64,000 nt of DNA from Flagellimonas oceanensis (lineage in GTDB: Bacteria > Bacteroidota > Bacteroidia > Flavobacteriales > Flavobacteriaceae). The stretch's first letter is position 1. Every line of letters begins with the position of its first letter. Below are positions 1-64,000 of this stretch, piece by piece. The notes under the pieces are model-generated. The model was not told the origin of the DNA. It worked only from the letters and a program-made list of their open reading frames with translations, and did no database searches. The translations under genes were made by a program, and so were the position numbers. The DNA lies in contig NZ_RZNA01000049.1 in the NCBI RefSeq assembly GCF_003992595.1, positions 1 through 64,000 on the forward strand, in the 5' to 3' direction.

Positions 1-89
1 TGGGAGGAGGTCATAATGATAATTTTATGAATTTAGCGATGTCCTAAAAGGGGTAAGGCTACAATATCACATCAACCAAAGATTCCATT

Positions 90-1259
90 TTGCAATATAA
101 ATATCTTGACAGTTTATATTTTCAAAAAGGAACTGTGGGATTGGAAGGAATCAGGCAAGCAAGAAACTATACCCCAGAAGATTACATTAATGTAATAAAT
201 AGCTATCCGAAATTTTGGAAATCAATTCGAGAAAACACCTTACAAGTAAGCAACGTGGGTGCCGAATTAGAACTTGGTATTGAAAAGCTCAAAGCGATAT
301 ATCCTGAATTAAAACCTGCTAAAATCTACTTCACAATAGGAGCCTTTCGTACAGGAGGCACAACAATTGATAGTTTGGTTCTTATAGGTTCTGAAATATC
401 ATTGGCTGATAGCTCAACAGAGACAAGTGAATTTCCAGAAAACTTTTCCTACTTAAAATCACATTTTGCTACTAACCCCAAAAAACACCTAGTGTTTTTG
501 AATGTTCACGAATATGTCCATACCCAGCAAAACCCAAGAGTTTTCAATATTTTATCATTGACACTATATGAAGGTGTTGCGGAGTTTGTTGCATCAAAAA
601 CACTTGATAAAGCATCACCAAATCCTCAAATTGCGTTTGGTAAAGAAAATGCCAAAAGAATACGAGAAGTATATGAAACTGAAATGTTCTATCCCAATAA
701 TCTATATAAATGGTTGGACGGAAATGCCCCAAATGAATTTGGAATGAGAGATCTGGGTTACTATGTTGGATATCAAATTTGCGAAAACTATTACAATCAA
801 GCCGACGATAAGTCAAATGCTATTAAGACAATGATTGAGTTGGATTACACTAATGAATCGGAAGTAGAAGAATTCATTAAAAAATCGAATTACTTTTCTG
901 AATCGCTCGACATTTTATATCAAAATTTCGAAAACAAACGACCTTACCTGGTTGGGATAAAGCAGTTTAACAATAAAAGTCAAAATGTGAGTCCCGAAAT
1001 CAAAGAAATTACGGTAACGTTTTCTGAGCCTTTAAATGGACATAATACAGGTGTGGATTTTGGAGATTTAGGTCAAGACGCTTTTCCAAAAAATGACATT
1101 AATGGTAGATATTGGTCAGATGGAAATACCGCTTGGACTATTCCTGTGGAATTAGAGCCGAATAAAGATTATCAAATATTTATAAGCAACAATTTTAGAA
1201 CTCAAGAGAGTATTCCTTTAAAGCCCTATTTAATTGAATTTAGAACAGGAAATAAATAA
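90..1259 (+). CDS. zincin-like metalloprotease-fold protein with C-terminal Ig-like domain (5' end uncertain)
   Basis: The protein has an HEYVH motif at about residues 140-144 and Glu residues about 20 residues later (LYEGVAEF), the pattern of a gluzincin with HExxH plus a downstream Glu, as in DUF2268-like proteins. The last ~85 residues (from SPEIKEITVTFSEPL) read as a bacterial Ig-like domain. The start used is TTG at 90, but the frame stays open back to 57 and that stretch (ITSTKDS) also looks coding. No upstream ATG is in frame and no signal peptide is visible, so the 5' end is probably damaged or starts outside the readable frame. AT-rich, a lone gene in the accessory stretch. The substrate is unknown. 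Confidence 0.6.
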   Translation: MQYKYLDSLYFQKGTVGLEGIRQARNYTPEDYINVINSYPKFWKSIRENTLQVSNVGAELELGIEKLKAIYPELKPAKIYFTIGAFRTGGTTIDSLVLIGSEISLADSSTETSEFPENFSYLKSHFATNPKKHLVFLNVHEYVHTQQNPRVFNILSLTLYEGVAEFVASKTLDKASPNPQIAFGKENAKRIREVYETEMFYPNNLYKWLDGNAPNEFGMRDLGYYVGYQICENYYNQADDKSNAIKTMIELDYTNESEVEEFIKKSNYFSESLDILYQNFENKRPYLVGIKQFNNKSQNVSPEIKEITVTFSEPLNGHNTGVDFGDLGQDAFPKNDINGRYWSDGNTAWTIPVELEPNKDYQIFISNNFRTQESIPLKPYLIEFRTGNK

Positions 1260-1340
1260 AAGCGGTTAATTATTTCAGTTCTTTCGCGAGTTCAGCAAAA
1301 GCGCATTACACTGAACAGCAATATTATTGGATGTATTTTA

Positions 1341-1380
1341 TCACTCCCTCCTACCCTGAATAAGTTCTCTACTTTAAAAA
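1341..1380 (+). repeat. diverged copy 1 of an intergenic repeat
   Basis: Degenerate relative of the near-identical elements at 3380-3429 and 4991-5039. It shares the CTCCCTCCT, CCCTGA and CTACTTTAA-like blocks in the same order. It lies about 100 bp upstream of the hydrolase gene at 1478. It is the weakest of the three copies. Confidence 0.45.
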
Positions 1381-1477
1381 AACAATTCGTCCTTGAAAAA
1401 GTACGATTCGGAAATAAAAGATTAGGCAACTAATCAAAGAAGTCTAGGTTTGATCAATCAAAAAAAAAAGACATCAA

Positions 1478-2407
1478 ATGAACAAGACTTTTACAGTATT
1501 AAAAAAGGTGATTATATCTACTTTTTCTATTTTTTCACTTCTTTCGGTTACGGGTTACATTTACCTCTATGTACTTCCAAAAGGACCTGAAATCACAGCA
1601 ATCCATAAAATTAATACCGGAACAGACTCTTTTGTTATCCACGCCTATAAAGATAGTAAGAGAAAATCGGTTAAGGTTTGGACGTACAAACCTGAAAGCT
1701 GGAATGACAAAGACAAAATAGTTTTCGTCATGCATGGTGGCGGACGAAATGCTGATGACTATCTAAACGCTTGGACTGAATTGGCCAATAAGAACAACCT
1801 ATTAATAATAGCGCCTGAATTTGAGAATAAGTTTTCAAAATATACAACAAACGACTATCAAGAGGGGAATTTGTTTACCTTTTTTGGAACTAAAAATCCG
1901 AAAACAGAATGGGCATACACCGTCGTTGAAAACATATTTGACCACATTAAATCGGTTAATAATATTACAAACGAGCAGTACGATATTTTTGGACATTCAG
2001 CTGGCGGACAATTTGTTCATAGAATGGTCATGTTAATGCCGGAATCGAGAATAGGAACAGCTATTGCTGCAAATGCTGGATTCTACAGTTTGCCAAACGA
2101 GAACCTTGAATTTCCGTATGGCATCAAAAATACAGAGACGAATCTGCAAGAATCTTACAAGAAAAGATTGGTTGTTCTCTTGGGAGAATTAGATAATGAC
2201 CCAAGTTTAGGTACTTTTAGAACCACCGATTTGGCAATGGAACAAGGAGCTCATAGATTGGAACGTGGAACCACTTTTTTTAATGCAAACAAGGAGTTGA
2301 AGCACAAAAATAATTGGACATATAATTGGGAAATAGACACAATAAAAAATGTTGGTCACGACTATAAAAAAATGTCTGAAAATGCGGTTGAGTGGCTAAA
2401 AAACTAA
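1478..2407 (+). CDS. exported alpha/beta hydrolase (PHB-depolymerase/feruloyl-esterase-like)
   Basis: An N-terminal membrane anchor or signal segment (about residues 8-32) is followed by an alpha/beta-hydrolase core. The oxyanion region VMHGGGRNADDY is near residue 85, the nucleophile elbow GHSAGG near 172, a candidate Asp in LLGELDNDPS near 237, and the catalytic His probably in VGHDY near 293. This order (HGGG, GxSxG, Asp, His) is that of LpqC/PHB-depolymerase-type esterases acting outside the cytoplasm. The substrate cannot be told. The gene stands alone, preceded by a 218-bp gap with a repeat copy and followed by an attC-like palindrome. Confidence 0.7.
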   Translation: MNKTFTVLKKVIISTFSIFSLLSVTGYIYLYVLPKGPEITAIHKINTGTDSFVIHAYKDSKRKSVKVWTYKPESWNDKDKIVFVMHGGGRNADDYLNAWTELANKNNLLIIAPEFENKFSKYTTNDYQEGNLFTFFGTKNPKTEWAYTVVENIFDHIKSVNNITNEQYDIFGHSAGGQFVHRMVMLMPESRIGTAIAANAGFYSLPNENLEFPYGIKNTETNLQESYKKRLVVLLGELDNDPSLGTFRTTDLAMEQGAHRLERGTTFFNANKELKHKNNWTYNWEIDTIKNVGHDYKKMSENAVEWLKN

Positions 2408-2410
2408 CCT

Positions 2411-2514
2411 TAACATGGTATAACCGCAATGTCGGCGGATTCGACTACGTCAGTGCTTAAATAAAAATTCATAACTTAAAATCCGTAACTGATGGTTGTA
2501 CAAGAGCGTTACCT
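2411..2514. repeat. attC-like imperfect palindrome between accessory genes
   Basis: The gap between two single-gene units is an imperfect inverted repeat. The left end GGTATAACCGC pairs loosely with the right end GAGCGTTACC, and an inner TCAGT (2450-2454) pairs with ACTGA (2488-2492) around an AT-rich centre. Length and architecture resemble integron attC sites, but the attC core (RYYYAAC/GTTRRRY) is not matched and no integrase is visible. Elements like this are common between accessory genes in Flavobacteria, a statement made from memory rather than from a search. Confidence 0.35.
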
Positions 2515-2521
2515 GTAATTT

Positions 2522-3358
2522 ATGAAAAATATTCTACTCTTATTGTTAATACTTGTCTGTGCTGATTGTAAATCTCAAGAAACAGAGGGAACAGAAAAAA
2601 TCAATGTCCTATTTATTGGGAATAGTTTGACCTACTACTATGATATGCCTGAAACCCTGCAAAAAATGATAAACGAGACCAACTCTGGTTTTAACATTGA
2701 GCAAAGTACGTTTCCAGGAATATCATTGGATGGGCATTTGAACAGTATAATTGAATTACAAACTGAAAATAGAATTAGTACTCGGAAAAAAGAAGAAGGA
2801 GAAAAAACAGAAACGGAAATTAAATTATCCGAAAAGGATTGGGATATAATAGTCCTTCAGGAAGGAACAGTCCGACTTTTAATCCCAGAGGCCAAAGAAT
2901 ACAAGGTGGAAACTGCAATTGCCGAAATAAAGAATCGAATTTCAAATCAAAATTGTAAATTTATTTTATTTAAAACTTGGCCTTCAAAAAAAGAATACCC
3001 GAAACAATATTGCTATTCAAAATGGGCAATTAATCATTCATTGGAGAATGATGAGTACTGCTCGCCAGAAATAAAGAATTTAGAACAGGAAATAGAATTA
3101 ATTAATGAGGCGTATGGTTCAGTAGCGGAAAAATATGGACTCATACTTTCTGACAATGGAAACATAGTGTATGAAATTCTGACCCAATATCCTGACATCA
3201 AATTATACGAGGACAATATTCACCCAAACAAATACGGAGCATTTTTAAACGCTTGTATTTTCTATCAAATGCTAACTGACAATAAAGCATCTGACTTGAA
3301 ATACCATGGAGAAATTGAATCGAAAACAGCGGACATATTGAAGAGGATAGTACAATAA
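2522..3358 (+). CDS. SGNH/GDSL-like hydrolase lipoprotein
   Basis: The N-terminus is a lipoprotein signal peptide with Cys at residue 16 (CADC). Block I of the SGNH fold is FIGNSLTYYYDMP (about 30-42, nucleophile Ser in GNS). Block III-like sequence is VLQEGTVRL (about 117). The catalytic Asp-x-x-His is DNIHPNKYGAF (about 236). This set is typical of Bacteroidota SGNH esterases of the DUF4886 kind, probably anchored in the envelope. The substrate is unknown. It stands alone, between the attC-like palindrome and a repeat copy. Confidence 0.72.
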   Translation: MKNILLLLLILVCADCKSQETEGTEKINVLFIGNSLTYYYDMPETLQKMINETNSGFNIEQSTFPGISLDGHLNSIIELQTENRISTRKKEEGEKTETEIKLSEKDWDIIVLQEGTVRLLIPEAKEYKVETAIAEIKNRISNQNCKFILFKTWPSKKEYPKQYCYSKWAINHSLENDEYCSPEIKNLEQEIELINEAYGSVAEKYGLILSDNGNIVYEILTQYPDIKLYEDNIHPNKYGAFLNACIFYQMLTDNKASDLKYHGEIESKTADILKRIVQ

Positions 3359-3379
3359 AAGCTAGAGATAAAACTGGCT

Positions 3380-3429
3380 ATAATTCATTGCTCCCTCCTT
3401 CCCTGAGCTAAATTCCCTATTTTTAAGAA
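3380..3429 (+). repeat. intergenic repeat copy 2 (about 50 bp)
   Basis: Begins ATAATTCATT and ends CCCTATTTTTAAGAA. It is nearly identical over its whole length to 4991-5039. The right end (CTATTTTTAAG) resembles a Bacteroidota -7 promoter region, so the unit may be a duplicated promoter or leader. It lies 105 bp upstream of the lipoprotein start at 3534. Confidence 0.7.
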
Positions 3430-3533
3430 ACCTAATAACAACGGGAATGCTTTCATCCCGCGGCCCTGGCTCGCTGAAAAATCCTGCCGGCAGCCACAAC
3501 GAAATCATGGCCGATACCATTATATGCAAGCCT

Positions 3534-4982
3534 ATGAAAAATATTCTACTTGTAGTTTTACTTCTATTATTTTGCAGCTGTCTAGAAAAAAAGACAGAAA
3601 ATAGTACTGAAACCTCAATAGTTAGAGAAAAGAAAACTGAAAGAAAAAATGAGGTTGTAATTAGTATAAATGACACCATAAATTCATTTTTTACCAACCT
3701 TTACTTAGATAAAATGCAGCATAAACCTGATATGTTATTTCTAGGAAAGGAAGAAAAAAGAACATCAGTAACCATTCCAACCCAAAACACCATCAAAATT
3801 AATGGTGGTGTACCGTGGATTTCATTTTTCTATGAATTATATCTTGAAAAGGGAGATAGTCTTTTAATCGAAATACAAAGAGTAAATGTTAATCAATCTA
3901 AACAGATTGAACATCCAATATTTACATTAACAAATAGTGATAGAACTTGGAGTGAAACAAATTTCGGTTTTTTACTTTACAAGGATAATCTCGAAAATAA
4001 AGCAATAGTAATCGATGAAAATAAAATTCAAAACAATAAATATGATTCAGAAAAAATATACAGAAATTCAATTAAATTACTGGATAGTCTGAAATCTACT
4101 AATAGTATTTCGGATATATTCTACTCAACCAACGCAATTAATCAAAAATTAAAGTTAGCCACCTATAAAGTAAGAAAGGCAAAAAATCAAAACATAGATT
4201 TAGACATAGAGAGTTTAGACATAAAACTCAATGAAGAAGAATTTTTTGAAAATAAACAATATGTTAGTTTTTTAAGAGCTTTGATTTCATACAAATATTT
4301 TAAGGAAGATAAGCGGGTTAAGAATTCCGTTCTATTCGACTTTGTTGTCGAACAAGAAACATTTTTGAATGAATCTGCAAAAGAGGTTTTATTGGACTCA
4401 TATCTTAAAAGTATTTTTTTCATTGAAAAATCAAAATTTGACAAATACCTGACAAAGTTTCACTCTATTAATGAAAATGATAAATTTAAAAATAAGTGGA
4501 ATTCAGTTGTTAATAAACAAAGGGAGAACTCAAAAAAACTAAATACAACTGATAGAACTATCGGAATTTTAACCAATCTTGTCAATGACAATAAATTGAC
4601 CTTTGAGCAAGTACTTTCAAAGCATAAAGGGAAAATTATTTTAGTGGATTTTTGGGCAAGTTGGTGTGCACCTTGCCGACAAGAAATGCCTTACCTTAAA
4701 GATTTAAAACAAAAGTTTAATGAGACGGAAATTAAAATCATCGAAATATCCATAGATAAAGACTATTCGGCCTGGGAAAGAGCATCAAAACTTGAAAAGA
4801 TATCAAAGGAAGAGGATAGCTATATTATCTCAAATTGGGAAAAGTCTAATCTTTATAAGAATTATAAAATAAAAACTATACCGAGGTATTTACTATTTGG
4901 AAAAGATGGAAAGATAATAAATGAAAATGCCCCAAGGCCAAGTGAAAAAGAACTTGTTGATCTAATAATGGCTAGCGTGTAG
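3534..4982 (+). CDS. lipoprotein with C-terminal TlpA/ResA-type thioredoxin domain
   Basis: The start is ATG 3534, giving a lipoprotein signal peptide with lipobox LFCSC; an upstream in-frame ATG at 3447 would add 29 residues that look non-coding. About 340 residues of helical and beta region have no motif I recognise, as in Bacteroidota TlpA-like proteins with a long N-terminal domain. The final ~130 residues form a thioredoxin fold with active site WASWCAPCRQEMPYL. The redox Cys pair and a cis-Pro-like TIPRY are present. It is likely an envelope thiol-disulfide oxidoreductase. A ~49-bp repeat flanks it on each side. Confidence 0.75.
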   Translation: MKNILLVVLLLLFCSCLEKKTENSTETSIVREKKTERKNEVVISINDTINSFFTNLYLDKMQHKPDMLFLGKEEKRTSVTIPTQNTIKINGGVPWISFFYELYLEKGDSLLIEIQRVNVNQSKQIEHPIFTLTNSDRTWSETNFGFLLYKDNLENKAIVIDENKIQNNKYDSEKIYRNSIKLLDSLKSTNSISDIFYSTNAINQKLKLATYKVRKAKNQNIDLDIESLDIKLNEEEFFENKQYVSFLRALISYKYFKEDKRVKNSVLFDFVVEQETFLNESAKEVLLDSYLKSIFFIEKSKFDKYLTKFHSINENDKFKNKWNSVVNKQRENSKKLNTTDRTIGILTNLVNDNKLTFEQVLSKHKGKIILVDFWASWCAPCRQEMPYLKDLKQKFNETEIKIIEISIDKDYSAWERASKLEKISKEEDSYIISNWEKSNLYKNYKIKTIPRYLLFGKDGKIINENAPRPSEKELVDLIMASV

Positions 4983-4990
4983 CACTGACC

Positions 4991-5039
4991 ATAATTCATT
5001 TTTCCTACTTCCCTGAGCTAAACTCCCTATTTTTAAGAA
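4991..5039 (+). repeat. intergenic repeat copy 3 (about 49 bp)
   Basis: Differs from 3380-3429 at only a few positions and a 1-bp length change: same ATAATTCATT start, same CTTCCCTGAGCTAAA core, same CCCTATTTTTAAGAA end. It sits immediately upstream of the truncated DUF6090 gene at 5062. Confidence 0.7.
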
Positions 5040-5061
5040 CATTATAATCAACCACTAACCA

Positions 5062-5244
5062 ATGATAAAATTCTTTAGAAAAATTAGGCGAAGTTTACTT
5101 GAAGAGGGCAAGATTGGAAAATACTTCAAATATGCTATCGGAGAAATCATTCTCGTGGTTATTGGAATTTTAATCGCGCTTCAAATCAATAATTGGAATG
5201 AAAATCGAAGAGTAAAAACAAGCTCTTTCCCAGACACTTTATAA
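5062..5244 (+). pseudogene. truncated DUF6090-family membrane protein remnant
   Basis: The 60-residue product matches the very conserved N-terminus of DUF6090 proteins as I remember it: a basic head MIKFFRKIRRSLL, GKYFKYAIGEI, a membrane segment VVIGILIALQINNW and then NENR. The family normally continues for roughly another 180 residues of periplasmic helical domain. Here the frame runs only nine more codons past NENRR before TAA. No continuation was found in the next 240 bases. This is either a decayed remnant or a minimal single-span peptide; I favour the remnant. Confidence 0.65.
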
Positions 5245-5489
5245 GGGAAATTTTTTAATTTTGTACCCTAACTACATTTTATGTCTATTACATCTGTAAT
5301 ATCATATTCGGATATTGTAAAATAGATAGTCAATTTTCTTTGACTATCACCATTCTTTACTTCAGGTACTAATCTGAAGCATCTCTACTTATTTCCATTT
5401 TACAAATAAACACATCAGTAGTGGACGCTTTTGTATTTGAATTCATTTTTGAATACCGCAAGTGTTTGCACTATTTAAAACACCAGAAT

Positions 5490-6557
5490 ATGAAACCAGA
5501 ACATTTTGGATATAATGACAAAATAGAACAACTAAGAATTCAACATAATCTATTGGGCTTTGAAATCGGAAGAGTTATTTCAGAGCACAAGGAAAGATAT
5601 ATAGTTAAAACTGAAAGAGGCGAATTTGATGCAGAAATCATAGGGAACTTAAGATATACGGCAAATACTCGTGAAGATTTTCCTGCTATTGGGGATTGGG
5701 TTGCTATTTCTGAATATGATGACAACAAAGTTCTCATACACTCCATTTTACCCAGAAAAACCATCATTAAAAGACAAGCAGTTGGTAAAAAAGGAGAAAA
5801 TCAAATCATAGCAACTAATATTGACTTTGCATTGATTGTACAAGCAATCGATAGGGATTTCAACATCAATCGAATCGAAAGGTATCTAACAATTTGCAAT
5901 GCATCCAATGTAAAGCCAATTATCATTCTGAATAAAATTGACTTGATAAATGATACTGATTTAACCAAATTGATATCCGAAGTTCAAAAAAGAGTGAAGC
6001 AAGTACCCATAATTGCTATTAGCAATACGTCCAAAAAAGGGATTGAACGGCTAAAAGAGCATATAGTAAAGGGCAAAACGTATTGTTTGTTGGGCTCGTC
6101 AGGAGTTGGAAAATCAAGCCTTCTAAATAATCTTTCAGGAAAACAACTGATGAAAACAAATACCATCAGCACAAGTACAAATAAGGGACGCCACGTTACA
6201 AGCCACCGAGAATTGATAGTTGTTGAAAACGGTGGAATTGTAATTGACAATCCCGGAATACGTGAAGTGGGTATCGCAGATTCAGTTGGAGGATTGGAAA
6301 AAACGTTTGAAAAAATAGTTGAGCTTTCCAAACACTGTAAGTTCAAGGATTGCACCCATACCATAGAAATTGATTGTGCTGTTTTGAAAGCCGTTGAAAA
6401 TGAAAAGTTAGATAAATCGTCCTATGAGAATTATCTGAAAATGAACCGAGAAAAGGAACATTTTGAATCAACTGTGGCTGAAAAACGTAAAAAGGACAAA
6501 AATTTCGGAAAAATGGTCAAGCAATTTAAAAATTTAAGGAAATCAAATAAATACTAG
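5490..6557 (+). CDS. rsgA: ribosome small subunit-dependent GTPase A (RsgA/YjeQ)
   Basis: RsgA is a circularly permuted GTPase acting in late 30S maturation. The N-terminal OB-fold (about 20-100) is followed by the permuted G motifs in order: G4 NKIDL (about 147), G1 GSSGVGKSS (about 200), and G3-like DNPGIREVG. Near the C-terminus is the zinc site C-x4-C-x-H-x5-C in HCKFKDCTHTIEIDC. ATG 5490 was chosen over the GTG at 5421 because the family begins at this point and the extra 23 residues look non-coding. At 355 residues it is longer than the usual ~310-residue housekeeping form and sits in an accessory stretch, so it may be a second RsgA type. Confidence 0.88.
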   Translation: MKPEHFGYNDKIEQLRIQHNLLGFEIGRVISEHKERYIVKTERGEFDAEIIGNLRYTANTREDFPAIGDWVAISEYDDNKVLIHSILPRKTIIKRQAVGKKGENQIIATNIDFALIVQAIDRDFNINRIERYLTICNASNVKPIIILNKIDLINDTDLTKLISEVQKRVKQVPIIAISNTSKKGIERLKEHIVKGKTYCLLGSSGVGKSSLLNNLSGKQLMKTNTISTSTNKGRHVTSHRELIVVENGGIVIDNPGIREVGIADSVGGLEKTFEKIVELSKHCKFKDCTHTIEIDCAVLKAVENEKLDKSSYENYLKMNREKEHFESTVAEKRKKDKNFGKMVKQFKNLRKSNKY

Positions 6558-6655
6558 GCACAACAACATGTTGAAGCGGTGGTGGTCTTGTTCTTTTAAC
6601 TATATTTAGTTACCCTAAACGGAATCATCACTGCACTTTATTCAACCTTTGACAA

Positions 6656-7045
6656 ATGAAAATAGCTTACAAGAAAAGACAATTGAATGTGAATTTGATC
6701 TTAGGGCTTGTTTGGCTCACTTGGTTTTTTATTGGATTTTTTACAAAAGAAGAACCAGGCTGGATTGATTACGGTTGGATTTTGATTTCCTTAATGTACT
6801 TAGGCCTCTATTTTTATCAAAAGACCTACAAGTATGTGAGTATAGAAAATGGAATCATAAACGTGAATGGTCCACTCGGAAAAAAACTAAATCTCAATGA
6901 GATTAAAAGGATTAAAAAATTTGCAGGGGATTATATTCTGAAAACGGATAAAAATGAACTGACCATCAATACGAAAATAATAGACCCAAATTCACAAACC
7001 GAATTGAATGCGGAATTGGAAAAACTGAATGTGGAATGGAATTGA
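6656..7045 (+). CDS. small membrane protein, two TM segments plus PH-like tail
   Basis: The 129-residue protein has two hydrophobic spans (about 13-29 and 39-54) separated by a short polar loop, then a beta-rich cytoplasmic tail. In the tail, YKYVSIENGIINVNG and the following LNEIKRIKKF resemble bacterial PH-like domains found in other two-span proteins. No catalytic motif is visible. It is a single-gene unit in the accessory stretch, and its function is unknown. Confidence 0.6.
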   Translation: MKIAYKKRQLNVNLILGLVWLTWFFIGFFTKEEPGWIDYGWILISLMYLGLYFYQKTYKYVSIENGIINVNGPLGKKLNLNEIKRIKKFAGDYILKTDKNELTINTKIIDPNSQTELNAELEKLNVEWN

Positions 7046-7119
7046 AAACGTTTTATAATACTACATACCCAAACCATAGACTACTGCAAAAGCATTATGC
7101 TTAATTTATTCAAACCAAA

Positions 7120-7668
7120 ATGACCAATCAAAAAATCGAACTCAAATATGTCCTTTATGGAATAGTTGCCGTATGCTTTACGTGGATTATTCATGAATTT
7201 GCCCATTGGCTCACAAGTGAATCATTAGGGTATGAATCCATCATGAGGATAAATGGGGGCTCTCCGGTAAAAGGAGAGAATCCGTCTGACATGCACAAAG
7301 TTTTCATTTCCGCCTCAGGCCCTATAATTACAATACTGCAAGGACTGATCGTCTTCATGGTTTTATGGTCTCAGAATTGGAATAAATACCTTTACCTTTT
7401 CTTGTTCACAGCATTCTACATGAGGCTTTTAGCTGGGTTCATGAACTTTATTAATCCGAATGATGAAGGTCGGATTAGTGCATTTTTGGGAATCGGAACT
7501 TTTACTTTGCCCATAATGGTGAGCGGACTCCTATATGTGATGGTCTATAAAATCTCAAAAAAACATAGTTTGAATTGGAAGTTTCAACTTTGGACAACCT
7601 TGATTGTAATGATCATGAGCTCAATACTGATTTTAATCGACCAATTTTTGGGAATCAGAATACTATAA
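7120..7668 (+). CDS. multi-pass membrane protein with HEFAHW motif (site-2-protease-like)
   Basis: About five hydrophobic spans are visible. The first ends in IIHEFAHWL (about residues 25-33), an HExxH inside a membrane helix as in M50/site-2 proteases or the DUF3267-like group. A candidate third ligand is in FINPNDEGR (about 109-117), where M50 enzymes have NxxPxxxLDG; the Asp is present but the spacing is unusual. It is therefore a plausible intramembrane zinc protease, or a protein that kept only the fold. The substrate is unknown and there are no obvious partners. Confidence 0.55.
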   Translation: MTNQKIELKYVLYGIVAVCFTWIIHEFAHWLTSESLGYESIMRINGGSPVKGENPSDMHKVFISASGPIITILQGLIVFMVLWSQNWNKYLYLFLFTAFYMRLLAGFMNFINPNDEGRISAFLGIGTFTLPIMVSGLLYVMVYKISKKHSLNWKFQLWTTLIVMIMSSILILIDQFLGIRIL

Positions 7669-7697
7669 TGGCATGTTATAAAGAGTGACTTGAGAAA

Positions 7698-8111
7698 ATG
7701 AGCGATAGCATAAAAATCGATTTTTTGGACCACGTAGCAATTCGTGTCGCGGATATGGAAGTTTCAGCAAAATGGTATGAAGATGTGCTGGGACTCAGAA
7801 GATATCAGTTACCGGAATGGGGAGACTTTCCCATCTTTTTATTCTCAGAAAAGTCAGGAATTGCTTTGTTTCCGGCCAATATAAGTGACCCAGAACTACC
7901 CCAAGATTCAAAAAATGTAAAAATTGATCATTTCGCATTCAATGTGTCGAAGGATAATTTTAAAAAAGCCAAAAAAAGATATGCCGAATTGAATTTGGAA
8001 TTTAAAATTCAAGACCATCATTATTTTGATTCGATTTACACAAAGGATCCAGACGGCCATACTGTGGAACTGACTACTATAAAGGTCGACGAAAAGGAAT
8101 TTTACAAGTAA
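7698..8111 (+). CDS. VOC-family (glyoxalase/dioxygenase-fold) protein
   Basis: The 137-residue single VOC module starts DFLDHVAIRVADMEVS, followed by WYEDVLGLRR. The second half has IDHFAFNV and ends in DPDGHTVELTT. Metal-ligand candidates are the first His, the second His (DHFAF) and the Glu of VELTT, the usual His/His/Glu layout. It is cytoplasmic. VOC proteins range from lyases to resistance proteins and the sequence alone does not say which. It starts 29 bp after the preceding membrane protein and may be co-transcribed with it. Confidence 0.7.
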   Translation: MSDSIKIDFLDHVAIRVADMEVSAKWYEDVLGLRRYQLPEWGDFPIFLFSEKSGIALFPANISDPELPQDSKNVKIDHFAFNVSKDNFKKAKKRYAELNLEFKIQDHHYFDSIYTKDPDGHTVELTTIKVDEKEFYK

Positions 8112-8229
8112 ACGGTCAATCAAGACCGTAATCGATTTTTGAACAAGCCAATCAACAGGTAGCATTTTTTGACGACACCACAGATTGTAATTAGCGTATC
8201 GTCTACAGTATTTTGCCTACTTTCACATC

Positions 8230-8784
8230 ATGAAGAAACTTCTATTCCTATCCATATTATGTTTAATTGCCAGTTGTTCTGGAGATAACATAGATAAGGC
8301 AGCGCAAATAAATAGATATTACGAAGGGTTCAACAACTCGGATTTCAATCAAATCAAGGGAACTATTGCCGACAGCCTTATTATTACAGAAGGCGATTAT
8401 GTGATGGAGTTTGACCAACAAAGCTACTACGGTCAATTTAAATGGGACTCCGTTTTTCAGCCTACGTATAAAGTGATTTCAATTGAACATCAAAATAATC
8501 AGTTTATAGCCACAGTTGCCGTGGAATCGCTCAGGTTTGAATTTCTACAGAACAATCCATTGACCTGTGAACATAGATTCAGTTTTACCGCAGATAAAAT
8601 ATCAAAGATTGATAATCTGGATTGCAAAGACGCCAATTGGCAGGTTTGGCAACAAGAACGGGATTCACTGGTCAATTGGGTTAAGGAAAACCACTCCGAA
8701 CTTGATGGTTTTGTACATGATTTGAGCATGAAAGGAGCCCAGAATTACCTTCAGGCCATTGAATTGTACAAAAACAGTCGCTAA
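8230..8784 (+). CDS. lipoprotein with NTF2-like domain
   Basis: The signal peptide has lipobox IASC (Cys at about residue 16). The mature part has an NTF2/SnoaL-like pattern: an initial helix with INRYYEGFNNSDFNQIKG, then beta strands such as LIITEGDYVMEF, and a curved sheet rich in aromatic residues. No catalytic residues can be assigned. It is an envelope lipoprotein of unknown role and the last gene of the accessory-like stretch, with a 150-bp gap before the amidohydrolase at 8935. Confidence 0.55.
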   Translation: MKKLLFLSILCLIASCSGDNIDKAAQINRYYEGFNNSDFNQIKGTIADSLIITEGDYVMEFDQQSYYGQFKWDSVFQPTYKVISIEHQNNQFIATVAVESLRFEFLQNNPLTCEHRFSFTADKISKIDNLDCKDANWQVWQQERDSLVNWVKENHSELDGFVHDLSMKGAQNYLQAIELYKNSR

Positions 8785-8934
8785 TACTGATAATTCAGCC
8801 TATTCATACCAAAGTGAATTCATTTACAGCTATTTTACAAGGACACCACTACCCTCTCTATATGATTTTAAAACAGATTAAACGCAATACCATTTTTCTC
8901 TTCCTATTTTTACATACAACTAAACCAAAGAAGT

Positions 8935-10236
8935 ATGCATAAAAAGCTCTTAATCCTTATCCTGATTGTTCTTTCTTTCCAAACCGATGTCATCGGGCAA
9001 CAAAATAGCACTTACATAAAAGCAGGGTTACTGTACGATAGTAAAAACAATACCCTTTTAAAGAACAAATTAATTCAGATAAAAGGAACAAAAATCATTT
9101 CGATTGATGAGTTCGAATCACTACCTCGTGGCGCATCTGCAATTGACCTGACTGAATATACCGTACTCCCTGGACTCATCGATGCGCATACCCATGTACT
9201 TTTTTCTCAGGATGCGGGCAAAGACTTTGCCGAGCACAGCGTGCAATCCTTAACCATGGAGCATGATGGTCTACGCGTACTTCGTGGAGCCAAAAGAGCG
9301 GAGAGTTATTTGTACAACGGAATAACCAGCATTAAGGATTTGGGGAATTCTGGGCTTTATCTTGATGTTGCCCTGCGGGATGGCATTAATGAAGGAACCA
9401 CGACAGGACCACGAATCTTTGCATCGGGACCTATTTTGGCCGCACAAGGAGGACAAATTTATGGGGTTCAACCCGAGCATCAGAAAATTATAGACCTAGA
9501 ATATCGTAACATAAAAAGTCCTGAAGATGGGAAAAATGCCGTTCGTGAGCATGTAAACCAAAATGTTGATCTCATTAAAATATGTGCCGATAACATCCCG
9601 AACAGAACCTACTTGAGTGTTGAAGAGATGAAATCCATTGTGCAAACGGCTCATACTTACAATTTAACCGTAACCGCACATTGCGTTACCAATCAATCAG
9701 CTTGGAACGCAATCGAAGCAGGGGTTGATGGGATAGAACATGGTTTTAATTTGGCAGATACCACATTGACAAAAATGGCCGAAAAAGATATCTATCTGGT
9801 TCCCACAGAAAATAGTAGGACTTACATGCATATTTTCACTGAACTTGCTGGTTACGAAGCGAATGAATTGGATTGGGTGGATGGCTATGTCAAAAGGAAC
9901 AACGATAGACTAGCTAGAGCCCGGAAAAACGGGGTACAAATTGTGGCAGGTTCCGATAATTACACAAACATCAACACAACAAGAGGTCAATCATCCAAGG
10001 ATATGTACCGCTATTATTTCGAAGCGGGGATGCAACCTTTGGACATATTACAATCCAGCACATACATCTCTGCGACCCGACTTAACAAGGAAAACAGGAT
10101 TGGAGTTATCGCACCCGACGCCTATGCAGACGTCATCGCTGTAAAAGGAGACCTTACCAAAGACTTTATCAAAACCATGGAAAATGTAGTTTTTGTGATG
10201 AAAGACGGAGCCATTTATGTCGATACAACCGAGTAA
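8935..10236 (+). CDS. exported metal-dependent amidohydrolase
   Basis: The signal peptide ends near VIGQQ. The amidohydrolase-superfamily metal site is complete: HxH in LIDAHTHVLF (about 84), carboxylated-Lys candidate in DLIKICADN (about 211), His in VTAHCV (about 243) and GIEHGF (about 263), and the late Asp in AGSDNY (about 342). This is the layout of the imidazolonepropionase/Xaa-Pro dipeptidase-like branch, whose members often act on N-acyl or dipeptide substrates. Location is periplasm or secreted. It is convergent with the oxidoreductase at 10249, with only 12 bp between. Confidence 0.8.
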   Translation: MHKKLLILILIVLSFQTDVIGQQNSTYIKAGLLYDSKNNTLLKNKLIQIKGTKIISIDEFESLPRGASAIDLTEYTVLPGLIDAHTHVLFSQDAGKDFAEHSVQSLTMEHDGLRVLRGAKRAESYLYNGITSIKDLGNSGLYLDVALRDGINEGTTTGPRIFASGPILAAQGGQIYGVQPEHQKIIDLEYRNIKSPEDGKNAVREHVNQNVDLIKICADNIPNRTYLSVEEMKSIVQTAHTYNLTVTAHCVTNQSAWNAIEAGVDGIEHGFNLADTTLTKMAEKDIYLVPTENSRTYMHIFTELAGYEANELDWVDGYVKRNNDRLARARKNGVQIVAGSDNYTNINTTRGQSSKDMYRYYFEAGMQPLDILQSSTYISATRLNKENRIGVIAPDAYADVIAVKGDLTKDFIKTMENVVFVMKDGAIYVDTTE

Positions 10237-10248
10237 AGCAACTTACCA

Positions 10249-11598
10249 CTACCCCACCTTTGGAAACTCCCAACCGTTATGATATGGCTTGGCCAACAAA
10301 GCATCCGCCTCCGAATGGTTGAACTTATGGTTATCCGCATCCCAGAATAATCGTTCCCCTGTTTTATAGGCGATATTCCCTAAATGGCTTACCACGGCCG
10401 CATCGTAACCAATTTTGATAGGCGCTTTCAAGATTGACTTATCACGGGTTTTTACGGCTTCCAAGAAATTCTGGGTGTGCAGTCCCAATCCTTGGCCCAC
10501 ACCTTTTTGTAAAGGGACAGTCTCTATTTTAGGCCCTAAATCCTGACTCCAATGTGGACGGTCGTGCTCAGGAATAACTTCCCAACCCCCTCGGTCTAGC
10601 ACCAAGGTCCCATTGTTTCCAATAAAGGCGACACCATGGTTTCTACCGTAGTTTCCACCATCAATTCCCGTGGCATGTTCCCACAGTATGGAAAAATCGC
10701 CAAAGTCGTAGATGGTCTGTAAAGTATCCGGCGTTTCAGCAGCGTCCCCGGGGTAGGCAAATTTACCGCCCATGGCCATTACTGATTTTGGAGTGGAAGC
10801 CTTCATTCCAAAAAGAGCATAATCGATTAAATGTACGCCCCAATCTGTCATCAAGCCACCAGCATAGTCCCAGAACCACCTAAAGTTAAAATGAAACCTG
10901 TTTTTATTGAAGGGTCTATGTTCCGCTGGTCCCAACCACATATCATAATCCACACCTTCCGGAACGGGGCTGTTGGGAAGCACAGGAACAGACTGCATCC
11001 ATCCTTGATAGGCCCAAGCCTTAACCAAACGTATCTGTCCCAATTTGCCAGAATGCACATAGTTGATCGCATCCACAAAGTGGGGCTCGCTACGTTGCCA
11101 CTGCCCAATCTGAACCATTCGGTCACTTCCGTTTACTTTGGCAAGCATCGCATCACTTTCGGCAACTGAATTGGCAATCGGTTTTTCGCAATACACATCT
11201 TTGCCTGCATCAATGGCATCCGTAAGTTGTAGGCAATGCCAATGGTCTGGTGTACCGATTATGGCAATGTCAATATCTTTATCCTCCAGCAGTTTTCTAT
11301 AATCTGAATACCATTTCGGTTTTTTTATGCCTCCTTTTTCCAACTCCGCGGTTTTTTCCCGAAGCACATTTTCATCCACATCGCATAGGGCAACAACATC
11401 CACCTCACTGTTCTGCAGCATGGAATTCAAATCCCCATACCCCATACCGTTACATCCAATAAGACCAACATGTATTTTATCGTTGGGGCTGATGGTTTTT
11501 CTGATAGAGGCCAATAATTCCGTAGGCAACACCATTGATGCTCCCAATCCGGCTGCTCCCAATCCACTGCGTTTTACAAATTGTCTTCTTGTTCCCAT
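10249..11598 (-). CDS. Tat-exported Gfo/Idh/MocA oxidoreductase
   Basis: The N-terminus has a twin-arginine-like signal, TRRQFVKRSGLGAAGL, followed by a hydrophobic stretch, so the folded NAD(P)-bound enzyme is probably exported. The Rossmann fold starts at VGLIGCNGMGYGD. EKPIANS (about 155) carries the conserved catalytic-region Lys of the GFO family, and WDYAGGLMTDWGVHLIDYAL is the family's GGGxxxDxGxH-like block. Members of this secreted group often act in sugar or cyclitol metabolism; the substrate is unknown. A terminator for yajC lies just upstream. Confidence 0.82.
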   Translation of the reverse strand: MGTRRQFVKRSGLGAAGLGASMVLPTELLASIRKTISPNDKIHVGLIGCNGMGYGDLNSMLQNSEVDVVALCDVDENVLREKTAELEKGGIKKPKWYSDYRKLLEDKDIDIAIIGTPDHWHCLQLTDAIDAGKDVYCEKPIANSVAESDAMLAKVNGSDRMVQIGQWQRSEPHFVDAINYVHSGKLGQIRLVKAWAYQGWMQSVPVLPNSPVPEGVDYDMWLGPAEHRPFNKNRFHFNFRWFWDYAGGLMTDWGVHLIDYALFGMKASTPKSVMAMGGKFAYPGDAAETPDTLQTIYDFGDFSILWEHATGIDGGNYGRNHGVAFIGNNGTLVLDRGGWEVIPEHDRPHWSQDLGPKIETVPLQKGVGQGLGLHTQNFLEAVKTRDKSILKAPIKIGYDAAVVSHLGNIAYKTGERLFWDADNHKFNHSEADALLAKPYHNGWEFPKVG

Positions 11599-11622
11599 AT
11601 GATTCTATTTTGGGATAAGATA

Positions 11623-11662
11623 CAAAAAAACGTCCCTTGAAATGTTACTTTCAAGGGACGTC
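11623..11662 (-). terminator. intrinsic terminator of yajC
   Basis: The minus strand reads ACGTCCCTTGAAA, a short loop, TTTCAAGGGACGT and then seven T. The 13-bp stem with T-tract lies 25 bp after the yajC stop codon. Confidence 0.85.
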
Positions 11663-11687
11663 CTATTTTGTATATATGTTTTTTCGC

Positions 11688-11981
11688 TTACTTCTTCTCG
11701 GCGGGAGGTGCGTTTAATTTTTTGCTCATTTCCATGGAGATGGCAGAGCGATCAAACTTTAAACGACCGGCCATAGTCTCAATGACACAAGAGAAATCTT
11801 TGTCATTCAATTCAACTATTTTGCCGTGAAGCCCACTTTTAGTGATAATCTTATCACCTTTTTTAAGCTCCGAAGCGAATTTTTTCTCATCCTTCTGACG
11901 TTTGATTTGCGGGCGAATCATAAAAAAGTACGCCACGGCGAAAATCAAAATCAGCGGTAAAAACTGTCCTAGGTTTTCCAT
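11688..11981 (-). CDS. yajC: preprotein translocase accessory subunit YajC
   Basis: The 97-residue protein has one N-terminal membrane span (LILIFAVAYFFMIRPQ) directly followed by IRPQIKRQKDEKKF, the hallmark of YajC. A small beta domain follows (LKKGDKIITKSGLHGKIVEL). YajC associates with SecDF at the Sec translocon in the inner membrane. It lies 13 bp downstream of the DUF1573 gene on the same strand, in the flavobacterial order nusB, DUF1573, yajC, and ends in a strong terminator. Confidence 0.93.
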   Translation of the reverse strand: MENLGQFLPLILIFAVAYFFMIRPQIKRQKDEKKFASELKKGDKIITKSGLHGKIVELNDKDFSCVIETMAGRLKFDRSAISMEMSKKLNAPPAEKK

Positions 11982-11994
11982 TTAGGTCTTTTAA

Positions 11995-12471
11995 TTATTT
12001 TACAGGACCTGCTGGTGTAGCTCCTGGCGCTTGAACAAATGCCTTGATTCTTACGATTTCAGAACCTTTGGCAGTATTTGCTGTTACAGTAATGGTCTTG
12101 GTCACTTGATTTTGACCTGAACCGTTGAATTTAACCAACAATTCTCCAGTGTCCCCTGGTGCGATAGGATCTTTTGGAGGATTTGGCACTGTACATCCAC
12201 AGCTACTTTTTGCATCGGTAATGATCAAAGGAGCATCACCTGTATTGGTAAAAGTAAAAACAGTTTCTTGTGGAGTCCCTCTTTGAATGGTACCGAAATC
12301 GTGCTCAGTTTTTTCAAAGGTCATTACAGGAACCTTTTTGTCAGCCTCATCTCTGCTCACAGCACTTTCTACATTGTCAGCAACTATTTTTTTAGATGCT
12401 TTGTCCTTACATGATACGCTGGTTAGGGCAACCACCATGATCAAACTTAAAATTGTTGTTATTCTTTTCAT
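11995..12471 (-). CDS. DUF1573 lipoprotein
   Basis: The start was moved to the inner ATG at 12471 because it gives a clean lipoprotein signal (MKRITTILSLI..VSC); the longer frame would add seven residues overlapping the promoter box. The mature part has the DUF1573 Ig-like/ASPM-type pattern HDFGTIQRGTPQETVFTF and SSCGCTVP. Its location is the envelope and its biochemical role is not established. Its position between nusB and yajC is typical for Flavobacteria. Confidence 0.85.
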   Translation of the reverse strand: MKRITTILSLIMVVALTSVSCKDKASKKIVADNVESAVSRDEADKKVPVMTFEKTEHDFGTIQRGTPQETVFTFTNTGDAPLIITDAKSSCGCTVPNPPKDPIAPGDTGELLVKFNGSGQNQVTKTITVTANTAKGSEIVRIKAFVQAPGATPAGPVK

Positions 12472-12489
12472 GATTAAAATTTGTTTTCC

Positions 12490-12497
12490 CAAAATTA
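12490..12497 (-). promoter_or_regulatory. TAnnTTTG-type -7 box before the DUF1573-yajC unit
   Basis: The minus strand reads TAATTTTG 18 bp upstream of ATG 12471, in the intergenic gap after nusB. No convincing -33 TTG was found, so the call rests on one box. Confidence 0.4.
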
Positions 12498-12509
12498 AGG
12501 AATTATTGT

Positions 12510-13457
12510 TTATTGCAAACCTCGGCCTATTTTTTGGATCCTTCCGTCCGATTTATACTCCTTTGCCAACTTGTCCAAAACACCATTGATAAAGATGCTG
12601 CTCTTGGGGGTGGAGTATTCCTTGGCAATCTCTAAATACTCGTTCAACGTCACTTTTTCTGGAATGGACGAGAAGTTCAATAACTCACAAATGGCCATTT
12701 TTAGTATAATAGAGTCGATCTCCGCAATACGATCATTGTCCCAATTCGGCGTTTTGCCCTCTATCTCCTTCTCCCATTTACCATCATTGAGCAAGGTCTT
12801 GGTCAAAAGGTCATTGGCAAAGTCCATATCCTGTTGGTCCTTGAGCAAAGAAGGTAAAAAGAAACGGTCTCCAGAATCCGGTTTGGCTTTTTTCAAACGT
12901 TTGACCAAAAAGGTATTCACAATAGGGAAATCATCCACCCAAGTCAGTTTATCATCTTCAATGTAATCGTAGATCTTTTCGTTGGGGGCAATGATTTCCT
13001 TGAAGAGTTGAATGATCACATTACGGTCATTGGCATAGCTATCCTCATCATTGGACATGTAGTCCTTGTAAATATCACTTGCAACAACGGCCTTGTAAAT
13101 GATTTTCACATATTCATCATTCAAATACCAATTATCCAACTTTCGATTGGATAATTCATTTTTCAATGCTTCATTGTTGACCAATTGCAGCAACAATCGG
13201 TTTTTTACAAATTTTTCTGGATTGGGATACTTGTCCTCTTCGGTGGCCACGTATTTTTTGGAAGCATGGCTCACATGTTTTTCTGCCAAACGATGGAGTT
13301 CAGCCAAAAGGCTTAAAATCAAAATGTATAGAACGTACATATTTTCTATACTGACTCGCAGAAACTTTTCCTGCTTTTGCAAAGAATCGTCCTTGGATTG
13401 CACCAATGCATAAATGCATTGCATCACTTTTACTCGGATGTGCCTTCTGGTTAACAT
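12510..13457 (-). CDS. nusB: transcription antitermination factor NusB (long Bacteroidota form)
   Basis: NusB binds boxA RNA with NusE/S10 in rRNA antitermination. The N-terminus LTRRHIRVKVMQCIYAL matches the NusB opening (R..AR...LQ.LY). The C-terminal ~110 residues hold the conserved helical core (RIAEIDSIILKMAICEL, then VTLNEYLEIAKEYSTPKS and FINGVLDKL). At 315 residues it is twice the E. coli length because of a charged helical insertion in the middle, which is normal in Bacteroidota. Confidence 0.92.
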   Translation of the reverse strand: MLTRRHIRVKVMQCIYALVQSKDDSLQKQEKFLRVSIENMYVLYILILSLLAELHRLAEKHVSHASKKYVATEEDKYPNPEKFVKNRLLLQLVNNEALKNELSNRKLDNWYLNDEYVKIIYKAVVASDIYKDYMSNDEDSYANDRNVIIQLFKEIIAPNEKIYDYIEDDKLTWVDDFPIVNTFLVKRLKKAKPDSGDRFFLPSLLKDQQDMDFANDLLTKTLLNDGKWEKEIEGKTPNWDNDRIAEIDSIILKMAICELLNFSSIPEKVTLNEYLEIAKEYSTPKSSIFINGVLDKLAKEYKSDGRIQKIGRGLQ

Positions 13458-13498
13458 GTCTAAAGAACTTTTAAAGTCATTGTTTGGCTTTCACACCG

Positions 13499-13506
13499 CA
13501 AAAGTA
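13499..13506 (-). promoter_or_regulatory. TAnnTTTG -7 box upstream of nusB
   Basis: The minus strand reads TACTTTTG followed by C, about 41 bp before the nusB ATG. The nearest upstream TTG is 24 bp away, longer than the usual 17-23, so the -33 part is doubtful. Confidence 0.45.
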
Positions 13507-13641
13507 ATCTTATATTTGAATCTTACCTACCAATCTTGCTTTCTTATCAGTTTTATAACATTTACTTTGTGCGGGATGGTATATATTTGCTGGATTGTCG
13601 ACCATCATAGACACTAAAAAACCACCTTTTTCCCCTTTTTT

Positions 13642-15396
13642 ATGAAGGAACTAAAGCACCTAAATAAATACTTTAAAAAATACTGGCTCAAACTATTTTT
13701 AGGGATAATCATTACGATTATTGCCCGTGTTTTTTCCTTGGTAATGCCTTCCTACGTGAACAAATCCATACAAGCGGTGGAGGATTTTACAGCTGATGTG
13801 ATTTCGCTTTCAGATGCCAAGGGGCTTTTGCTCCAATATATTTTGATTATCATCGGTGCGGCCATTCTTTCAGGTTTGTTCACTTTTTTGATGCGCCAGA
13901 CCATCATCAATGTATCCCGATACATCGAATACGATCTCAAAAACGAGGTGTTTGACCATTACCAACTCTTAAGCCTCAATTTTTATAAAAAGAACAGAAT
14001 CGGTGATCTCATGAACCGAATCAGTGAGGACATCAACCAAGTACGATTGTACGGTGGGCCTGCCATTATGTACGGCATACAAACCTTGACGCTTTTTGTG
14101 TGTTTGGTGCCATTAATGTTCATAAAGGCCCCTACCCTTGCTGCCTATACTTTATTGCCCCTGCCAATTCTATCCGTTTTGATTTATCAAATCAGTAAAA
14201 TCATCCATAAAAGGAGCACCAAGGTGCAGGAGTTTTTGTCCACGCTTTCCACCTTTACTCAAGAATCCTTTTCTGGGATATCCGTCATCAAGGCCTATAG
14301 CATTGAGCCCCGCATCAATACGGAATTGCGAGGGCTGGCCAACGAAGGAAAAGATACCAGTATGGCTTTGGCCAAAGTAAATGCCTGGTTTTTCCCATTG
14401 ATGATCTTATTGATCGGAATCAGTAATGTTTTCGTTATCTATATTGGGGGGAAACAATATATCAACGGGGAAATTGAAACCATTGGGATCATAGCGGAAT
14501 TCATCCTTTATGTGAACATGCTCACTTGGCCCGTGGCTGTTGTGGGTTGGTTGACATCCATTGTGCAACGCGCGGAAGCTTCGCAGAAGCGTATCAATGA
14601 GTTTTTAAAGGAAGAGCCTTCCATCCAAAACCTGGTTGAAACCCCTACTCCAATCAAAGGGGATATCGAGTTCAGAAATGTGACTTTTACCTACGAAGAC
14701 ACCAACATTACGGCCTTGAATGATGTTTCGTTCAGCGTAAAAGCGGGACAGACCGTGGCCATTTTGGGAAAAACAGGTTCTGGAAAATCCACGATCTTGG
14801 ATTTGGTCGCCCGTCTCTATGATACCTCTTCCGGAGAAGTATTGATTGACGGCATACCGGTGCAACATTTGAATTTGAATAGTCTTCGAAGTTCCATTGG
14901 TGCTGTCCCTCAGGATGCTTTTCTTTTTTCGGATACGATTGAGAACAACATCCGTTTTGGTAATGAAAATGCTACGCATGATGAGATTGTGGAGGTTGCC
15001 AAAAAAGCGGTGGTGCATAAAAATATTGAAGGATTTGCCAAAAAATACGATACGGTCTTGGGCGAGAGGGGCATCACGCTCAGTGGAGGTCAAAAGCAAC
15101 GGGTTTCCATTGCCCGTGCCCTAATGAAGGACCCAAAAATCTATTTGTTTGATGATTGTCTATCCGCTGTGGATACGGAGACCGAGGAAGAAATCCTCAA
15201 CAATTTAAAACGCGTTTCCGAAAGCAAGACCACCCTGATTGTGAGCCACAGGGTATCATCTGCCAAAAATGCGGACAAAATCATAGTGTTGGATGGCGGC
15301 CGTATCATTCAAGAAGGTACCCACGAAGAATTGAACAATACCGATGGGTATTACAAAGACCTTTATATCAATCAACTTTCAGGTAAAGAATCATAA
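13642..15396 (+). CDS. ABC exporter half-transporter (permease plus ATPase)
   Basis: A six-helix exporter domain (about 1-310) is fused to an ATPase domain. Walker A is LGKTGSGKST, the Q-loop is AVPQDAF, the signature is LSGGQKQRVSIARAL and the H-loop is IVSHRVS. Walker B reads IYLFDDCLSAVD: the catalytic Glu after the Walker B Asp is Asp, as in one half of some heterodimeric exporters such as MdlB-like proteins. It acts in the inner membrane as a homodimer or with a partner encoded elsewhere. The substrate (lipid, drug or peptide) cannot be told. Divergent from nusB. Confidence 0.88.
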   Translation: MKELKHLNKYFKKYWLKLFLGIIITIIARVFSLVMPSYVNKSIQAVEDFTADVISLSDAKGLLLQYILIIIGAAILSGLFTFLMRQTIINVSRYIEYDLKNEVFDHYQLLSLNFYKKNRIGDLMNRISEDINQVRLYGGPAIMYGIQTLTLFVCLVPLMFIKAPTLAAYTLLPLPILSVLIYQISKIIHKRSTKVQEFLSTLSTFTQESFSGISVIKAYSIEPRINTELRGLANEGKDTSMALAKVNAWFFPLMILLIGISNVFVIYIGGKQYINGEIETIGIIAEFILYVNMLTWPVAVVGWLTSIVQRAEASQKRINEFLKEEPSIQNLVETPTPIKGDIEFRNVTFTYEDTNITALNDVSFSVKAGQTVAILGKTGSGKSTILDLVARLYDTSSGEVLIDGIPVQHLNLNSLRSSIGAVPQDAFLFSDTIENNIRFGNENATHDEIVEVAKKAVVHKNIEGFAKKYDTVLGERGITLSGGQKQRVSIARALMKDPKIYLFDDCLSAVDTETEEEILNNLKRVSESKTTLIVSHRVSSAKNADKIIVLDGGRIIQEGTHEELNNTDGYYKDLYINQLSGKES

Positions 15397-15472
15397 AAAA
15401 GTTGCTGAATTAGCTTTTTTTTTACATTTTTGATGACATAATTCAACATAGTACTAAATACACTATACCAAA

Positions 15473-15847
15473 ATGGGCCAGAAAGATACAATGGATCAGG
15501 AAGAGATTTATTCTAAAGTCTTAAGAGCAGGAAGAAGAACCTATTTTTTTGACGTTAGAAGTACCAAGGCCGGAGATTACTACCTAACCATCACTGAAAG
15601 TAAAAAGTTTACTCACGACGATGGTTCTTTCCACTACAAAAAGCATAAAATTTATCTGTACAAGGAAGATTTCAGTGCTTTCCGTGAGATTATGGAGGAA
15701 ATGATGGATTACATTATCGACGAAAAAGGTACCGAAGTCATCTCTGAGCGTCATCAAAAAGATTTTAAAAAGGAAGAAGGCAGTTTTAGTGAAAATGGAA
15801 GCGCAACTGACAACAACTTTACCGATGTCAGCTTCGACGATATCTAA
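15473..15847 (+). CDS. DUF3276 PUR-domain nucleic-acid-binding protein
   Basis: The 124-residue protein carries the PUR-alpha-like motif: YFFDVRSTKAGDYYLTI, then an RNA/DNA-binding sheet and the helix EDFSAFREIMEEMMDYI. A relative, BpuR of Borrelia, binds DNA and RNA. The tail after ~95 is acidic and disordered. An alternative start at the second Met (residue 7) is equally possible. It is a separate transcription unit ending in a terminator. Confidence 0.85.
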   Translation: MGQKDTMDQEEIYSKVLRAGRRTYFFDVRSTKAGDYYLTITESKKFTHDDGSFHYKKHKIYLYKEDFSAFREIMEEMMDYIIDEKGTEVISERHQKDFKKEEGSFSENGSATDNNFTDVSFDDI

Positions 15848-15871
15848 AAAATAAATTCCTTTTAATAGTAC

Positions 15872-15905
15872 AACGGCCTGTAATTTTTGCAGGTCGTTTT
15901 TTATT
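15872..15905 (+). terminator. intrinsic terminator after the PUR-domain gene
   Basis: The stem AACGGCCTG pairs with CAGGTCGTT (one G-T pair) around a TAATTTTTG loop and is followed by a T-rich tract. Confidence 0.85.
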
Positions 15906-15944
15906 TTTATCCTATGGCAGTAACAATCTTAAAATTGAAGAACA

Positions 15945-16505
15945 ATGGCTAGGACACCCAGCAATATGCTTCCCTTGGGCACCAAGGCACCCGATTTTGA
16001 ACTCGTGGATACCGTTTCCGACAAAACAGTAGCGCTGAGCGATGTAAAAGGTAAAGAAGGGACGGTGGTCATGTTTATTTGCAACCATTGCCCTTTTGTG
16101 ATCCATGTAAACCCTATGATTGTCAAACTAGCGAAGGAATATCAGGAAAAAGGGATTGCCTTCGTGGCCATTTCCAGCAACGACGTGGAAAACTATCCGC
16201 AAGACGCACCACATTTAATGAAGGAAAAAGCCAGTGAAGAAGGCTATACTTTCCCTTACTTGTATGATGAAAGCCAAGAAGTAGCCAAAGCATACGATGC
16301 TGCCTGTACACCAGATTTTTATCTTTTTGATGCCGATATGACCTTGGTGTACCGAGGACAACTGGACGATTCACGACCAGGTAACGATGTTCCGTTGACC
16401 GGAACCGATCTCAAGGGCGCCATGGATGCCGTTCTAAACAATAAAGATGTTGATGCCGAACAAAAGCCAAGTTTAGGCTGTAACATTAAATGGATAACCA
16501 CTTAG
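15945..16505 (+). CDS. thioredoxin-family (peroxiredoxin-like) protein
   Basis: The 186-residue cytoplasmic protein has an AhpC/TSA-like fold: PLGTKAPDFELVD at the N-terminus, VVMFICNHCPFV with a CxxC pair (about residue 48), and FVAISSND. The cis-Pro region is ACTPDFYLFD. The C-terminus SLGCNIKWI carries a third Cys conserved in this group. The fold is sure; whether it reduces peroxide or disulfides is not. Ten bases before the acetyltransferase gene, so probably co-transcribed. Confidence 0.8.
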   Translation: MARTPSNMLPLGTKAPDFELVDTVSDKTVALSDVKGKEGTVVMFICNHCPFVIHVNPMIVKLAKEYQEKGIAFVAISSNDVENYPQDAPHLMKEKASEEGYTFPYLYDESQEVAKAYDAACTPDFYLFDADMTLVYRGQLDDSRPGNDVPLTGTDLKGAMDAVLNNKDVDAEQKPSLGCNIKWITT

Positions 16506-16515
16506 CAATCCGAGT

Positions 16516-17058
16516 ATGACCACTGCTGTTCTGGATAATGCCCTAACTTTAGAACCCGTCACAAAATCCAATCTGCAACAATATTTGACCGTTGGCTCCA
16601 AATCCTATCGCGAACATTACCTGCATTTATGGGAGAAAGAGGATCCAACGCCCTACATTTCGCATGGTTTGACCCAAGAAGTAGTGGAACGCGAACTACA
16701 AGACCCCAATGCACTGAACTATTTGATCAATTGGGATAATGAATCCGTAGGGATATTAAAATTGGTAAAGGATTGCGGAATTGATGAAATTTCGGATATA
16801 GATGCTTTAAAGGCTGAAAAAATCTATTTGTTGAAGGAGCATTCTGGAAAAGGTATCGGTAAACAACTGCTTCAATTTATTGAAGATACCGCGAGGGCAC
16901 TCAACAAAAAAGTAGTTTGGCTGGATGCCATGCAAAAAGGAAAACCAGTGCATTTCTATCAAAAAAACGGATTTATCATCAAAAGAGAGAGCGAAGTGGT
17001 CCTTCCCCATGTAAAACAAGAAGAAAAGGCCATGTGGATATTGACCAAGCAACTCTAG
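16516..17058 (+). CDS. GNAT-family N-acetyltransferase
   Basis: The GNAT fold is shown by the acetyl-CoA motif A: IYLLKEHSGKGIGKQLLQFI (about 96-115) with the Q/R-x-x-G-x-G/A-like loop HSGKGIGK. Motif B follows in VVWLDAMQKGKPVHFYQKNG, ending in FYQKNGF, the usual position of the conserved Tyr. The acceptor substrate is unknown. Second gene of a likely two-gene unit and convergent with the gene at 17060. Confidence 0.85.
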   Translation: MTTAVLDNALTLEPVTKSNLQQYLTVGSKSYREHYLHLWEKEDPTPYISHGLTQEVVERELQDPNALNYLINWDNESVGILKLVKDCGIDEISDIDALKAEKIYLLKEHSGKGIGKQLLQFIEDTARALNKKVVWLDAMQKGKPVHFYQKNGFIIKRESEVVLPHVKQEEKAMWILTKQL

Positions 17059-17059
17059 C

Positions 17060-17602
17060 CTACCAACCTTTGCGCTTTACCAAATTTTCAATGTGGGCGA
17101 AATGATGATTGCTGTGCCACGCATAGCGTCCAATGTTTTCTTCCAATGTGGTTTCCTGGTTGCCATCTGGATGAATGAAGCTCCTTTTTAAATCTTGCTT
17201 TGAAAGTCCCCTAATCAAATAAACGAGTTTGGCATGTACTGCACTTAAATGATATAAGGACATAAGAATAGGTGCCGTTCGGGTGTCGAAAAGTTCGGCC
17301 CATGCCTTTTCATCATAGGCTTTTATGGTTGGTTTATCTTCTGTTAAGGCCCATTTGAAACGGATGTAGCTATTGTGGTGACTATCGGAAATATGATGAA
17401 CCAATTGTCGTACCGTCCAGCCATCTGGCCGATATGGGGTTTCCAGTTGCTCCTCGGAAAGAGGCGATACCAAATCACTCAATCGCTGTGGCAATGTTTC
17501 CAAAACGGATATCCATTCTTCAAGCTTGGATTCTGTAATGGATTCGGGAATTTCAAATTTTCCAATAGGGTAACGCAGTTGTTCCAACACTTCTTTTTCC
17601 AT
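17060..17602 (-). CDS. YfiT/DinB-family metal-binding protein (bacillithiol-transferase-like fold)
   Basis: The 180-residue protein has a DinB-like four-helix bundle with the YfiT triad of His residues: VRQLVHHISDSHHNSY (about 63-78) and YAWHSNHHFAHI (about 160-171). The N-terminus YPIGKFEIPESIT matches the YfiT/BstA group, which carries Ni or Zn and transfers low-molecular-weight thiols in Bacilli. The actual thiol or substrate in this organism is unknown. One base separates its stop from the convergent GNAT gene. Confidence 0.8.
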   Translation of the reverse strand: MEKEVLEQLRYPIGKFEIPESITESKLEEWISVLETLPQRLSDLVSPLSEEQLETPYRPDGWTVRQLVHHISDSHHNSYIRFKWALTEDKPTIKAYDEKAWAELFDTRTAPILMSLYHLSAVHAKLVYLIRGLSKQDLKRSFIHPDGNQETTLEENIGRYAWHSNHHFAHIENLVKRKGW

Positions 17603-17703
17603 CTTTTAAAAGTAATATTTTGATTGGGATTAAATTCCATCCATAATACTGTATTTTTAATACACTTTTAACTGATTTTAAATGTGATAATCAAATAATC
17701 TAG

Positions 17704-17711
17704 TAATTTTG
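17704..17711 (+). promoter_or_regulatory. TAnnTTTG -7 box of the peroxiredoxin gene
   Basis: TAATTTTG lies 38 bp upstream of ATG 17750. No clear TTG at -33. Confidence 0.45.
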
Positions 17712-17749
17712 TAGAGTACTGATTTACAAACCTAAAATTTTAAAAATAT

Positions 17750-18388
17750 ATGGCAACTTTAAGACTGGGAGATACTGCTCCGGATTTTACAGCGGTTACT
17801 TCAGAAGGAACATTGAACTTTTACGAATACCTTGGCGATAGTTGGGGAATTTTGTTCTCGCACCCGGCGGATTTCACTCCGGTTTGTACTACGGAACTGG
17901 GAACAGCAGCCAAGTTCAAGGATGAGTTCGAGAAGAGAAACGTAAAAATGATGGCACTCAGTGTTGATGGTGCAGCATCACATGCGGAATGGATCAAGGA
18001 TATCAACGAAACACAGAACACAGAGGTTAACTTTCCGATAGTTGCCGATGTGGAAAGAAAGGTATCTGACCTATACGATATGATTCATCCAAATGCGGAT
18101 AGTACACTTACCGTACGATCGGTTTTTATCATTGACCCAGACAAAAAAATCAAGCTTACCTTGACTTATCCAGCTTCAACTGGACGTAATTTCTATGAAT
18201 TGTTGCGCGTAATCGATTCTTTGCAATTGACAGCAAACCACAAAGTGGCAACGCCAGCCAACTGGAAAAATGGAGAAAAAGTGGTGGTAAGCCCTGCTAT
18301 TCCTACAGAAGAAGCCAAAGGAATCTTTACCAAAGGTGTGGAGGAAATCAAGCCATACCTGCGTTTAACGCCTGATCCAACAGCTTAA
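17750..18388 (+). CDS. peroxiredoxin, Prx6 (1-Cys-type) subfamily
   Basis: The enzyme reduces peroxides. The active site FSHPADFTPVCTTELG holds the PxxxTxxC motif with the peroxidatic Cys near residue 45. The conserved Arg is in TVRSVFIIDP. Length (212), the long C-terminal dimerisation arm with YLRLTP, and the early LRLGDTAPDF fit the Prx6 group rather than AhpC. No second resolving Cys is evident. Cytoplasmic; monocistronic, with its own promoter box. Confidence 0.92.
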   Translation: MATLRLGDTAPDFTAVTSEGTLNFYEYLGDSWGILFSHPADFTPVCTTELGTAAKFKDEFEKRNVKMMALSVDGAASHAEWIKDINETQNTEVNFPIVADVERKVSDLYDMIHPNADSTLTVRSVFIIDPDKKIKLTLTYPASTGRNFYELLRVIDSLQLTANHKVATPANWKNGEKVVVSPAIPTEEAKGIFTKGVEEIKPYLRLTPDPTA

Positions 18389-18413
18389 TTTTTTAATTTA
18401 TAAAGATTTAAGC

Positions 18414-18442
18414 TTGTTCCCAATAAATTAAACGTACCTTTG
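18414..18442 (+). promoter_or_regulatory. Bacteroidota promoter of the cold-shock gene
   Basis: A TTG at 18414-18416 and TACCTTTG at 18435-18442 are separated by 18 bp, matching the Bacteroidota consensus TTG-N17-23-TAnnTTTG. Transcription should begin about 5-7 bp downstream, leaving a leader of roughly 25 nt, shorter than the long cspA leaders of enterobacteria. Confidence 0.8.
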
Positions 18443-18471
18443 GAGTCAATTAATTTTTTTCAATTTATATT

Positions 18472-18666
18472 ATGAGTAAAGGAACAGTAAAATTCTTCAA
18501 TGACTCCAAAGGTTACGGATTTATCACTGAAGATGGTTCAAACACAGATCACTTTGTACACATTTCTGGTTTAATCGATGAAATTAGAGAAGGTGACGTT
18601 GTAGAATTCGAACTACAACAAGGTAAAAAAGGATTAAACGCCGTTAATGTACAAATTGCGGAATAG
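18472..18666 (+). CDS. cold-shock domain protein (CspA family)
   Basis: The 64-residue OB-fold RNA chaperone carries RNP1 KGYGFI (about 13-18) and an RNP2-like HFVHIS (about 28-33), the single-strand nucleic-acid-binding faces. MSKGTVKFFNDSKGYGFI is diagnostic. Strong own promoter and terminator. Highly expressed Csp paralogs of this size are usual in Flavobacteria. Confidence 0.96.
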   Translation: MSKGTVKFFNDSKGYGFITEDGSNTDHFVHISGLIDEIREGDVVEFELQQGKKGLNAVNVQIAE

Positions 18667-18690
18667 GTTATAATTAACTTTTTTATAGAT

Positions 18691-18720
18691 AAGCCCGAGC
18701 AAATGCTCGGGCTTTTTTTT
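18691..18720 (+). terminator. intrinsic terminator of the cold-shock gene
   Basis: The stem AAGCCCGAGC / GCTCGGGCTT with loop AAAT is followed by T8. Confidence 0.95.
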
Positions 18721-18798
18721 ATTCCTACACGCAACCAATCCATTTTTTGCTATCTAAGTAATAAACACAGTCCCCCATAAACCATTAAACCAATATAA

Positions 18799-18885
18799 AT
18801 GAACACCTTTTTCGGAGTACTTTCGTTCCTTTTGATTGTTAATGCCCTATTGTTGGTGTGGAGTGTAAACGGTTCCAAAAAATGA
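18799..18885 (+). CDS. 28-residue single-span membrane peptide, tandem paralog 1
   Basis: The frame starts MNTFFGVLSFLLIVN and ends WSVNGSKK. It has an N-terminal MxTFF head, one hydrophobic span of about 18 residues and a short basic tail. The downstream frame at 18957 encodes a near copy (MxTFF, FLL, N15, LLL, SVN), and conservation between the two argues that both are translated. No function is known to me. It lies between the csp terminator and a bidirectional terminator, so the pair forms its own small unit. Confidence 0.6.
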   Translation: MNTFFGVLSFLLIVNALLLVWSVNGSKK

Positions 18886-18956
18886 ATCAAACAATCAACT
18901 GAACAATAGGTAGGGTTTTTAATCGTTGGATTGTTATGTGATAAACACGTACAGCC

Positions 18957-19040
18957 ATGACCACTTTTTTCAGTATTTTAATTTTTTTGCTCGTTCTAAA
19001 TCTCTTTTTACTATTGTTGAGTGTGAACAGGGCCAAATAA
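18957..19040 (+). CDS. 27-residue single-span membrane peptide, tandem paralog 2
   Basis: It starts MTTFFSILIFLLVLN and ends LSVNRAK. It shares with the first copy the MxTFF start, the FLL-x-x-N core, the LLL run, the SVN motif and a basic end, while differing at about half the positions, as expected for selected paralogs rather than a recent duplication. The stop codon overlaps the start of a terminator stem. The function is unknown. Confidence 0.6.
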   Translation: MTTFFSILIFLLVLNLFLLLLSVNRAK

Positions 19041-19073
19041 AAAAGCTCCCATTGCTGGAAGCTTTTCTCTTTT
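19039..19073. terminator. bidirectional terminator between the peptide pair and the PPIase gene
   Basis: AAAAGCT-C-CC / GG-A-AGCTTTT hairpin with A-run on one side and T-run on the other. It would serve both the plus-strand peptides and the minus-strand isomerase gene ending at 19090. Confidence 0.65.
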
Positions 19074-19089
19074 ATAATGGATGGATTTC

Positions 19090-20022
19090 TTACTTTACAT
19101 TCATCAATTCCACATCAAAAATCAATGTCGCGTTTGGAGGAATAACCCCACCAGCTCCAGTGCTTCCGTAGGCCAAGTGCGAAGGGATAACAAATCGTGC
19201 CTTGTCCCCTACCTGCAATAAGCCTATACCTTCGTCCCAACCAGGAATAACCTGTCCTATACCCAAAACAAAATCAATGGGTTGGTTTCTTTTGTAAGAA
19301 GAATCAAAGATTTGACCGTTGGCCAAAGAACCTTCATAGTGAACAGAAACGGTTTTGCCTTTTTCCGCTTTTGTACCATTGCCTTTCTGAATCATCTTAT
19401 AGCGTAATCCACTATCTGTTTTATCAAAACCAGCAGCTAATTTTTCCAGTTCGGCTTCAGCTCTTTCTTTTTGCTCTGCAATACGCCTTTCGCGTTCCCC
19501 TTCAAATACTCTAAAGGCTTCAATGGCGTTCCATTTTTTGGCCTCATCCCCTACTCGAACAATTTCCAAGGTTTCAATAGTATCGCCTTGTGCAATGGCA
19601 TCCACAACATCTTGACCTTCTTCCACACGACCAAATACGGTATGCTTGTTGTCCAACCAAGGTGTAGCCACATGGGTAATGAAAAATTGACTTCCATTGG
19701 TTCCAGGGCCGGCATTTGCCATGGACAACACTCCAGGCCCATCATGTACCAAGTCAGGGTGGAATTCATCATCGAATTTATACCCAGGGTCTCCTGTTCC
19801 AGTTCCTGTTGGGCATCCACCTTGAACCATAAAATCGGCAATTACCCTGTGGAATTTTAACCCATCATAATATGGTTTCCCTTGTGGTTTTACACTGTTC
19901 TCCATATTTCCTTCGGCCAGTGCAACAAAGTTGCCCACCGTGCCAGGTGTTTTATCATGAGTAAGTTTTACCAGTATTTCCCCTTTGGAGGTGTTGAACT
20001 TTGCGTAGATTCCGTCTTGCAT
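19090..20022 (-). CDS. dual-domain peptidyl-prolyl isomerase (cyclophilin-FKBP fusion)
   Basis: The N-terminal ~150 residues are a cyclophilin: [21 protein letters not shown] and HTVFGRV carry the Arg, Phe and His of the active site. A charged helical linker (about 165-195, rich in E/R/A) leads to an FKBP domain with [27 protein letters not shown] and [19 protein letters not shown]. Such cyclophilin-FKBP hybrids have been described in Flavobacterium and a few protists. With no signal peptide it is probably cytoplasmic, assisting folding. Own promoter box at 20075. Confidence 0.92.
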
Positions 20023-20074
20023 TGTATTTGATTAATAGATTATTCGAAACTTAATTCTCTTTTTTTCAAGGATG

Positions 20075-20082
20075 CAAAGATA
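20075..20082 (-). promoter_or_regulatory. TAnnTTTG -7 box of the cyclophilin-FKBP gene
   Basis: The minus strand reads TATCTTTG followed by C, about 52 bp upstream of ATG 20022. No clear -33 element. Confidence 0.45.
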
Positions 20083-20261
20083 CATTTTTAAGAGCTATTC
20101 TTTTAGGGTTGAAAGGATTTCCATAGGCTTCTATTTAATACTCAACTACCCCTAACATCAATTGAATCAGTATTTTATGTGATTATTGATGCTTTTTGAT
20201 TAATTTCTGCGAAAATTCAGTTTCAATAGATGCTGATTTATCAGTATTAAAACAAGAAGAC

Positions 20262-20819
20262 ATGAAAAAAACACTGACCCTCCTTTTTTCAATTTTTATG
20301 CTTTCCTTCGTTTTTGCACAAAAAGACAGTCAGAGAGTAATCTCCACTATAGACTCCACCCAGAGCCCCGAATTGGTATTGATTCAAGAATTTACGGTGA
20401 AAGCCCCCTTGGATAAGGTTTGGAGTGCCTACACCACCAAAGAAGGCTGGGAAAATTGGGCCGTTCCCTTGGCCGAAGTGGATTTCAAAGTTGGGGGAAC
20501 CATTAAAACCAATTATAACAAGGACGGAGCCATCGGGGATAATACCACCATCACAACCCACATTATCAATTACGTACCTGAAAAATTGATTACGCTACAA
20601 GCGGAAATAACGGATAATTTCCCTGATTTCATGAAGAAAGAAGCTGAAGACTTCTATAACGTTATCTATTTTAATGAATTGGAAGATGGTAACACCCAAG
20701 TGGAATCCTTCGGAATTGGTTACAAAAACACACCAAAGTATTTGGAACTGATAAATTATTTTATCCCAGCAAACGAACAAACGTTAATGAGCTTGATGAA
20801 TTACTTGGAGAATGAGTAG
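20262..20819 (+). CDS. exported SRPBCC/AHSA1-domain protein
   Basis: ATG 20262 gives a signal peptide (MKKTLTLLFSIFMLSFVFAQ); the longer frame from 20196 adds residues with no such logic. The mature part is an SRPBCC (Aha1-C/START-like) fold: EFTVKAPLDKVWSAYTTKEGW at the start, then VGGTIKTNYN, and the closing helix LINYFIPANEQTLMSLMNYL. The fold binds hydrophobic ligands; the ligand is unknown. A second SRPBCC gene follows 12 bp downstream. Confidence 0.78.
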   Translation: MKKTLTLLFSIFMLSFVFAQKDSQRVISTIDSTQSPELVLIQEFTVKAPLDKVWSAYTTKEGWENWAVPLAEVDFKVGGTIKTNYNKDGAIGDNTTITTHIINYVPEKLITLQAEITDNFPDFMKKEAEDFYNVIYFNELEDGNTQVESFGIGYKNTPKYLELINYFIPANEQTLMSLMNYLENE

Positions 20820-20831
20820 TCATAAATTTTC

Positions 20832-21287
20832 ATGTTAGAGAAAAGTAGCTATAAAATGGAACATTCAATATACCATGATTTGGAAGTCCGCGGGACCATT
20901 GAAAATACTTTCAAAGCCATTACACAACCCGAGCACCTAATCAATTGGTGGCCACAAAAATGCAAAGGAACCCTTGAAGAAAACCAAGAGTACAATTTCT
21001 TTTTCACGCCAGAATATGATTGGTACGGAAAAGTGGTCAAAATAGAGAAAAACAAATCTTTCCATATCAAAATGACCAAATCCGACCCTGATTGGGACCC
21101 GACCTCCTTTGGGTTTGACTTGGAAGAAAGCAATAACGGAACAGTGCAATTAAAATTTTGGCACGTAGGCTGGCCCGAATGTAACCATCATTTCAGAAGA
21201 TCTTCTTTTTGCTGGGCCATATTGTTAAAGGGACTGAAAGATTACGTGGAACATGGAAAAGTAGTGCCTTTTGAAGAAAGGGAATAA
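20832..21287 (+). CDS. SRPBCC/AHSA1-domain cytoplasmic protein
   Basis: An SRPBCC fold without signal peptide: EVRGTIENTFKAITQPEHL, then WWPQKCKG, FFFTPEYDWYGKVV, and the C-terminal helix WAILLKGLKDYVE. An alternative start at the second Met (20856) removes eight residues. Activator-of-Hsp90-like domains of this size in bacteria often bind small hydrophobic molecules. The 12-bp gap to the exported SRPBCC gene suggests one transcript. Confidence 0.75.
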   Translation: MLEKSSYKMEHSIYHDLEVRGTIENTFKAITQPEHLINWWPQKCKGTLEENQEYNFFFTPEYDWYGKVVKIEKNKSFHIKMTKSDPDWDPTSFGFDLEESNNGTVQLKFWHVGWPECNHHFRRSSFCWAILLKGLKDYVEHGKVVPFEERE

Positions 21288-21551
21288 CAGTATTTTTGTT
21301 TTTTACAAATACATGAATGCATAGCAGCACCTTTACAAATAAACTCCTTCTTTTATTGCATCACTTTATTGGATAAAACCCAAGATCATATTTTTCGCTG
21401 AAACCCTGAAAGAGAATCAGAATTTGGTATTTTCAATATATAGTTTGTGCTTAATCCTTATCTTCGAGAAGTCTGTTTATACTATAAATTTAGCACGCAG
21501 ATTAATTTTCAAAGACAATCGCTAACCATTACAAGATTTCAGAATTGTATT

Positions 21552-22142
21552 GTGGAGGAAACCCATCAAAAATACCTACAAACCTACCTTCAGCAATTTT
21601 CATATTTGTCTCCCAAAGAATTGGAGTTGCTCCGCTCACAACTGAGCTTCAACGAGTACAAGTCAAAGGATTTCTTTTTTAAGAATGGCGAAATCCAAAA
21701 AAAAATGGGCTATGTCTGCAAAGGATTATTGAGACGATATTACATCAACGAGAAAGGAAAATCCATAACCACCGGCTTTGTAAAAGAAAATGAATACGCC
21801 ACCGACTACCCTGCCTTTATTCAACAACGTCCCAGTAAATACTATATGGAATGCTTGGAGCCGAGCACAATAATTGAACTTTCTTATGATGACATACAAG
21901 AAGGGTACAAAAACTTCAAGAACAACGAAAAATACGGCAGACTTATCGCCGAAAAAGTATTGACCATACAGACCGACCGGGTAGAAAGCTTTCTGTTTGA
22001 AACCGCCGAAGAACGTTACCTGAATTTTGTAAAGGACAACCCTAATTTGATCAATCGGATAAGTCTGACCCATCTATCTTCGCTTCTGGGCATAGAGCGC
22101 CAATCTTTGAGTAGAATACGGAGTAAGATTGCCAAAAAATAA
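21552..22142 (+). CDS. Crp/Fnr-family transcriptional regulator
   Basis: A cyclic-nucleotide-type jelly roll (about 25-120 from this start, with FFFKNGEIQKKMGYVCKGLL) is followed by a C-terminal winged helix: SLTHLSSLLGIERQSLSRIR is the recognition helix. The cNMP phosphate-binding cassette is not well kept, as usual in this flavobacterial group. The GTG at 21552 gives ~196 residues, the usual length; the frame is open to a GTG at 21447 but that part looks non-coding. It may control the M20 gene just downstream. Confidence 0.75.
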   Translation: MEETHQKYLQTYLQQFSYLSPKELELLRSQLSFNEYKSKDFFFKNGEIQKKMGYVCKGLLRRYYINEKGKSITTGFVKENEYATDYPAFIQQRPSKYYMECLEPSTIIELSYDDIQEGYKNFKNNEKYGRLIAEKVLTIQTDRVESFLFETAEERYLNFVKDNPNLINRISLTHLSSLLGIERQSLSRIRSKIAKK

Positions 22143-22213
22143 GTTTGTCACATATGTGTCAGGTAGCACCCAAAATTCAGTTGCATCTTTGTTTCAACAA
22201 ACAAAACAATATA

Positions 22214-23509
22214 ATGATGCCTAGAAACCTATCTAACACATTAACTATATTCTTTTTCCTTTTGGTGTCCATATCCGCTTTCGGTCAAAAAAAGACCGAA
22301 GGCATCCATATGGATATTCAACAACGCACCAATGAAATATTTGACAGTTTAGTTACCATACGAAGGGATTTTCATATGTACCCCGAAGTAGGGGGGAACG
22401 AAAAACGAACATCAGAAAAAATTGCAGCTTACTTGTCCCGCCTCGGATTGGAAGTAAAAACGGGGATTGGCGGTTATGGTGTGGTCGGAATCCTAAAAGG
22501 TGCAAAACCCGGTAAAAAGATAGCCTGGAGAGCCGATATTGACGCCATGCCATACAAAGCTCCCGATATGGTGGACTTTGCATCGAAAAATGAAGGAGTA
22601 CGGCACATTTGTGGCCACGACCTACATGCAGCTGTGGCATTGGGAATAGCCAATGTGCTGGTCGAACAGAAGGAAAACCTGACAGGGACCATATACTTCG
22701 TGTTTCAGCCATCGGAAGAAAATATTAAAGGGGCTTTGGCCATGATTGATGATGGCTTGTTCGATATGATTGAACCTGAGGAAATGTATGCCATGCATGT
22801 TACGCCTTTTCCAGCTGGGACCATTGCCACCAAACCAGAAGAAATGTTTTCGGACTATAAAAAAGTGGACCTTGTTTTTAAAAATAAAACGAATAGTGAT
22901 GCTTTGTTCGAATTTGGAAAGCAAGCTATTTTATCTCTTGAAAATGTTGCACCCGAGAGCAAGTTTTGGAACATGCAGAATATGGGGGACCCACAAATAG
23001 GCATTACACATCCAAAGTCCATTTACAAGGATTTTACTACGGTGGACAAAAACAATTTTACCTTCAAAGAAACACCTCAAGGGTTGAAAATAAGCGGATA
23101 TCTTAGTTTTAGTGACAAACAACAACGGGATGCGGCGATACCATTACTCAAGAAATTTATATCAAATTCCGAGCACTCCAATGAGTTTTTAGGGGCAGAG
23201 TTGGTAAATGTTTTTCCGACTTTGGACAACAACGAGCGATTGGTCAATGAAAGCTTGGAACAATTATCCAGTATTTATGGCAATGACAGGGTACTCCGCA
23301 TGTACGGTGTGGTTGCAGATGGGCGTAGCGATGATTTTGCATTTTTTCAGCCCAAAGTACCGAGCGTTTACTTTTTTATGGGCGGGTCCAATTATGAAAA
23401 AGGTATCATAGCCCAGACCCACTCGCCTATCTTTAATGTGGATGAAAGTTCCATCAAGACAGGGGTTAATCTTTTTGCATCGCTTATAGTGGAGCGCCTA
23501 AATGACTAG
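22214..23509 (+). CDS. exported M20-family amidohydrolase
   Basis: ATG 22214 was chosen because it begins a signal peptide (MMPRNLSNTLTIFFFLL.. AFGQ). The M20D/aminoacylase metal site is visible: HICGHDLHAAVALG (Cys, His, Asp-region), EEN near VFQPSEENIKGAL, HVTPFPAG, and a late His in TQTHSP-like AQTHSPIFN. The dimerisation-domain residues lie between. Enzymes of this type hydrolyse N-acyl amino acids or peptides. Location is periplasm. No neighbours clarify the substrate. Confidence 0.82.
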   Translation: MMPRNLSNTLTIFFFLLVSISAFGQKKTEGIHMDIQQRTNEIFDSLVTIRRDFHMYPEVGGNEKRTSEKIAAYLSRLGLEVKTGIGGYGVVGILKGAKPGKKIAWRADIDAMPYKAPDMVDFASKNEGVRHICGHDLHAAVALGIANVLVEQKENLTGTIYFVFQPSEENIKGALAMIDDGLFDMIEPEEMYAMHVTPFPAGTIATKPEEMFSDYKKVDLVFKNKTNSDALFEFGKQAILSLENVAPESKFWNMQNMGDPQIGITHPKSIYKDFTTVDKNNFTFKETPQGLKISGYLSFSDKQQRDAAIPLLKKFISNSEHSNEFLGAELVNVFPTLDNNERLVNESLEQLSSIYGNDRVLRMYGVVADGRSDDFAFFQPKVPSVYFFMGGSNYEKGIIAQTHSPIFNVDESSIKTGVNLFASLIVERLND

Positions 23510-23597
23510 TAGTTTACTGCTATTTTGGGTTCCAATCAACTAATTTAATTGTGGACTAGCCTTCTTTTTAATAGATTTATTGCATCAACCATTAGCT

Positions 23598-24428
23598 ATG
23601 AAAAAGATTGCACTTACCCTGATTGCCATTGTTTTGGCAGGATTCAGTTCATTTGGACAAAGTTCTAACTTCATTGGGACCTTTATTAACGGTTCCAACA
23701 GTATTTCCATTCAATTTAAGCGTGTGGGCGATGAGTATCACGGTATGCTGGCAGCTGTTGGCACAAGTTTTGCCATTAGGGCCACAGGGTCTTTCAATAG
23801 TATATCAGGTGAGATCTACGGATTGGATGGCCCCGTGGATTTTGAAGCCACTTTGGACGGTACCAATATGAGTGTCCGTGCCACAGGGTACAATGAGCCA
23901 TTTTACAAGTATTCTGATTTACATAACCTAGGTAATTTTGACCTGACTCCTTACATGAAAAACAACAGCGGCATCGCTGGCACTAATACCAACACTCAAA
24001 GAACCGTTACTACACCACCCCAGAATAACAATACAAGTGAATATCCTGAATTGAACAATCAAGGTTTGTTGAATATTATCGCAGGGAGTCAATTGGTTTT
24101 TTATCAGCGTACTTCGTATGTAAATGATAGTATGGCAAGCTCCATAACTTACGTGAATTTCTGTGCCAATGGAACCTTTACCATGAATACGGATGGCTCA
24201 TTCAGTGTTGAGGGAAATTATGGTGGAAATGCACAAGGCGCTTCCAATGGCAATAATTCAGGGACTTGGCAATTGGTTTCTTACCAGGGGCAGCCCGCTG
24301 TCTATTTACAATATTACAATGGGGATACCAGCTTGAATCCATTTAACGAGAACGAAGTCCGCCAAGGGAGATGGCGTCGTGGCAATACCCAATACGCATT
24401 GCAGCGGAACAAAGTCCGCTGCAATTAA
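23598..24428 (+). CDS. exported protein with Gly/Asn-rich C-terminal beta domain
   Basis: ATG 23598 starts a signal peptide ending at SFGQ; an upstream TTG (23580) is unlikely. The first ~90 residues form beta strands alternating Gly and hydrophobic residues. A Thr/Asn/Pro-rich linker (about 130-150) leads to a C-terminal domain with FCANGTFTMNTDGSFSVEG and GTWQLVSYQGQPAVYLQYY, a lipocalin-like antiparallel pattern. Function unknown; probably periplasmic or surface. Confidence 0.6.
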   Translation: MKKIALTLIAIVLAGFSSFGQSSNFIGTFINGSNSISIQFKRVGDEYHGMLAAVGTSFAIRATGSFNSISGEIYGLDGPVDFEATLDGTNMSVRATGYNEPFYKYSDLHNLGNFDLTPYMKNNSGIAGTNTNTQRTVTTPPQNNNTSEYPELNNQGLLNIIAGSQLVFYQRTSYVNDSMASSITYVNFCANGTFTMNTDGSFSVEGNYGGNAQGASNGNNSGTWQLVSYQGQPAVYLQYYNGDTSLNPFNENEVRQGRWRRGNTQYALQRNKVRCN

Positions 24429-24452
24429 ATTTTTCAAGATATAATAGGCTTC

Positions 24453-25712
24453 TTATTCGCCCATTGCTGCAGCTACGGCAGCTGAAAGTCTTTTGTAAGT
24501 TCCGTTTTGTAAACGTTCCCTAATAGCAGAAAAGGCATCTAGCGTTTCCTCGATATCCTTCAAGGTGTGAGTGGCTGTTGGAATCAAACGAAGTAGAATC
24601 AATCCTTTTGGAATTACCGGATACACCACAATGGAACAGAAAATTCCATGGTTCTCACGAAGGTCTTTTACCAGCGCCATCGCTTCCGGAATACTACCGT
24701 TCAAATAAACGGGGGTCACACAACTTGTGGTCGTTCCTATATCAAACCCTCTTTCCTTCAATCCATTTTGAAGTGCATTCACGTTTTCCCACAACTTGGC
24801 TTTGAGCTCGGGCATGGTACGCAACATATCCAGTCTTTTCAATGCTCCTTTCACATATACCATCGGCAATGATTTAGCGAACATCTGAGAACGAAGATTA
24901 TATTTTAAGTACTCAATGATTTCTTTATCTGCAGCAACAAATGCCCCGATACCTGCCATGGACTTGGCAAAAGTGGCCAAATACACATCAATTTCATCCT
25001 GTACGCCTTGCTCCTCTCCTGCTCCAGCACCAGTTTTACCAAGGGTTCCAAATCCGTGAGCATCATCGACCAACAGTCTGAATTGAAACTTTTTCTTAAG
25101 GTCCACGATTTCTTTCAGGATACCTTGCTCACCACGCATACCAAAAACCCCTTCGGATATTACTAAGATTCCTCCTCCGGTTTCATTGGCCAATTTAGTG
25201 GCACGCTCCAAGTTTTTCTCTAAACTTTCTGGGTCGTTATGCTTAAAGGTAAAACGCTTGCCCATATGCAAACGTACACCATCGATAATACAAGCGTGGC
25301 AATCCACATCGTATACAATAATATCGTCCTTGGCCACCAAAGCATCAATTACAGACATAAAGCCTTGGTAACCGAAATTCAATAGGTAAGCGGCATCTTT
25401 GTGAACGAATTCTGCCAATTCGTTTTGTAATTGTTCGTGGTAATCGGTGTGCCCGCTCATCATTCGGGCACCCATTGGGTAAGCTGCACCATGTTCCAAT
25501 GCGGCTTCCCCATCCACTTTTTTGATTTCAGGTAGGTTGGCGAGACCCAGATAGTCATTGATACTCCACGTTATTACGTCCTTTCCTTGAAACTTCATTC
25601 TGTTGGAAATAGGTCCTTCCAATTTTGGAAAAACAAAATAGCCTTCTGCTTGCGAAGCCCATTTTCCTAAAGGTCCTTTGTTCTCAATGATTCTATCGAA
25701 TAAATCTCTCAT
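24453..25712 (-). CDS. alpha-oxoamine synthase, likely cysteate acyltransferase (CapB/SulA-like)
   Basis: PLP enzyme of the serine palmitoyltransferase/AONS/KBL family. Key residues: stacking His in DCHACIIDG (about 138), Asp-x-x-His in DDAHGFGTLG (about 219), and the PLP Lys in FAKSMAGIGAF (about 253). The N-terminus WSINDYLGLANLP fits. Alone it could be 8-amino-7-oxononanoate or 2-amino-3-ketobutyrate synthase, but the cysteate-synthase-like gene next door points to condensation of cysteate with acyl-CoA, the committing step to capnine. Cytoplasmic. Transcribed separately, because a terminator lies between the two genes. Confidence 0.7.
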   Translation of the reverse strand: MRDLFDRIIENKGPLGKWASQAEGYFVFPKLEGPISNRMKFQGKDVITWSINDYLGLANLPEIKKVDGEAALEHGAAYPMGARMMSGHTDYHEQLQNELAEFVHKDAAYLLNFGYQGFMSVIDALVAKDDIIVYDVDCHACIIDGVRLHMGKRFTFKHNDPESLEKNLERATKLANETGGGILVISEGVFGMRGEQGILKEIVDLKKKFQFRLLVDDAHGFGTLGKTGAGAGEEQGVQDEIDVYLATFAKSMAGIGAFVAADKEIIEYLKYNLRSQMFAKSLPMVYVKGALKRLDMLRTMPELKAKLWENVNALQNGLKERGFDIGTTTSCVTPVYLNGSIPEAMALVKDLRENHGIFCSIVVYPVIPKGLILLRLIPTATHTLKDIEETLDAFSAIRERLQNGTYKRLSAAVAAAMGE

Positions 25713-25735
25713 CTACCTTAATATTGATTCAAATG

Positions 25736-25743
25736 CAAAAGTA
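25736..25743 (-). promoter_or_regulatory. TAnnTTTG -7 box of the CapB-like gene
   Basis: The minus strand reads TACTTTTG followed by C, 23 bp upstream of ATG 25712. Confidence 0.45.
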
Positions 25744-25784
25744 TATATTTTTATGAACCTCGCATAACGAAATGTTCATATATA

Positions 25785-25813
25785 AAAAAACGGCAATGAA
25801 ATTTCATCGCCGT
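25785..25813 (-). terminator. intrinsic terminator of the CapA-like gene
   Basis: The minus strand forms AACGGCGATGAA / TTTCATTGCCGTT (near-perfect) followed by T7. It separates the CapA-like from the CapB-like transcript. Confidence 0.85.
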
Positions 25814-25839
25814 TCTTGAGGTATTGTAAGGTACTGGTT

Positions 25840-26880
25840 TTATTTAATGTACTTGATTTCTTCTGGTACTTCAGCATCTTGAATATCGAAAAACCCTTGA
25901 TTTTCCATCCATTCGTTGCTGTAGACCTTGCTCATGTACCTTGAACCATGGTCTGGGAATACCACAACAACATTACTATCCTCTGTGAATTCTCCTTCTG
26001 TGTTCAATTGGTACAATGCCTGAGTTGCGGCACCACTTGTGTAACCTGCAAAAATACCTTCGGTATGGGCTAATTTACGGGCCATATGGGCACTTTCGCC
26101 ATCAGTTACCTTCACATATCTATCAATGGCATTGAAATCCGTTGCAGCAGGTATCAAGTTTTTGCCCAATCCTTCAATTCGGTATGGATACACTTCATTG
26201 TGATCAAACTCTCCGGTTTCGTGATATTTTTTCAATACGGAACCATACGCATCAACACCCAAAACTTTAATTTTCGGGTTCTGCTCTTTCAAATAACGAG
26301 CAATTCCTGAAATAGTCCCTCCTGTTCCACTACAGGCTACCAAATGGGTAATCTGACCATTGGTCTGTTCCCAAATTTCTGGTCCAGTACTGGAATAGTG
26401 CGCATCAATGTTCAACTCGTTAAAATATTGATTGATGTATATGGAATTAGGCGTTTCGCTATGCAAACGCTTTGCCACTTCGTAGTAAGAACGTGGATCA
26501 TCCGCACTGACATGGGCTGGACAAACATAAACGTTTGCTCCCATGGAACGCAACATATCAATCTTGTCTGGGGATGATTTTGAACTTACGGCCAAAATAC
26601 ATTTGTATCCCTTAACAATACTCACCATGGCAATACTAAAGCCTGTGTTGCCCGATGTGGTCTCAATAATGGTGCTACCCGGCTTAAGAATACCTTTACG
26701 CTCGGCTTCTTCAATAATATGAATCGCAATTCTATCTTTTGAAGAATGTCCAGGATTAAAGCATTCCAGTTTAGCATAGAAATTTCCAGTAAGTGGGGCG
26801 GTAATTCTGTTTAGCTTAACTAAGGGGGTACTTCCAATTAGGTCTAGGATATTGCTGTACGCATTTATCTGTTTCTTCAT
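25840..26880 (-). CDS. PLP-dependent cysteine-synthase-family protein, likely cysteate synthase (CapA-like)
   Basis: Fold-type II PLP enzyme: the Schiff-base Lys is in HSSKDRIA (about residue 48), the PLP-phosphate loop is [13 protein letters not shown], and the Gly-rich loop is [11 protein letters not shown]. It resembles O-acetylserine sulfhydrylase, but the usual SVKDR is SSKDR. With an SPT-like gene beside it, the likely reaction is O-phosphoserine plus sulfite to cysteate, feeding sulfonolipid synthesis. An ordinary cysteine or cystathionine synthase role is not excluded. Cytoplasmic. Has its own promoter box and terminator. Confidence 0.7.
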
Positions 26881-26933
26881 AACTGGTATTAGGTAGGGAA
26901 CAATTCTTAAAACAATAAGAAATTTGTTCCGTG

Positions 26934-26941
26934 CAAATGTA
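26934..26941 (-). promoter_or_regulatory. TAnnTTTG -7 box of the CapA-like gene
   Basis: The minus strand reads TACATTTG followed by C, about 53 bp upstream of ATG 26880. It lies just past the stop of the upstream oligopeptidase gene (26953). Confidence 0.45.
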
Positions 26942-26952
26942 ACATTTTATTT

Positions 26953-29091
26953 TTAAAGCGCTTTTCCTTCGAGGTCCAAAATAAAGGCATATTCCTTTGC
27001 GGTTTCCTTCAACGCTTCAAATCTGCCCGATGCTCCTCCATGTCCAGCATCCATATTGGTATCCAAAAACAAGAGGTTGTCATTGGTTTTGTACTCGCGT
27101 AACTTGGCCACCCACTTGGCTGGCTCCCAATATTGCACTTGGGAATCATGTAGGCCTGTGGACACATACATATGCGGATACGCCTTGGCCTCTACATTAT
27201 CGTAAGGGGAATAGGATTTAATGTAATCGTAATATTCCTTTTCGTTCGGATTGCCCCATTCGTCATATTCCCCTGTGGTCAATGGAATGGTATCATCCAG
27301 CATGGTAGTGACCACATCCACAAAAGGCACGGCCGCAATCACGCCATGATATAACTCCGGCTCAATATTAATAATGGCCCCCATCAACAGTCCGCCAGCG
27401 GAGCCACCCATGGCATATAAATGTTCTGAACTCGTGTAATTGCTATCTATCAGGTATTTGGAAACATCGACAAAATCGGTGAAAGTGTTTTTCTTATGCA
27501 ACAATTTACCATCTTCATACCAAGGTCTACCCAAATACTCACCACCTCGAACGTGCGCAATGGCATAAATAAACCCTCTATCCAACAAACTCAATCGAAT
27601 CGATGAAAAATAAGGGTCAATCGTAGCACCATACGACCCATAACCATACTGCAACAACGGACTGGTGCCATCCAGTGGTGTATCCTTGTGATAAATAATC
27701 GAGATAGGCACTTTTTTTCCATCCCTCGCTGTTGCCCACAAGCGTTCGGTTTTATAGTTGTCCTTATCGAACTTACCACCCAAAACCTCTTGTTGCTTCA
27801 TTACCGTTTTGGTTTGGGTTTCCATATCAAAATCGATAATGGCATACGGTTCCCCCATCTCGTTGTAATAGTAACGAAGGACTTTGGTATCAAAATCCAA
27901 GTTAACGGAGGGCCCAGCAACGTAGGTCTCACTATCAAAAGGCAGATAATAACTGTCGGAACCGTCCCATTTGGCTATTTTCATTTGGTTGAGGCCATTG
28001 TTACGCTCGGTTACCACATAATAATCCCTGAAAATCTCAACATCCTCCAACAAAACATCCTCTTGGTGTGGTATAAATTCTTTCCAATGCTGTGATGATG
28101 TATTGTTTTCGCCAGTTTTCATCAACTTAAAGTTGGTGGCGCCATCTTTATTGGTCAGCACATAAAAGTCGTCCTCAAAATGGGAAATGGAATATTCCAC
28201 CCCTTTTTCCCGTGGGGAGAACACCTTGAATTCTCCTTCGGCATCATCTGCGTCCAAAATTCGATATTCAGATGTAAGCGTACTACTGGAGCCGATTACA
28301 ATATATTTTCTGGATTTGGTCTTATAGACAAAAGTATTGTAGGTGGAATCCTTTTCATGGAAAACCAGTTCGTCCTCATCGGATGAGGTACCCAACACGT
28401 GCTTGAAAATCCTATCCGAACGTAGCGTGACAGGGTCCTTTTTTGTGTAGAAAAGCGTTTTATTATCGTTGGCCCAAACGGAGCTTCCCGTGGTGTTTTC
28501 GATGATGTCCGGGTAAATCTCTCCAGATTTGAGGTTCTTTACCTGAATATTGTACTGTCTTCTAGAAATAGTATCCGTTCCAAAGGAGGCCATGGTATTG
28601 TCCGGGCTAATGGAAACACCTCTTAAGTTGAAAAATTCGTGTCCTTCGGCCATTTGATTGCAATCGAACAACAATTCCTCCTCCGCATTCAAGCTTTCTT
28701 TTTTACGGGAATAAATAGGATACTCCTTACCCTCCTCATATCGGGTAATATACCAGTATCCATCCAATTTATAGGGGACCGAAGAATCATCTTCTTTGAT
28801 TCTACCTTTCATTTCCTTGAAAAGTTCCTCTTGGAATTTCTCGGTGTGAGCGGTCATTTTATGGAAGTACTCGTTCTCAGCGTTCAAATAGTCGAGCACC
28901 TGCTGGTCTTCCCTATTGTTCATCCAATAATAGTCATCGATTCTTACATCGCCATGTTTTTCAAGTTGCGTTGGATGCTTAGGGGCCACAGGAGGAGTTA
29001 TGTTCATGGATTCTTCTTTGTTGTTTTTGCAAGCGGTCGCAAAAATAAGGCATAAAACCAGAACAGAAATTCTTGAATTCGTTTGTTTCAT
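26953..29091 (-). CDS. prolyl oligopeptidase-family lipoprotein (S9A, oligopeptidase B-like)
   Basis: The signal peptide has lipobox TAC at about residue 21. The N-terminal ~430 residues are a beta-propeller and the C-terminal third is the alpha/beta-hydrolase. The nucleophile is in MGGSAGGLLMG (about 556), the acid in a Leu-His-Asp-like STGLHDSQV region (about 644), and the His is in MDAGHGGASGR (about 680). The propeller-first order and the RVDDYYWM-like RIDDYYWM near the start fit PtrB/oligopeptidase B, which cleaves after basic residues in short peptides. Envelope-anchored. Diverges from ybaB. Confidence 0.88.
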   Translation of the reverse strand: MKQTNSRISVLVLCLIFATACKNNKEESMNITPPVAPKHPTQLEKHGDVRIDDYYWMNNREDQQVLDYLNAENEYFHKMTAHTEKFQEELFKEMKGRIKEDDSSVPYKLDGYWYITRYEEGKEYPIYSRKKESLNAEEELLFDCNQMAEGHEFFNLRGVSISPDNTMASFGTDTISRRQYNIQVKNLKSGEIYPDIIENTTGSSVWANDNKTLFYTKKDPVTLRSDRIFKHVLGTSSDEDELVFHEKDSTYNTFVYKTKSRKYIVIGSSSTLTSEYRILDADDAEGEFKVFSPREKGVEYSISHFEDDFYVLTNKDGATNFKLMKTGENNTSSQHWKEFIPHQEDVLLEDVEIFRDYYVVTERNNGLNQMKIAKWDGSDSYYLPFDSETYVAGPSVNLDFDTKVLRYYYNEMGEPYAIIDFDMETQTKTVMKQQEVLGGKFDKDNYKTERLWATARDGKKVPISIIYHKDTPLDGTSPLLQYGYGSYGATIDPYFSSIRLSLLDRGFIYAIAHVRGGEYLGRPWYEDGKLLHKKNTFTDFVDVSKYLIDSNYTSSEHLYAMGGSAGGLLMGAIINIEPELYHGVIAAVPFVDVVTTMLDDTIPLTTGEYDEWGNPNEKEYYDYIKSYSPYDNVEAKAYPHMYVSTGLHDSQVQYWEPAKWVAKLREYKTNDNLLFLDTNMDAGHGGASGRFEALKETAKEYAFILDLEGKAL

Positions 29092-29195
29092 TGGAAAGTG
29101 TTTTAGCCAATTTACTACTTTTGACCTTAGGTTTGATAAATATTAATGCATTGCTTGTTTGGACGATTGTCCGACAAGCCTAAAAATTTGAAGAT

Positions 29196-29522
29196 ATGTT
29201 CGGAGATCTAATGGGAATGATGGGTAAAATTAAAGAAACCCAAAAGAAAGTTGAAGAAACCAAGGAGCGATTGAACACTGTGATGATTGATGAAGAATCC
29301 TCCGATGGACTCCTTAAAGTCACCTTAACGGCCAATCGTGAAATAAAATCCATCGCTATTGATGATTCCCTGCTGGAAGACAAAGAGCAATTGGAAGATT
29401 ATTTGGTACTCACGTTGAACAAAGCCATAGAGAAGGCCAGCAAAGTAAACGAAGCGGAATTGGCAGCTGTAGCAAAAGAAGGCATGCCAAACATTCCTGG
29501 CATGGATGCTTTTATGAAGTAG
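29196..29522 (+). CDS. ybaB: YbaB/EbfC nucleoid-associated protein
   Basis: A small (108-residue) DNA-binding dimer with the YbaB pattern: a long N-terminal helix ([20 protein letters not shown]), a central beta sheet with [19 protein letters not shown], and a closing helix [17 protein letters not shown]. It binds DNA non-specifically or at short motifs. Not next to dnaX/recR here. A large hairpin repeat lies just after it. Confidence 0.92.
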
Positions 29523-29529
29523 TATGTAA

Positions 29530-29578
29530 GGTCGAGCGCGGTCGAGACCTTTTTAGACTTCTCGACTACGCTCGAAGT
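29530..29578. repeat. REP-like hairpin (TCGAGCG...CGCTCGA)
   Basis: TCGAGCGCGGTCGAGA pairs with TCTCGACTACGCTCGA around the loop CCTTTTTAGACT. Stem of about 16 bp with two mismatches. It lies between two convergent genes (ybaB and threonine aldolase) and could terminate both. The right arm and its flank resemble a short repeat seen in many Bacteroidota genomes, a statement from memory. Confidence 0.75.
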
Positions 29579-29584
29579 GACGAA

Positions 29585-30610
29585 TTACCCTAAAGTTTTC
29601 AAAACTTTTAGGAAATGCTGATGCATGGTATCGGTATAGTCTAAATGGGTAACAATTCTGAGTTTACCTTGTCCCATTCCGATGATGGATACTTGATTTT
29701 TGTTCAATTGATCCAAAAATGCTTCGGAAGACATTTTATCCTCATTTATTTCAAATATGATGATGTTTGTTTCGATAGGTTCCACTTTTTTGATGAAATC
29801 CAACGATTCAAGCACCCCTCCTATTTCCGCTGCTTTTTTATGGTCTTCTGCCAGTCGGTCAATATTGTTGTCCAAAGCATAAATGCCCGCCGCAGCCAAA
29901 TAACCTGACTGACGCATTCCTCCACCAAACACTTTGCGAATCCGCAAGGCTTTGTCTATATCGGCTTTGCTTCCCACCAAAACAGAACCTACGGGGCAGC
30001 CCATACCCTTGCTCAAACATACGCTTATCGTATCGAACAACTTGCCATAAGCTTTTGGGTCCTCACCTTTTTTCACTAAAGCGTTCCACAATCGGGCGCC
30101 ATCCAAATGGTATTTTAAATTGTGCTTATCACATACCTTTCGGATTTTCTTCAATTCTTCAAAATCCCAACAAGCACCACCGCCTTTGTTCGTCGTATTT
30201 TCTATGCAGACCAATGTGGTCAGAGGACTGTGAGAAAAATCGGGTGGATTTATGGAGGCTTCTACCTGTTCGGCGGTCATCATACCGCGATGACCATCTA
30301 CCAATCGGCACGAAACCCCACTGTTGAAGCTTACTCCTCCTCCTTCATAATTGTAAACGTGAGCGTATTTGTCACATATCAATTGGTCCCCGGGTTGGGT
30401 ATGAATTTTAATGGCCGTTTGGTTGGTCATGGTGCCACTCGGGAAAAACAGGGCGGCTTCCATACCAAAATACTCGGCAACTTTGGCTTCCAATTCATTT
30501 ACCGTAGGGTCGTTTTTAAATACATCATCACCTACTTTCGCATTCATCATAGCCTCCAACATTCCCGCTGAAGGTCTAGTGACCGTGTCACTTATCAAGT
30601 TTATCTCCAT
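29585..30610 (-). CDS. ltaE: low-specificity threonine aldolase
   Basis: A PLP fold-type I enzyme that splits L-threonine/allo-threonine to glycine and acetaldehyde. N-terminus INLISDTVTRPSAGML is diagnostic. ALFFPSGTMTNQTAI binds PLP, YHLDGARLWNA supplies the Asp, and SVCLSKGMGCPVGSVL holds the PLP Lys (about residue 199). 341 residues is the normal length. The start lies 8 bp after the stop of the upstream zinc protease gene, so the two are probably one transcript. Cytoplasmic. Confidence 0.92.
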   Translation of the reverse strand: MEINLISDTVTRPSAGMLEAMMNAKVGDDVFKNDPTVNELEAKVAEYFGMEAALFFPSGTMTNQTAIKIHTQPGDQLICDKYAHVYNYEGGGVSFNSGVSCRLVDGHRGMMTAEQVEASINPPDFSHSPLTTLVCIENTTNKGGGACWDFEELKKIRKVCDKHNLKYHLDGARLWNALVKKGEDPKAYGKLFDTISVCLSKGMGCPVGSVLVGSKADIDKALRIRKVFGGGMRQSGYLAAAGIYALDNNIDRLAEDHKKAAEIGGVLESLDFIKKVEPIETNIIIFEINEDKMSSEAFLDQLNKNQVSIIGMGQGKLRIVTHLDYTDTMHQHFLKVLKTLG

Positions 30611-30618
30611 ATAATTAT

Positions 30619-33021
30619 TTAGTCCATGCAGTCCATTCCAATAGGCGAACCGTCAGGGATTTTTTCAACAGGTATCAATTTAAATTCTGAAGGCTCTTTC
30701 ATGAATGCATCAATTCTTTTTACCATTTCCGCAGCAATGGCATTCTTACCATTGCTTAAGAGTTGTGTTTTCAGATTGTTCAACGCTTCATTGGCAATGG
30801 CATTTACTTGTGGATGCACATCATCATGCGCAGCAAGGTTCATGAAATGATAAAGTACCCTAAAGTTGATGGTATTCTGTACTTCTGCCTCGTAATCATC
30901 ACGGTGTGATACATCAAAAGTAGCCTTGATGGTCTCATCCAGTACTTCTGTTAAGCCCATTTGTCCTTTATCCAAGCTTTTTTGCTGAATCAACCGGGAA
31001 GCACGTTGCGGATGGAGCAACAGTCCCAATGTCATATCCGCAGCCGTTTCCGGAATGGAGAGTGCATCAAAACTCACTCCTGTTCGTCCCTTGAACGATT
31101 CCCTTGAACGTCCAAATCCAATAGCTCTTGGTGGAAAAAGGTTCAATTTATCCTTGGGAACGGCAATCACTTCGGCATTCAATGTTTGTAGAATGGACTC
31201 CAATGCTGCTTCCTGAACCGCTTCATTTATAGGTTTGACGGGAGTTTGACCTCCATCTTTAACGGCATAATTGTAATCCAGGCCTCCGATGACCTTGGAA
31301 ACTGCTTCAGTTTGATATCTATGGAAGAAATATAGCGGCACAAACACATCTTCCAAAACGGAATAGGCTTCGCCTGTTTTAATATTGTCTATGGAAAAGT
31401 TTTCGATGGCCTTTTTTCGGATTTCCAACATCGCATCCAATTCTTGGCTGGCACTTTTACCATTATCCCACAAGTGGGCCAATGCATGCGCTCCTCCCGA
31501 AGGACGAGCATCTTGGTCAGAAATATATCTCAATCCATCATCTTGTGCTTTTTCTAAAATGGCATTCAATGCAGCCTCTTCATCAGTGCCGCTTGGAAAA
31601 TCTGAGTAGGCATAGGTCACAATTACCTTATCCCACTCGCCTATTCCTGTATCGTACGCATTGTCAAAAGTGATTTTCCCTCCTTCCAACTCAAATTGTG
31701 GATGTGGGTAGTCCATCACAGAAGCCCTATTGTTGGTACTAGCTGCAAAGTTGTGGGCAAAACCGAGCGTATGCCCTATTTCGTGTGCTGAAAGTTGACG
31801 AATTCGTGCCAAGGCCAACTCCAACATCAGTTCATAATTATCATCGCGTTCGGCAAAAGGTTGATTCATCAAGGCTTGAGCAATCATAAAATCCTGACGA
31901 ATTCGTAAACTTCCCAAACTTACGTGCCCTTTCAAAATCTCTCCTGTTCTTGGGTCGGAAACACTGCTTCCATAACTCCAGCCACGCGTGGAACGGTGTA
32001 CCCACTGCACCACATTGTAACGAATGTCAAGTGGGTCGGCATCATCGGGCAGCATTTTCATTTGAAAGGCATTCTTGTAACCCGCAGCTTCAAACGCTTG
32101 GTTCCACCATTTACCACCGTCCAACAGAGCAGAACGGATAGGTTCCGGGGTTCCGTTGTCCAAATAATACACAATGGGCTCAACGGCTTCGCTTACTTCC
32201 GCAGTAGGGTCTTTCTTTTGTAAACGGTGTCTTCTAATGAATCTTTTTACCAATGATTCCTGTACGGGCGTGGCATAATCATAATAAGAAAAGGGATATC
32301 CTCCGCTACGGGGATCAAACGCTCTTTTTTCGTAGTCATCATCGGGAAGTGCTATGAGTGAGTGGTGCTGAGCTACGGTTACCAAACTGGGCGTTGGTGT
32401 CACAGAACGAATCCAAGCACCTTGTGGCTCTCCTTTGAAGGTCAACGTAACATCGAACTCCACATTTTTGGGAAATGCCTTGGTGCGATCGAAGGCCCAT
32501 GCACTTTTCGATTTATCCAGACTATACGAGCCTTGCTTGGCCCTTTTTAACCGATTCGAAACACCGTGGGCATCCCGCATAAGAAAATCAGTGAAATCTA
32601 TCAAGTAGCTACCTTTGGACTCTTCCACAATCTCAAAACCTTCCAGAATGGATTTGGCAAAAGCCTGCTCCACAGATTTACGTTCCAATTCATTTTCCGT
32701 AATGGCCCGATATTGTAAGTTTGGCTGCACCAAAAGCAGTTTTTTACCGGCTTTTTTAAAGAAAACAACCTGTTCGTTGCCCAATTGGCCACGGTCGAGA
32801 CCAATATCATTACTTCCCACGCCACTGCTCAGTGCATAGACATATAAAAATTCCTTTTCCAGGTCATCTACTTGCAGATAGATTTTGTCCGTGGAATCAT
32901 CATAGAAAAAATCGAAATAGCCAGAAAACTTTTGGAAATCCTTGGCCTTTTCAAAAGTTTGAGCGCCTATCGAGGTGCAAACAAAATAAAATAAAGCGAT
33001 GAGGGTAGTCGTGTTCTTCAT
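30619..33021 (-). CDS. large exported zinc-dependent metalloprotease (DUF5117-type)
   Basis: The inner ATG at 33021 gives a signal peptide (MKNTTTLIALFYFVCTSIGAQ); the longer frame adds 58 residues with no supporting signal. The metzincin motif HEIGHTLGFAHNFA is in the middle, matching HExxHxxGxxH. The N-terminal ~300 residues and the conserved VEFDVTLTFKG and MDYPHP (Met-turn-like) segments fit the Bacteroidota family of ~800-residue zinc proteases. Secreted or periplasmic; substrate unknown. First gene of an operon with threonine aldolase. Confidence 0.85.
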   Translation of the reverse strand: MKNTTTLIALFYFVCTSIGAQTFEKAKDFQKFSGYFDFFYDDSTDKIYLQVDDLEKEFLYVYALSSGVGSNDIGLDRGQLGNEQVVFFKKAGKKLLLVQPNLQYRAITENELERKSVEQAFAKSILEGFEIVEESKGSYLIDFTDFLMRDAHGVSNRLKRAKQGSYSLDKSKSAWAFDRTKAFPKNVEFDVTLTFKGEPQGAWIRSVTPTPSLVTVAQHHSLIALPDDDYEKRAFDPRSGGYPFSYYDYATPVQESLVKRFIRRHRLQKKDPTAEVSEAVEPIVYYLDNGTPEPIRSALLDGGKWWNQAFEAAGYKNAFQMKMLPDDADPLDIRYNVVQWVHRSTRGWSYGSSVSDPRTGEILKGHVSLGSLRIRQDFMIAQALMNQPFAERDDNYELMLELALARIRQLSAHEIGHTLGFAHNFAASTNNRASVMDYPHPQFELEGGKITFDNAYDTGIGEWDKVIVTYAYSDFPSGTDEEAALNAILEKAQDDGLRYISDQDARPSGGAHALAHLWDNGKSASQELDAMLEIRKKAIENFSIDNIKTGEAYSVLEDVFVPLYFFHRYQTEAVSKVIGGLDYNYAVKDGGQTPVKPINEAVQEAALESILQTLNAEVIAVPKDKLNLFPPRAIGFGRSRESFKGRTGVSFDALSIPETAADMTLGLLLHPQRASRLIQQKSLDKGQMGLTEVLDETIKATFDVSHRDDYEAEVQNTINFRVLYHFMNLAAHDDVHPQVNAIANEALNNLKTQLLSNGKNAIAAEMVKRIDAFMKEPSEFKLIPVEKIPDGSPIGMDCMD

Positions 33022-33216
33022 AATCCGGTTGAAATGTTGCTTTAAAATTATGGAAATCCTTTTAAATAAACCTTCAATAACTTCCCTACTTAACAAAACC
33101 ACAATTTCATAAAATTCGAAGCTTATTTTTAAATATTCCTTTTTTCTACATATTGATTTTTGAATAATGTTAACCCATATAGCCAAATGAATCACCTATC
33201 TTAAAAGAAAAACTAT

Positions 33217-34683
33217 ATGGGCACTACCGAGGACAAATCCATCTTTTCCAGCTACATAAAAAAAGATGGCCTGTTTGATGAAGTTTTCGATAAAAATGGG
33301 GATGTCAAATCCGTTTACCAGAAGCTTTTGGACTTGTATGGCACACGAACCATTGATGATTATGTCAACTTGAACAACAAAGCTAAATCATCTTTTTTCA
33401 ATCAGGGAATTACTTTTCAGGTATATGGTGATAAGCAAAGTCAGGAAAAGATTTTTCCGTTTGACCTTTTTCCCAGAATCATCTCTACGGATGAATGGGA
33501 AATCATAGAAAAAGGTGCCATCCAACGTAACATTGCCCTCAATCATTTTTTATGGGATGTATACCACGACAAAAAAATTGTCAAAGACAAAGTGGTGCCC
33601 ATAGAGCTTTTGAGTTCATCTCCCAACTATTTGCACCAAATGATGGGGGTTGACCCACCCAATCAAATTTACAACCACATCTCTGGAACGGACATCATTA
33701 AACATTCGGATGGCAATTATTATGTGTTGGAAGATAATATCCGTTGCCCCTCGGGCGTGAGCTATGTTATCTGTAACCGTACTGCGTTAAAGAGAGCTTT
33801 GTTCGGGGTGTTTAACCATTACAAAACACATTCGGTAACCAATTACGCCGAAAACCTCCTGCATCTATTGGAAACTGCAAAACCTCATGGAGTTGATGCA
33901 CCAGTAACCGTTGTAATTACCCCAGGTATGTTCAACTCGGCTTATTATGAACATTCCTATCTGGCCAAGGCCATGGGCGTGGAATTGGTGGAAGGGCGCG
34001 ACCTTTTTGTGGAAAACGATTTTGTCTACATGAAGACTACACAAGGTCCTGTTCGTGTGGATGTCGTATACCGAAGAATTGACGATCTTTTCCTAGACCC
34101 CATGGAATTCAGTCCCGATTCTGCTTTGGGGGTGCCCGGCATTTTCGCTGCGTATCGTAAAGGCAATGTTACCCTTGCAAACGCTCCAGGAACCGGTGTT
34201 GCAGACGATAAGGCCATTTACACCTATATGCCAGACATCATAAAATATTATTTGGACGAAGAGCCCATTCTTAAAAACGTCCATACTTATCATTGTAGTC
34301 GTCCGAAGGAACTGCAGTATGTATTGGATAATATCAAGGACTTGGTCATAAAACCTGTGGACGAGGCTGGCGGATACGGTATTTCCATAGGAAACCGACT
34401 GACCAAGGATGAAATTGAACGGGTAAAGTCTGAGGTTAAGGCCAATCCACGTAAATATGTGGCACAGCCCATTATGTCGCTTTCTGTCCACCCCACTTAT
34501 ATAGATCAGAAAGAATCCTTTGAACAACGTCATGTGGATTTAAGAACCTTTACCGTGCTTGGCAAAGACGAACAATTTGTATTAAAAGGAGGGCTTACCC
34601 GCGTAGCCCTCAAAGAAGGAAATTTAATCGTGAATTCCTCCCAAGGAGGCGGTTCCAAAGATACGTGGGTCCTAAAACAATAA
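33217..34683 (+). CDS. circularly permuted type 2 ATP-grasp protein
   Basis: DUF404/DUF407-type ATP-grasp ligase. Visible family motifs: VLEDNIRCPSGVSYVICNR (about 173), DVVYRRIDDLF, NAPGTGVADDKAIYTYM (about 325), the nucleotide-binding Lys in LVIKPVDEAGGYGI (about 380), and the end motif NSSQGGGSKDTWVL. ATP-grasp enzymes form C-N bonds through acyl-phosphate. The partner genes directly after (alpha-E, transglutaminase) match a widespread module predicted to synthesise or attach a peptide. Cytoplasmic; product unknown. 4 bp separate it from the alpha-E gene. Confidence 0.9.
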   Translation: MGTTEDKSIFSSYIKKDGLFDEVFDKNGDVKSVYQKLLDLYGTRTIDDYVNLNNKAKSSFFNQGITFQVYGDKQSQEKIFPFDLFPRIISTDEWEIIEKGAIQRNIALNHFLWDVYHDKKIVKDKVVPIELLSSSPNYLHQMMGVDPPNQIYNHISGTDIIKHSDGNYYVLEDNIRCPSGVSYVICNRTALKRALFGVFNHYKTHSVTNYAENLLHLLETAKPHGVDAPVTVVITPGMFNSAYYEHSYLAKAMGVELVEGRDLFVENDFVYMKTTQGPVRVDVVYRRIDDLFLDPMEFSPDSALGVPGIFAAYRKGNVTLANAPGTGVADDKAIYTYMPDIIKYYLDEEPILKNVHTYHCSRPKELQYVLDNIKDLVIKPVDEAGGYGISIGNRLTKDEIERVKSEVKANPRKYVAQPIMSLSVHPTYIDQKESFEQRHVDLRTFTVLGKDEQFVLKGGLTRVALKEGNLIVNSSQGGGSKDTWVLKQ

Positions 34684-34687
34684 CTAT

Positions 34688-35635
34688 ATGCTTTCAAGAG
34701 TAGCCAACAACCTATTTTGGATGGGTAGATATATTGAACGTGCAGAACATATTGCCCGTTTTATGAATGTGAATTACTTTGCTTCGTTGGATGCCCCTAA
34801 TCAACTTTCCCAGTCAAGGAATTTTGTTTTGCAGTCCATGTTGTTCATGGTCGGAGACCCTGTTTCGGACATCGATAAGGAATTGAACGAGGAAGAAGTA
34901 CTATATGATTTGGGACTGAATCCAGAAAAACCCTATTCCATTATCAGTAGCATAAAAGTGGCGCGTGAAAACGCCAATAGTTCCCGTGATTTGATATCCA
35001 CTGAGCTTTACGAAAGTTTGAACAAGTTCTATCACTTTGTGATGAACTATCCCACGGAGACCTATAAAAAAACCAACCTTTATGACTTTACCGTCAATAT
35101 AACCGAAATTACTGCGGTGCTGCGGGGTAAAATCCGAGGTACGCTATTGCATGATGAAGTCTATGCCATCATTATGATGGGCGTAAACATTGAAAGGGCC
35201 ATTCAGATTACTCGAATCATCAACACAAAATACAACGATGCCCTCATGGCCAAAGGAAGCTATAAAGATCCTATTGGCAACAGTTATGAATGGACCACCT
35301 TATTAAAATGCGCAGAATCTTATGATATGATGCGCAGATTGTACAAAAAAACACCTAATGGCACCTCTACCTTAGAGTTCTTGTTGTTGAATGGTAAATG
35401 TCCAAGATCGTTCATGAACTGTATCAACCAAGTGCACAAGCATATTTTGGAAATCGACAAAAAGGTAGAATACTCCCAAAGTTCCACGGCATTTTTAGTG
35501 GGGAAAGTAAAGGCAGAATTTCAGTTTAAACAGGTAGACGAAGTTTTGGAGGATATCCAAGGAAACCTGAATATGATCCTTAATAAAATGTTCAAAATTA
35601 GCGAGAGTATGGAGAAAGAATTCTTTAACTACTGA
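34688..35635 (+). CDS. alpha-E domain protein (DUF403)
   Basis: All-helical protein beginning MLSRVANNLFWMGRYIERAE, the diagnostic alpha-E opening (LSRxAxxLxWxGRYxERAE). Further conserved positions are FDYxxx-type helices and ALWL-less C-terminal part. No enzyme active site is known; it is thought to work with the ATP-grasp partner. The start is 4 bp after the ATP-grasp stop, so they are co-translated or at least co-transcribed. 315 residues, normal length. Confidence 0.9.
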   Translation: MLSRVANNLFWMGRYIERAEHIARFMNVNYFASLDAPNQLSQSRNFVLQSMLFMVGDPVSDIDKELNEEEVLYDLGLNPEKPYSIISSIKVARENANSSRDLISTELYESLNKFYHFVMNYPTETYKKTNLYDFTVNITEITAVLRGKIRGTLLHDEVYAIIMMGVNIERAIQITRIINTKYNDALMAKGSYKDPIGNSYEWTTLLKCAESYDMMRRLYKKTPNGTSTLEFLLLNGKCPRSFMNCINQVHKHILEIDKKVEYSQSSTAFLVGKVKAEFQFKQVDEVLEDIQGNLNMILNKMFKISESMEKEFFNY

Positions 35636-35642
35636 TACTTTT

Positions 35643-36533
35643 TTGAGTAACTTGGCCGGATTGAAAATCACTCGAATGCTGTATGAATATGAAATAGATT
35701 ATGATACTCGAAACTCCTATGAAATGGGGCTTAACGAGGCCTTTTGGCAGTTTTTGGTCATCCCGGAAGAGAACGATACACAAGAGCTTACCTATTGGCA
35801 TTTTGAAAACGACCTTGACGAGAAAAACAGCGTTTCCGAAAACGGACTGGGGTTTAAAACCGTACAGGTACGTTCCAAAAAGGAATTGGACCATATCAAA
35901 TTCAATGCACATTTTAAGCTTATCAAAAAAGAAATAAACCCGTTCGATTTTGATTTGCCTTTGGACATAAATGAAGAGCGAAAACTAGTGGACAGCTTGG
36001 ATTTCAGGGTAGATTATGAACCCTATCTCAGAAAGACGAAATTCACACAACTGCTCGAAGAACACAAGTCCATCTACGCCTTTGATCCCAAAAAGTCAAT
36101 TTTTGAAAACTTGACAGAGCTCAATCACTGGGCGTATGGACATCTGTACTTTAAAACTGGGGTTACCGATGTCAACACTTCGCTGGATGAAATCATTGAA
36201 AACCGACACGGGGTCTGTCAGGATTTCACACATTTATTCTGTGCCATAGCCAAACACCATGGGGTTCCAGCAAGATATGTCTCTGGATATTTACATCAAG
36301 GACATGGTTTTTTTGGAGATTCGCAAATGCATGCTTGGGCGGAGGCATTTGTACCCAATGTGGGTTGGATTGGATTTGACCCCACCAACAACGTCTTGGC
36401 CAATCATAATCACATAAAAGTCTGTCACGGAAAGGACTATATCGATTGTGCCCCATTGAAAGGAGTCGTTTATACCTTGGGCAAAAACGAAACTGAATAT
36501 ACCGTACAGGTAAAAGCTTCACAACAACAGTAA
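35643..36533 (+). CDS. transglutaminase-like protease/peptide-transferase of the ATP-grasp cluster
   Basis: An N-terminal Bact_transglu_N beta domain (LKITRMLYEYEIDYDTRN..NEAF) precedes a papain-like core. The triad is complete: Cys in HGVCQDFTHLF (about 184), His in MHAWAEAFVP (about 220) and Asp in WIGFDPTNN (about 236). The start used is TTG 35643, seven bases after the alpha-E stop; TTG 35661 or ATG 35676 are possible but would cut into the conserved first strand. In the predicted peptide system it would cleave or transfer the ligase product. Confidence 0.88.
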   Translation: MSNLAGLKITRMLYEYEIDYDTRNSYEMGLNEAFWQFLVIPEENDTQELTYWHFENDLDEKNSVSENGLGFKTVQVRSKKELDHIKFNAHFKLIKKEINPFDFDLPLDINEERKLVDSLDFRVDYEPYLRKTKFTQLLEEHKSIYAFDPKKSIFENLTELNHWAYGHLYFKTGVTDVNTSLDEIIENRHGVCQDFTHLFCAIAKHHGVPARYVSGYLHQGHGFFGDSQMHAWAEAFVPNVGWIGFDPTNNVLANHNHIKVCHGKDYIDCAPLKGVVYTLGKNETEYTVQVKASQQQ

Positions 36534-36586
36534 AATACCTAAGGTATTCTGCAGAAAGAAACTTATTTTTACCCAAAATACATTAC

Positions 36587-37688
36587 ATGATAACTACAGA
36601 TCAGCAAAAAGATCTTATTGAGCGCCTTGGTGCGTTAAGGAGGTATCTTTGACATTGATGCCAAACTTATTGAAATAGAGAACGAGGAAGAGAAAACCCT
36701 TGCTCCCGGTTTTTGGGACAATCCGCAAGAAGCCCAAAAGCAAATGCAATCCATCAAATCCAAAAAGAATTGGGTAGAAGATTTTGAGGAAGCCAAAACA
36801 TTGATTGGCGACCTTGAGGTACTTATGGAGTTTCAGCAAGCAGGTGAGGTATCGGAAGAGGAAGTCACTAAGCAGTTTGACAAGGCCCAAACAGCCATTG
36901 AAAAATTGGAGTTCCGCAACATGCTTTCAGATGAAGGGGATGAACTCACTGCCGTGCTTCAAATTACGGCTGGTGCCGGTGGCACAGAATCGTGTGATTG
37001 GGCGTCCATGCTAATGCGAATGTATATGATGTGGGCCGAGAAAAACGGTTACAAAATAAAGGAACTCAATTACCAAGAAGGTGATGTGGCCGGAATTAAG
37101 ACTGTAACCCTAGAAATCGAAGGCGAATATGCTTTTGGATGGCTCAAGGGTGAAAACGGGGTGCATCGTTTAGTCCGCATCTCCCCTTTTGATAGTAATG
37201 CCAAAAGACATACATCCTTTGCCTCGGTCTATGTGTATCCATTAGTGGACGACAGTATCGAAATTGAGGTAAATCCGTCGGATATTGAAATAACCACAGC
37301 GCGATCCAGTGGTGCTGGAGGACAAAATGTGAACAAGGTGGAAACCAAGGTTCAACTGGTGCACAAACCCACAGGAATTCAAATATCCTGTTCCGATTCT
37401 CGCTCTCAACACGACAACAGGGCCACGGCCATGAAAATGTTGAAGTCACAGCTGTACGAAATAGAACTTCGCAAAAAGCAGGAGGCACGTGCCGAAATAG
37501 AATCTTCCAAAATGAAGATTGAATGGGGATCTCAAATACGCAACTACGTGATGCATCCATATAAATTGGTGAAAGATGTGCGTACAGGGGAAGAGACAGG
37601 AAACGTGGACGCCGTTATGGATGGCGATCTGGATGCATTTTTAAAAGCCTATCTAATGATGATGGGCCAAAAAGAAGAACAAGACTAA
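36587..37688 (+). CDS. prfB: peptide chain release factor 2 with programmed +1 frameshift
   Basis: The frame-0 ORF starts at ATG 36587 and stops at TGA 36650 after 21 sense codons; a +1 shift at CTT-TGA continues in the frame ending at 37688 to give a 366-residue RF2. The stop-recognition tripeptide SPF is in [14 protein letters not shown], and the hydrolysis GGQ is in [17 protein letters not shown]2 reads UGA and UAA. The shift makes synthesis self-limiting: when RF2 is scarce, UGA at codon 22 is read slowly. The upstream transglutaminase gene ends 53 bp earlier. Confidence 0.96.
36638..36653 (+). promoter_or_regulatory. prfB: prfB programmed frameshift signal
   Basis: AGGAGG-TAT-CTT-TGA-C: an SD-like hexamer, the slippery CTT codon, and the in-frame TGA followed by C, with exactly the E. 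coli spacing (AGGGGG-TAT-CTT-TGA-C). Ribosomes slip +1 from CUU to UUU. Confidence 0.97.
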
Positions 37689-37699
37689 AAGCATAGGTC

Positions 37700-38041
37700 A
37701 TGATCAAAATATACCATAATCCAAGATGCCGAAAATCGAGGGAAGGATTGGCCATCTTGGAAAAATCAGGAAAAGAATTCGAAGTTGTAAAATATTTGGA
37801 TGATGTTCCCAGCAAAGAGGAATTGAAAACCTTGATTGAATATCTGGGTATCTCCCCTATTGATTTGGTAAGAAAAACAGAAGCCATTTGGAAAGAAAAA
37901 TTCAAGGGCAAAACCTTGACCGATGATGAGGTGATCACTGCTATGGCCGAGAACCCAAAATTGATAGAGCGTCCTATCGTTGTGAATGGTAAAAAAGCAG
38001 TTGTGGGAAGACCTCCTGAGAACATAGCCAACTTGCTATGA
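37700..38041 (+). CDS. ArsC-family (arsenate reductase/Spx-like) protein
   Basis: Thioredoxin-fold protein of the glutaredoxin-dependent ArsC family: IYHNPRCRKSREGLAIL carries the catalytic Cys (about residue 10), and ERPIVVNGKKAVVGRPPE holds the conserved Arg of the ArsC C-terminal motif. YLDDVPSKEEL is the family's middle motif. 113 residues is normal. Bacteroidota ArsC/YffB proteins are not always arsenate reductases, so no symbol is given. 11 bp after prfB. Confidence 0.88.
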   Translation: MIKIYHNPRCRKSREGLAILEKSGKEFEVVKYLDDVPSKEELKTLIEYLGISPIDLVRKTEAIWKEKFKGKTLTDDEVITAMAENPKLIERPIVVNGKKAVVGRPPENIANLL

Positions 38042-38109
38042 TTCTGATATCCAACTACATTTAACACCCGATAGGTGCTTAAATTAATCCTAAATAGTAT
38101 CTTTAGCCC

Positions 38110-38601
38110 ATGAAAAGTAAGCAAACCTTATTCTATATAACTCTTTTTATTGGAGTATTGTTCATTAATGATATTTCAGCACAATACGGTTATGGTTCTC
38201 CTTATGGATATGGATCACGCAGCATGTATGGTAGACGAAGTGCTATTCCACAAGCAGGACCTACGGAAAACACTAAAGAAGAAACTCCGCCTACCGCCGA
38301 AGAAATTGTGGATGAGCAAATGCCTTCCATTACCGAAGCAATAGGTCTAGACCCATTTGAGCAAGCTGTGGTTCGTACTTCATTGGTCCAATCTGTACAG
38401 CAGCGTATAGAACTTCAGATTTTGGAGTTGGAACCTCTTAAAATAAAGGAGGAAGTTGAGAAGATCAAACGGCGCCAAGATGCTGAATTAAAGGCTGGTC
38501 TGCCCGAAGACAAGTACGAAGCCTTTATGGAGCTTCAAGAAAATCATTTCAAGGCGAAAAAAAAGAAAAAGAAGAAGAAAAAGAAGAAGAACAAGGATTA
38601 A
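38110..38601 (+). CDS. exported helical protein with Gly/Tyr-rich head and poly-lysine tail
   Basis: The signal peptide ends near DISAQ. A short GYGSPYGYGSR-type Gly/Tyr repeat follows, then an acidic/helical body, and the end is a run of about twelve Lys just before NKD. The tail is encoded by a (AAA/AAG) track at about 38559-38598. Function unknown. Related flavobacterial proteins of this size are annotated only as hypothetical. Confidence 0.6.
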   Translation: MKSKQTLFYITLFIGVLFINDISAQYGYGSPYGYGSRSMYGRRSAIPQAGPTENTKEETPPTAEEIVDEQMPSITEAIGLDPFEQAVVRTSLVQSVQQRIELQILELEPLKIKEEVEKIKRRQDAELKAGLPEDKYEAFMELQENHFKAKKKKKKKKKKKNKD

Positions 38602-38702
38602 CACTTCTTTAAGGTCATTCGCAGGTTCATTTACGTTGTTGAGGGATTTATATTTCGTGCCCTCCTTTTTTACTTCAATTTTTGCAGCGTAAAAATCAAA
38701 CT

Positions 38703-41195
38703 ATGTACAGGATAATTATCCCGTTGCTGCTATTGACCTTATCAACATTCCAAGGCTTAGCGCAACAAAACCAAAAACCCATTACTATTTCAGGAAAAGT
38801 GGTTGATTCAGAAACCGGTCAACCTCTGGAATACGCAACCTTCGTTTTGCAAAAAGCAGACAGCCCTGATCAGGTAACAGGAGGAATCACAGACCTCGAT
38901 GGAAATTTTGAAATCGAGACCGACCCTGGAACTTACAACATCAGCGTCGAATTTATTTCTTACAAAACATATTCACGAAAAGGGCAAACCTACAATGCTG
39001 ACACCAATTTAGGATCTATTTCCATGTCCCCCGACGTTGCACAACTAGCAGAAGTTGAAGTTGTCGGAGAAAAAACCACTGTTGAGGTTCGTTTGGACAA
39101 AAAAGTATACAATATAGGTAAAGATATTACCACCAGTGGAGGCAACGTAAGTGACGCCTTGAGCAATATTCCTTCTGTCGCAGTTGACGTGGAAGGAGCC
39201 ATCAGCTTAAGGGGAAATGACAACGTTCGTATCCTTATCAACGGTAAACCTTCCGCTTTGGCAGGGTTTGGTTCTACTGACGTACTACAACAACTACCTG
39301 CCGATGCCATTGAAAAGGTAGAGGTAATTACCAGTCCTTCTGCCCGCTATGATGCCGAAGGTACGGCAGGTATCCTTAACATTATCCTGAAGAAGGAGAA
39401 AACATTGGGTATCAACGGGTCCGTCAATCTTACGGGCGGTATACCTTTCAATGCAAGGGCAACGACCAACTTCAATATAAGAACAGAGAAGTTCAACATT
39501 TTCAACACGCTTGGATATTACCATAGGGAATCCCCTGGAGGCGGTTACAATGACAACACCTATCAGTCCGAACAAAGTGAATTCGATAGAATCCTTGAAG
39601 ACAGGGATATCAGTAGAAATGATGATGGGTTCAACGTGAACATTGGTATGGAGTATTTCATTACCGAAAAATCATCTGTTACAGGTAGTTTTTTCTATAG
39701 ATGGTCTGATGAAAATGACATCAACGAGAATGACAACCAACGTTTTGCTGATGGCAGCATCAATAGTAGAACCATAAGGATAGAAGATCAGGCAGAGAAA
39801 GACAATAGCCGCCAGTTCTCTTTGAACTATACCAACAATATTGATGACGATGGTCAAAAATTGACGGCTGATCTACAATACTCTTACGATAATGAAGATG
39901 GTCTTACGGCCATTCGTGAAGACCGTACCATTCCAAGTGATAGTTTGATCGCTTTGGAAAATATTTACGAAAAGCAAAAGCAGGACGATATCTTGGCTCA
40001 AATCGATTATGTGTTGCCTATGGGCGATGCGCAATTTGAAGCGGGTTACCGAGGTACCTTTGAAAAAGAAGTGAACGATTACCAGTTGGACACTATCAAT
40101 CAAGGCACAGGGAATTTTGTTACCAACGAAGATTTAACCAATATATTCACGTACCACGAAAATGTAAATGCACTTTACACCCAATATGGGAACAAATACG
40201 GTAAATTTTCCGTACTGCTCGGTTTGCGTTTGGAAAACACCGAAATGCGAGGCGAAGTGGACGCAACGATAGATAGTCAGGCCCTAGAAGAGCTTGTAGG
40301 AGAAGATGTAGATCTAAACTTTGACAAGAACTATTTAGGGCTTTTTCCTACTGTGAACTTTGTTTATGAAATTTCTAAAACACAGAATATTTCACTTGGT
40401 TACAACAGAAGGATCAACAGACCCAGAGGTTGGTTCATCAACCCTTTTCCATCTAGATCCAGTAGGACCAACGTTTTTCAAGGAAATCCGGATTTGGACC
40501 CAGCCTTTGCCAATGCATTTGATCTTGGATACATGAAGCGATGGAAAAAATTGACGTTCACATCTTCCGTATATTATCAGCGTGAAACACAATCTTTTGA
40601 GTTCATTACTGAAAATACCGGTCAATTTACTTCTGATGGTATCCAGATTATCCGAAGGGTTCCCATCAACCTATCCACCAACGAGCGCATCGGTGCCGAA
40701 GCGGGTGTAATGTACAATCCTGCCAAATGGTGGAGATTGAACGGTAGTTTCAACTTCTTTACCTTCTCTTCTGATGGAGAGTTCAATGGTGTTGATTATG
40801 GAACCACCAACTCAAGCTATTTTGCACGTTTGAGCTCAAAGTTTACCTTACCAGGAAAAATAGAGCTTCAGGCCAATTCCTTTTACATGGGACCTAGACA
40901 GAATGCCCAAACGGAATCTGACGCAATGTTCTCTATGAACTTGGCTTTGAGCAAGGATTTGTTTGATGATAAGGCCACACTCTCATTGAATGCCAGTGAC
41001 CTGTTCAACTCCAGAAAACGTAGATCATTTACCCAGACACCTACGTTCACATCGGACAGTGAATTCCAGTGGAGACAAAGACAAGTGAATCTATCTTTCA
41101 TCTATAGATTCAACCAGCCCAAAGAGCAACGCCAAAGAGGAAGACAGGACGGCGGCCCTGGCGATGACGAGGGAGAGGGACAATTCCAAGATTAA
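38703..41195 (+). CDS. TonB-dependent outer-membrane receptor (OMP_b-brl_3 type)
   Basis: ATG 38703 starts the signal peptide MYRIIIPLLLLTLSTFQGLAQ; TTG 38682 is unlikely. A carboxypeptidase-regulatory-like beta sandwich (about 32-110) precedes the plug (EVVGEKTTVEVRLDKKVYNI to about residue 235, with SLRGNDNVRILINGKPS) and a 22-strand-type barrel to the end. The C-terminus is an unusual polar tail (RQRGRQDGGPGDDEGEGQF). No SusD-like partner is next to it, so the cargo is unknown; such stand-alone receptors often take up peptides or metal chelates. Confidence 0.9.
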   Translation: MYRIIIPLLLLTLSTFQGLAQQNQKPITISGKVVDSETGQPLEYATFVLQKADSPDQVTGGITDLDGNFEIETDPGTYNISVEFISYKTYSRKGQTYNADTNLGSISMSPDVAQLAEVEVVGEKTTVEVRLDKKVYNIGKDITTSGGNVSDALSNIPSVAVDVEGAISLRGNDNVRILINGKPSALAGFGSTDVLQQLPADAIEKVEVITSPSARYDAEGTAGILNIILKKEKTLGINGSVNLTGGIPFNARATTNFNIRTEKFNIFNTLGYYHRESPGGGYNDNTYQSEQSEFDRILEDRDISRNDDGFNVNIGMEYFITEKSSVTGSFFYRWSDENDINENDNQRFADGSINSRTIRIEDQAEKDNSRQFSLNYTNNIDDDGQKLTADLQYSYDNEDGLTAIREDRTIPSDSLIALENIYEKQKQDDILAQIDYVLPMGDAQFEAGYRGTFEKEVNDYQLDTINQGTGNFVTNEDLTNIFTYHENVNALYTQYGNKYGKFSVLLGLRLENTEMRGEVDATIDSQALEELVGEDVDLNFDKNYLGLFPTVNFVYEISKTQNISLGYNRRINRPRGWFINPFPSRSSRTNVFQGNPDLDPAFANAFDLGYMKRWKKLTFTSSVYYQRETQSFEFITENTGQFTSDGIQIIRRVPINLSTNERIGAEAGVMYNPAKWWRLNGSFNFFTFSSDGEFNGVDYGTTNSSYFARLSSKFTLPGKIELQANSFYMGPRQNAQTESDAMFSMNLALSKDLFDDKATLSLNASDLFNSRKRRSFTQTPTFTSDSEFQWRQRQVNLSFIYRFNQPKEQRQRGRQDGGPGDDEGEGQFQD

Positions 41196-41224
41196 AAGGA
41201 GTTATACTTTAAAACATAAATAGA

Positions 41225-41252
41225 AAAGCAGCCGATATGGCTGCTTTTTTTA
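41225..41252 (+). terminator. intrinsic terminator of the TonB receptor gene
   Basis: AAAAGCAGCC-GATAT-GGCTGCTTTTTTT hairpin, 29 bp after the stop. Confidence 0.9.
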
Positions 41253-41342
41253 TGCTCAATGAAATTTGAAAATCGTGAGTTCCGAGCAAAAAAAATTAGT
41301 CCTCAAATCCATGAGAACTAATTTTATGAAATAGGTTAAAAT

Positions 41343-41370
41343 AAAAAAGAAGCCAAATTGGCTTCTTTTC
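41343..41370 (-). terminator. terminator of the small membrane-protein gene at 41378
   Basis: The minus strand reads AAAAGAAGCC-AATTT-GGCTTCTTTTTTA, directly after the stop codon at 41378. Confidence 0.85.
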
Positions 41371-41377
41371 GTATATC

Positions 41378-41551
41378 TTATTCTTCTAGTTGGGCACGCT
41401 TGGCCTCTTTTCTTTCTTTAAACATTTCCCTAAGGTTGCCAATCAACCAGTAAGGTACTACAAAGGTCAATAGGAATATCATCAACCAAAAACCGATTGT
41501 CAAAATTGTTAGAAAAGCTAAAAAACCTAAATATTGGTCAAATTCGAACAT
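41378..41551 (-). CDS. 57-residue single-span membrane protein
   Basis: Reading back from ATG 41551 gives a frame with a hydrophobic run of about 28 residues (LGFLAFLTILTIGFWLMIF and onward) and a basic, charged C-terminal helix (REMFKERKEAKRAQLEE). Its own terminator at 41343 and its position between two transcription units support a real gene. Function unknown. Confidence 0.7.
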   Translation of the reverse strand: MFEFDQYLGFLAFLTILTIGFWLMIFLLTFVVPYWLIGNLREMFKERKEAKRAQLEE

Positions 41552-41664
41552 CTTTACTCCTTTTGTTTTAACAAAGATACTTTCTTCTTATCAAAAAAAA
41601 CAAATAGATGGGCAAAAAAAAGTGTATTTATCTCGATGAACTACCAAATAAATGCCCTATATCC

Positions 41665-41672
41665 TACCTTTG
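41665..41672 (+). promoter_or_regulatory. TAnnTTTG -7 box of fumC
   Basis: TACCTTTG lies 19 bp upstream of ATG 41692. The -33 region is not convincing. Confidence 0.5.
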
Positions 41673-41691
41673 TAGGACAAAATTTTAAACT

Positions 41692-43089
41692 ATGAGTTTC
41701 AGGATTGAAAAAGATACCATGGGCGAGGTAAAGGTACCCGCCGATAAATATTGGGGCGCCCAAACCGAACGTTCCCGAAACAACTTTAAAATTGGTGCTC
41801 CCGCATCCATGCCCTTGGATGTGGTGTACGGATTTGCTTATTTAAAAAAGGCTGCGGCCTACACCAATCACGAATTGGGAGTGCTCAGTCAAGAAAAAAG
41901 AGACCTTATTGCACAGGTTTGTGATGAAATACTGGATGGCAAGCACGATGACCAGTTTCCCTTGGTCATTTGGCAAACTGGCTCCGGTACGCAGAGCAAC
42001 ATGAACGTGAACGAGGTAATCGCCAATCGTGCCCACGAAATCGCTGGCAAAAAAATTGGAGAGGGTGAAAAAACCATTCAGCCCAATGATGACGTGAACA
42101 AGAGTCAATCTTCCAATGATACCTTCCCGACAGGAATGCACATTGCAGCTTACAAAAAAATAGTGGAAGTAACCATTCCTGGCGTAGAACAACTACGGGA
42201 CACATTGCAGAAGAAATCCGAAGAGTTCAAGGATGTGGTAAAGATTGGTAGAACCCACTTGATGGACGCCACTCCCCTAACCTTGGGTCAAGAATTCTCA
42301 GGCTACGTTTCCCAATTGAACCATGGATTGAAAGCGCTGAAAAACACATTGCCTCACTTGAGCGAACTTGCTTTGGGCGGAACAGCTGTAGGTACCGGTT
42401 TGAATACACCGAAAGGATATGATGTACTTGTCGCCAAGTACATTGCCGAATTTACTGGAAAACCTTTCGTGACCGCTGAGAATAAGTTTGAAGCTTTGGC
42501 GGCCCACGATGCCATTGTGGAAAGTCATGGTGCTTTGAAACAGTTGGCCGTTTCCCTGAACAAAATTGCCAATGATATCCGTATGATGGCTTCTGGACCA
42601 CGTTCTGGAATTGGGGAAATCATTATCCCTGCCAACGAACCTGGAAGTTCCATTATGCCCGGTAAAGTGAACCCTACCCAATGTGAGGCCATGACCATGG
42701 TCTGTGCCCAGGTAATGGGCAACGACGTGGCCATTGGTGTTGGAGGCACGCAGGGTCATTACGAACTCAATGTATTTAAACCTGTTATGGCAGCCAATAT
42801 TTTGCAATCTGCCCAATTGATCGGAGATGCTTGTGTAAGTTTTGATGTGAACTGTGCTTCTGGCATTGAGCCCAATCACGATACCATTAAAACGCTATTG
42901 AACAACTCCTTAATGTTGGTAACGGCATTGAACACCAAAATTGGTTATTACAAGGCTGCAGAGATTGCCAATACAGCACACAAAAACGGTACTACACTTA
43001 GAGAAGAGGCCGTTAATCTAGGATATGTAACCCCCGAAGAATATGACGAGTGGGTAAAACCTGAAGATATGGTGGGCAGTTTAAAATAA
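41692..43089 (+). CDS. fumC: class II fumarate hydratase
   Basis: Interconverts fumarate and L-malate in the TCA cycle. [17 protein letters not shown] is the fumarase/aspartase signature loop with the catalytic Ser. [25 protein letters not shown] and [11 protein letters not shown] are the other active-site regions; they and [14 protein letters not shown] fit FumC over argininosuccinate lyase or aspartase. 465 residues, full length. Monocistronic with a strong terminator. Confidence 0.97.
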
Positions 43090-43110
43090 GCTTCCAGAGA
43101 TTGAAGCATA

Positions 43111-43146
43111 AAAAATGCCCGTCCAAAATTGGACGGGCATTTTTAT
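43111..43146. terminator. bidirectional terminator between fumC and the envelope coiled-coil gene
   Basis: AAAAATGCCCGTCC-AAAATT-GGACGGGCATTTTT, a perfect 14-bp stem with A/T runs on both sides, between convergent genes. Confidence 0.95.
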
Positions 43147-43167
43147 TATAGTGATAGTGTGTGTTTA

Positions 43168-44058
43168 TTACTTCAATTCGAAGCTGGAAGTACCCAACAA
43201 TTTCAATTTGTTGTCATAAACGTTCACCATGTAGTTTCCATCTTGGAAATCTCCACTTGGCTTGTTTATGTAGTCACATACATCCAAAGCATCGTTTTCG
43301 TAGTAGAAGTTGGTACCTTTACTATAAGTAAGAGAGCTTCCTTCCTCGGTGGTTTTTGTCAAACCTTCTCCCAATACGTTACCTTGTGGTCCAAGAACTT
43401 CGATAAAGAATTCTCTGTCACCAGCTTCAGCGATTACGTTATCGGCAATGGTAAAACAAACTTTGAATTTATCAGTAGCTCTGGCTCTTCTTGTAGAAAC
43501 CAATTTACCACTGTTTCTTTCTTTAATAGCATCAACACTGATTGTGCTTAGGTTAAGCGCAGAACCTTTTTCAACGGCATCAGCCAATTGAGTGTTCTGG
43601 ATGATCAAAGAATCGTTGAATACGGTTTGTTGTTCCAACTCAGCAAAAGTACTGTCTCTCTGCATGGCCAACAAGCTGTTGGATTGCGTCAAGGAATCCA
43701 CTTGCTTCAATAGTTCTTCTCTTTCAGCTTTAAGAACGCTTACTTGTCTTCTGTAACGTGAAAGTGTTGCGATATCGGCTTTCATACTGCTTACAGAATC
43801 AATGTATTTTGCGATGTTATCTCTGGCAGCAACCAACTCTTCGTTTGTGGCGTTGCTTTCCAAAATAGCTTTGTCGTATTCAGACTTCAAGTTGTTCAAA
43901 TCCTCTACAACCAATTCTTTCTCTTGAGTAAGAGCTTCGGTTGTTTGTTTTTTATCTTGATAAAGACTCACAGTGTAAATAATGGTTCCCAAAAGAACTA
44001 CACCCAACAGACCTGCAATTACTTTCAATCCGTTATTGTTATTTTTTGTTTCAGTCAT
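43168..44058 (-). CDS. membrane-anchored coiled-coil protein with C-terminal beta domain
   Basis: A short cytoplasmic head, one membrane span (GLKVIAGLLGVVLLGTIIYTV) and about 120 residues of heptad-like coiled coil (EKELVVEDLNNLKSEYDK onward) are followed by a beta-rich extracytoplasmic C-terminal domain (DKFKVCFTIADNVIAEAGDR to the end). Arg-rich TRRARATDKF sits at the junction. The architecture suggests a structural or scaffold protein of the envelope; no enzyme motif is visible and I do not recognise the family. Convergent with fumC. Confidence 0.7.
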   Translation of the reverse strand: MTETKNNNNGLKVIAGLLGVVLLGTIIYTVSLYQDKKQTTEALTQEKELVVEDLNNLKSEYDKAILESNATNEELVAARDNIAKYIDSVSSMKADIATLSRYRRQVSVLKAEREELLKQVDSLTQSNSLLAMQRDSTFAELEQQTVFNDSLIIQNTQLADAVEKGSALNLSTISVDAIKERNSGKLVSTRRARATDKFKVCFTIADNVIAEAGDREFFIEVLGPQGNVLGEGLTKTTEEGSSLTYSKGTNFYYENDALDVCDYINKPSGDFQDGNYMVNVYDNKLKLLGTSSFELK

Positions 44059-44227
44059 AACTTTTTGTTTTAATTGATTCTCGTTTAAGGTTTTTAATCA
44101 ATCGTGTTTGGTTTATATACGCATCGGATTTGCATTTGGATTATTTGGGTGGAAATAATTTTCACAAAAAATTACAATTCTGCTCATTATCCCTTATTTT
44201 TAAAAGGATTTAAAAAAAGAAGACACC

Positions 44228-45025
44228 ATGAAAAAAAATATACTTTTAACTGCTAGTGCTTTACTGATTCTACTGGTTTCATGTAAAGAAAAAGAAAAGA
44301 AGCAAGAGGAAACTGCGCAGGTTGAGACTCAAATTGAAGAAGTAGAGGCTCCTTCCCCTGCAGAAATAACCCCTATAGAACATGCCACCGCTGTAATTGA
44401 ATGGGATGATAACACCATATATATAGATCCCGTTGGTGGAAAAGCAGCTTTTGAAGGTCAACCCTCACCGGATATGATTTTCATTACCGATATACACGGC
44501 GACCATTTCAATCCCGAAACGTTGAATGAATTGGATTTGGAAGGTGTTGAAATTATTGCTCCGGATGCGGTCAAATCACAAATGGATGAAGCCTTATCCT
44601 CCAAAACCACCATCATGAACAATGGAGAGACCAAAGAAATATCCGGTTTCTCGGTAAAAGCCATTCCTATGTACAACCTACGGGAAGAAGCCAAAGACTT
44701 CCATGTAAAAGGCAGAGGAAATGGATATGTGTTTACCTTTGGTAATGAACGCATTTATTTTTCAGGAGATACAGAGGATATTCCCGAAATGCGTGCTTTG
44801 GAAGATATTGACAAGGCCTTTGTCTGTATGAACCTACCTTATACCATGACTGTTGAAAGTGCGGCCGATGCGGTGTTGGAATTCAAGCCTAAACAAGTAT
44901 ACCCTTATCATTTTAGAGGACGCCCTGATGTCAGTGATGTTGAAAAATTCAAAAGCATTGTGAACGAAGGAGATTCCGATATAGAAGTGGTACAATTGGA
45001 CTGGTATCCCAACGAAGATTACTAG
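44228..45025 (+). CDS. metallo-beta-lactamase-fold lipoprotein
   Basis: The lipobox is LLVSC (about residue 19). MBL fold of the YtnP/UPF0173-like branch: FITDIHGDHFN (about 86) replaces the usual THxHxDH, so the first His is Asp; YIDPVGG, IYFSGDTED (metal Asp) and VYPYHFRGRPD (late His) are present. Whether a full di-metal site remains is uncertain. Envelope-located hydrolase of unknown substrate. Confidence 0.78.
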   Translation: MKKNILLTASALLILLVSCKEKEKKQEETAQVETQIEEVEAPSPAEITPIEHATAVIEWDDNTIYIDPVGGKAAFEGQPSPDMIFITDIHGDHFNPETLNELDLEGVEIIAPDAVKSQMDEALSSKTTIMNNGETKEISGFSVKAIPMYNLREEAKDFHVKGRGNGYVFTFGNERIYFSGDTEDIPEMRALEDIDKAFVCMNLPYTMTVESAADAVLEFKPKQVYPYHFRGRPDVSDVEKFKSIVNEGDSDIEVVQLDWYPNEDY

Positions 45026-45094
45026 TCCTATATAATATTAACGGGTTTTCATCGTTAGAACAACTAACTTAGTAACCAAATCAAATACTTGAAT

Positions 45095-45763
45095 ATGGCT
45101 CCCAAATCCCATGTTTTTGTAGTGATGGCAATACTTTTTGCCGTGCAAGCTACCTACGCAAATCAATGTGATAATTTTTATTCCAAAGTTACCTATGCGC
45201 TCAGTCATGGCAAAAAAGCCATGGATGCGACAAACTTTGAACACCAAATGTATTATGCCGAAAGGGCTTTGACCGCTATGGAAAAAGCTGAATCCTTTAT
45301 GGCTGATTGTAGTTGTCAAAAAGCAAAGAACAAAACCCTTGACGCTATGGAAACCCTGGAACAGGCTATAGAACCCGCTGACTGGGACACTGGTAGATTC
45401 TTTACCAAGAAAGCTTTGGGGGAAATCAACGAGTTGATAACCATAATCGACCAATGCACCCTCGGAACTACCAATGAAGAGACTGTTGAAGTGGAAGAAA
45501 GCCCAGAAACAGAAGTGGAAGAAACCGCTTCGGTGGCCTCCATGGAACTAGAGATGATCAAAGTCTTCGAGAAACACGCCGACGATAAACTCCAATCCGC
45601 AGAGCAGGCCATTGAACAACTAGTGGAACTTTCCAACTCCATTGGCTCAAGTTCTGGAAATAACCAAGACCCGAACAGTTTGGCAGCTCATCAAAAAGCT
45701 TATCTGGAAAAAGCGAAAAAACTGTTGGAGGAAGGAATCAAAAATCTCGGTGGAGAAGAATAA
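45095..45763 (+). CDS. exported helical protein with Cys pairs
   Basis: ATG 45095 gives a signal peptide (MAPKSHVFVVMAILFAVQATYA). The mature protein is helical, with ALSHGKKAMDATNFEHQMYYA-type repeats, Cys residues in DCSCQKAK and QCTLG, an acidic Glu/Val linker (about 127-148) and a helical C-terminus. Function unknown; probably periplasmic. It is convergent with ettA, with a 12-bp gap. Confidence 0.6.
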   Translation: MAPKSHVFVVMAILFAVQATYANQCDNFYSKVTYALSHGKKAMDATNFEHQMYYAERALTAMEKAESFMADCSCQKAKNKTLDAMETLEQAIEPADWDTGRFFTKKALGEINELITIIDQCTLGTTNEETVEVEESPETEVEETASVASMELEMIKVFEKHADDKLQSAEQAIEQLVELSNSIGSSSGNNQDPNSLAAHQKAYLEKAKKLLEEGIKNLGGEE

Positions 45764-45775
45764 TTCCTCCTTTTT

Positions 45776-47467
45776 TTAACGAATCAATTTTTTGTACTTG
45801 ATACGCTTGGGCATGATATCCGTTCCCAAGCGTTTCTTTTTGTTCTCTTCGTAATCGGAGAAAGAACCTTCAAAGAAATATACTTGAGAATCACCTTCAA
45901 ACGCAAGGATGTGCGTACAAATCCTATCCAAGAACCATCTATCGTGGGAAATAATCACTGCACAACCTGCAAAATTCTCCAAACCTTCTTCCAAGGCACG
46001 GAGCGTGTTCACATCCAAATCGTTGGTAGGCTCATCCAAAAGGAGCACATTACCCTCTTCCTTTAGCGTCATGGCCAAGTGGAGACGGTTACGTTCACCA
46101 CCGGAAAGCATATTCACTTTCTTGTTCTGTTCGCTACCAGAGAAATTAAATCGGCTCAGGTATGCTCGTGAATTCACTTGCTTCCCTCCCATCATGATCA
46201 ATTCCTGGCTATCGCTAAAGTTTTCCCAAATGGTTTTTTCCGGGTCAATATTGGAGTGTGATTGATCCACATAAGCCAACTTCGCCGTCTCACCGACTTC
46301 AAATTCACCTTTATCGGGAGTCAATTCTCCCATGATCATTTTAAAAATGGTGGTCTTACCAGCACCGTTGGGACCAATAATGCCCACAATACCTGCTTGT
46401 GGCAAATTAAAATTGAGGTCTTCATAGAGCAATTTGTCACCAAAAGCTTTGCTTACACCTTTCGCCTCGATAACATTGGTTCCCAAACGAGGTCCGTTCG
46501 GGATATAGATTTCCAACTTTTCCTCTATCTGTTTTTGATCTTGACTGAGGAGTTTGTCATAATTCTTTAAACGGGCCTTTTGTTTGGCCTGTCTGCCTTT
46601 GGCACCTTGACGAACCCAATCCAGCTCACGTTCCAAGGTTTTTTGACGCTTGGAAGCCTGTTTGCTTTCTTGCTCCAATCGTTTTGCTTTTTGGTCCAAC
46701 CAGCTGGAGTAGTTCCCTTTCCATGGAATACCTTCACCGCGATCCAATTCCAAAATCCAACCAGCAACGTTGTCCAAGAAATAACGGTCGTGCGTTACAG
46801 CGATAACGGTTCCCTTGTATTGTGCCAAATGATGCTCCAACCAATGTACCGATTCAGCATCCAAGTGGTTGGTGGGCTCATCCAACAATAGTACATCGGG
46901 CTCTTTCAATAACAAACGGCACAAGGCCACTCTTCTTCGTTCACCACCGGAAAGTACGCTTATCTTTTTGTCGGATTCTGGTGTACGAAGGGCATCCATC
47001 GCAATTTCCAATTTCGTATCCAGTTCCCATGCATTTGCAGCATCAATTTGATCTTGAAGCGCTGCTTGCTTGTCCATCAACTTTTGCATCTTATCGGCAT
47101 CCTCATACACTTCGGGCAGACCGAACATATCGTTGATTTTATTGTACTCGTCCAAAATGGCCACGGTTTCGGCAACACCTTCCTTAACCACTTCAAGAAC
47201 GGTTTTGTTCTCATCCAACTGTGGCTCCTGTTCCAAATAACCAACTGAATAACCCGGCGAGAAAACCACATCACCCTGATAGTTTTTATCCACACCCGCG
47301 ATTATTTTCAACAAGGTGGACTTACCTGAACCGTTCAGACCCAAAATTCCGATTTTGGCCCCGTAGAAAAAGCTTAGGTATATATTTTTAAGTACAGGGG
47401 TATTGGCCGTTTTAAAGGTTTTGGTTACCCCAGACATTGAAAAAATGACTTTTTTATCGTCTGACAT
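45776..47467 (-). CDS. ettA: energy-dependent translational throttle protein EttA (ABC-F)
   Basis: Two ABC domains and no membrane part: first Walker A LGLNGSGKST, signature LSGGERRRVALCRLL, Walker B VLLLDEPTNHLD; second Walker A IGPNGAGKTT, signature LSGGERNRLHLA, Walker B LLLDEPTNDLD. The linker between them (about 240-320, RLEQESKQASKRQKTLE) is the arm that contacts tRNA in the ribosomal E site. 563 residues and the C-terminal IKYKKL fit EttA, which gates the first elongation step by ATP level. Confidence 0.93.
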   Translation of the reverse strand: MSDDKKVIFSMSGVTKTFKTANTPVLKNIYLSFFYGAKIGILGLNGSGKSTLLKIIAGVDKNYQGDVVFSPGYSVGYLEQEPQLDENKTVLEVVKEGVAETVAILDEYNKINDMFGLPEVYEDADKMQKLMDKQAALQDQIDAANAWELDTKLEIAMDALRTPESDKKISVLSGGERRRVALCRLLLKEPDVLLLDEPTNHLDAESVHWLEHHLAQYKGTVIAVTHDRYFLDNVAGWILELDRGEGIPWKGNYSSWLDQKAKRLEQESKQASKRQKTLERELDWVRQGAKGRQAKQKARLKNYDKLLSQDQKQIEEKLEIYIPNGPRLGTNVIEAKGVSKAFGDKLLYEDLNFNLPQAGIVGIIGPNGAGKTTIFKMIMGELTPDKGEFEVGETAKLAYVDQSHSNIDPEKTIWENFSDSQELIMMGGKQVNSRAYLSRFNFSGSEQNKKVNMLSGGERNRLHLAMTLKEEGNVLLLDEPTNDLDVNTLRALEEGLENFAGCAVIISHDRWFLDRICTHILAFEGDSQVYFFEGSFSDYEENKKKRLGTDIMPKRIKYKKLIR

Positions 47468-47500
47468 TTACTGTAAATTAAATTGTTTATGAAAAAGAGG

Positions 47501-47683
47501 CTACACTCTACCTTTTAAGGCATTGAATACCCAGGCTACGGCAAAAAATCCTATTCCAACAGCAGCAAAGCCCCATCCTGCTACTTCATCATATTTAAAA
47601 GCTCCAAGTGCTATCATTCCCAAACCCACCAAAATCATAATCCATGTGGCATAGGCCAGCACTGTGTTCTTATTCATTCCCAT
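47501..47683 (-). CDS. small CAL67264-type membrane protein
   Basis: The 60-residue protein has two hydrophobic spans joined by FKYDEVAGWG; opening MGMNKNTVLAYATW and ending FNALKGRV. I recognise it as the flavobacterial small membrane protein family named after a Gramella locus. Function unknown. 33 bp upstream of ettA on the same strand, so they may share a transcript. A start at the second Met is possible. Confidence 0.7.
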   Translation of the reverse strand: MGMNKNTVLAYATWIMILVGLGMIALGAFKYDEVAGWGFAAVGIGFFAVAWVFNALKGRV

Positions 47684-47749
47684 TATATTTTTTTCTGAAG
47701 AGTTTCAAATATCGTAAAAATAGGGATAATGTAAAGTTATTATTAAGGA

Positions 47750-48733
47750 TTATGTTTCAAATGGAAAGCTAACCCCACATTTTTCCCTTACAGTATCCAT
47801 CAACTCTGATAAATCCAGACTATTTTGATGCGACCACAGGTCACTCTCGACTTTCTTTTCCTTTAAACACCTATGAACCTCCAAGATTTCGTAATAGTAA
47901 CCAATTCCAGTTAGAGGCAGGTCAACTTGATTGGTTTCTTCTCCTTTTACTAAAGTAAAGCCATCAGCTTCATGCCATCTTGGGTTTAGGAATACCTCCC
48001 CTTTTGTTCCTGAAATTTCTGCTTCCATTTTAGAATTGCTCGTAAAACCACTATAAAGCATAGCTTGAGCATCTGGATAGTCAAAAATCATACTGGTCTG
48101 CAATTCCGTTCCATTTTTATGGAATTTGGATGTCGCCAAAATTTCATCTGGCATTCCCAGCAACAGATAGGACAAGAAAATCGGATAAATCCCAATATCA
48201 AGAATCGTCCCTGAAGCCAAATTAGGATTCAATAATCTGGAATCTTCATCCCTATCCAGAGCATAAAACGCAAAATCGGCATGGAGATATTTCAGGTCTC
48301 CCAAATTCCCAGCATCAACAAGTTGTTTCACTTTTTGGATAGATGGATTAAAACGCGACCACATGGCTTCCATCAAAAAAGCATTGTGTTGCTTCGATGC
48401 ATTTACCTGTTCCACCACTTCTGCCCTATTGACGCCCATTGGTTTTTCGCACAATACACCAATCCCGTTTTCAAGTGCTTTTAAGGACAACTCCTTATGG
48501 AAATTATGGGGAGTGGCAATGTAGACCACATCGACTGTTCCTGATTGGAACAATTCATCATAACTCCCAAATGTATGTTCCACTTTGTATTCATCTGCGA
48601 ACTCTTTGGCCCGTTCCATTGATCGTGATGCCACTGCAGCAACCTCGGCATCAGGCACAAGCAAAAGGTCCGACACAAATTTCCTGGCAATTTTTCCCGG
48701 GCCTACTATGCCCCATCGTATTTTGGTTTCCAT
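47750..48733 (-). CDS. cytoplasmic Gfo/Idh/MocA-family oxidoreductase
   Basis: NAD(P)-dependent dehydrogenase: Rossmann motif WGIVGPGKIARKF at the start, VVYIATPHNFHKEL, then CEKPMGVNRAE with the active-site Lys, and GTILDIGIYPIFLSYLL as the second family motif. It resembles trans-1,2-dihydrobenzenediol dehydrogenase-like or glucose-fructose oxidoreductase-like enzymes. No signal peptide. ATG 48733 was chosen over the TTG at 48742 because the promoter box ends at 48740. Confidence 0.85.
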   Translation of the reverse strand: METKIRWGIVGPGKIARKFVSDLLLVPDAEVAAVASRSMERAKEFADEYKVEHTFGSYDELFQSGTVDVVYIATPHNFHKELSLKALENGIGVLCEKPMGVNRAEVVEQVNASKQHNAFLMEAMWSRFNPSIQKVKQLVDAGNLGDLKYLHADFAFYALDRDEDSRLLNPNLASGTILDIGIYPIFLSYLLLGMPDEILATSKFHKNGTELQTSMIFDYPDAQAMLYSGFTSNSKMEAEISGTKGEVFLNPRWHEADGFTLVKGEETNQVDLPLTGIGYYYEILEVHRCLKEKKVESDLWSHQNSLDLSELMDTVREKCGVSFPFET

Positions 48734-48739
48734 ATAGTT

Positions 48740-48747
48740 CAAAAGTA
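48740..48747 (-). promoter_or_regulatory. TAnnTTTG -7 box just upstream of the oxidoreductase start
   Basis: The minus strand reads TACTTTTG, with only six bases between its G and ATG 48733. Transcription starts about 5-7 bp after the box, so the transcript may be leaderless. No clear -33 TTG at proper distance. Confidence 0.4.
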
Positions 48748-48795
48748 ATGATTATAACTCCTTATCTTTAACCAACGAAAAGAATTTAAAGCAGA

Positions 48796-50424
48796 ATGGA
48801 CATAAACTTCAATAAGAACGAAGACCATAATAAGTTAAAATTATCCGACCTAAAGCGCAGACTGGCCAAGGTAAAGCTCGGTGGCGGAAAAAGCCGTATT
48901 GAAAAGCACCATGCCAAAGGTAAAATGACCGCACGGGAACGAATCGATTATTTATTGGACCAGGATGCAGATTCCATTGAAATAGGTGCGTTTGCAGGAG
49001 AGGATATGTATGAGGAACACGGCGGGTGTCCCTCTGGAGGTGTTGTAGTTAAGATAGGCTACGTGCAAGGCAAACAATGTGTGGTCGTGGCCAACGACGC
49101 TACCGTAAAAGCAGGTGCTTGGTTCCCCATCACGGGAAAGAAAAATCTACGTGCCCAAGAAATTTCCATTGAAAACAGATTGCCCATCATTTATTTGGTG
49201 GACAGTGCAGGGGTTTATTTGCCCATGCAAGATGAAATATTCCCAGACAAAGAACATTTTGGACGAATTTTCAGGAACAATGCCGTAATGAGCAGCATGG
49301 GAATTACCCAAATTGCCGCTGTAATGGGCAGTTGCGTTGCTGGTGGGGCATACTTGCCCATTATGAGTGACGAAGCTTTGATCGTAGACAAAACGGGAAG
49401 CATATTTTTAGCAGGTAGTTATCTGGTAAAAGCTGCCATTGGGGAGTCCATTGACAATGAAACTTTGGGGGGCGCCACAACACACTCCGAAATCAGCGGG
49501 GTTACCGATTACAAAGCCAAGGATGATAAAGATGCCCTGGACAAGATCAAAAACATTGTAGACAAAATCGGGGATTTTGACAAGGCTGGATTCAACAGGG
49601 TTGAAGCGAAAAAACCAGCGGAGAATCCTGATGATATTTTTGGACTACTGCCCGCATCCCGCAGCGACCAATACGACATGTTGGAAATCATAAAACGTCT
49701 GGTCGATGATTCAGAATTTGAACAGTATAAGGAAGGCTATGGACAAACTATTTTAACGGGCTACGCACGTATCGACGGTTGGGCCGTAGGAATCGTTGCC
49801 AACCAACGTAAAGTGGTCAAAACCAAAAAGGGCGAAATGCAGTTTGGTGGCGTCATTTACTCCGATTCCGCGGACAAGGCCACCCGATTTATTGCCAATT
49901 GCAATCAAAAGAAAATTCCGTTGGTGTTCTTACAAGATGTCACAGGATTTATGGTAGGCAGTAAAAGTGAGCACGGCGGTATTATTAAAGACGGAGCCAA
50001 AATGGTAAATGCGGTAAGTAATTCCGTGGTACCCAAATTTACCATTGTAATCGGAAACAGCTACGGCGCTGGAAATTATGCCATGTGCGGCAAAGCCTAC
50101 GACCCAAGATTGATTGTGGCCTGGCCTAGTGCTGAACTTGCAGTGATGAGTGGAAACTCCGCTGCAAAAGTGCTTTTACAGATTGAAAAAGCCAGTTTGA
50201 AGAAAAGTGGCGAATCCGTAGATGCTGAAAAGGAAAAAGAGCTTTTTGATGAAATCAAACAACGCTACGATGACCAAATATCTCCCTACTACGCCGCTGC
50301 CCGTCTTTGGACGGATGGCATAATCAATCCATTGGACACCCGCAAATGGATTTCCATGGGGATTGAGGCCGCCAACCATTCCCCTATTGAGAAAAAATTC
50401 AATATGGGAGTGCTTCAGGTATAA
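48796..50424 (+). CDS. acyl-CoA carboxylase carboxyltransferase (beta) subunit
   Basis: Carboxyltransferase of the methylcrotonyl/propionyl-CoA carboxylase group, transferring CO2 from carboxybiotin to an acyl-CoA. The N-half has KGKMTARERIDYLLD, GVVVKIGYVQGKQCVVVAND and the oxyanion region MGSCVAGGAYLPIMSDE; the C-half has FLQDVTGFMVG, GNSYGAGNYAMCGKAYDP and WPSAELAVMSG. Biotin carboxylase/BCCP partners are not in this window. Cytoplasmic. Methylcrotonyl-CoA is the better guess, but not certain. Confidence 0.88.
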   Translation: MDINFNKNEDHNKLKLSDLKRRLAKVKLGGGKSRIEKHHAKGKMTARERIDYLLDQDADSIEIGAFAGEDMYEEHGGCPSGGVVVKIGYVQGKQCVVVANDATVKAGAWFPITGKKNLRAQEISIENRLPIIYLVDSAGVYLPMQDEIFPDKEHFGRIFRNNAVMSSMGITQIAAVMGSCVAGGAYLPIMSDEALIVDKTGSIFLAGSYLVKAAIGESIDNETLGGATTHSEISGVTDYKAKDDKDALDKIKNIVDKIGDFDKAGFNRVEAKKPAENPDDIFGLLPASRSDQYDMLEIIKRLVDDSEFEQYKEGYGQTILTGYARIDGWAVGIVANQRKVVKTKKGEMQFGGVIYSDSADKATRFIANCNQKKIPLVFLQDVTGFMVGSKSEHGGIIKDGAKMVNAVSNSVVPKFTIVIGNSYGAGNYAMCGKAYDPRLIVAWPSAELAVMSGNSAAKVLLQIEKASLKKSGESVDAEKEKELFDEIKQRYDDQISPYYAAARLWTDGIINPLDTRKWISMGIEAANHSPIEKKFNMGVLQV

Positions 50425-50429
50425 GGTTT

Positions 50430-51776
50430 TTAATTCCCTAAATGTGATTTGGGGCGTGGAATCAGTAACAATTCCGTTTGTCTACCATTGATGTACCGGA
50501 ATCCATCTTCTCCGAAGAAGCCAGGCTCCTCCAACATGATTCGAATGTCCCTATTCCATTCTGGAATATTCACGGTGGCATTCAACTCAATGGCATAAGC
50601 GGTATTCGGGTTTAATGGATAGTTCTCTCCATCATCCTTCATCACACCGCCTTGTGCATCCCACATCCCGATAGTGGTTCCTGCAGAGTGCCCATACGTT
50701 CCCAGTGGATGGGTATAAATAGATGGTCGCAACCCAGCATCTTTGGCATCTTGCAAGGCTTTGTCCAAAATATCGTTTCCTACCCTGCCCTTGACCATGT
50801 TCTGGGTCAAAAAATCCTGTACACGATTACCATCATATAAGGCATTTACCAAAAAGGAAGGTGCTTCTGTTTCTTCTGGTTTCAGCACGTAGGCCAATTC
50901 CTGACAGTCGGTGTTCAAACGCAGGTAGGTAATTCCAAAATCACAATGCAATAAATCCCCGCGCTGGATCACAGCTTCATCTGGACGACCTGAAAAGGAA
51001 TACAAATGACCTACTAATTCCTCGCTGGTACGCTGAATATCCACTGTGGGATGAAACCATGTCTCCAGACCTAAATCCGTTACTTTTTGACGCATCCACC
51101 ACTCCACTTCGGTGGTCGTGGTCACTCCGGGTGTAATTACTTTTTCTGAAAAAGCCTCCGCGATAATGTCGTGGGTAATGTCCGTCAACTGATTAAAAAT
51201 GGTCATCTCCCTTGGGGTACGGGTTTCTATCCAACGTACCGCCAATTGCTCTGCAGATACCACTTTGGACCGGTATTTTCTGGGCAGATTCGCCATAAAT
51301 TCATCATAATCGGTTTTAACCAAACCATCGGCAATATTATGGTCCTTGGAAAAATTAAGTCCGATTTTATCTGGGTTTCGTTCGGTAATCAATTGCATCA
51401 ACCGTTTCCATTGGTCGGGTTCTTTCTCCTTGTCCCATGCAGAGCTGATACTTTTACCGATGTTGTATCGAGCAACGGCCAATTTATCTATGGTGTTCTT
51501 TTCCTTATTCCTATAAAAAAGTAAAATAGTCCTACGTCTTGCATTCAACCACTTGGCTGGCAACATGGTCCGGAGCACTGGGTCTTCGTTATATTCACGG
51601 GATATCAATACCCACATATCCAAATCTGCCTCATCCATTAATTGGGGAAGGAGTTCATTAAAACGTTCTTCCAAAATCTCGTCCACCACTCGAGCTCGCT
51701 CTACTTCGGGTAGAATTTGTTGTGAGGTTACAATAAAAGGCAAGAGCAGTAGTACTAGTTTGATGGTTTTTCGCAT
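50430..51776 (-). CDS. exported M24-family Xaa-Pro aminopeptidase-like protein
   Basis: Signal peptide (MRKTIKLVLLLLPFIVTSQ) then a creatinase-like N-terminal domain and a pita-bread domain with all five metal ligands: Asp in LLHCDFGITY, Asp in NTDCQELAY, His in YGHSAGTTIG, Glu in AIELNATV and Glu in IMLEEPGFF. Periplasmic metallo-aminopeptidase, probably cutting N-terminal residues before proline. 448 residues, full length. Confidence 0.87.
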   Translation of the reverse strand: MRKTIKLVLLLLPFIVTSQQILPEVERARVVDEILEERFNELLPQLMDEADLDMWVLISREYNEDPVLRTMLPAKWLNARRRTILLFYRNKEKNTIDKLAVARYNIGKSISSAWDKEKEPDQWKRLMQLITERNPDKIGLNFSKDHNIADGLVKTDYDEFMANLPRKYRSKVVSAEQLAVRWIETRTPREMTIFNQLTDITHDIIAEAFSEKVITPGVTTTTEVEWWMRQKVTDLGLETWFHPTVDIQRTSEELVGHLYSFSGRPDEAVIQRGDLLHCDFGITYLRLNTDCQELAYVLKPEETEAPSFLVNALYDGNRVQDFLTQNMVKGRVGNDILDKALQDAKDAGLRPSIYTHPLGTYGHSAGTTIGMWDAQGGVMKDDGENYPLNPNTAYAIELNATVNIPEWNRDIRIMLEEPGFFGEDGFRYINGRQTELLLIPRPKSHLGN

Positions 51777-51812
51777 GGTTGATTTTTTCCTGAAATTACG
51801 TTTTTGACAGAT

Positions 51813-51839
51813 ATAAAAAAAGTGCTCGAAGGCACTTTT
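51813..51839 (-). terminator. terminator of the VWA/TonB-plug gene
   Basis: The minus strand reads AAAAAGTGC-CTTCGA-GCACTTTTTTT directly after the stop codon. Confidence 0.85.
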
Positions 51840-53939
51840 TCATAAACTGTTGGCATGTGACTTTACGAGTCGGATAAACTCTGCACGATATCCTTGATTG
51901 TCATTTTCAAGCCCTGCCCCTGCCAATTGTACCACATCTTCCAATTCGCTATTATTCGTAAACTGAGATTTTCTTAAATGGAGTCCAAACAAGGCAACAG
52001 AAGCTGCGAAGCTAAAATCTGGGGAAATTTGGTCCAATGCATTTTTCACTGTTTTAGTAATCTCCGTACTGGTATCGCCATCTGGTTTTTTATACCTGAA
52101 CTTAACGGTCAATAGTTCAGTTGTACCACCAGTAGTCGTATTGGAAGTATATTTTAAATCGTGAACGGGTTTCACAAACGGACTTTCGGTGCCTTTTGGA
52201 ACTATTTCGTAAAGAGCGGTTACCGTATGCCCGCTACCTAATTCTCCTGCATCCTTGGTGTCATCAATAAAATCTTCATCGGCCAGCATTCTGTTTTCAT
52301 ACCCTATCAAACGGTAGGCTCCAACAACCGAAGGATTAAACTCCACTTGTATCTTCACATCTTTGGCTATGGTGTACAGTGTGCCTCCAAATTCTTGACC
52401 GAATATTTTTTGGGCTTCTTGCATGGTATCGATATATGCATGGTTTCCATTCCCTTTATCAGCCAATTTCTCCATTTTTGAATCTTTGTAATTTCCCATG
52501 CCAAAACCTAAAACAGATAAGAATACGCCTGACTTACGTTTTTCTTCGATAAGTTTTACCATGTCCTTGTCACTGGATGGCCCTACATTAAAATCGCCGT
52601 CGGTAGCCAAAATCACCCTGTTGTTCCCATTTTTAATGAAATTTTTACTGGCCAGTTTATAAGCTAACTCAATTCCTGCACCTCCAGCTGTGGAACCTCC
52701 TGAATGCAAATTCTCCAAAGCCTTTGTAATTTCCATTTTCTTATCCCCTCGTGTGGGTTCCAGAACCACTCCAGCTGCACCGGCATATACCACAATGGAA
52801 ACCTTATCCTTTTCACGTAATTGATTTACCAATAGTTTGAATGCGGATTTTAGCAAGGGTAATTTATTGGCACTCCCCATGGAACCTGAAACATCTATCA
52901 AAAATGTAAGGTTCGACGCTGGTAATTCTTCATTCTGATAAGTTTTACCTTGTAAACCAATGCGTACCAATTGGGTATCCTTGTTCCATGGTGTCTGAAC
53001 CACTTCTGTGTTTATGGAGAACGGATGTTCTTTGGGTTGTGGATAGGAATAATTGAAATAATTAATCATTTCTTCCACTTTAACGGCATCCACAGGTATT
53101 TGTTGACCGTTGTTGATCATTCTGCGAATATTACTGTAGGATGCTTTGTCCACATCTATGGAAAAAGTGGAAAGCGGGCTCAAAGAGACATGCTCGAATT
53201 GGTTTTCAGTGATCTCGGCATATTTTTCATCATTTTGGATCTGATAGTTCCCTTGTTTGGTTGTGATTACGATACAGCCATTTTTAGCCGATGACCCAAA
53301 CAAGCTTCTTGCTTTGGCTCCCTTGTAGAAATTGATTTTGTCTATTTTGGAAGGGTCTAACTGAGCTATTACCGTATTATTTTGCTTTCGTATCGGTGTG
53401 CCATCCACAATATAAAGAGGCTCATTTCCAGCTTTGATGGATGCTTTACCCCTTATTTTCATAAAACTTACCTCTTCAGCAACTTGGACCCCAGCCGCAT
53501 TACCCTGCAATGCATGGGCTATGGATTGATGGTAGGCTTTCTGTTTTCTACGTTTGATTTGGGCTGGCGACGCTACAGACTGTATCGCATATCCCGTGGC
53601 CCTATTCTGTCTTGATGTGCCATATCCAACAACTACAACCTCTTCCAAAGCCGCACTACTTTCCTCCAATTGTACATTGATTGTTTTGTTCACCCCTATT
53701 TTGACCTCTTTGGATTTAAATCCTATATAGGAAAAAATCAAGGTCTGGCCCTGATAAGCCACTACGCTATATTGTCCATCAAAATCGGTTTGAGTACCCT
53801 TCGTGGTTTCTTTTACCATAACATTGACCCCAGGCAGTGGAGCGTTATCCGAATCCGTAACCACACCGGTTACAGTATTTTGTTGTGCAGCAATCTGAAA
53901 AGAAATTGCTAGCAGAAAAAGTAAAACTTGATTTTTCAT
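51840..53939 (-). CDS. CarboxypepD_reg/TonB-plug/VWA fusion protein (YfbK-like)
   Basis: ATG 53939 gives the signal peptide MKNQVLLFLLAISFQIAAQ; the longer frame is unlikely. Domains in order: carboxypeptidase-regulatory-like sandwich (about 22-105), TonB-plug-like part with PLYIVDGTPIRK, a von Willebrand N-terminal domain (about 225-335), a VWA domain with full MIDAS DVSGSMG (about residue 351), and a C-terminal YfbK/DUF3520 domain. No beta-barrel follows the plug, so it is not a receptor. Likely a secreted or periplasmic metal-dependent binding protein; partner unknown. Confidence 0.85.
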   Translation of the reverse strand: MKNQVLLFLLAISFQIAAQQNTVTGVVTDSDNAPLPGVNVMVKETTKGTQTDFDGQYSVVAYQGQTLIFSYIGFKSKEVKIGVNKTINVQLEESSAALEEVVVVGYGTSRQNRATGYAIQSVASPAQIKRRKQKAYHQSIAHALQGNAAGVQVAEEVSFMKIRGKASIKAGNEPLYIVDGTPIRKQNNTVIAQLDPSKIDKINFYKGAKARSLFGSSAKNGCIVITTKQGNYQIQNDEKYAEITENQFEHVSLSPLSTFSIDVDKASYSNIRRMINNGQQIPVDAVKVEEMINYFNYSYPQPKEHPFSINTEVVQTPWNKDTQLVRIGLQGKTYQNEELPASNLTFLIDVSGSMGSANKLPLLKSAFKLLVNQLREKDKVSIVVYAGAAGVVLEPTRGDKKMEITKALENLHSGGSTAGGAGIELAYKLASKNFIKNGNNRVILATDGDFNVGPSSDKDMVKLIEEKRKSGVFLSVLGFGMGNYKDSKMEKLADKGNGNHAYIDTMQEAQKIFGQEFGGTLYTIAKDVKIQVEFNPSVVGAYRLIGYENRMLADEDFIDDTKDAGELGSGHTVTALYEIVPKGTESPFVKPVHDLKYTSNTTTGGTTELLTVKFRYKKPDGDTSTEITKTVKNALDQISPDFSFAASVALFGLHLRKSQFTNNSELEDVVQLAGAGLENDNQGYRAEFIRLVKSHANSL

Positions 53940-54050
53940 AATTGATACGGTTTTTAGATTTATAGCTAACCTAGTACCAATCATGTAGGTAGAAAAGTTG
54001 GAATTAGTCAGTGAGCAATTATAGCAAGTGAACTGTCCATAAGAGTTAGT

Positions 54051-55124
54051 TTACTTGATTTGCTCCAAGGTTTTTTTACGGTCCACCTTCTTAGTTGAAG
54101 TCTCTTCAAAGGTTTTTACAGAGTAAACCGCTTTAGGTACCTCGTATTTTGATAGACTCTTTAGCTGTTTAATGGTCTGAAGCAGTTTTCCGTTGTTGAC
54201 TGATTCGTCTTCAACAATCAATATCAACTTCTGGCCCAAGGTATCATCGGGCAGCCCTGCTACAAAAAAACGGGATTGAATGAGACTGGACAACTTGTCC
54301 TCAATTTTCTCAGGCACCAATTTAACCCCTCCCGAATTGATGATGGAATCATATCTACCCAACCAATTAAATTGATTTTCACCTATTAATTCCACCAAAT
54401 CATTCGTGATTATTTTCTCATCCGAAATGTTTGGGGCATCAATCACTAGACATCCTCTATCATCTAGTGAAACAGCAACATTCGGCAAGGCTTCAAAATA
54501 ACTAGTTGATTCCGCATTAATTCGCTTTACGGCAATATGCGTAATAGTCTCCGTCATCCCATAGGTTTCATAAGCATGAACGGATAGTTCGGCAAGTGCT
54601 CTTCTTAAACTCAAATCCACTGGGGCTCCGCCAACGATAAGCTGTTTAATTCTGTCCATGGTATCTAACAAATTTTGAACCTGAAGTGGTACCATGGCCA
54701 CAAAATCATAAGTTTTATCGTTGTTTGGCAATGGGGTCGAAGAGGGTTCCACGTAATCCAAATGCAGACCGAGAACCATAGCCCGGACCAACATCATTTT
54801 ACCTGCAATTCCAGTGCAGGGCAAGCATAACAGCGCTTTTTGCTTGGGTTTCAATCCAAAATACGCTCCAGTGGCCAATGCTGAATTGACCATGTGCTCT
54901 TTTTTAAGTGTGATGGTTTTCGGATTTCCTGTAGACCCAGAGGTTTGAACGTTCAAAGTTGAAGCGTCCGAAGTCCAATCACATAAAAAGTCGCCTATCG
55001 ATTTTTCAAAAGGTTCCCCTTCTATTGACAGGTATTGCCCTATTTTGACAAGCTCTTTTGTTGAAAACCGTATGCCGTTAAGTCTAAAATCGGGATGAAT
55101 GTTATGCCAAGTCGGATTCGCCAT
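54051..55124 (-). CDS. menE: o-succinylbenzoate-CoA ligase-like AMP-binding enzyme (short form)
   Basis: Adenylate-forming enzyme. The P-loop is QTSGSTGNPKTITLKKE (about 60), motif A5 is YETYGMTETITH, and A7/A8 is WLGRYDSIINSGGVKLVPEKIEDKL. It is only 357 residues, lacking the first ~100 of typical MenE; Bacteroidota often have this short form. Its call as MenE depends on overlap with the CPBP gene and menC in the same unit. Activates o-succinylbenzoate for naphthoate synthesis in menaquinone formation. Confidence 0.8.
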   Translation of the reverse strand: MANPTWHNIHPDFRLNGIRFSTKELVKIGQYLSIEGEPFEKSIGDFLCDWTSDASTLNVQTSGSTGNPKTITLKKEHMVNSALATGAYFGLKPKQKALLCLPCTGIAGKMMLVRAMVLGLHLDYVEPSSTPLPNNDKTYDFVAMVPLQVQNLLDTMDRIKQLIVGGAPVDLSLRRALAELSVHAYETYGMTETITHIAVKRINAESTSYFEALPNVAVSLDDRGCLVIDAPNISDEKIITNDLVELIGENQFNWLGRYDSIINSGGVKLVPEKIEDKLSSLIQSRFFVAGLPDDTLGQKLILIVEDESVNNGKLLQTIKQLKSLSKYEVPKAVYSVKTFEETSTKKVDRKKTLEQIK

Positions 55125-56064
55125 CGGTCAATGCTACAAATTCTTCTTTGGACAATACGCGTCCAAAAAGTTTTTCCTTCCAGTTGTTCCAACCATACTT
55201 TTTGGAAAAAACAAACAGCAAAATAGGATAAATCACAAACACGGGAATAAGAACATCCCACCCCAGTACAGGTTCCGAAACATCTTTATAAAGGGAATTG
55301 GTGCGGAAAGCGGTCCAATCCGCAGTAACGAGTATCGCCGTGAAAAAATTATTGGCAGCGTGGAAACCCAAGGGCAATTCCAATCCTTCATCCATCAGGG
55401 TCAAAATACCCAGAAAAAAACCAGTCCCTATATAATAGACCAAAATGCCGTAGCCGAGTTTTTCCACTTCGGGGTTTACAATGTGTAGCAAACCAAACAA
55501 TGTGGAACTGATTATAAACGGTAACCACCTGTTTTTGGCGGCTATCCCAATGCCCTGCATCAGATACCCTCTTGTAAAATATTCCTCAAAACTGGTTTGT
55601 ATGGGAATCATAACAATGGATATGAGCAATAAAATTAAAAAAGGTACGGGTTTGAATTGAAACTCATAATTTTCGGGGGACATATAAATGTCCAAAAACA
55701 CCAAGGACACGGAAACGATTCCCCAAAGCGTAAAAGCAAAAATTATCCTCTTCCAATCAATTTTTTTTCTGGAAGTGGTAAAATTCTTGATGGATAATTT
55801 ATGAATGAATTTTACCGCAACCCATAAACTTATCATGGCCACTACAAACATGAGCAGTATCAAAAAAAAGAACATATTTAGTCCGAGGGAGTCGGCCATT
55901 GCACCGTAGTCTGAGTCCATGAGGGCTTGAGGACCGCTTTTGAGCATGACCGCAAATACCAAGGGAACCCCTCCAAGCAGTTGCCATCCAATAAAAATTA
56001 TAATAAAACCGATTAAATACCGCCAACCATCGGACAGCCCTTTGTATGCTTGTTCTATGTACAT
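55102..56064 (-). CDS. CPBP-family intramembrane protease (CAAX-protease-like)
   Basis: About eight membrane spans. The CPBP motifs are complete: EEYFTRGYLMQ (ExxxR-type Glu pair, about 171), FGLLHIVNP (His, about 201) and FHAANNFFTA (HxxxN, about 242). Members are Glu-type intramembrane proteases or structural relatives. The gene overlaps menC (10 bp) and menE (23 bp), so all three are translated together; why a protease sits inside a menaquinone unit is unclear. Confidence 0.85.
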   Translation of the reverse strand: MYIEQAYKGLSDGWRYLIGFIIIFIGWQLLGGVPLVFAVMLKSGPQALMDSDYGAMADSLGLNMFFFLILLMFVVAMISLWVAVKFIHKLSIKNFTTSRKKIDWKRIIFAFTLWGIVSVSLVFLDIYMSPENYEFQFKPVPFLILLLISIVMIPIQTSFEEYFTRGYLMQGIGIAAKNRWLPFIISSTLFGLLHIVNPEVEKLGYGILVYYIGTGFFLGILTLMDEGLELPLGFHAANNFFTAILVTADWTAFRTNSLYKDVSEPVLGWDVLIPVFVIYPILLFVFSKKYGWNNWKEKLFGRVLSKEEFVALTDGESDLA

Positions 56065-57107
56065 ATTTCTTGTATTAAATCCATATTCCAGACATTACCC
56101 TGCCTGTAAAAAATTTGACCCTTCGACACTTCCAAAGGGCTGTCGATATTATTTGTAAAAAGGCTTCCTGTTCCCAAACCTTGGGGCATTGTAGTGCCCA
56201 AAGCGTATGTGAATTGGGCTATGGCATTGAGGCCTATATTACTTTCCAACGCACTGGTAATCCACCAGCCGATATCTTGCTTTTCCGCCAAAGCTATCCA
56301 TTCTTTGCAACCTTGTATTCCACCAATCAGACTTGGTTTCAATATAATGTATTGCGGTTGTATGGTTTGTAGTAGTTTCTCTTTTTCTGTTACATCAAAA
56401 ATTCCGATTAATTCCTCATCCAACGCAATGGGCAGTGGTGTTTTTTCGCAGAGCTTGGCCATTTCCTCCCACTGACCTGCCTTTATGGGTTGCTCTATGG
56501 AATGTAACTTAAACTTTGATAAACGCTCCAGCTTTTGCACAGCTTCTTCAGGTAAGAAAGCACCGTTGGCGTCTACTCGGAGTTCAATTTCTTCTGGCGA
56601 AAAATTATCCCGAATGGATTTGAGTATTGCCATTTCCTTTTCAAAATCGATAGCACCGATTTTCATTTTGATACAACCAAAACCATCTTTCAACTTTTGC
56701 TCCAATTGTTTGAGCATGTAAGCTTCATCTCCCATCCAAATAAGGCCATTTATGGGTATTGGCGATTCATTTTGGGTAAAATCGGACGGAAAAAGTTCGA
56801 ATGGATTCTTCGATTGCAAAGACAAAAATGCTTGCTCTAATCCAAACTGAATGGATGGATATTCACGTAAATCATTCAACAAAGCATCCTTTCCCAAATG
56901 GATGTTGTCACAGGCCCAAGCAAGCCGTTGCTCATAATCCGGGATATCATCGACACTTAAACCTCTGAGTATCCCGCACTCCCCTATGCCAAATGCATCA
57001 TCATTTTTTAGGATAATGTACCAGGTTTCTTTTTGGGTCATTATCCCGCGCGAAGTGCCACTGGGAACCTTAAAATCGAGGATGTACTTATTGTAGTTTG
57101 CTTTCAT
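56055..57107 (-). CDS. menC: o-succinylbenzoate synthase
   Basis: Enolase-superfamily dehydratase making o-succinylbenzoate from SHCHC. The start was moved to ATG 57107: the longer frame (57167) adds non-coding-looking residues, and a -7 box lies between. Catalytic residues in order: Lys-x-Lys in GCIKMKIG (about 142), metal Asp in LRVDANGAF, Glu in SIEQPIKAG, Asp in LDEEL and Lys in ILKPSLIGG (about 248). 350 residues. Head gene of menC-CPBP-menE. Confidence 0.9.
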   Translation of the reverse strand: MKANYNKYILDFKVPSGTSRGIMTQKETWYIILKNDDAFGIGECGILRGLSVDDIPDYEQRLAWACDNIHLGKDALLNDLREYPSIQFGLEQAFLSLQSKNPFELFPSDFTQNESPIPINGLIWMGDEAYMLKQLEQKLKDGFGCIKMKIGAIDFEKEMAILKSIRDNFSPEEIELRVDANGAFLPEEAVQKLERLSKFKLHSIEQPIKAGQWEEMAKLCEKTPLPIALDEELIGIFDVTEKEKLLQTIQPQYIILKPSLIGGIQGCKEWIALAEKQDIGWWITSALESNIGLNAIAQFTYALGTTMPQGLGTGSLFTNNIDSPLEVSKGQIFYRQGNVWNMDLIQEICT

Positions 57108-57116
57108 GAAGTAGGC

Positions 57117-57124
57117 CAAATTTA
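57117..57124 (-). promoter_or_regulatory. TAnnTTTG -7 box of the menC unit
   Basis: The minus strand reads TAAATTTG followed by G, 9 bp upstream of ATG 57107. The -33 region lies toward the divergent SDR gene. Confidence 0.4.
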
Positions 57125-57152
57125 AGTATATTTTGAATCTAAAACAGTACTT

Positions 57153-57947
57153 ATGGGAAGTATCCATGGAAAAACCATTTGGATCACGGGCGCGTCCTCA
57201 GGAATAGGCAAGAGTTTGGCACTGGCACTCAGTTCCAACTCCTGCAATTTGATTCTTTCCTCAAGAAGGGAAGAAGAACTCATCAAGGTAAAAGCATTAT
57301 GTGGTAACACGGACAACATTTCTATTTTGCCTTTGGATCTTAAAAATCACAAAGAGATGGAAATACTTATCCAAAAGGCCATTTCCTTTTATGGTACAAT
57401 CGATATTTTAGTAAACAATGCCGGAATCAGTCAACGCTCTTTGATCAAGGATACCCAATTGGAAGTCTACAAGCAATTAATGGACATCAACTACTTGGGA
57501 ACCGTAGCCCTGTCCAAAGCGATTTTACCGCATTTCATCACAAACAAAACAGGGCATTTTGTAACGGTTACCAGTCTCATGGGAAAGTTTGGTTCTCCCT
57601 ATCGTTCTGGTTATTGTGGGGCTAAACATGCCCTTCATGGTTTTTTTGATGTTATGCGCATGGAACACGAAAAAGATGGTGTCAAAGTAACCCTGGTGTG
57701 CCCTGGTTTTGTTCAGACCGATGTGGCCAAAAACGCATTGACGGCAGATGGTTCTGCACAAAAGAATGATGATGTGGCCACCCAGAATGGTATCACACCT
57801 GCTTTGGCGGCCAAAAAGATGATTTCTGCCATTGAAAAGGAGAAGTTTGAAGTATACGTGGGAGGAAAAGAGGTGAAAGGAATCTATTTGAAGCGTTTTT
57901 TCCCGAAACTATTGCACAAAATGGTATTGAAGAGTCAGGTTCGGTAA
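57153..57947 (+). CDS. short-chain dehydrogenase/reductase
   Basis: Classical SDR: cofactor loop WITGASSGIGKSLALAL, NNAG in VNNAGISQRSL, catalytic Ser in VTVTSLMGKFG and Tyr-x-x-x-Lys in YRSGYCGAKHAL. The C-terminal region ends with a basic amphipathic tail (LKRFFPKLLHKMVLKSQVR), as in membrane-associated DHRS7/ketodihydrosphingosine-reductase-like SDRs. The substrate is unknown; a reductase for 3-ketocapnine is one untested possibility. Convergent with the kinase gene. Confidence 0.86.
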   Translation: MGSIHGKTIWITGASSGIGKSLALALSSNSCNLILSSRREEELIKVKALCGNTDNISILPLDLKNHKEMEILIQKAISFYGTIDILVNNAGISQRSLIKDTQLEVYKQLMDINYLGTVALSKAILPHFITNKTGHFVTVTSLMGKFGSPYRSGYCGAKHALHGFFDVMRMEHEKDGVKVTLVCPGFVQTDVAKNALTADGSAQKNDDVATQNGITPALAAKKMISAIEKEKFEVYVGGKEVKGIYLKRFFPKLLHKMVLKSQVR

Positions 57948-57948
57948 A

Positions 57949-59910
57949 TCAACTGAAATTGAACCAGAACCGTACCCCTTCCACATTTCTATCCACATTC
58001 AATTTGGATTGAAGCTGATTTACCAATCGGTTGATCAATCGAATTCCCATGGAAGAGTGTGAGCGCTCATCAGTGTCTTCAGGTAGTCCCACCCCGTTAT
58101 CGGTATATTCAAAATACCCTTGGTCTCCGTTTTTACGCAAATGGATATAAATTTTACCGTTCTCATCATTTTCAGGAAAGGCATACTTGAAGGAATTGGA
58201 TACGAGCTCGTTCAAAATCAAACCAAATGGAATGGCACGGTCAATGTCCAACTCGGTTCCTTCGGCATCAATGGTAATACTGATGTTGTGCCCACCCTTT
58301 TTGTAAACGGATTGTACGCTATTGATCAAACTTTCAATATAGCCTTGCATCTCAATAACCGAAAGGTCATCATTCTGATATAACTTTTGATGAATCAGTG
58401 CCATGGCCTTTACCCTGCTCTTACCTTCTTCCAAGGCCACAATAGCAGCCTTACTTCGGGTATTTTTGGTCTGTAGGCTCAACAAACTGGAAACCATTTG
58501 CAGATTGTTCTTTACCCTGTGGTGGATTTCCTTTAAAAGGGAGTCTTTTTCGACAAGTGAGTTTTCAATAATATGTTTTTGCTCGGCGATCAATCGTTGG
58601 TTTTTGATACTTTTCAAATACGCATAAACCAAACCTGCAAATCCCAAAAGGGTAAATATCAATGAAATAAACACCAGATTGATTCGCTCATCTTTGGCCT
58701 TCATCTCACTACGGGCCAATTCGTTTATTCGCTTTTGTTCATCTATCAACCTTTGCGAATTCTCCAAGTTCTTATTGGCTACAATGGTTACCAATTGCTG
58801 TTTTATGATGGTCGATTGCTTCTCTGCCAAGGAGTCTTCTATCCTTTCATTGCGTTTGTAGTACGCTGTTGCGTTCTTGTAACTTTCTATTTTATCATAA
58901 TAGGCAGCCAATAGGCTGTTCCTTTTTATGGTTTGAAGAACACTGATGTTGTCAAACTCTTGATCAAGTATTGTTTTTGCTTTTGAAAAAGCATCTTCCT
59001 GTAGATTGGCTTCGGCTAAAAACAAAGAGTTTTCCACCACTTCACTTTGGTCCGCATTGCTCGCGGATGTTTTTAATATTTTGATGCTTTCCTCCAGTAA
59101 CGGTATGGCCGTCTCATACTCACCCAATTCTACATGACATTTGGCAATACCGCCATCTATACGGGCCTTGAGCAATTCGGCCTCAAAAATGTCACTTTCA
59201 CTGTTTTGAATGGAGACATCGTTAAGGTAAACATTCAAATATCCTTTGGCTTTGTTCAATTCCTTAAGTGCAGTTGGAGCAGAATCGTCCAATCGAAGGT
59301 AGTTACCCATTTTGGTATGGTACTTGGCCAACGCATAGGAATCATTGTCCGCAATGGTGGGTTTTACCTCTTGGGCATATTGTTGCCACGCTTCCCTGTA
59401 CAACCCCAAATTGCTATAAATATCGTAGAAAGCAACGTTCTCCGTAATACCCAATTCACGCTTTTCTTCCCGAATTTCTATTTGCTTATCATAGAGTTGA
59501 AGGTTAGCATAATTATTGTCGAGCACGTCGAGTATTACTTTTTGGTAGGCTATATCAAAAGAGTCCTTGGCATCCATCAATTCCTTGGCGAGGACGGTAC
59601 TCTTGTCGTATTCGCCCAAATCGTTGTAGACCTGCGCTTGCATGATTTGGTAGAGACGGGATGCAATGGTATCCTCTGTTTTTTCGGCATTGGCCAGATA
59701 GATTTTGATGGTATCCAACCAATCATAGGCAGAATTCACATTGTACCTGTCCAAAGAATTGAAAAAGACCTGGAACCGCTGAGCGGGTTGGTCGGTATCC
59801 TGAAATTCCTTCAGGACACTTTCCTCTTCTCCATCAATACTCTGTGCCGTTGTTGTGGAAAGAAATACAAAATATATCGCGGTAAATAAAAATCTTACGT
59901 AACGTCCCAT
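57949..59910 (-). CDS. TPR-containing sensor histidine kinase (HisKA_2)
   Basis: ATG 59910 gives a signal/anchor sequence (MGRYVRFLFTAIYFVFLSTTTAQ); the TTG/ATG at 59946 is less likely. A periplasmic ~350-residue TPR-like helical domain is followed by one membrane span (INLVFISLIFTLLGFAGLVYAY), then a kinase core: H-box KEIHHRVKNNLQMVSSLL, N-box LNELVSNSFKYAF and G1 YTDNGVGLPED. HisKA_2 kinases pair with LytTR or PAS-type regulators. The LytTR gene at 60451 is the likely partner, though on a separate transcript. Confidence 0.9.
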   Translation of the reverse strand: MGRYVRFLFTAIYFVFLSTTTAQSIDGEEESVLKEFQDTDQPAQRFQVFFNSLDRYNVNSAYDWLDTIKIYLANAEKTEDTIASRLYQIMQAQVYNDLGEYDKSTVLAKELMDAKDSFDIAYQKVILDVLDNNYANLQLYDKQIEIREEKRELGITENVAFYDIYSNLGLYREAWQQYAQEVKPTIADNDSYALAKYHTKMGNYLRLDDSAPTALKELNKAKGYLNVYLNDVSIQNSESDIFEAELLKARIDGGIAKCHVELGEYETAIPLLEESIKILKTSASNADQSEVVENSLFLAEANLQEDAFSKAKTILDQEFDNISVLQTIKRNSLLAAYYDKIESYKNATAYYKRNERIEDSLAEKQSTIIKQQLVTIVANKNLENSQRLIDEQKRINELARSEMKAKDERINLVFISLIFTLLGFAGLVYAYLKSIKNQRLIAEQKHIIENSLVEKDSLLKEIHHRVKNNLQMVSSLLSLQTKNTRSKAAIVALEEGKSRVKAMALIHQKLYQNDDLSVIEMQGYIESLINSVQSVYKKGGHNISITIDAEGTELDIDRAIPFGLILNELVSNSFKYAFPENDENGKIYIHLRKNGDQGYFEYTDNGVGLPEDTDERSHSSMGIRLINRLVNQLQSKLNVDRNVEGVRFWFNFS

Positions 59911-60105
59911 TAATTTAATTGATACAGCGTCCTTGGCATTTACCAAAGACTCTATATTATTATCGTGCCCTTTTTTCCTTTATTGCCCCCGATACCAAAT
60001 CAATTCAAAAAACGGAACTTATGCTGATTTGCAACGTATGGGGTACATAAAGAACGCTAGTTTAGCCACAAAATTAAATCTCAAGATAGAGACTTGACCG
60101 TTATT

Positions 60106-60135
60106 GTTGTGAAAGTGCCCTATTCTGTTGTGAAA
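60106..60135. promoter_or_regulatory. candidate LytTR-type direct-repeat site
   Basis: GTTGTGAAA at 60106-60114 is repeated exactly at 60127-60135, a 21-bp period (9 bp plus 12-bp spacer). LytTR proteins bind 9-bp direct repeats separated by 12-13 bp. It lies about 200 bp upstream of the kinase start, between the kinase and LytTR genes. Confidence 0.4.
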
Positions 60136-60397
60136 TGACAACTGGCGTATGCCAAGTGGCATTTTATCGATGTTTTGTGCCGTTTGTGGAGTTTTGCTCT
60201 AAACACGGAGCTTCTAAAATTGAAAAAGGCCCTGCTTTTTACAACAAGACCCTTTTACGAGAACACTATATGAAAATGAAAAAATTACTTTCTGAATTAT
60301 TAACACTGCTAAAGTATGGCTGTTCTTCGAAGCTGTGAAAATATTGTTGCGAATGTCCCCAAAGTTGTGGTCTTCCCCTTTCATAAGTGTTGTGGCA

Positions 60398-60424
60398 CAA
60401 AAAAAGCGCCTTTGAAGGGCGCTT
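60398..60424 (-). terminator. intrinsic terminator of the SPOR-menA-LytTR unit
   Basis: The minus strand reads AAGCGCCC-TTCAAA-GGCGCTTTTTTTT, about 27 bp after the LytTR stop. Confidence 0.9.
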
Positions 60425-60450
60425 ATATATACTATTTTGTATCTGATAAA

Positions 60451-61206
60451 CTAGCTGTTCATCGACGATAGAATAAATTCTTTAAAGTCTTTGGAAATCG
60501 GAATCAAGTTATTGTTGATCATAATGTCCTTGGAGTTGATGGCATCGATATGGTCCACATTCACAATGTATGACTTATGTGCTCTGTAAAATTTGTTCTT
60601 CGGTAACTTTTCCAAATAATCCTTTAACGGGGAACGTACCAAAAACTTTTTATCGGCTGTATTGACCTCCAAATAAACATTATCCGCCTTAATGAATTGG
60701 ATATCGGTAAACTGTATTCGGTAATACAGATGTTGTTTCTTCACAAAAATGGAATCCTTGAGCACGGAGTTTGAAGTGATTTCGTCCGCTGCGTCATCAT
60801 CATCAACCTTTTGAACACCTTTCTTCTCATAATTGAAGTTGGACAGTGCAATTTCAATGGAAGTATACAAATCCTGCTGCTCAAAAGGCTTTACCAAATA
60901 ACCATCCGGCTTTACCGTTTTGGCATTTTCCACTGTGGCGCGGTCGGAGTTGGAGGTAACAAATATAAACGGGATGTTGTAGGTATCACGAATGTGCTTA
61001 CCAAGGTCGATACCTGTTTTGTCCGAAGCCAAAATGATGTCAATCAATACAAGATCAACATGGTTGTTTTTCAATACATCTACGGCCTGTTCATACACAA
61101 TAACATTGTCCACGATTTCATAGCCGATTTCCTCTAGCATGGATTGCATGTCATCTGCAATAATGACATTATCCTCTACGATTAAAATTTTTATCGGATG
61201 TTCCAA
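60451..61206 (-). CDS. LytTR-family response regulator
   Basis: Receiver domain: VEDNVIIADDM with the acidic pair, phospho-acceptor in LVLIDIILASDKTG (about residue 56), switch Thr/Ser in FVTSNSD and Lys in DGYLVKPFE (about 106). A short linker (KVDDDDAADE, about 129-138) leads to a C-terminal LytTR DNA-binding domain: FIKADNVYLEVNT, FYRAHKSYIVNVDHID and ISKDFKEFIL. It is probably phosphorylated by the HisKA_2 kinase at 57949. The gene follows menA by 33 bp and ends in a terminator. Confidence 0.93.
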   Translation of the reverse strand: MEHPIKILIVEDNVIIADDMQSMLEEIGYEIVDNVIVYEQAVDVLKNNHVDLVLIDIILASDKTGIDLGKHIRDTYNIPFIFVTSNSDRATVENAKTVKPDGYLVKPFEQQDLYTSIEIALSNFNYEKKGVQKVDDDDAADEITSNSVLKDSIFVKKQHLYYRIQFTDIQFIKADNVYLEVNTADKKFLVRSPLKDYLEKLPKNKFYRAHKSYIVNVDHIDAINSKDIMINNNLIPISKDFKEFILSSMNS

Positions 61207-61239
61207 GTTCCTTTACGTTTATTTGGTTGTAAATCAAAT

Positions 61240-62148
61240 TTACAAAAAAATATTAACAGAAATTAAGAATAATAACGCCAATAAAAAAGTGCTCAATGCT
61301 ACTTTTTTTAATTCAGCATCCAAATCCCCAGGGTTTTGGGTTAGCATCACTTTTCGCAAATGAATCAATAAAGGAACAAAGGCCAGCATAAAGAAAGATG
61401 CTTTCCAGCCAAAGTTTTCCAACCAAAGGAATAATACAAAACAAACCAAGGCCATCAATATCAAGAAGGAATGATACCGTTTTCCATTATCGAACCCCAT
61501 TTTGACCACCATAGTGATTTTACCGTGCTTTTTATCGGAAACCACATCCCTCAAATTGTTCAAATTCAATACCCCAACACATAAAAAACCAATGGCAACC
61601 GCTGGTAAAACAGCATTCCAGCCCAACGATTTGGTGTAGAGGAACATGCTTCCCAACACGCCCAATAGTCCGAAGAAAAGAAAAACAAATAGGTCACCCA
61701 TACCTCTGTACCCATACGCATTGGAGCCTACGGTGTATTTTATTGCTGCCCAAATGCTCAACAGGCCGAGTACAAAAAATAACAGTATGTAGAAGAAGTT
61801 TTCCAAACCAAAAGCCGAATAAATCAGGGCCAAGGCAATCAACATACTGATGATAATGGAAATGATTATCCCCTTTTTGAGAGAGCTTCTTGTTATGGAA
61901 CCACTTTGAATGGCTCTTGCTGGCCCTATACGATCCTCATTATCGGTTCCCTTTACCCCATCCCCATAGTCGTTGGCAAAATTGGAGGTAACCTGAAAGC
62001 CAACCGTGGTCAGCAAGGCCAATGTAAATAGTAGCCAATCAAACTGGTTTTCCATTACGGCCAATGCCGTTCCTGCTATAATTCCGGATAAAGAAAGTGG
62101 AAGTGTGCGAAGTCTAGCAGCTTGTACCCAAGCCTTTGTGTTTCCCAA
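61240..62148 (-). CDS. menA: 1,4-dihydroxy-2-naphthoate polyprenyltransferase
   Basis: UbiA-family prenyltransferase with about eight to nine membrane spans. First Asp-rich motif: NFANDYGDGVKGTDNEDR (about 55-72); second: NNLRDVVSDKKHGK (about 190). These bind the Mg-prenyl diphosphate. It attaches the isoprenoid tail to DHNA in menaquinone synthesis. 302 residues. Two bases after the SPOR gene and 33 before the LytTR gene, so the three form one unit. Confidence 0.95.
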   Translation of the reverse strand: MGNTKAWVQAARLRTLPLSLSGIIAGTALAVMENQFDWLLFTLALLTTVGFQVTSNFANDYGDGVKGTDNEDRIGPARAIQSGSITRSSLKKGIIISIIISMLIALALIYSAFGLENFFYILLFFVLGLLSIWAAIKYTVGSNAYGYRGMGDLFVFLFFGLLGVLGSMFLYTKSLGWNAVLPAVAIGFLCVGVLNLNNLRDVVSDKKHGKITMVVKMGFDNGKRYHSFLILMALVCFVLFLWLENFGWKASFFMLAFVPLLIHLRKVMLTQNPGDLDAELKKVALSTFLLALLFLISVNIFL

Positions 62149-62150
62149 GA

Positions 62151-62750
62151 TTAATACGGATCTTCTATTTTAACTCTTTGGCCATCTTGGTAAGATGCCA
62201 CGAATGCATCTTGGAATCCCATTTGTACCAATTGTTTTCTGAACTTCTGTGCTTCTTCCAAGGTTTCAAAATTACCCAAGGAATAAGCATAAAAAGGGTT
62301 CGTCTTCACAAAAAGAGTGTTGGTCAATGCCTCTGAGGCTAAAGTCACATTGTTTTCAACAAAGGATTTTACCTGTACGGAATAGATTTTTTCTTTGTTC
62401 AAAAACTCTTTGGCCAAGTAGAACTCCCTCACCAAGCTCAACTCTTCATTTTGATCCCTAAGATTGTCTATTCGTGCTTTGATCACATCCAAACTATCAA
62501 TGGAAACAAGTACATTACTTTGATTATCAAAAGATTGCTTACTACTAAGCCCTGCGGTAAACGATGTAATAGCCAAAGTTCCAATGACAAACAGACCAAC
62601 AAAACCTAGAAGAATGTTTCGTTGCAGTTTGATTTTACGCAGGTCTTTATTCTTATATTTTATCTGATCGAGAAGTCTTTCGTTGATAATCTGGGCCTTG
62701 TCTATATCCTTATGAAGGTCCAACAAATCGCTTTCTTCAATAAAAGGCAT
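62151..62750 (-). CDS. single-span SPOR-domain protein
   Basis: A cytoplasmic helical head with RLLDQIKYKNKDLRKIKLQ, one membrane span (ILLGFVGLFVIGTLAITSF) and a ~120-residue extracytoplasmic part ending in a SPOR-like domain: FYAYSLGNFETLEEAQKFRK, then LVQMGFQDAFVASYQDGQRV. SPOR domains bind denuded glycan at division sites. Head gene of the SPOR-menA-LytTR unit; the coupling to menA is probably positional only. Confidence 0.8.
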   Translation of the reverse strand: MPFIEESDLLDLHKDIDKAQIINERLLDQIKYKNKDLRKIKLQRNILLGFVGLFVIGTLAITSFTAGLSSKQSFDNQSNVLVSIDSLDVIKARIDNLRDQNEELSLVREFYLAKEFLNKEKIYSVQVKSFVENNVTLASEALTNTLFVKTNPFYAYSLGNFETLEEAQKFRKQLVQMGFQDAFVASYQDGQRVKIEDPY

Positions 62751-62901
62751 ATTGTGAAGGGGTTATAATTATGTGCTATGCTAAATGCATAACAACCAAT
62801 AAGTTAATCTGAATCCCTACAAAAATAAAATATTTACCTAAAGAAAAAAACTTTACAGCCCTAAAGCTTGCAAGAATCAAGCCTTGACGGACATTTTTCC
62901 A

Positions 62902-63732
62902 TTACAGCATGTGTATACCATCATCCTGAATATTGATTTTTCTCTGACGGTACAAAATACCCACACCTTTTTTAAAGGCCTTTTTGCTCAAATGCAGGGT
63001 TTTCTTGATTTCTTCTGGAGATGATTTGTCGTGCAAGGGCAAAAAACCTCCGTTCTCTACGAGTTTATCCAAAATCATTTTGGCCGTGGGCTCCAGCATT
63101 TTGGCACCAATGGGCTGTAGGGAAATATCTATCTTTTTGTCCTCCCTTACATTTTTGACGAACCCTCTTAAACGGTCTCCAACAGTTACAGGTTTAAAAA
63201 TGTCACTATCAAAAATGAGTCCTTTGTGACGGTCATCCACAATAACCTCCCACCCCAAAGGGGTTTTTCTATGCACCAACAAATCAACAGGGTCGTTCTG
63301 TTCATAGGTGACGTCCTCGTTGGACAAAAACTTGTCCACCCTACTGGATCCGGTCAAGCGCATACTCTCTTCGTCCATATAGCAATGTACAATGTACTTA
63401 TTGCCTTCTTCCATACGCTGGGACTGTTCCCTAAATGGAACAAGCAGGTGTTTTTCCAGACCCCAATCCATGAAGGCTCCATATGCCCCCACTTCTACCA
63501 CTTCCAGACAAGCAAAGCCATTACGTATTATTTTTGGCTCCAAGGTCGTAGATATAGGACGTTCGGCATTGTCCAAGTAACAAAATACCTCCATTTCCTG
63601 GTCAATCTGAAAATCTTCGGGGACATATTTGTTGGGCAATAGAATTTCCGTGCCTTCATCGTCTCCTAAAAAAAGTCCTATACTGGTGCTCCTGAGCACC
63701 TTAAGGGTATTGTAGTTTCCCAATTCTATCAT
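62902..63732 (-). CDS. cvfB: CvfB-like S1-domain RNA-binding protein
   Basis: Three S1/OB-like modules: LRSTSIGLFLGDDEGTEILL (about 11-30), VVEVGAYGAFMDWGLEKHLL (about 79) and VIVDDRHKGLIFDSDIF (about 160), then a winged helix (KKTLHLSKKAFKKGVGILYR) near the C-terminus. This is the layout of CvfB (virulence factor B) of Firmicutes, also present in Bacteroidota. ATG 63732 replaces an upstream in-frame start (63756) that adds eight unlikely residues. Cytoplasmic. Confidence 0.87.
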   Translation of the reverse strand: MIELGNYNTLKVLRSTSIGLFLGDDEGTEILLPNKYVPEDFQIDQEMEVFCYLDNAERPISTTLEPKIIRNGFACLEVVEVGAYGAFMDWGLEKHLLVPFREQSQRMEEGNKYIVHCYMDEESMRLTGSSRVDKFLSNEDVTYEQNDPVDLLVHRKTPLGWEVIVDDRHKGLIFDSDIFKPVTVGDRLRGFVKNVREDKKIDISLQPIGAKMLEPTAKMILDKLVENGGFLPLHDKSSPEEIKKTLHLSKKAFKKGVGILYRQRKINIQDDGIHML

Positions 63733-63776
63733 TTGGCAAAGGTAGCTGTAAATCATGGGTATAAAAAACCATTCCC

Positions 63777-64000
63777 TTAAGTCAATTTTTTCAACAATTG
63801 ATAAGATCGAAAAGATACATTAAGCAAAGGCTTAGAGTTGAAAATGAAAACCAGAGTCCTGTTCAATAAACTATCAAATCCATTGACCTTCGGAAAAAAA
63901 CGAAATGGATATGCATCTTTTTCCCTATATATTTCTAAATCTTTACTCAACTCTTTAAAACTAAAATCAGATTTGAAGTATCGAACTATTGAAATCAGAA
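63777..64000 (-). CDS. 3' part of an unknown protein running off the right edge
   Basis: On the minus strand the frame is open from the window edge for 73 codons to a TAA at 63777-63779. The peptide (ending VFIFNSKPLLN and SYQLLKKLT) has a natural composition, but no motif identifies it. It may be the C-terminal end of a gene starting outside the window, or chance. Nothing else is visible between 63733 and 64000. Confidence 0.3.
   Translation of the reverse strand, partial: LISIVRYFKSDFSFKELSKDLEIYREKDAYPFRFFPKVNGFDSLLNRTLVFIFNSKPLLNVSFRSYQLLKKLT

Follow-up and report, generated by a model that had tools for sequence, protein, structure and literature searches.

A conserved C-terminal glutamine tail as a candidate substrate of an ATP-grasp/alpha-E/transglutaminase module in Flagellimonas oceanensis

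The DNA analyzed here, a stretch of 64,000 nucleotides from Flagellimonas oceanensis that we refer to as the window, contains three genes in tight order on the same strand, encoding an ATP-grasp ligase with a fold of the glutathione synthetase/glutathionylspermidine synthetase type, an alpha-E protein and a transglutaminase-like protein (Table 1). These three identities, including the intact Cys/His/Asp triad of the transglutaminase, had been proposed in an earlier note on this sequence and were all corroborated by Pfam searches and by the triad residues themselves (192, 230 and 246 in the numbering of the open reading frame that begins with TTG at position 35643). The same note gave gaps of 4 and 7 bp between the genes. 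The first, between the ATP-grasp and alpha-E genes, stands, and the second rests on the TTG start. Because 112 of the 120 listed homologues begin at the residue matching the ATG at 35676, and 105 of the 120 are 283-286 amino acids long, the transglutaminase probably starts at this ATG, 40 bp downstream of the alpha-E gene. The Bact_transglu_N domain (PF08379) was not reported on the window transglutaminase at an E-value of 1e-3; it is present in the proteins of loci L049, L062 and L194 and in the close homologues P0182 and P0233. The host genome carries a single copy of alpha-E, and a search of known anti-phage defence systems using the PADLOC models returned no family for any of the three proteins at an E-value of 0.01. 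As a trio, these genes are of a known kind: they belong, intact and independent of Anbu, to the family of ATP-grasp/alpha-E/transglutaminase amide-ligase systems.

Table 1. Features of the ATP-grasp/alpha-E/transglutaminase locus (positions in the window)
Feature	Position	Strand	Description
CP_ATPgrasp_2 ligase gene	33217-34683	+	Circularly permuted type-2 ATP-grasp; Pfam PF14403, E 7e-156; 488 aa
Alpha-E gene	34688-35635	+	Pfam PF04168, E 1.3e-71; 315 aa
Transglutaminase-like gene	35676-36533	+	285 aa from the probable ATG start; Pfam Transglut_core PF01841, E 3.5e-21 (on 35643-36533)
Transglutaminase triad codon, Cys	36216-36218	+	
Transglutaminase triad codon, His	36330-36332	+	
Transglutaminase triad codon, Asp	36378-36380	+	
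C-terminal tail Q-Q-Q	36522-36530	+	CAA CAA CAG, read from the sequence; immediately 5' of the stop codon

This gene set is spread over many bacterial phyla. Among 149 genomes of the host's bacterial family, alpha-E and CP_ATPgrasp_2 are found in the identical 32, and 13 of these also encode a fused ATP-grasp::alpha-E protein (open frames of 852-860 aa); the shared distribution and the fusions indicate that the coupling of the trio is not due to chance. The genes form a clean 3.3-kb module, the same site being devoid of it in all 16 trio-negative congeners tested. The earlier note had seen no proteasome-like partner in the window, an observation that extends to the whole 4.27-Mb assembly (99.98% complete), where the suggested search for a partner NTN hydrolase elsewhere in the genome yielded no PF00227 protein (Anbu, HslV). 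The view that standing alone in this manner is unusual did not hold. PF00227 occurs in 2 of the 149 genomes and is absent from 30 of the 32 that are alpha-E-positive, and the lack of a proteasome-fold (PF00227) partner is the rule for the trio in this bacterial family.

The structural model of alpha-E is all-helical (AF2, pLDDT 93.7), and the protein consists of two homologous halves (hhalign probability 99.5, E 3e-22; reversed control 2.1), each bearing an ER motif (E17-R18 and E169-R170) in columns that are invariant across 75 sequences. The ligase model is nearest to 3n6x, followed by glutathione, homoglutathione, YjfC/YgiC and glutathionylspermidine synthetases. These structural relatives of the ligase couple a carboxylate, provided by a peptide or an acid, to an amine. 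The previously proposed role in peptide synthesis or tagging is consistent with these results as regards the family assignment and the general idea of amide-bond formation. In the pertinent passages of the E-64 paper (PMC12568646), YgiC/YjfC are named peptidylpolyamine synthetases, and passages of PMC6376114 report release of phosphate from ATP by the Yersinia bercovieri ATP-grasp protein of the Anbu operon.

What is new here is the C-terminal glutamine tail of the transglutaminase, which is absent from the earlier note and speaks more directly to the question of the substrate than any other feature. The window transglutaminase ends exactly in glutamines (...KASQQQ) and is the only one of the 58 called window ORFs ending in QQ. 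Of its closest listed homologues (the best 120 of 7975 matches), 114 likewise finish in QQ or a longer run, whereas none of 423 neighbouring background genes does. The genus set took in 28 congeners, all but one of the 29 others that are alpha-E-positive. Of their 27 complete transglutaminases (that of L223 is truncated at a contig edge), 26 finish in at least QQ; the L219 transglutaminase has no such end, but its alpha-E carries a tail. Among the listed Pseudomonas-type transglutaminases (the best 120 of 7504), QQ or more is found at the end of 60, and at least three glutamines lie within the last 12 residues of 112. The tail codons mix CAA and CAG, with adjacent codons being equal in 126 of 246 cases (51.2%, compared to 51.5% expected) and in 32 of 64 for alpha-E tails, and are homogeneous in only 3 of 45 tails of at least four glutamines. 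Since the codons are mixed as at random, the tail is kept by selection on the protein and not by slippage. We found no description of this tail in a literature search that covered passages citing Iyer et al. 2009, the 2009 paper itself lying outside that search.

Across several phyla, glutamine ends are found on more than one kind of protein. A count of 93 nonredundant operons that include a small transglutaminase places the tail on the transglutaminase only in 56, on alpha-E only in 18, on both in none and on neither in 19 (Fisher p 2.4e-9 for exclusion between the two carriers). This exclusion is not established after correction for the tree: 11 independent pairs differ in the transglutaminase tail, with alpha-E differing in the opposite direction in 2.0 on average and in the same direction in 0.0, numbers at which a sign test is unable to reach 0.05. 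By the same criterion, the ATP-grasp protein bears a tail in none of 133 operons, and by a looser one in 1 of 216 (L212). Anbu clearly carries a tail in one operon (L125); L178 was also counted as tailed via Anbu, with a tail that is not convincing. The operon count excludes 52 near copies, 26 alpha-E genes without an adjacent ATP-grasp gene, 8 loci whose transglutaminase gene is truncated at a contig edge and 3 with a truncated alpha-E gene. The samples are uneven, the loci from genome searches being the best-scoring matches, of which one search kept 80 of at least 588. Of 23 fused ATP-grasp::alpha-E proteins, 14 have at least three glutamines among their final 12 residues, and fusion-type transglutaminases show a Q-rich end in 4 of the 8 loci that also have an unfused ligase/alpha-E pair, compared to 0 of the 13 without one (p 0.012).

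To our knowledge, the ATP-grasp/alpha-E/transglutaminase set has no known substrate, and the conservation of the tail at the protein level, together with its different carriers by lineage, provides a definite and testable candidate. With less than even confidence, we favor a reading in which the glutamine tail is the built-in peptide substrate of the module, presented by one of the partner proteins, which in this locus is the transglutaminase. The reading builds on what was computed directly, namely the three genes, their coupling, the fusion of ATP-grasp and alpha-E in relatives, and the tail with its conservation and its lineage-specific carriers. The ATP-grasp protein, bound to the two-lobed alpha-E, would phosphorylate a tail carboxylate, the simplest choice being that of the C-terminus, and would then couple the activated carboxylate to an amine, which could come from a polyamine, from an amino acid or from a lysine in a target protein. 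Natural fusions of the two proteins, such as that at L062, hint that they touch directly. The transglutaminase, through its Cys/His/Asp triad, would act on the same tail by transfer, trimming or release, making the linkage reversible. The tail would thus be the substrate, the ligase the charging enzyme and the transglutaminase the editor.

Several observations count against this reading. A non-glutamine final residue is present in 33 of the 120 listed Pseudomonas tails, many of which alternate as QxQxQ, so that the scheme cannot depend strictly on a free glutamine carboxylate; such ends are also compatible with side-chain chemistry or strand docking. By our threshold the tail is absent from 46 of 133 operons, among which L284 was wrongly filed, its transglutaminase (...RQQQ) having been missed by an overlap rule. 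The L033 transglutaminase, which terminates in EQ, no longer has the Cys and His of the triad, and L046 has an unfused ligase/alpha-E pair without an adjacent tailed small transglutaminase. Furthermore, according to passages of PMC6376114, phosphate release by the Y. bercovieri ligase needed no partner protein, and adding Anbu, glutamine or glutamate did not increase it; no specific interaction emerged when Anbu was used as bait in a pull-down. The transglutaminase in these interaction tests bore a C-terminal FLAG tag, and a changed construct could give a different answer, because the tag occupied the C-terminus, which is the site of the tail in many relatives.

The tail could instead serve only the transglutaminase, with the side chains of its glutamines acting as acyl donors for self-crosslinking, amine coupling or deamidation, with the ATP-grasp and alpha-E proteins making a separate peptide. 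Glutamine is the classical transglutaminase donor (as stated in passages of PMC6376114), the QxQxQ pattern of Pseudomonas transglutaminase and alpha-E tails preserves the glutamines while other positions vary, and the triad is retained in every one of the 216 transglutaminases that have either a QQ end or a less pronounced Q-rich one. We nonetheless consider this explanation rather unlikely, since it does not account on its own for the position of the tail at, or a few residues from, the C-terminus, nor for tailed alpha-E proteins at loci where no transglutaminase was found (L153, L280), although one could sit elsewhere in those genomes. Somewhat more doubtful is that the tail is an unmodified docking strand recruiting a partner protein to the ATP-grasp/alpha-E core. 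In the operon count no operon carries the tail on both partners and the ligase is always free of it, the QxQxQ alternation suggests an extended strand, and a motif ahead of the glutamines (NSYxxNLE) is kept in 8 of 13 type-B transglutaminases, with variants in the others; however, runs of 2 to 13 glutamines after a stretch that differs strongly between lineages would be unusual for a docking motif.

Iyer and colleagues reportedly predicted that the enzymes of the trio make a free small peptide or a peptide adduct. If this were built from metabolites, the tail would be incidental, which we regard as improbable: the products of the fold relatives are indeed small molecules (glutathione, homoglutathione, E-64 precursors), and a review table in PMC7764037 ties a clone with ATP-grasp, alpha-E, transglutaminase and protease to antinematode activity, but this leaves unexplained why the tail is conserved and why it sits on different partners. 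A neutral, slippage-prone CAA/CAG repeat, as the variable length between relatives might suggest, is very hard to sustain, being contradicted by the mixed codons, the tail-free neighbouring genes, the carrier counts, the Pseudomonas-type tails and the recurrence of such ends on different proteins in several phyla.

A broader and more speculative proposition, which we hold to be unlikely, is that in several phyla the movable tail functions as a primer or carrier encoded in the genes themselves, with the circularly permuted ATP-grasp/alpha-E ligase extending or conjugating the C-terminus of whichever partner bears it. This would be a carrier or tagging principle comparable to RimK-S6, LysW and Pup, operating at least partly when nitrogen is limiting. 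Editing would fall to the transglutaminase and, in operons that have it, to Anbu.

The system of Iyer et al. 2009 encodes the same three protein kinds side by side, and its description in the citing passages (PMC5666114, PMC6376114, PMC3597751) mentions no glutamine tail, unlike the locus reported here. The Anbu operon (P. putida PP_2685-2688, Y. bercovieri) shares the ATP-grasp, alpha-E and transglutaminase genes with the window trio, and the listed Pseudomonas-type transglutaminases likewise have Q-rich ends, but its Anbu subunit has no counterpart in the host assembly. Nitrogen control has been reported for the P. putida Anbu operon, and nitrogen limitation is the best-documented condition that we encountered, in proteobacterial relatives only. 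Glutathionylspermidine synthetase is related to the ligase by fold only (12% identity); glutathionylspermidine synthetase/amidase and YgiC/YjfC share 10-12% identity with it, and the window trio consists of separate proteins. RimK with ribosomal protein S6 and LysX/ArgX with LysW belong to a different subfamily, of which only about 200 residues align with the ligase. Terminal glutamines are substrates of amide-forming enzymes in the glutamine-rich ends of cornified-envelope proteins and in the C-terminal GGQ of Pup, proteins that are unrelated to those of the trio and offer an analogy only.

The three genes of the trio lie where the earlier note had placed them, and Pfam confirms all three families; the transglutaminase keeps its whole catalytic triad (Cys, His, Asp), as had been claimed. 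The transglutaminase probably starts at the ATG rather than at the TTG at 35643, judging from its homologues: among the best 120 of 7975 matches, 112 have a start matching this ATG and 105 are 283-286 aa long. With this start, the gap between the alpha-E and transglutaminase genes is probably 40 bp, where the earlier note had given 7 bp. The whole assembly encodes one alpha-E protein, which consists of two duplicated halves, each about 150 residues long and bearing an ER motif (hhalign probability 99.5). The earlier note proposed looking for an NTN hydrolase elsewhere in the genome; for the proteasome-fold family PF00227, the assembly has no such protein.

Genes of the trio in the window
Gene	Position	Strand	Pfam match
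ATP-grasp ligase	33217-34683	+	CP_ATPgrasp_2, E 7e-156
alpha-E	34688-35635	+	Alpha-E, E 1.3e-71
transglutaminase	35676 (ATG, probable start)-36533	+	Transglut_core, E 3.5e-21

The window transglutaminase ends in a glutamine tail (...VQVKASQQQ, tail codons CAA CAA CAG) and is alone among the 58 called window ORFs in having a QQ end. Among the best 120 of its 7975 matches, 114 homologues end in at least two glutamines, five in one and one in none, and all 120 carry at least two within the last five residues. Across the family loci, a QQ end was found in 26/41 transglutaminases vs 0/423 other genes of at least 150 aa. The sequence before the tail diverges strongly among lineages, the tail itself being kept, and its codons are mixed as at random: in 75 tails, 126 of 246 adjacent codons are equal (51.2%, against 51.5% expected), and of the 45 tails with at least four glutamines, 3 use a single codon throughout. 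The tail is not confined to Bacteroidota: QQ or QQQ ends recur in Roseateles, Achromobacter, Comamonadaceae, Paraburkholderia, Cellvibrionaceae, a Klebsiella plasmid and Limimaricola, and an Anaerolineae locus has a tail of 13 glutamines; the loci looked at from Deinococcus, Tsukamurella and one cyanobacterium have none. In L033, another of the homologous loci compared, the transglutaminase (9182-10036) has Ser in place of both the catalytic Cys and the catalytic His, with the rest of the trio intact.

Typing of 41 family loci distinguished three lineages. Type A, that of the window, is followed in 14 loci by a gene which we take from its sequence to be prfB, and preceded by DUF4953 genes or genes that we presume, again from sequence, to be L-threonine-aldolase-like. 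Type B (13 loci) is located elsewhere; nine of its trios (L047, L049, L051, L052, L054, L055, L057, L058 and L060) have upstream of them a gene from a single protein cluster, whose L047 member is an ECF-type sigma factor, and the same region holds two genes without a Pfam match. An NSYxxNLE motif precedes the tail, across a variable linker, in 8/13 type-B transglutaminases (L047, L049, L050, L051, L052, L054, L057 and L061), the others having variants. Type C, by Pfam on L062, combines a small transglutaminase with a large DUF2126 amidoligase/transglutaminase protein and an ATP-grasp::alpha-E fusion. At L046, L048, L053 and L056, a type-C operon has next to it a type-A ligase/alpha-E pair that lacks a transglutaminase of its own; at L224, too, an unfused pair adjoins an operon of the fusion type (DUF2126-type protein, ATP-grasp::alpha-E, transglutaminase).

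The same 32 of 149 family genomes hold both alpha-E and the ATP-grasp protein, and 13 of them additionally encode an ATP-grasp::alpha-E fusion about 850 aa long; since such fusions exist in relatives, the two proteins are likely direct partners. PF00227 occurs in only 2 of the 149 genomes, both within these 32, so that a trio without Anbu, the proteasome-fold partner of related operons, is the rule in the family. Within the genus, alpha-E is found in 30/71 genomes. In all 16 trio-negative congeners examined (of 41), the prfB match and the metalloprotease gene are about 0.2-0.6 kb apart, and no gene of the trio separates them; the trio is therefore a discrete module that a genome either has or lacks, and the metalloprotease beside it is independent of it. 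Two records among the compared loci are odd: L123 (CALPQG020000033.1), titled Bifidobacterium breve, holds a trio with a ligase that shares 60% identity with that of the window and is probably a misbinned contig, and L286 (CAKLQH020000004.1), labelled Acinetobacter phage, has an Anbu operon with rpsF, rpsR, rplI, dnaB and alr next to it and looks like bacterial chromosome.

Where the transglutaminase has no tail, alpha-E often bears one (...WSQAQQHQQQQQ in a Chlorobiaceae MAG, ...TQQQQQQQQ in a verrucomicrobial MAG), and in L125 the tail is on Anbu. Counting as a tail at least three glutamines in the last 12 residues (background 3/410 genes), we found one in 87 of 133 nonredundant operons. In the 93 with a small transglutaminase, it lay on that protein only in 56, on alpha-E only in 18, on both in none and on neither in 19 (Fisher p 2.4e-9 for exclusion, ignoring descent); in the 40 without, alpha-E was tailed in 11. 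Anbu qualified in two of the 24 operons whose Anbu gene is complete, the case of L178 being unconvincing. The ATP-grasp protein had a tail in 0/133 operons, and under a looser criterion in 1/216 (L212). The fused ATP-grasp::alpha-E proteins carried tails in 14/23, near copies included. Mapped on the ATP-grasp tree, tail state requires 13 changes for the transglutaminase and 20 for alpha-E; in 11 independent pairs, too few for a test, alpha-E differed in the opposite direction in a mean of 2.0 and in the same direction in 0.0. On a tree of the transglutaminases from which the tail columns were omitted, their tail state requires 12 changes, nine forced by supported branches, vs 46 in shuffles. 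Furthermore, among 21 fusion-operon transglutaminases, a Q-rich end occurs in 4/8 whose locus also holds an unfused ligase/alpha-E pair and in 0/13 whose locus does not (p 0.012, by a test devised after seeing the data and with one of the four ends, L053, weak).

Because the tail is kept, at or near the C-terminus, on one or other partner of the ligase and not on the ligase itself, the simplest account makes it the peptide substrate of the module. Its position favours the carboxylate ligase as the enzyme acting on it, and we tentatively propose, at somewhat less than even confidence, that the ATP-grasp ligase would act on the tail and the transglutaminase would edit it. The residue identity, glutamine, and the alternation seen in Pseudomonas-type tails favour instead the transglutaminase as the acting enzyme. 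Among the best 120 of 7504 Pseudomonas-type matches, 60 transglutaminases end in at least QQ and 27 in just one Q, 33 end in a residue other than glutamine, and 112 have at least three glutamines in the last 12 residues. In the 69 such tails with more than one glutamine run, glutamine pairs two apart number 162 vs 75.7 (sd 5.4) when shuffled, and neighbouring pairs 26 vs 77.8; the same analysis found no alternation in tails of the window's own type. The tail may also be a docking strand.

Related systems have been linked to nitrogen supply. In P. putida, the ATP-grasp gene PP_2688 and the Anbu gene PP_2685 show higher levels with nitrate than with ammonium (PMC8050072), nitrogen limitation raises PP_2686-PP_2688, with PP_2685 itself listed at 1.12, 4.81 and 1.45 (PMC7801951), and a B. 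cenocepacia cluster (ATP-grasp, alpha-E, transglutaminase, large transglutaminase) lies within the NtrC/sigma-54 regulon (PMC5491218). The Y. bercovieri ATP-grasp protein is described as releasing phosphate from ATP without stimulation by Anbu, glutamine or glutamate, and a pull-down with Anbu as bait and C-terminally FLAG-tagged transglutaminase as giving no specific interaction (PMC6376114). A text search of passages from PMC6376114 and PMC5666114 found no mention of glutamine-rich or polyglutamine tails, the 'C-terminal tail' there being that of HslU. ATP-grasp, alpha-E, transglutaminase and protease genes are also listed for the antinematode clone jj117, from an Ulva australis metagenome, in a review table citing a thesis (PMC7764037). 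The window locus is an ordinary member of this known family, of which the tail is, as far as the literature was checked, an undescribed feature.
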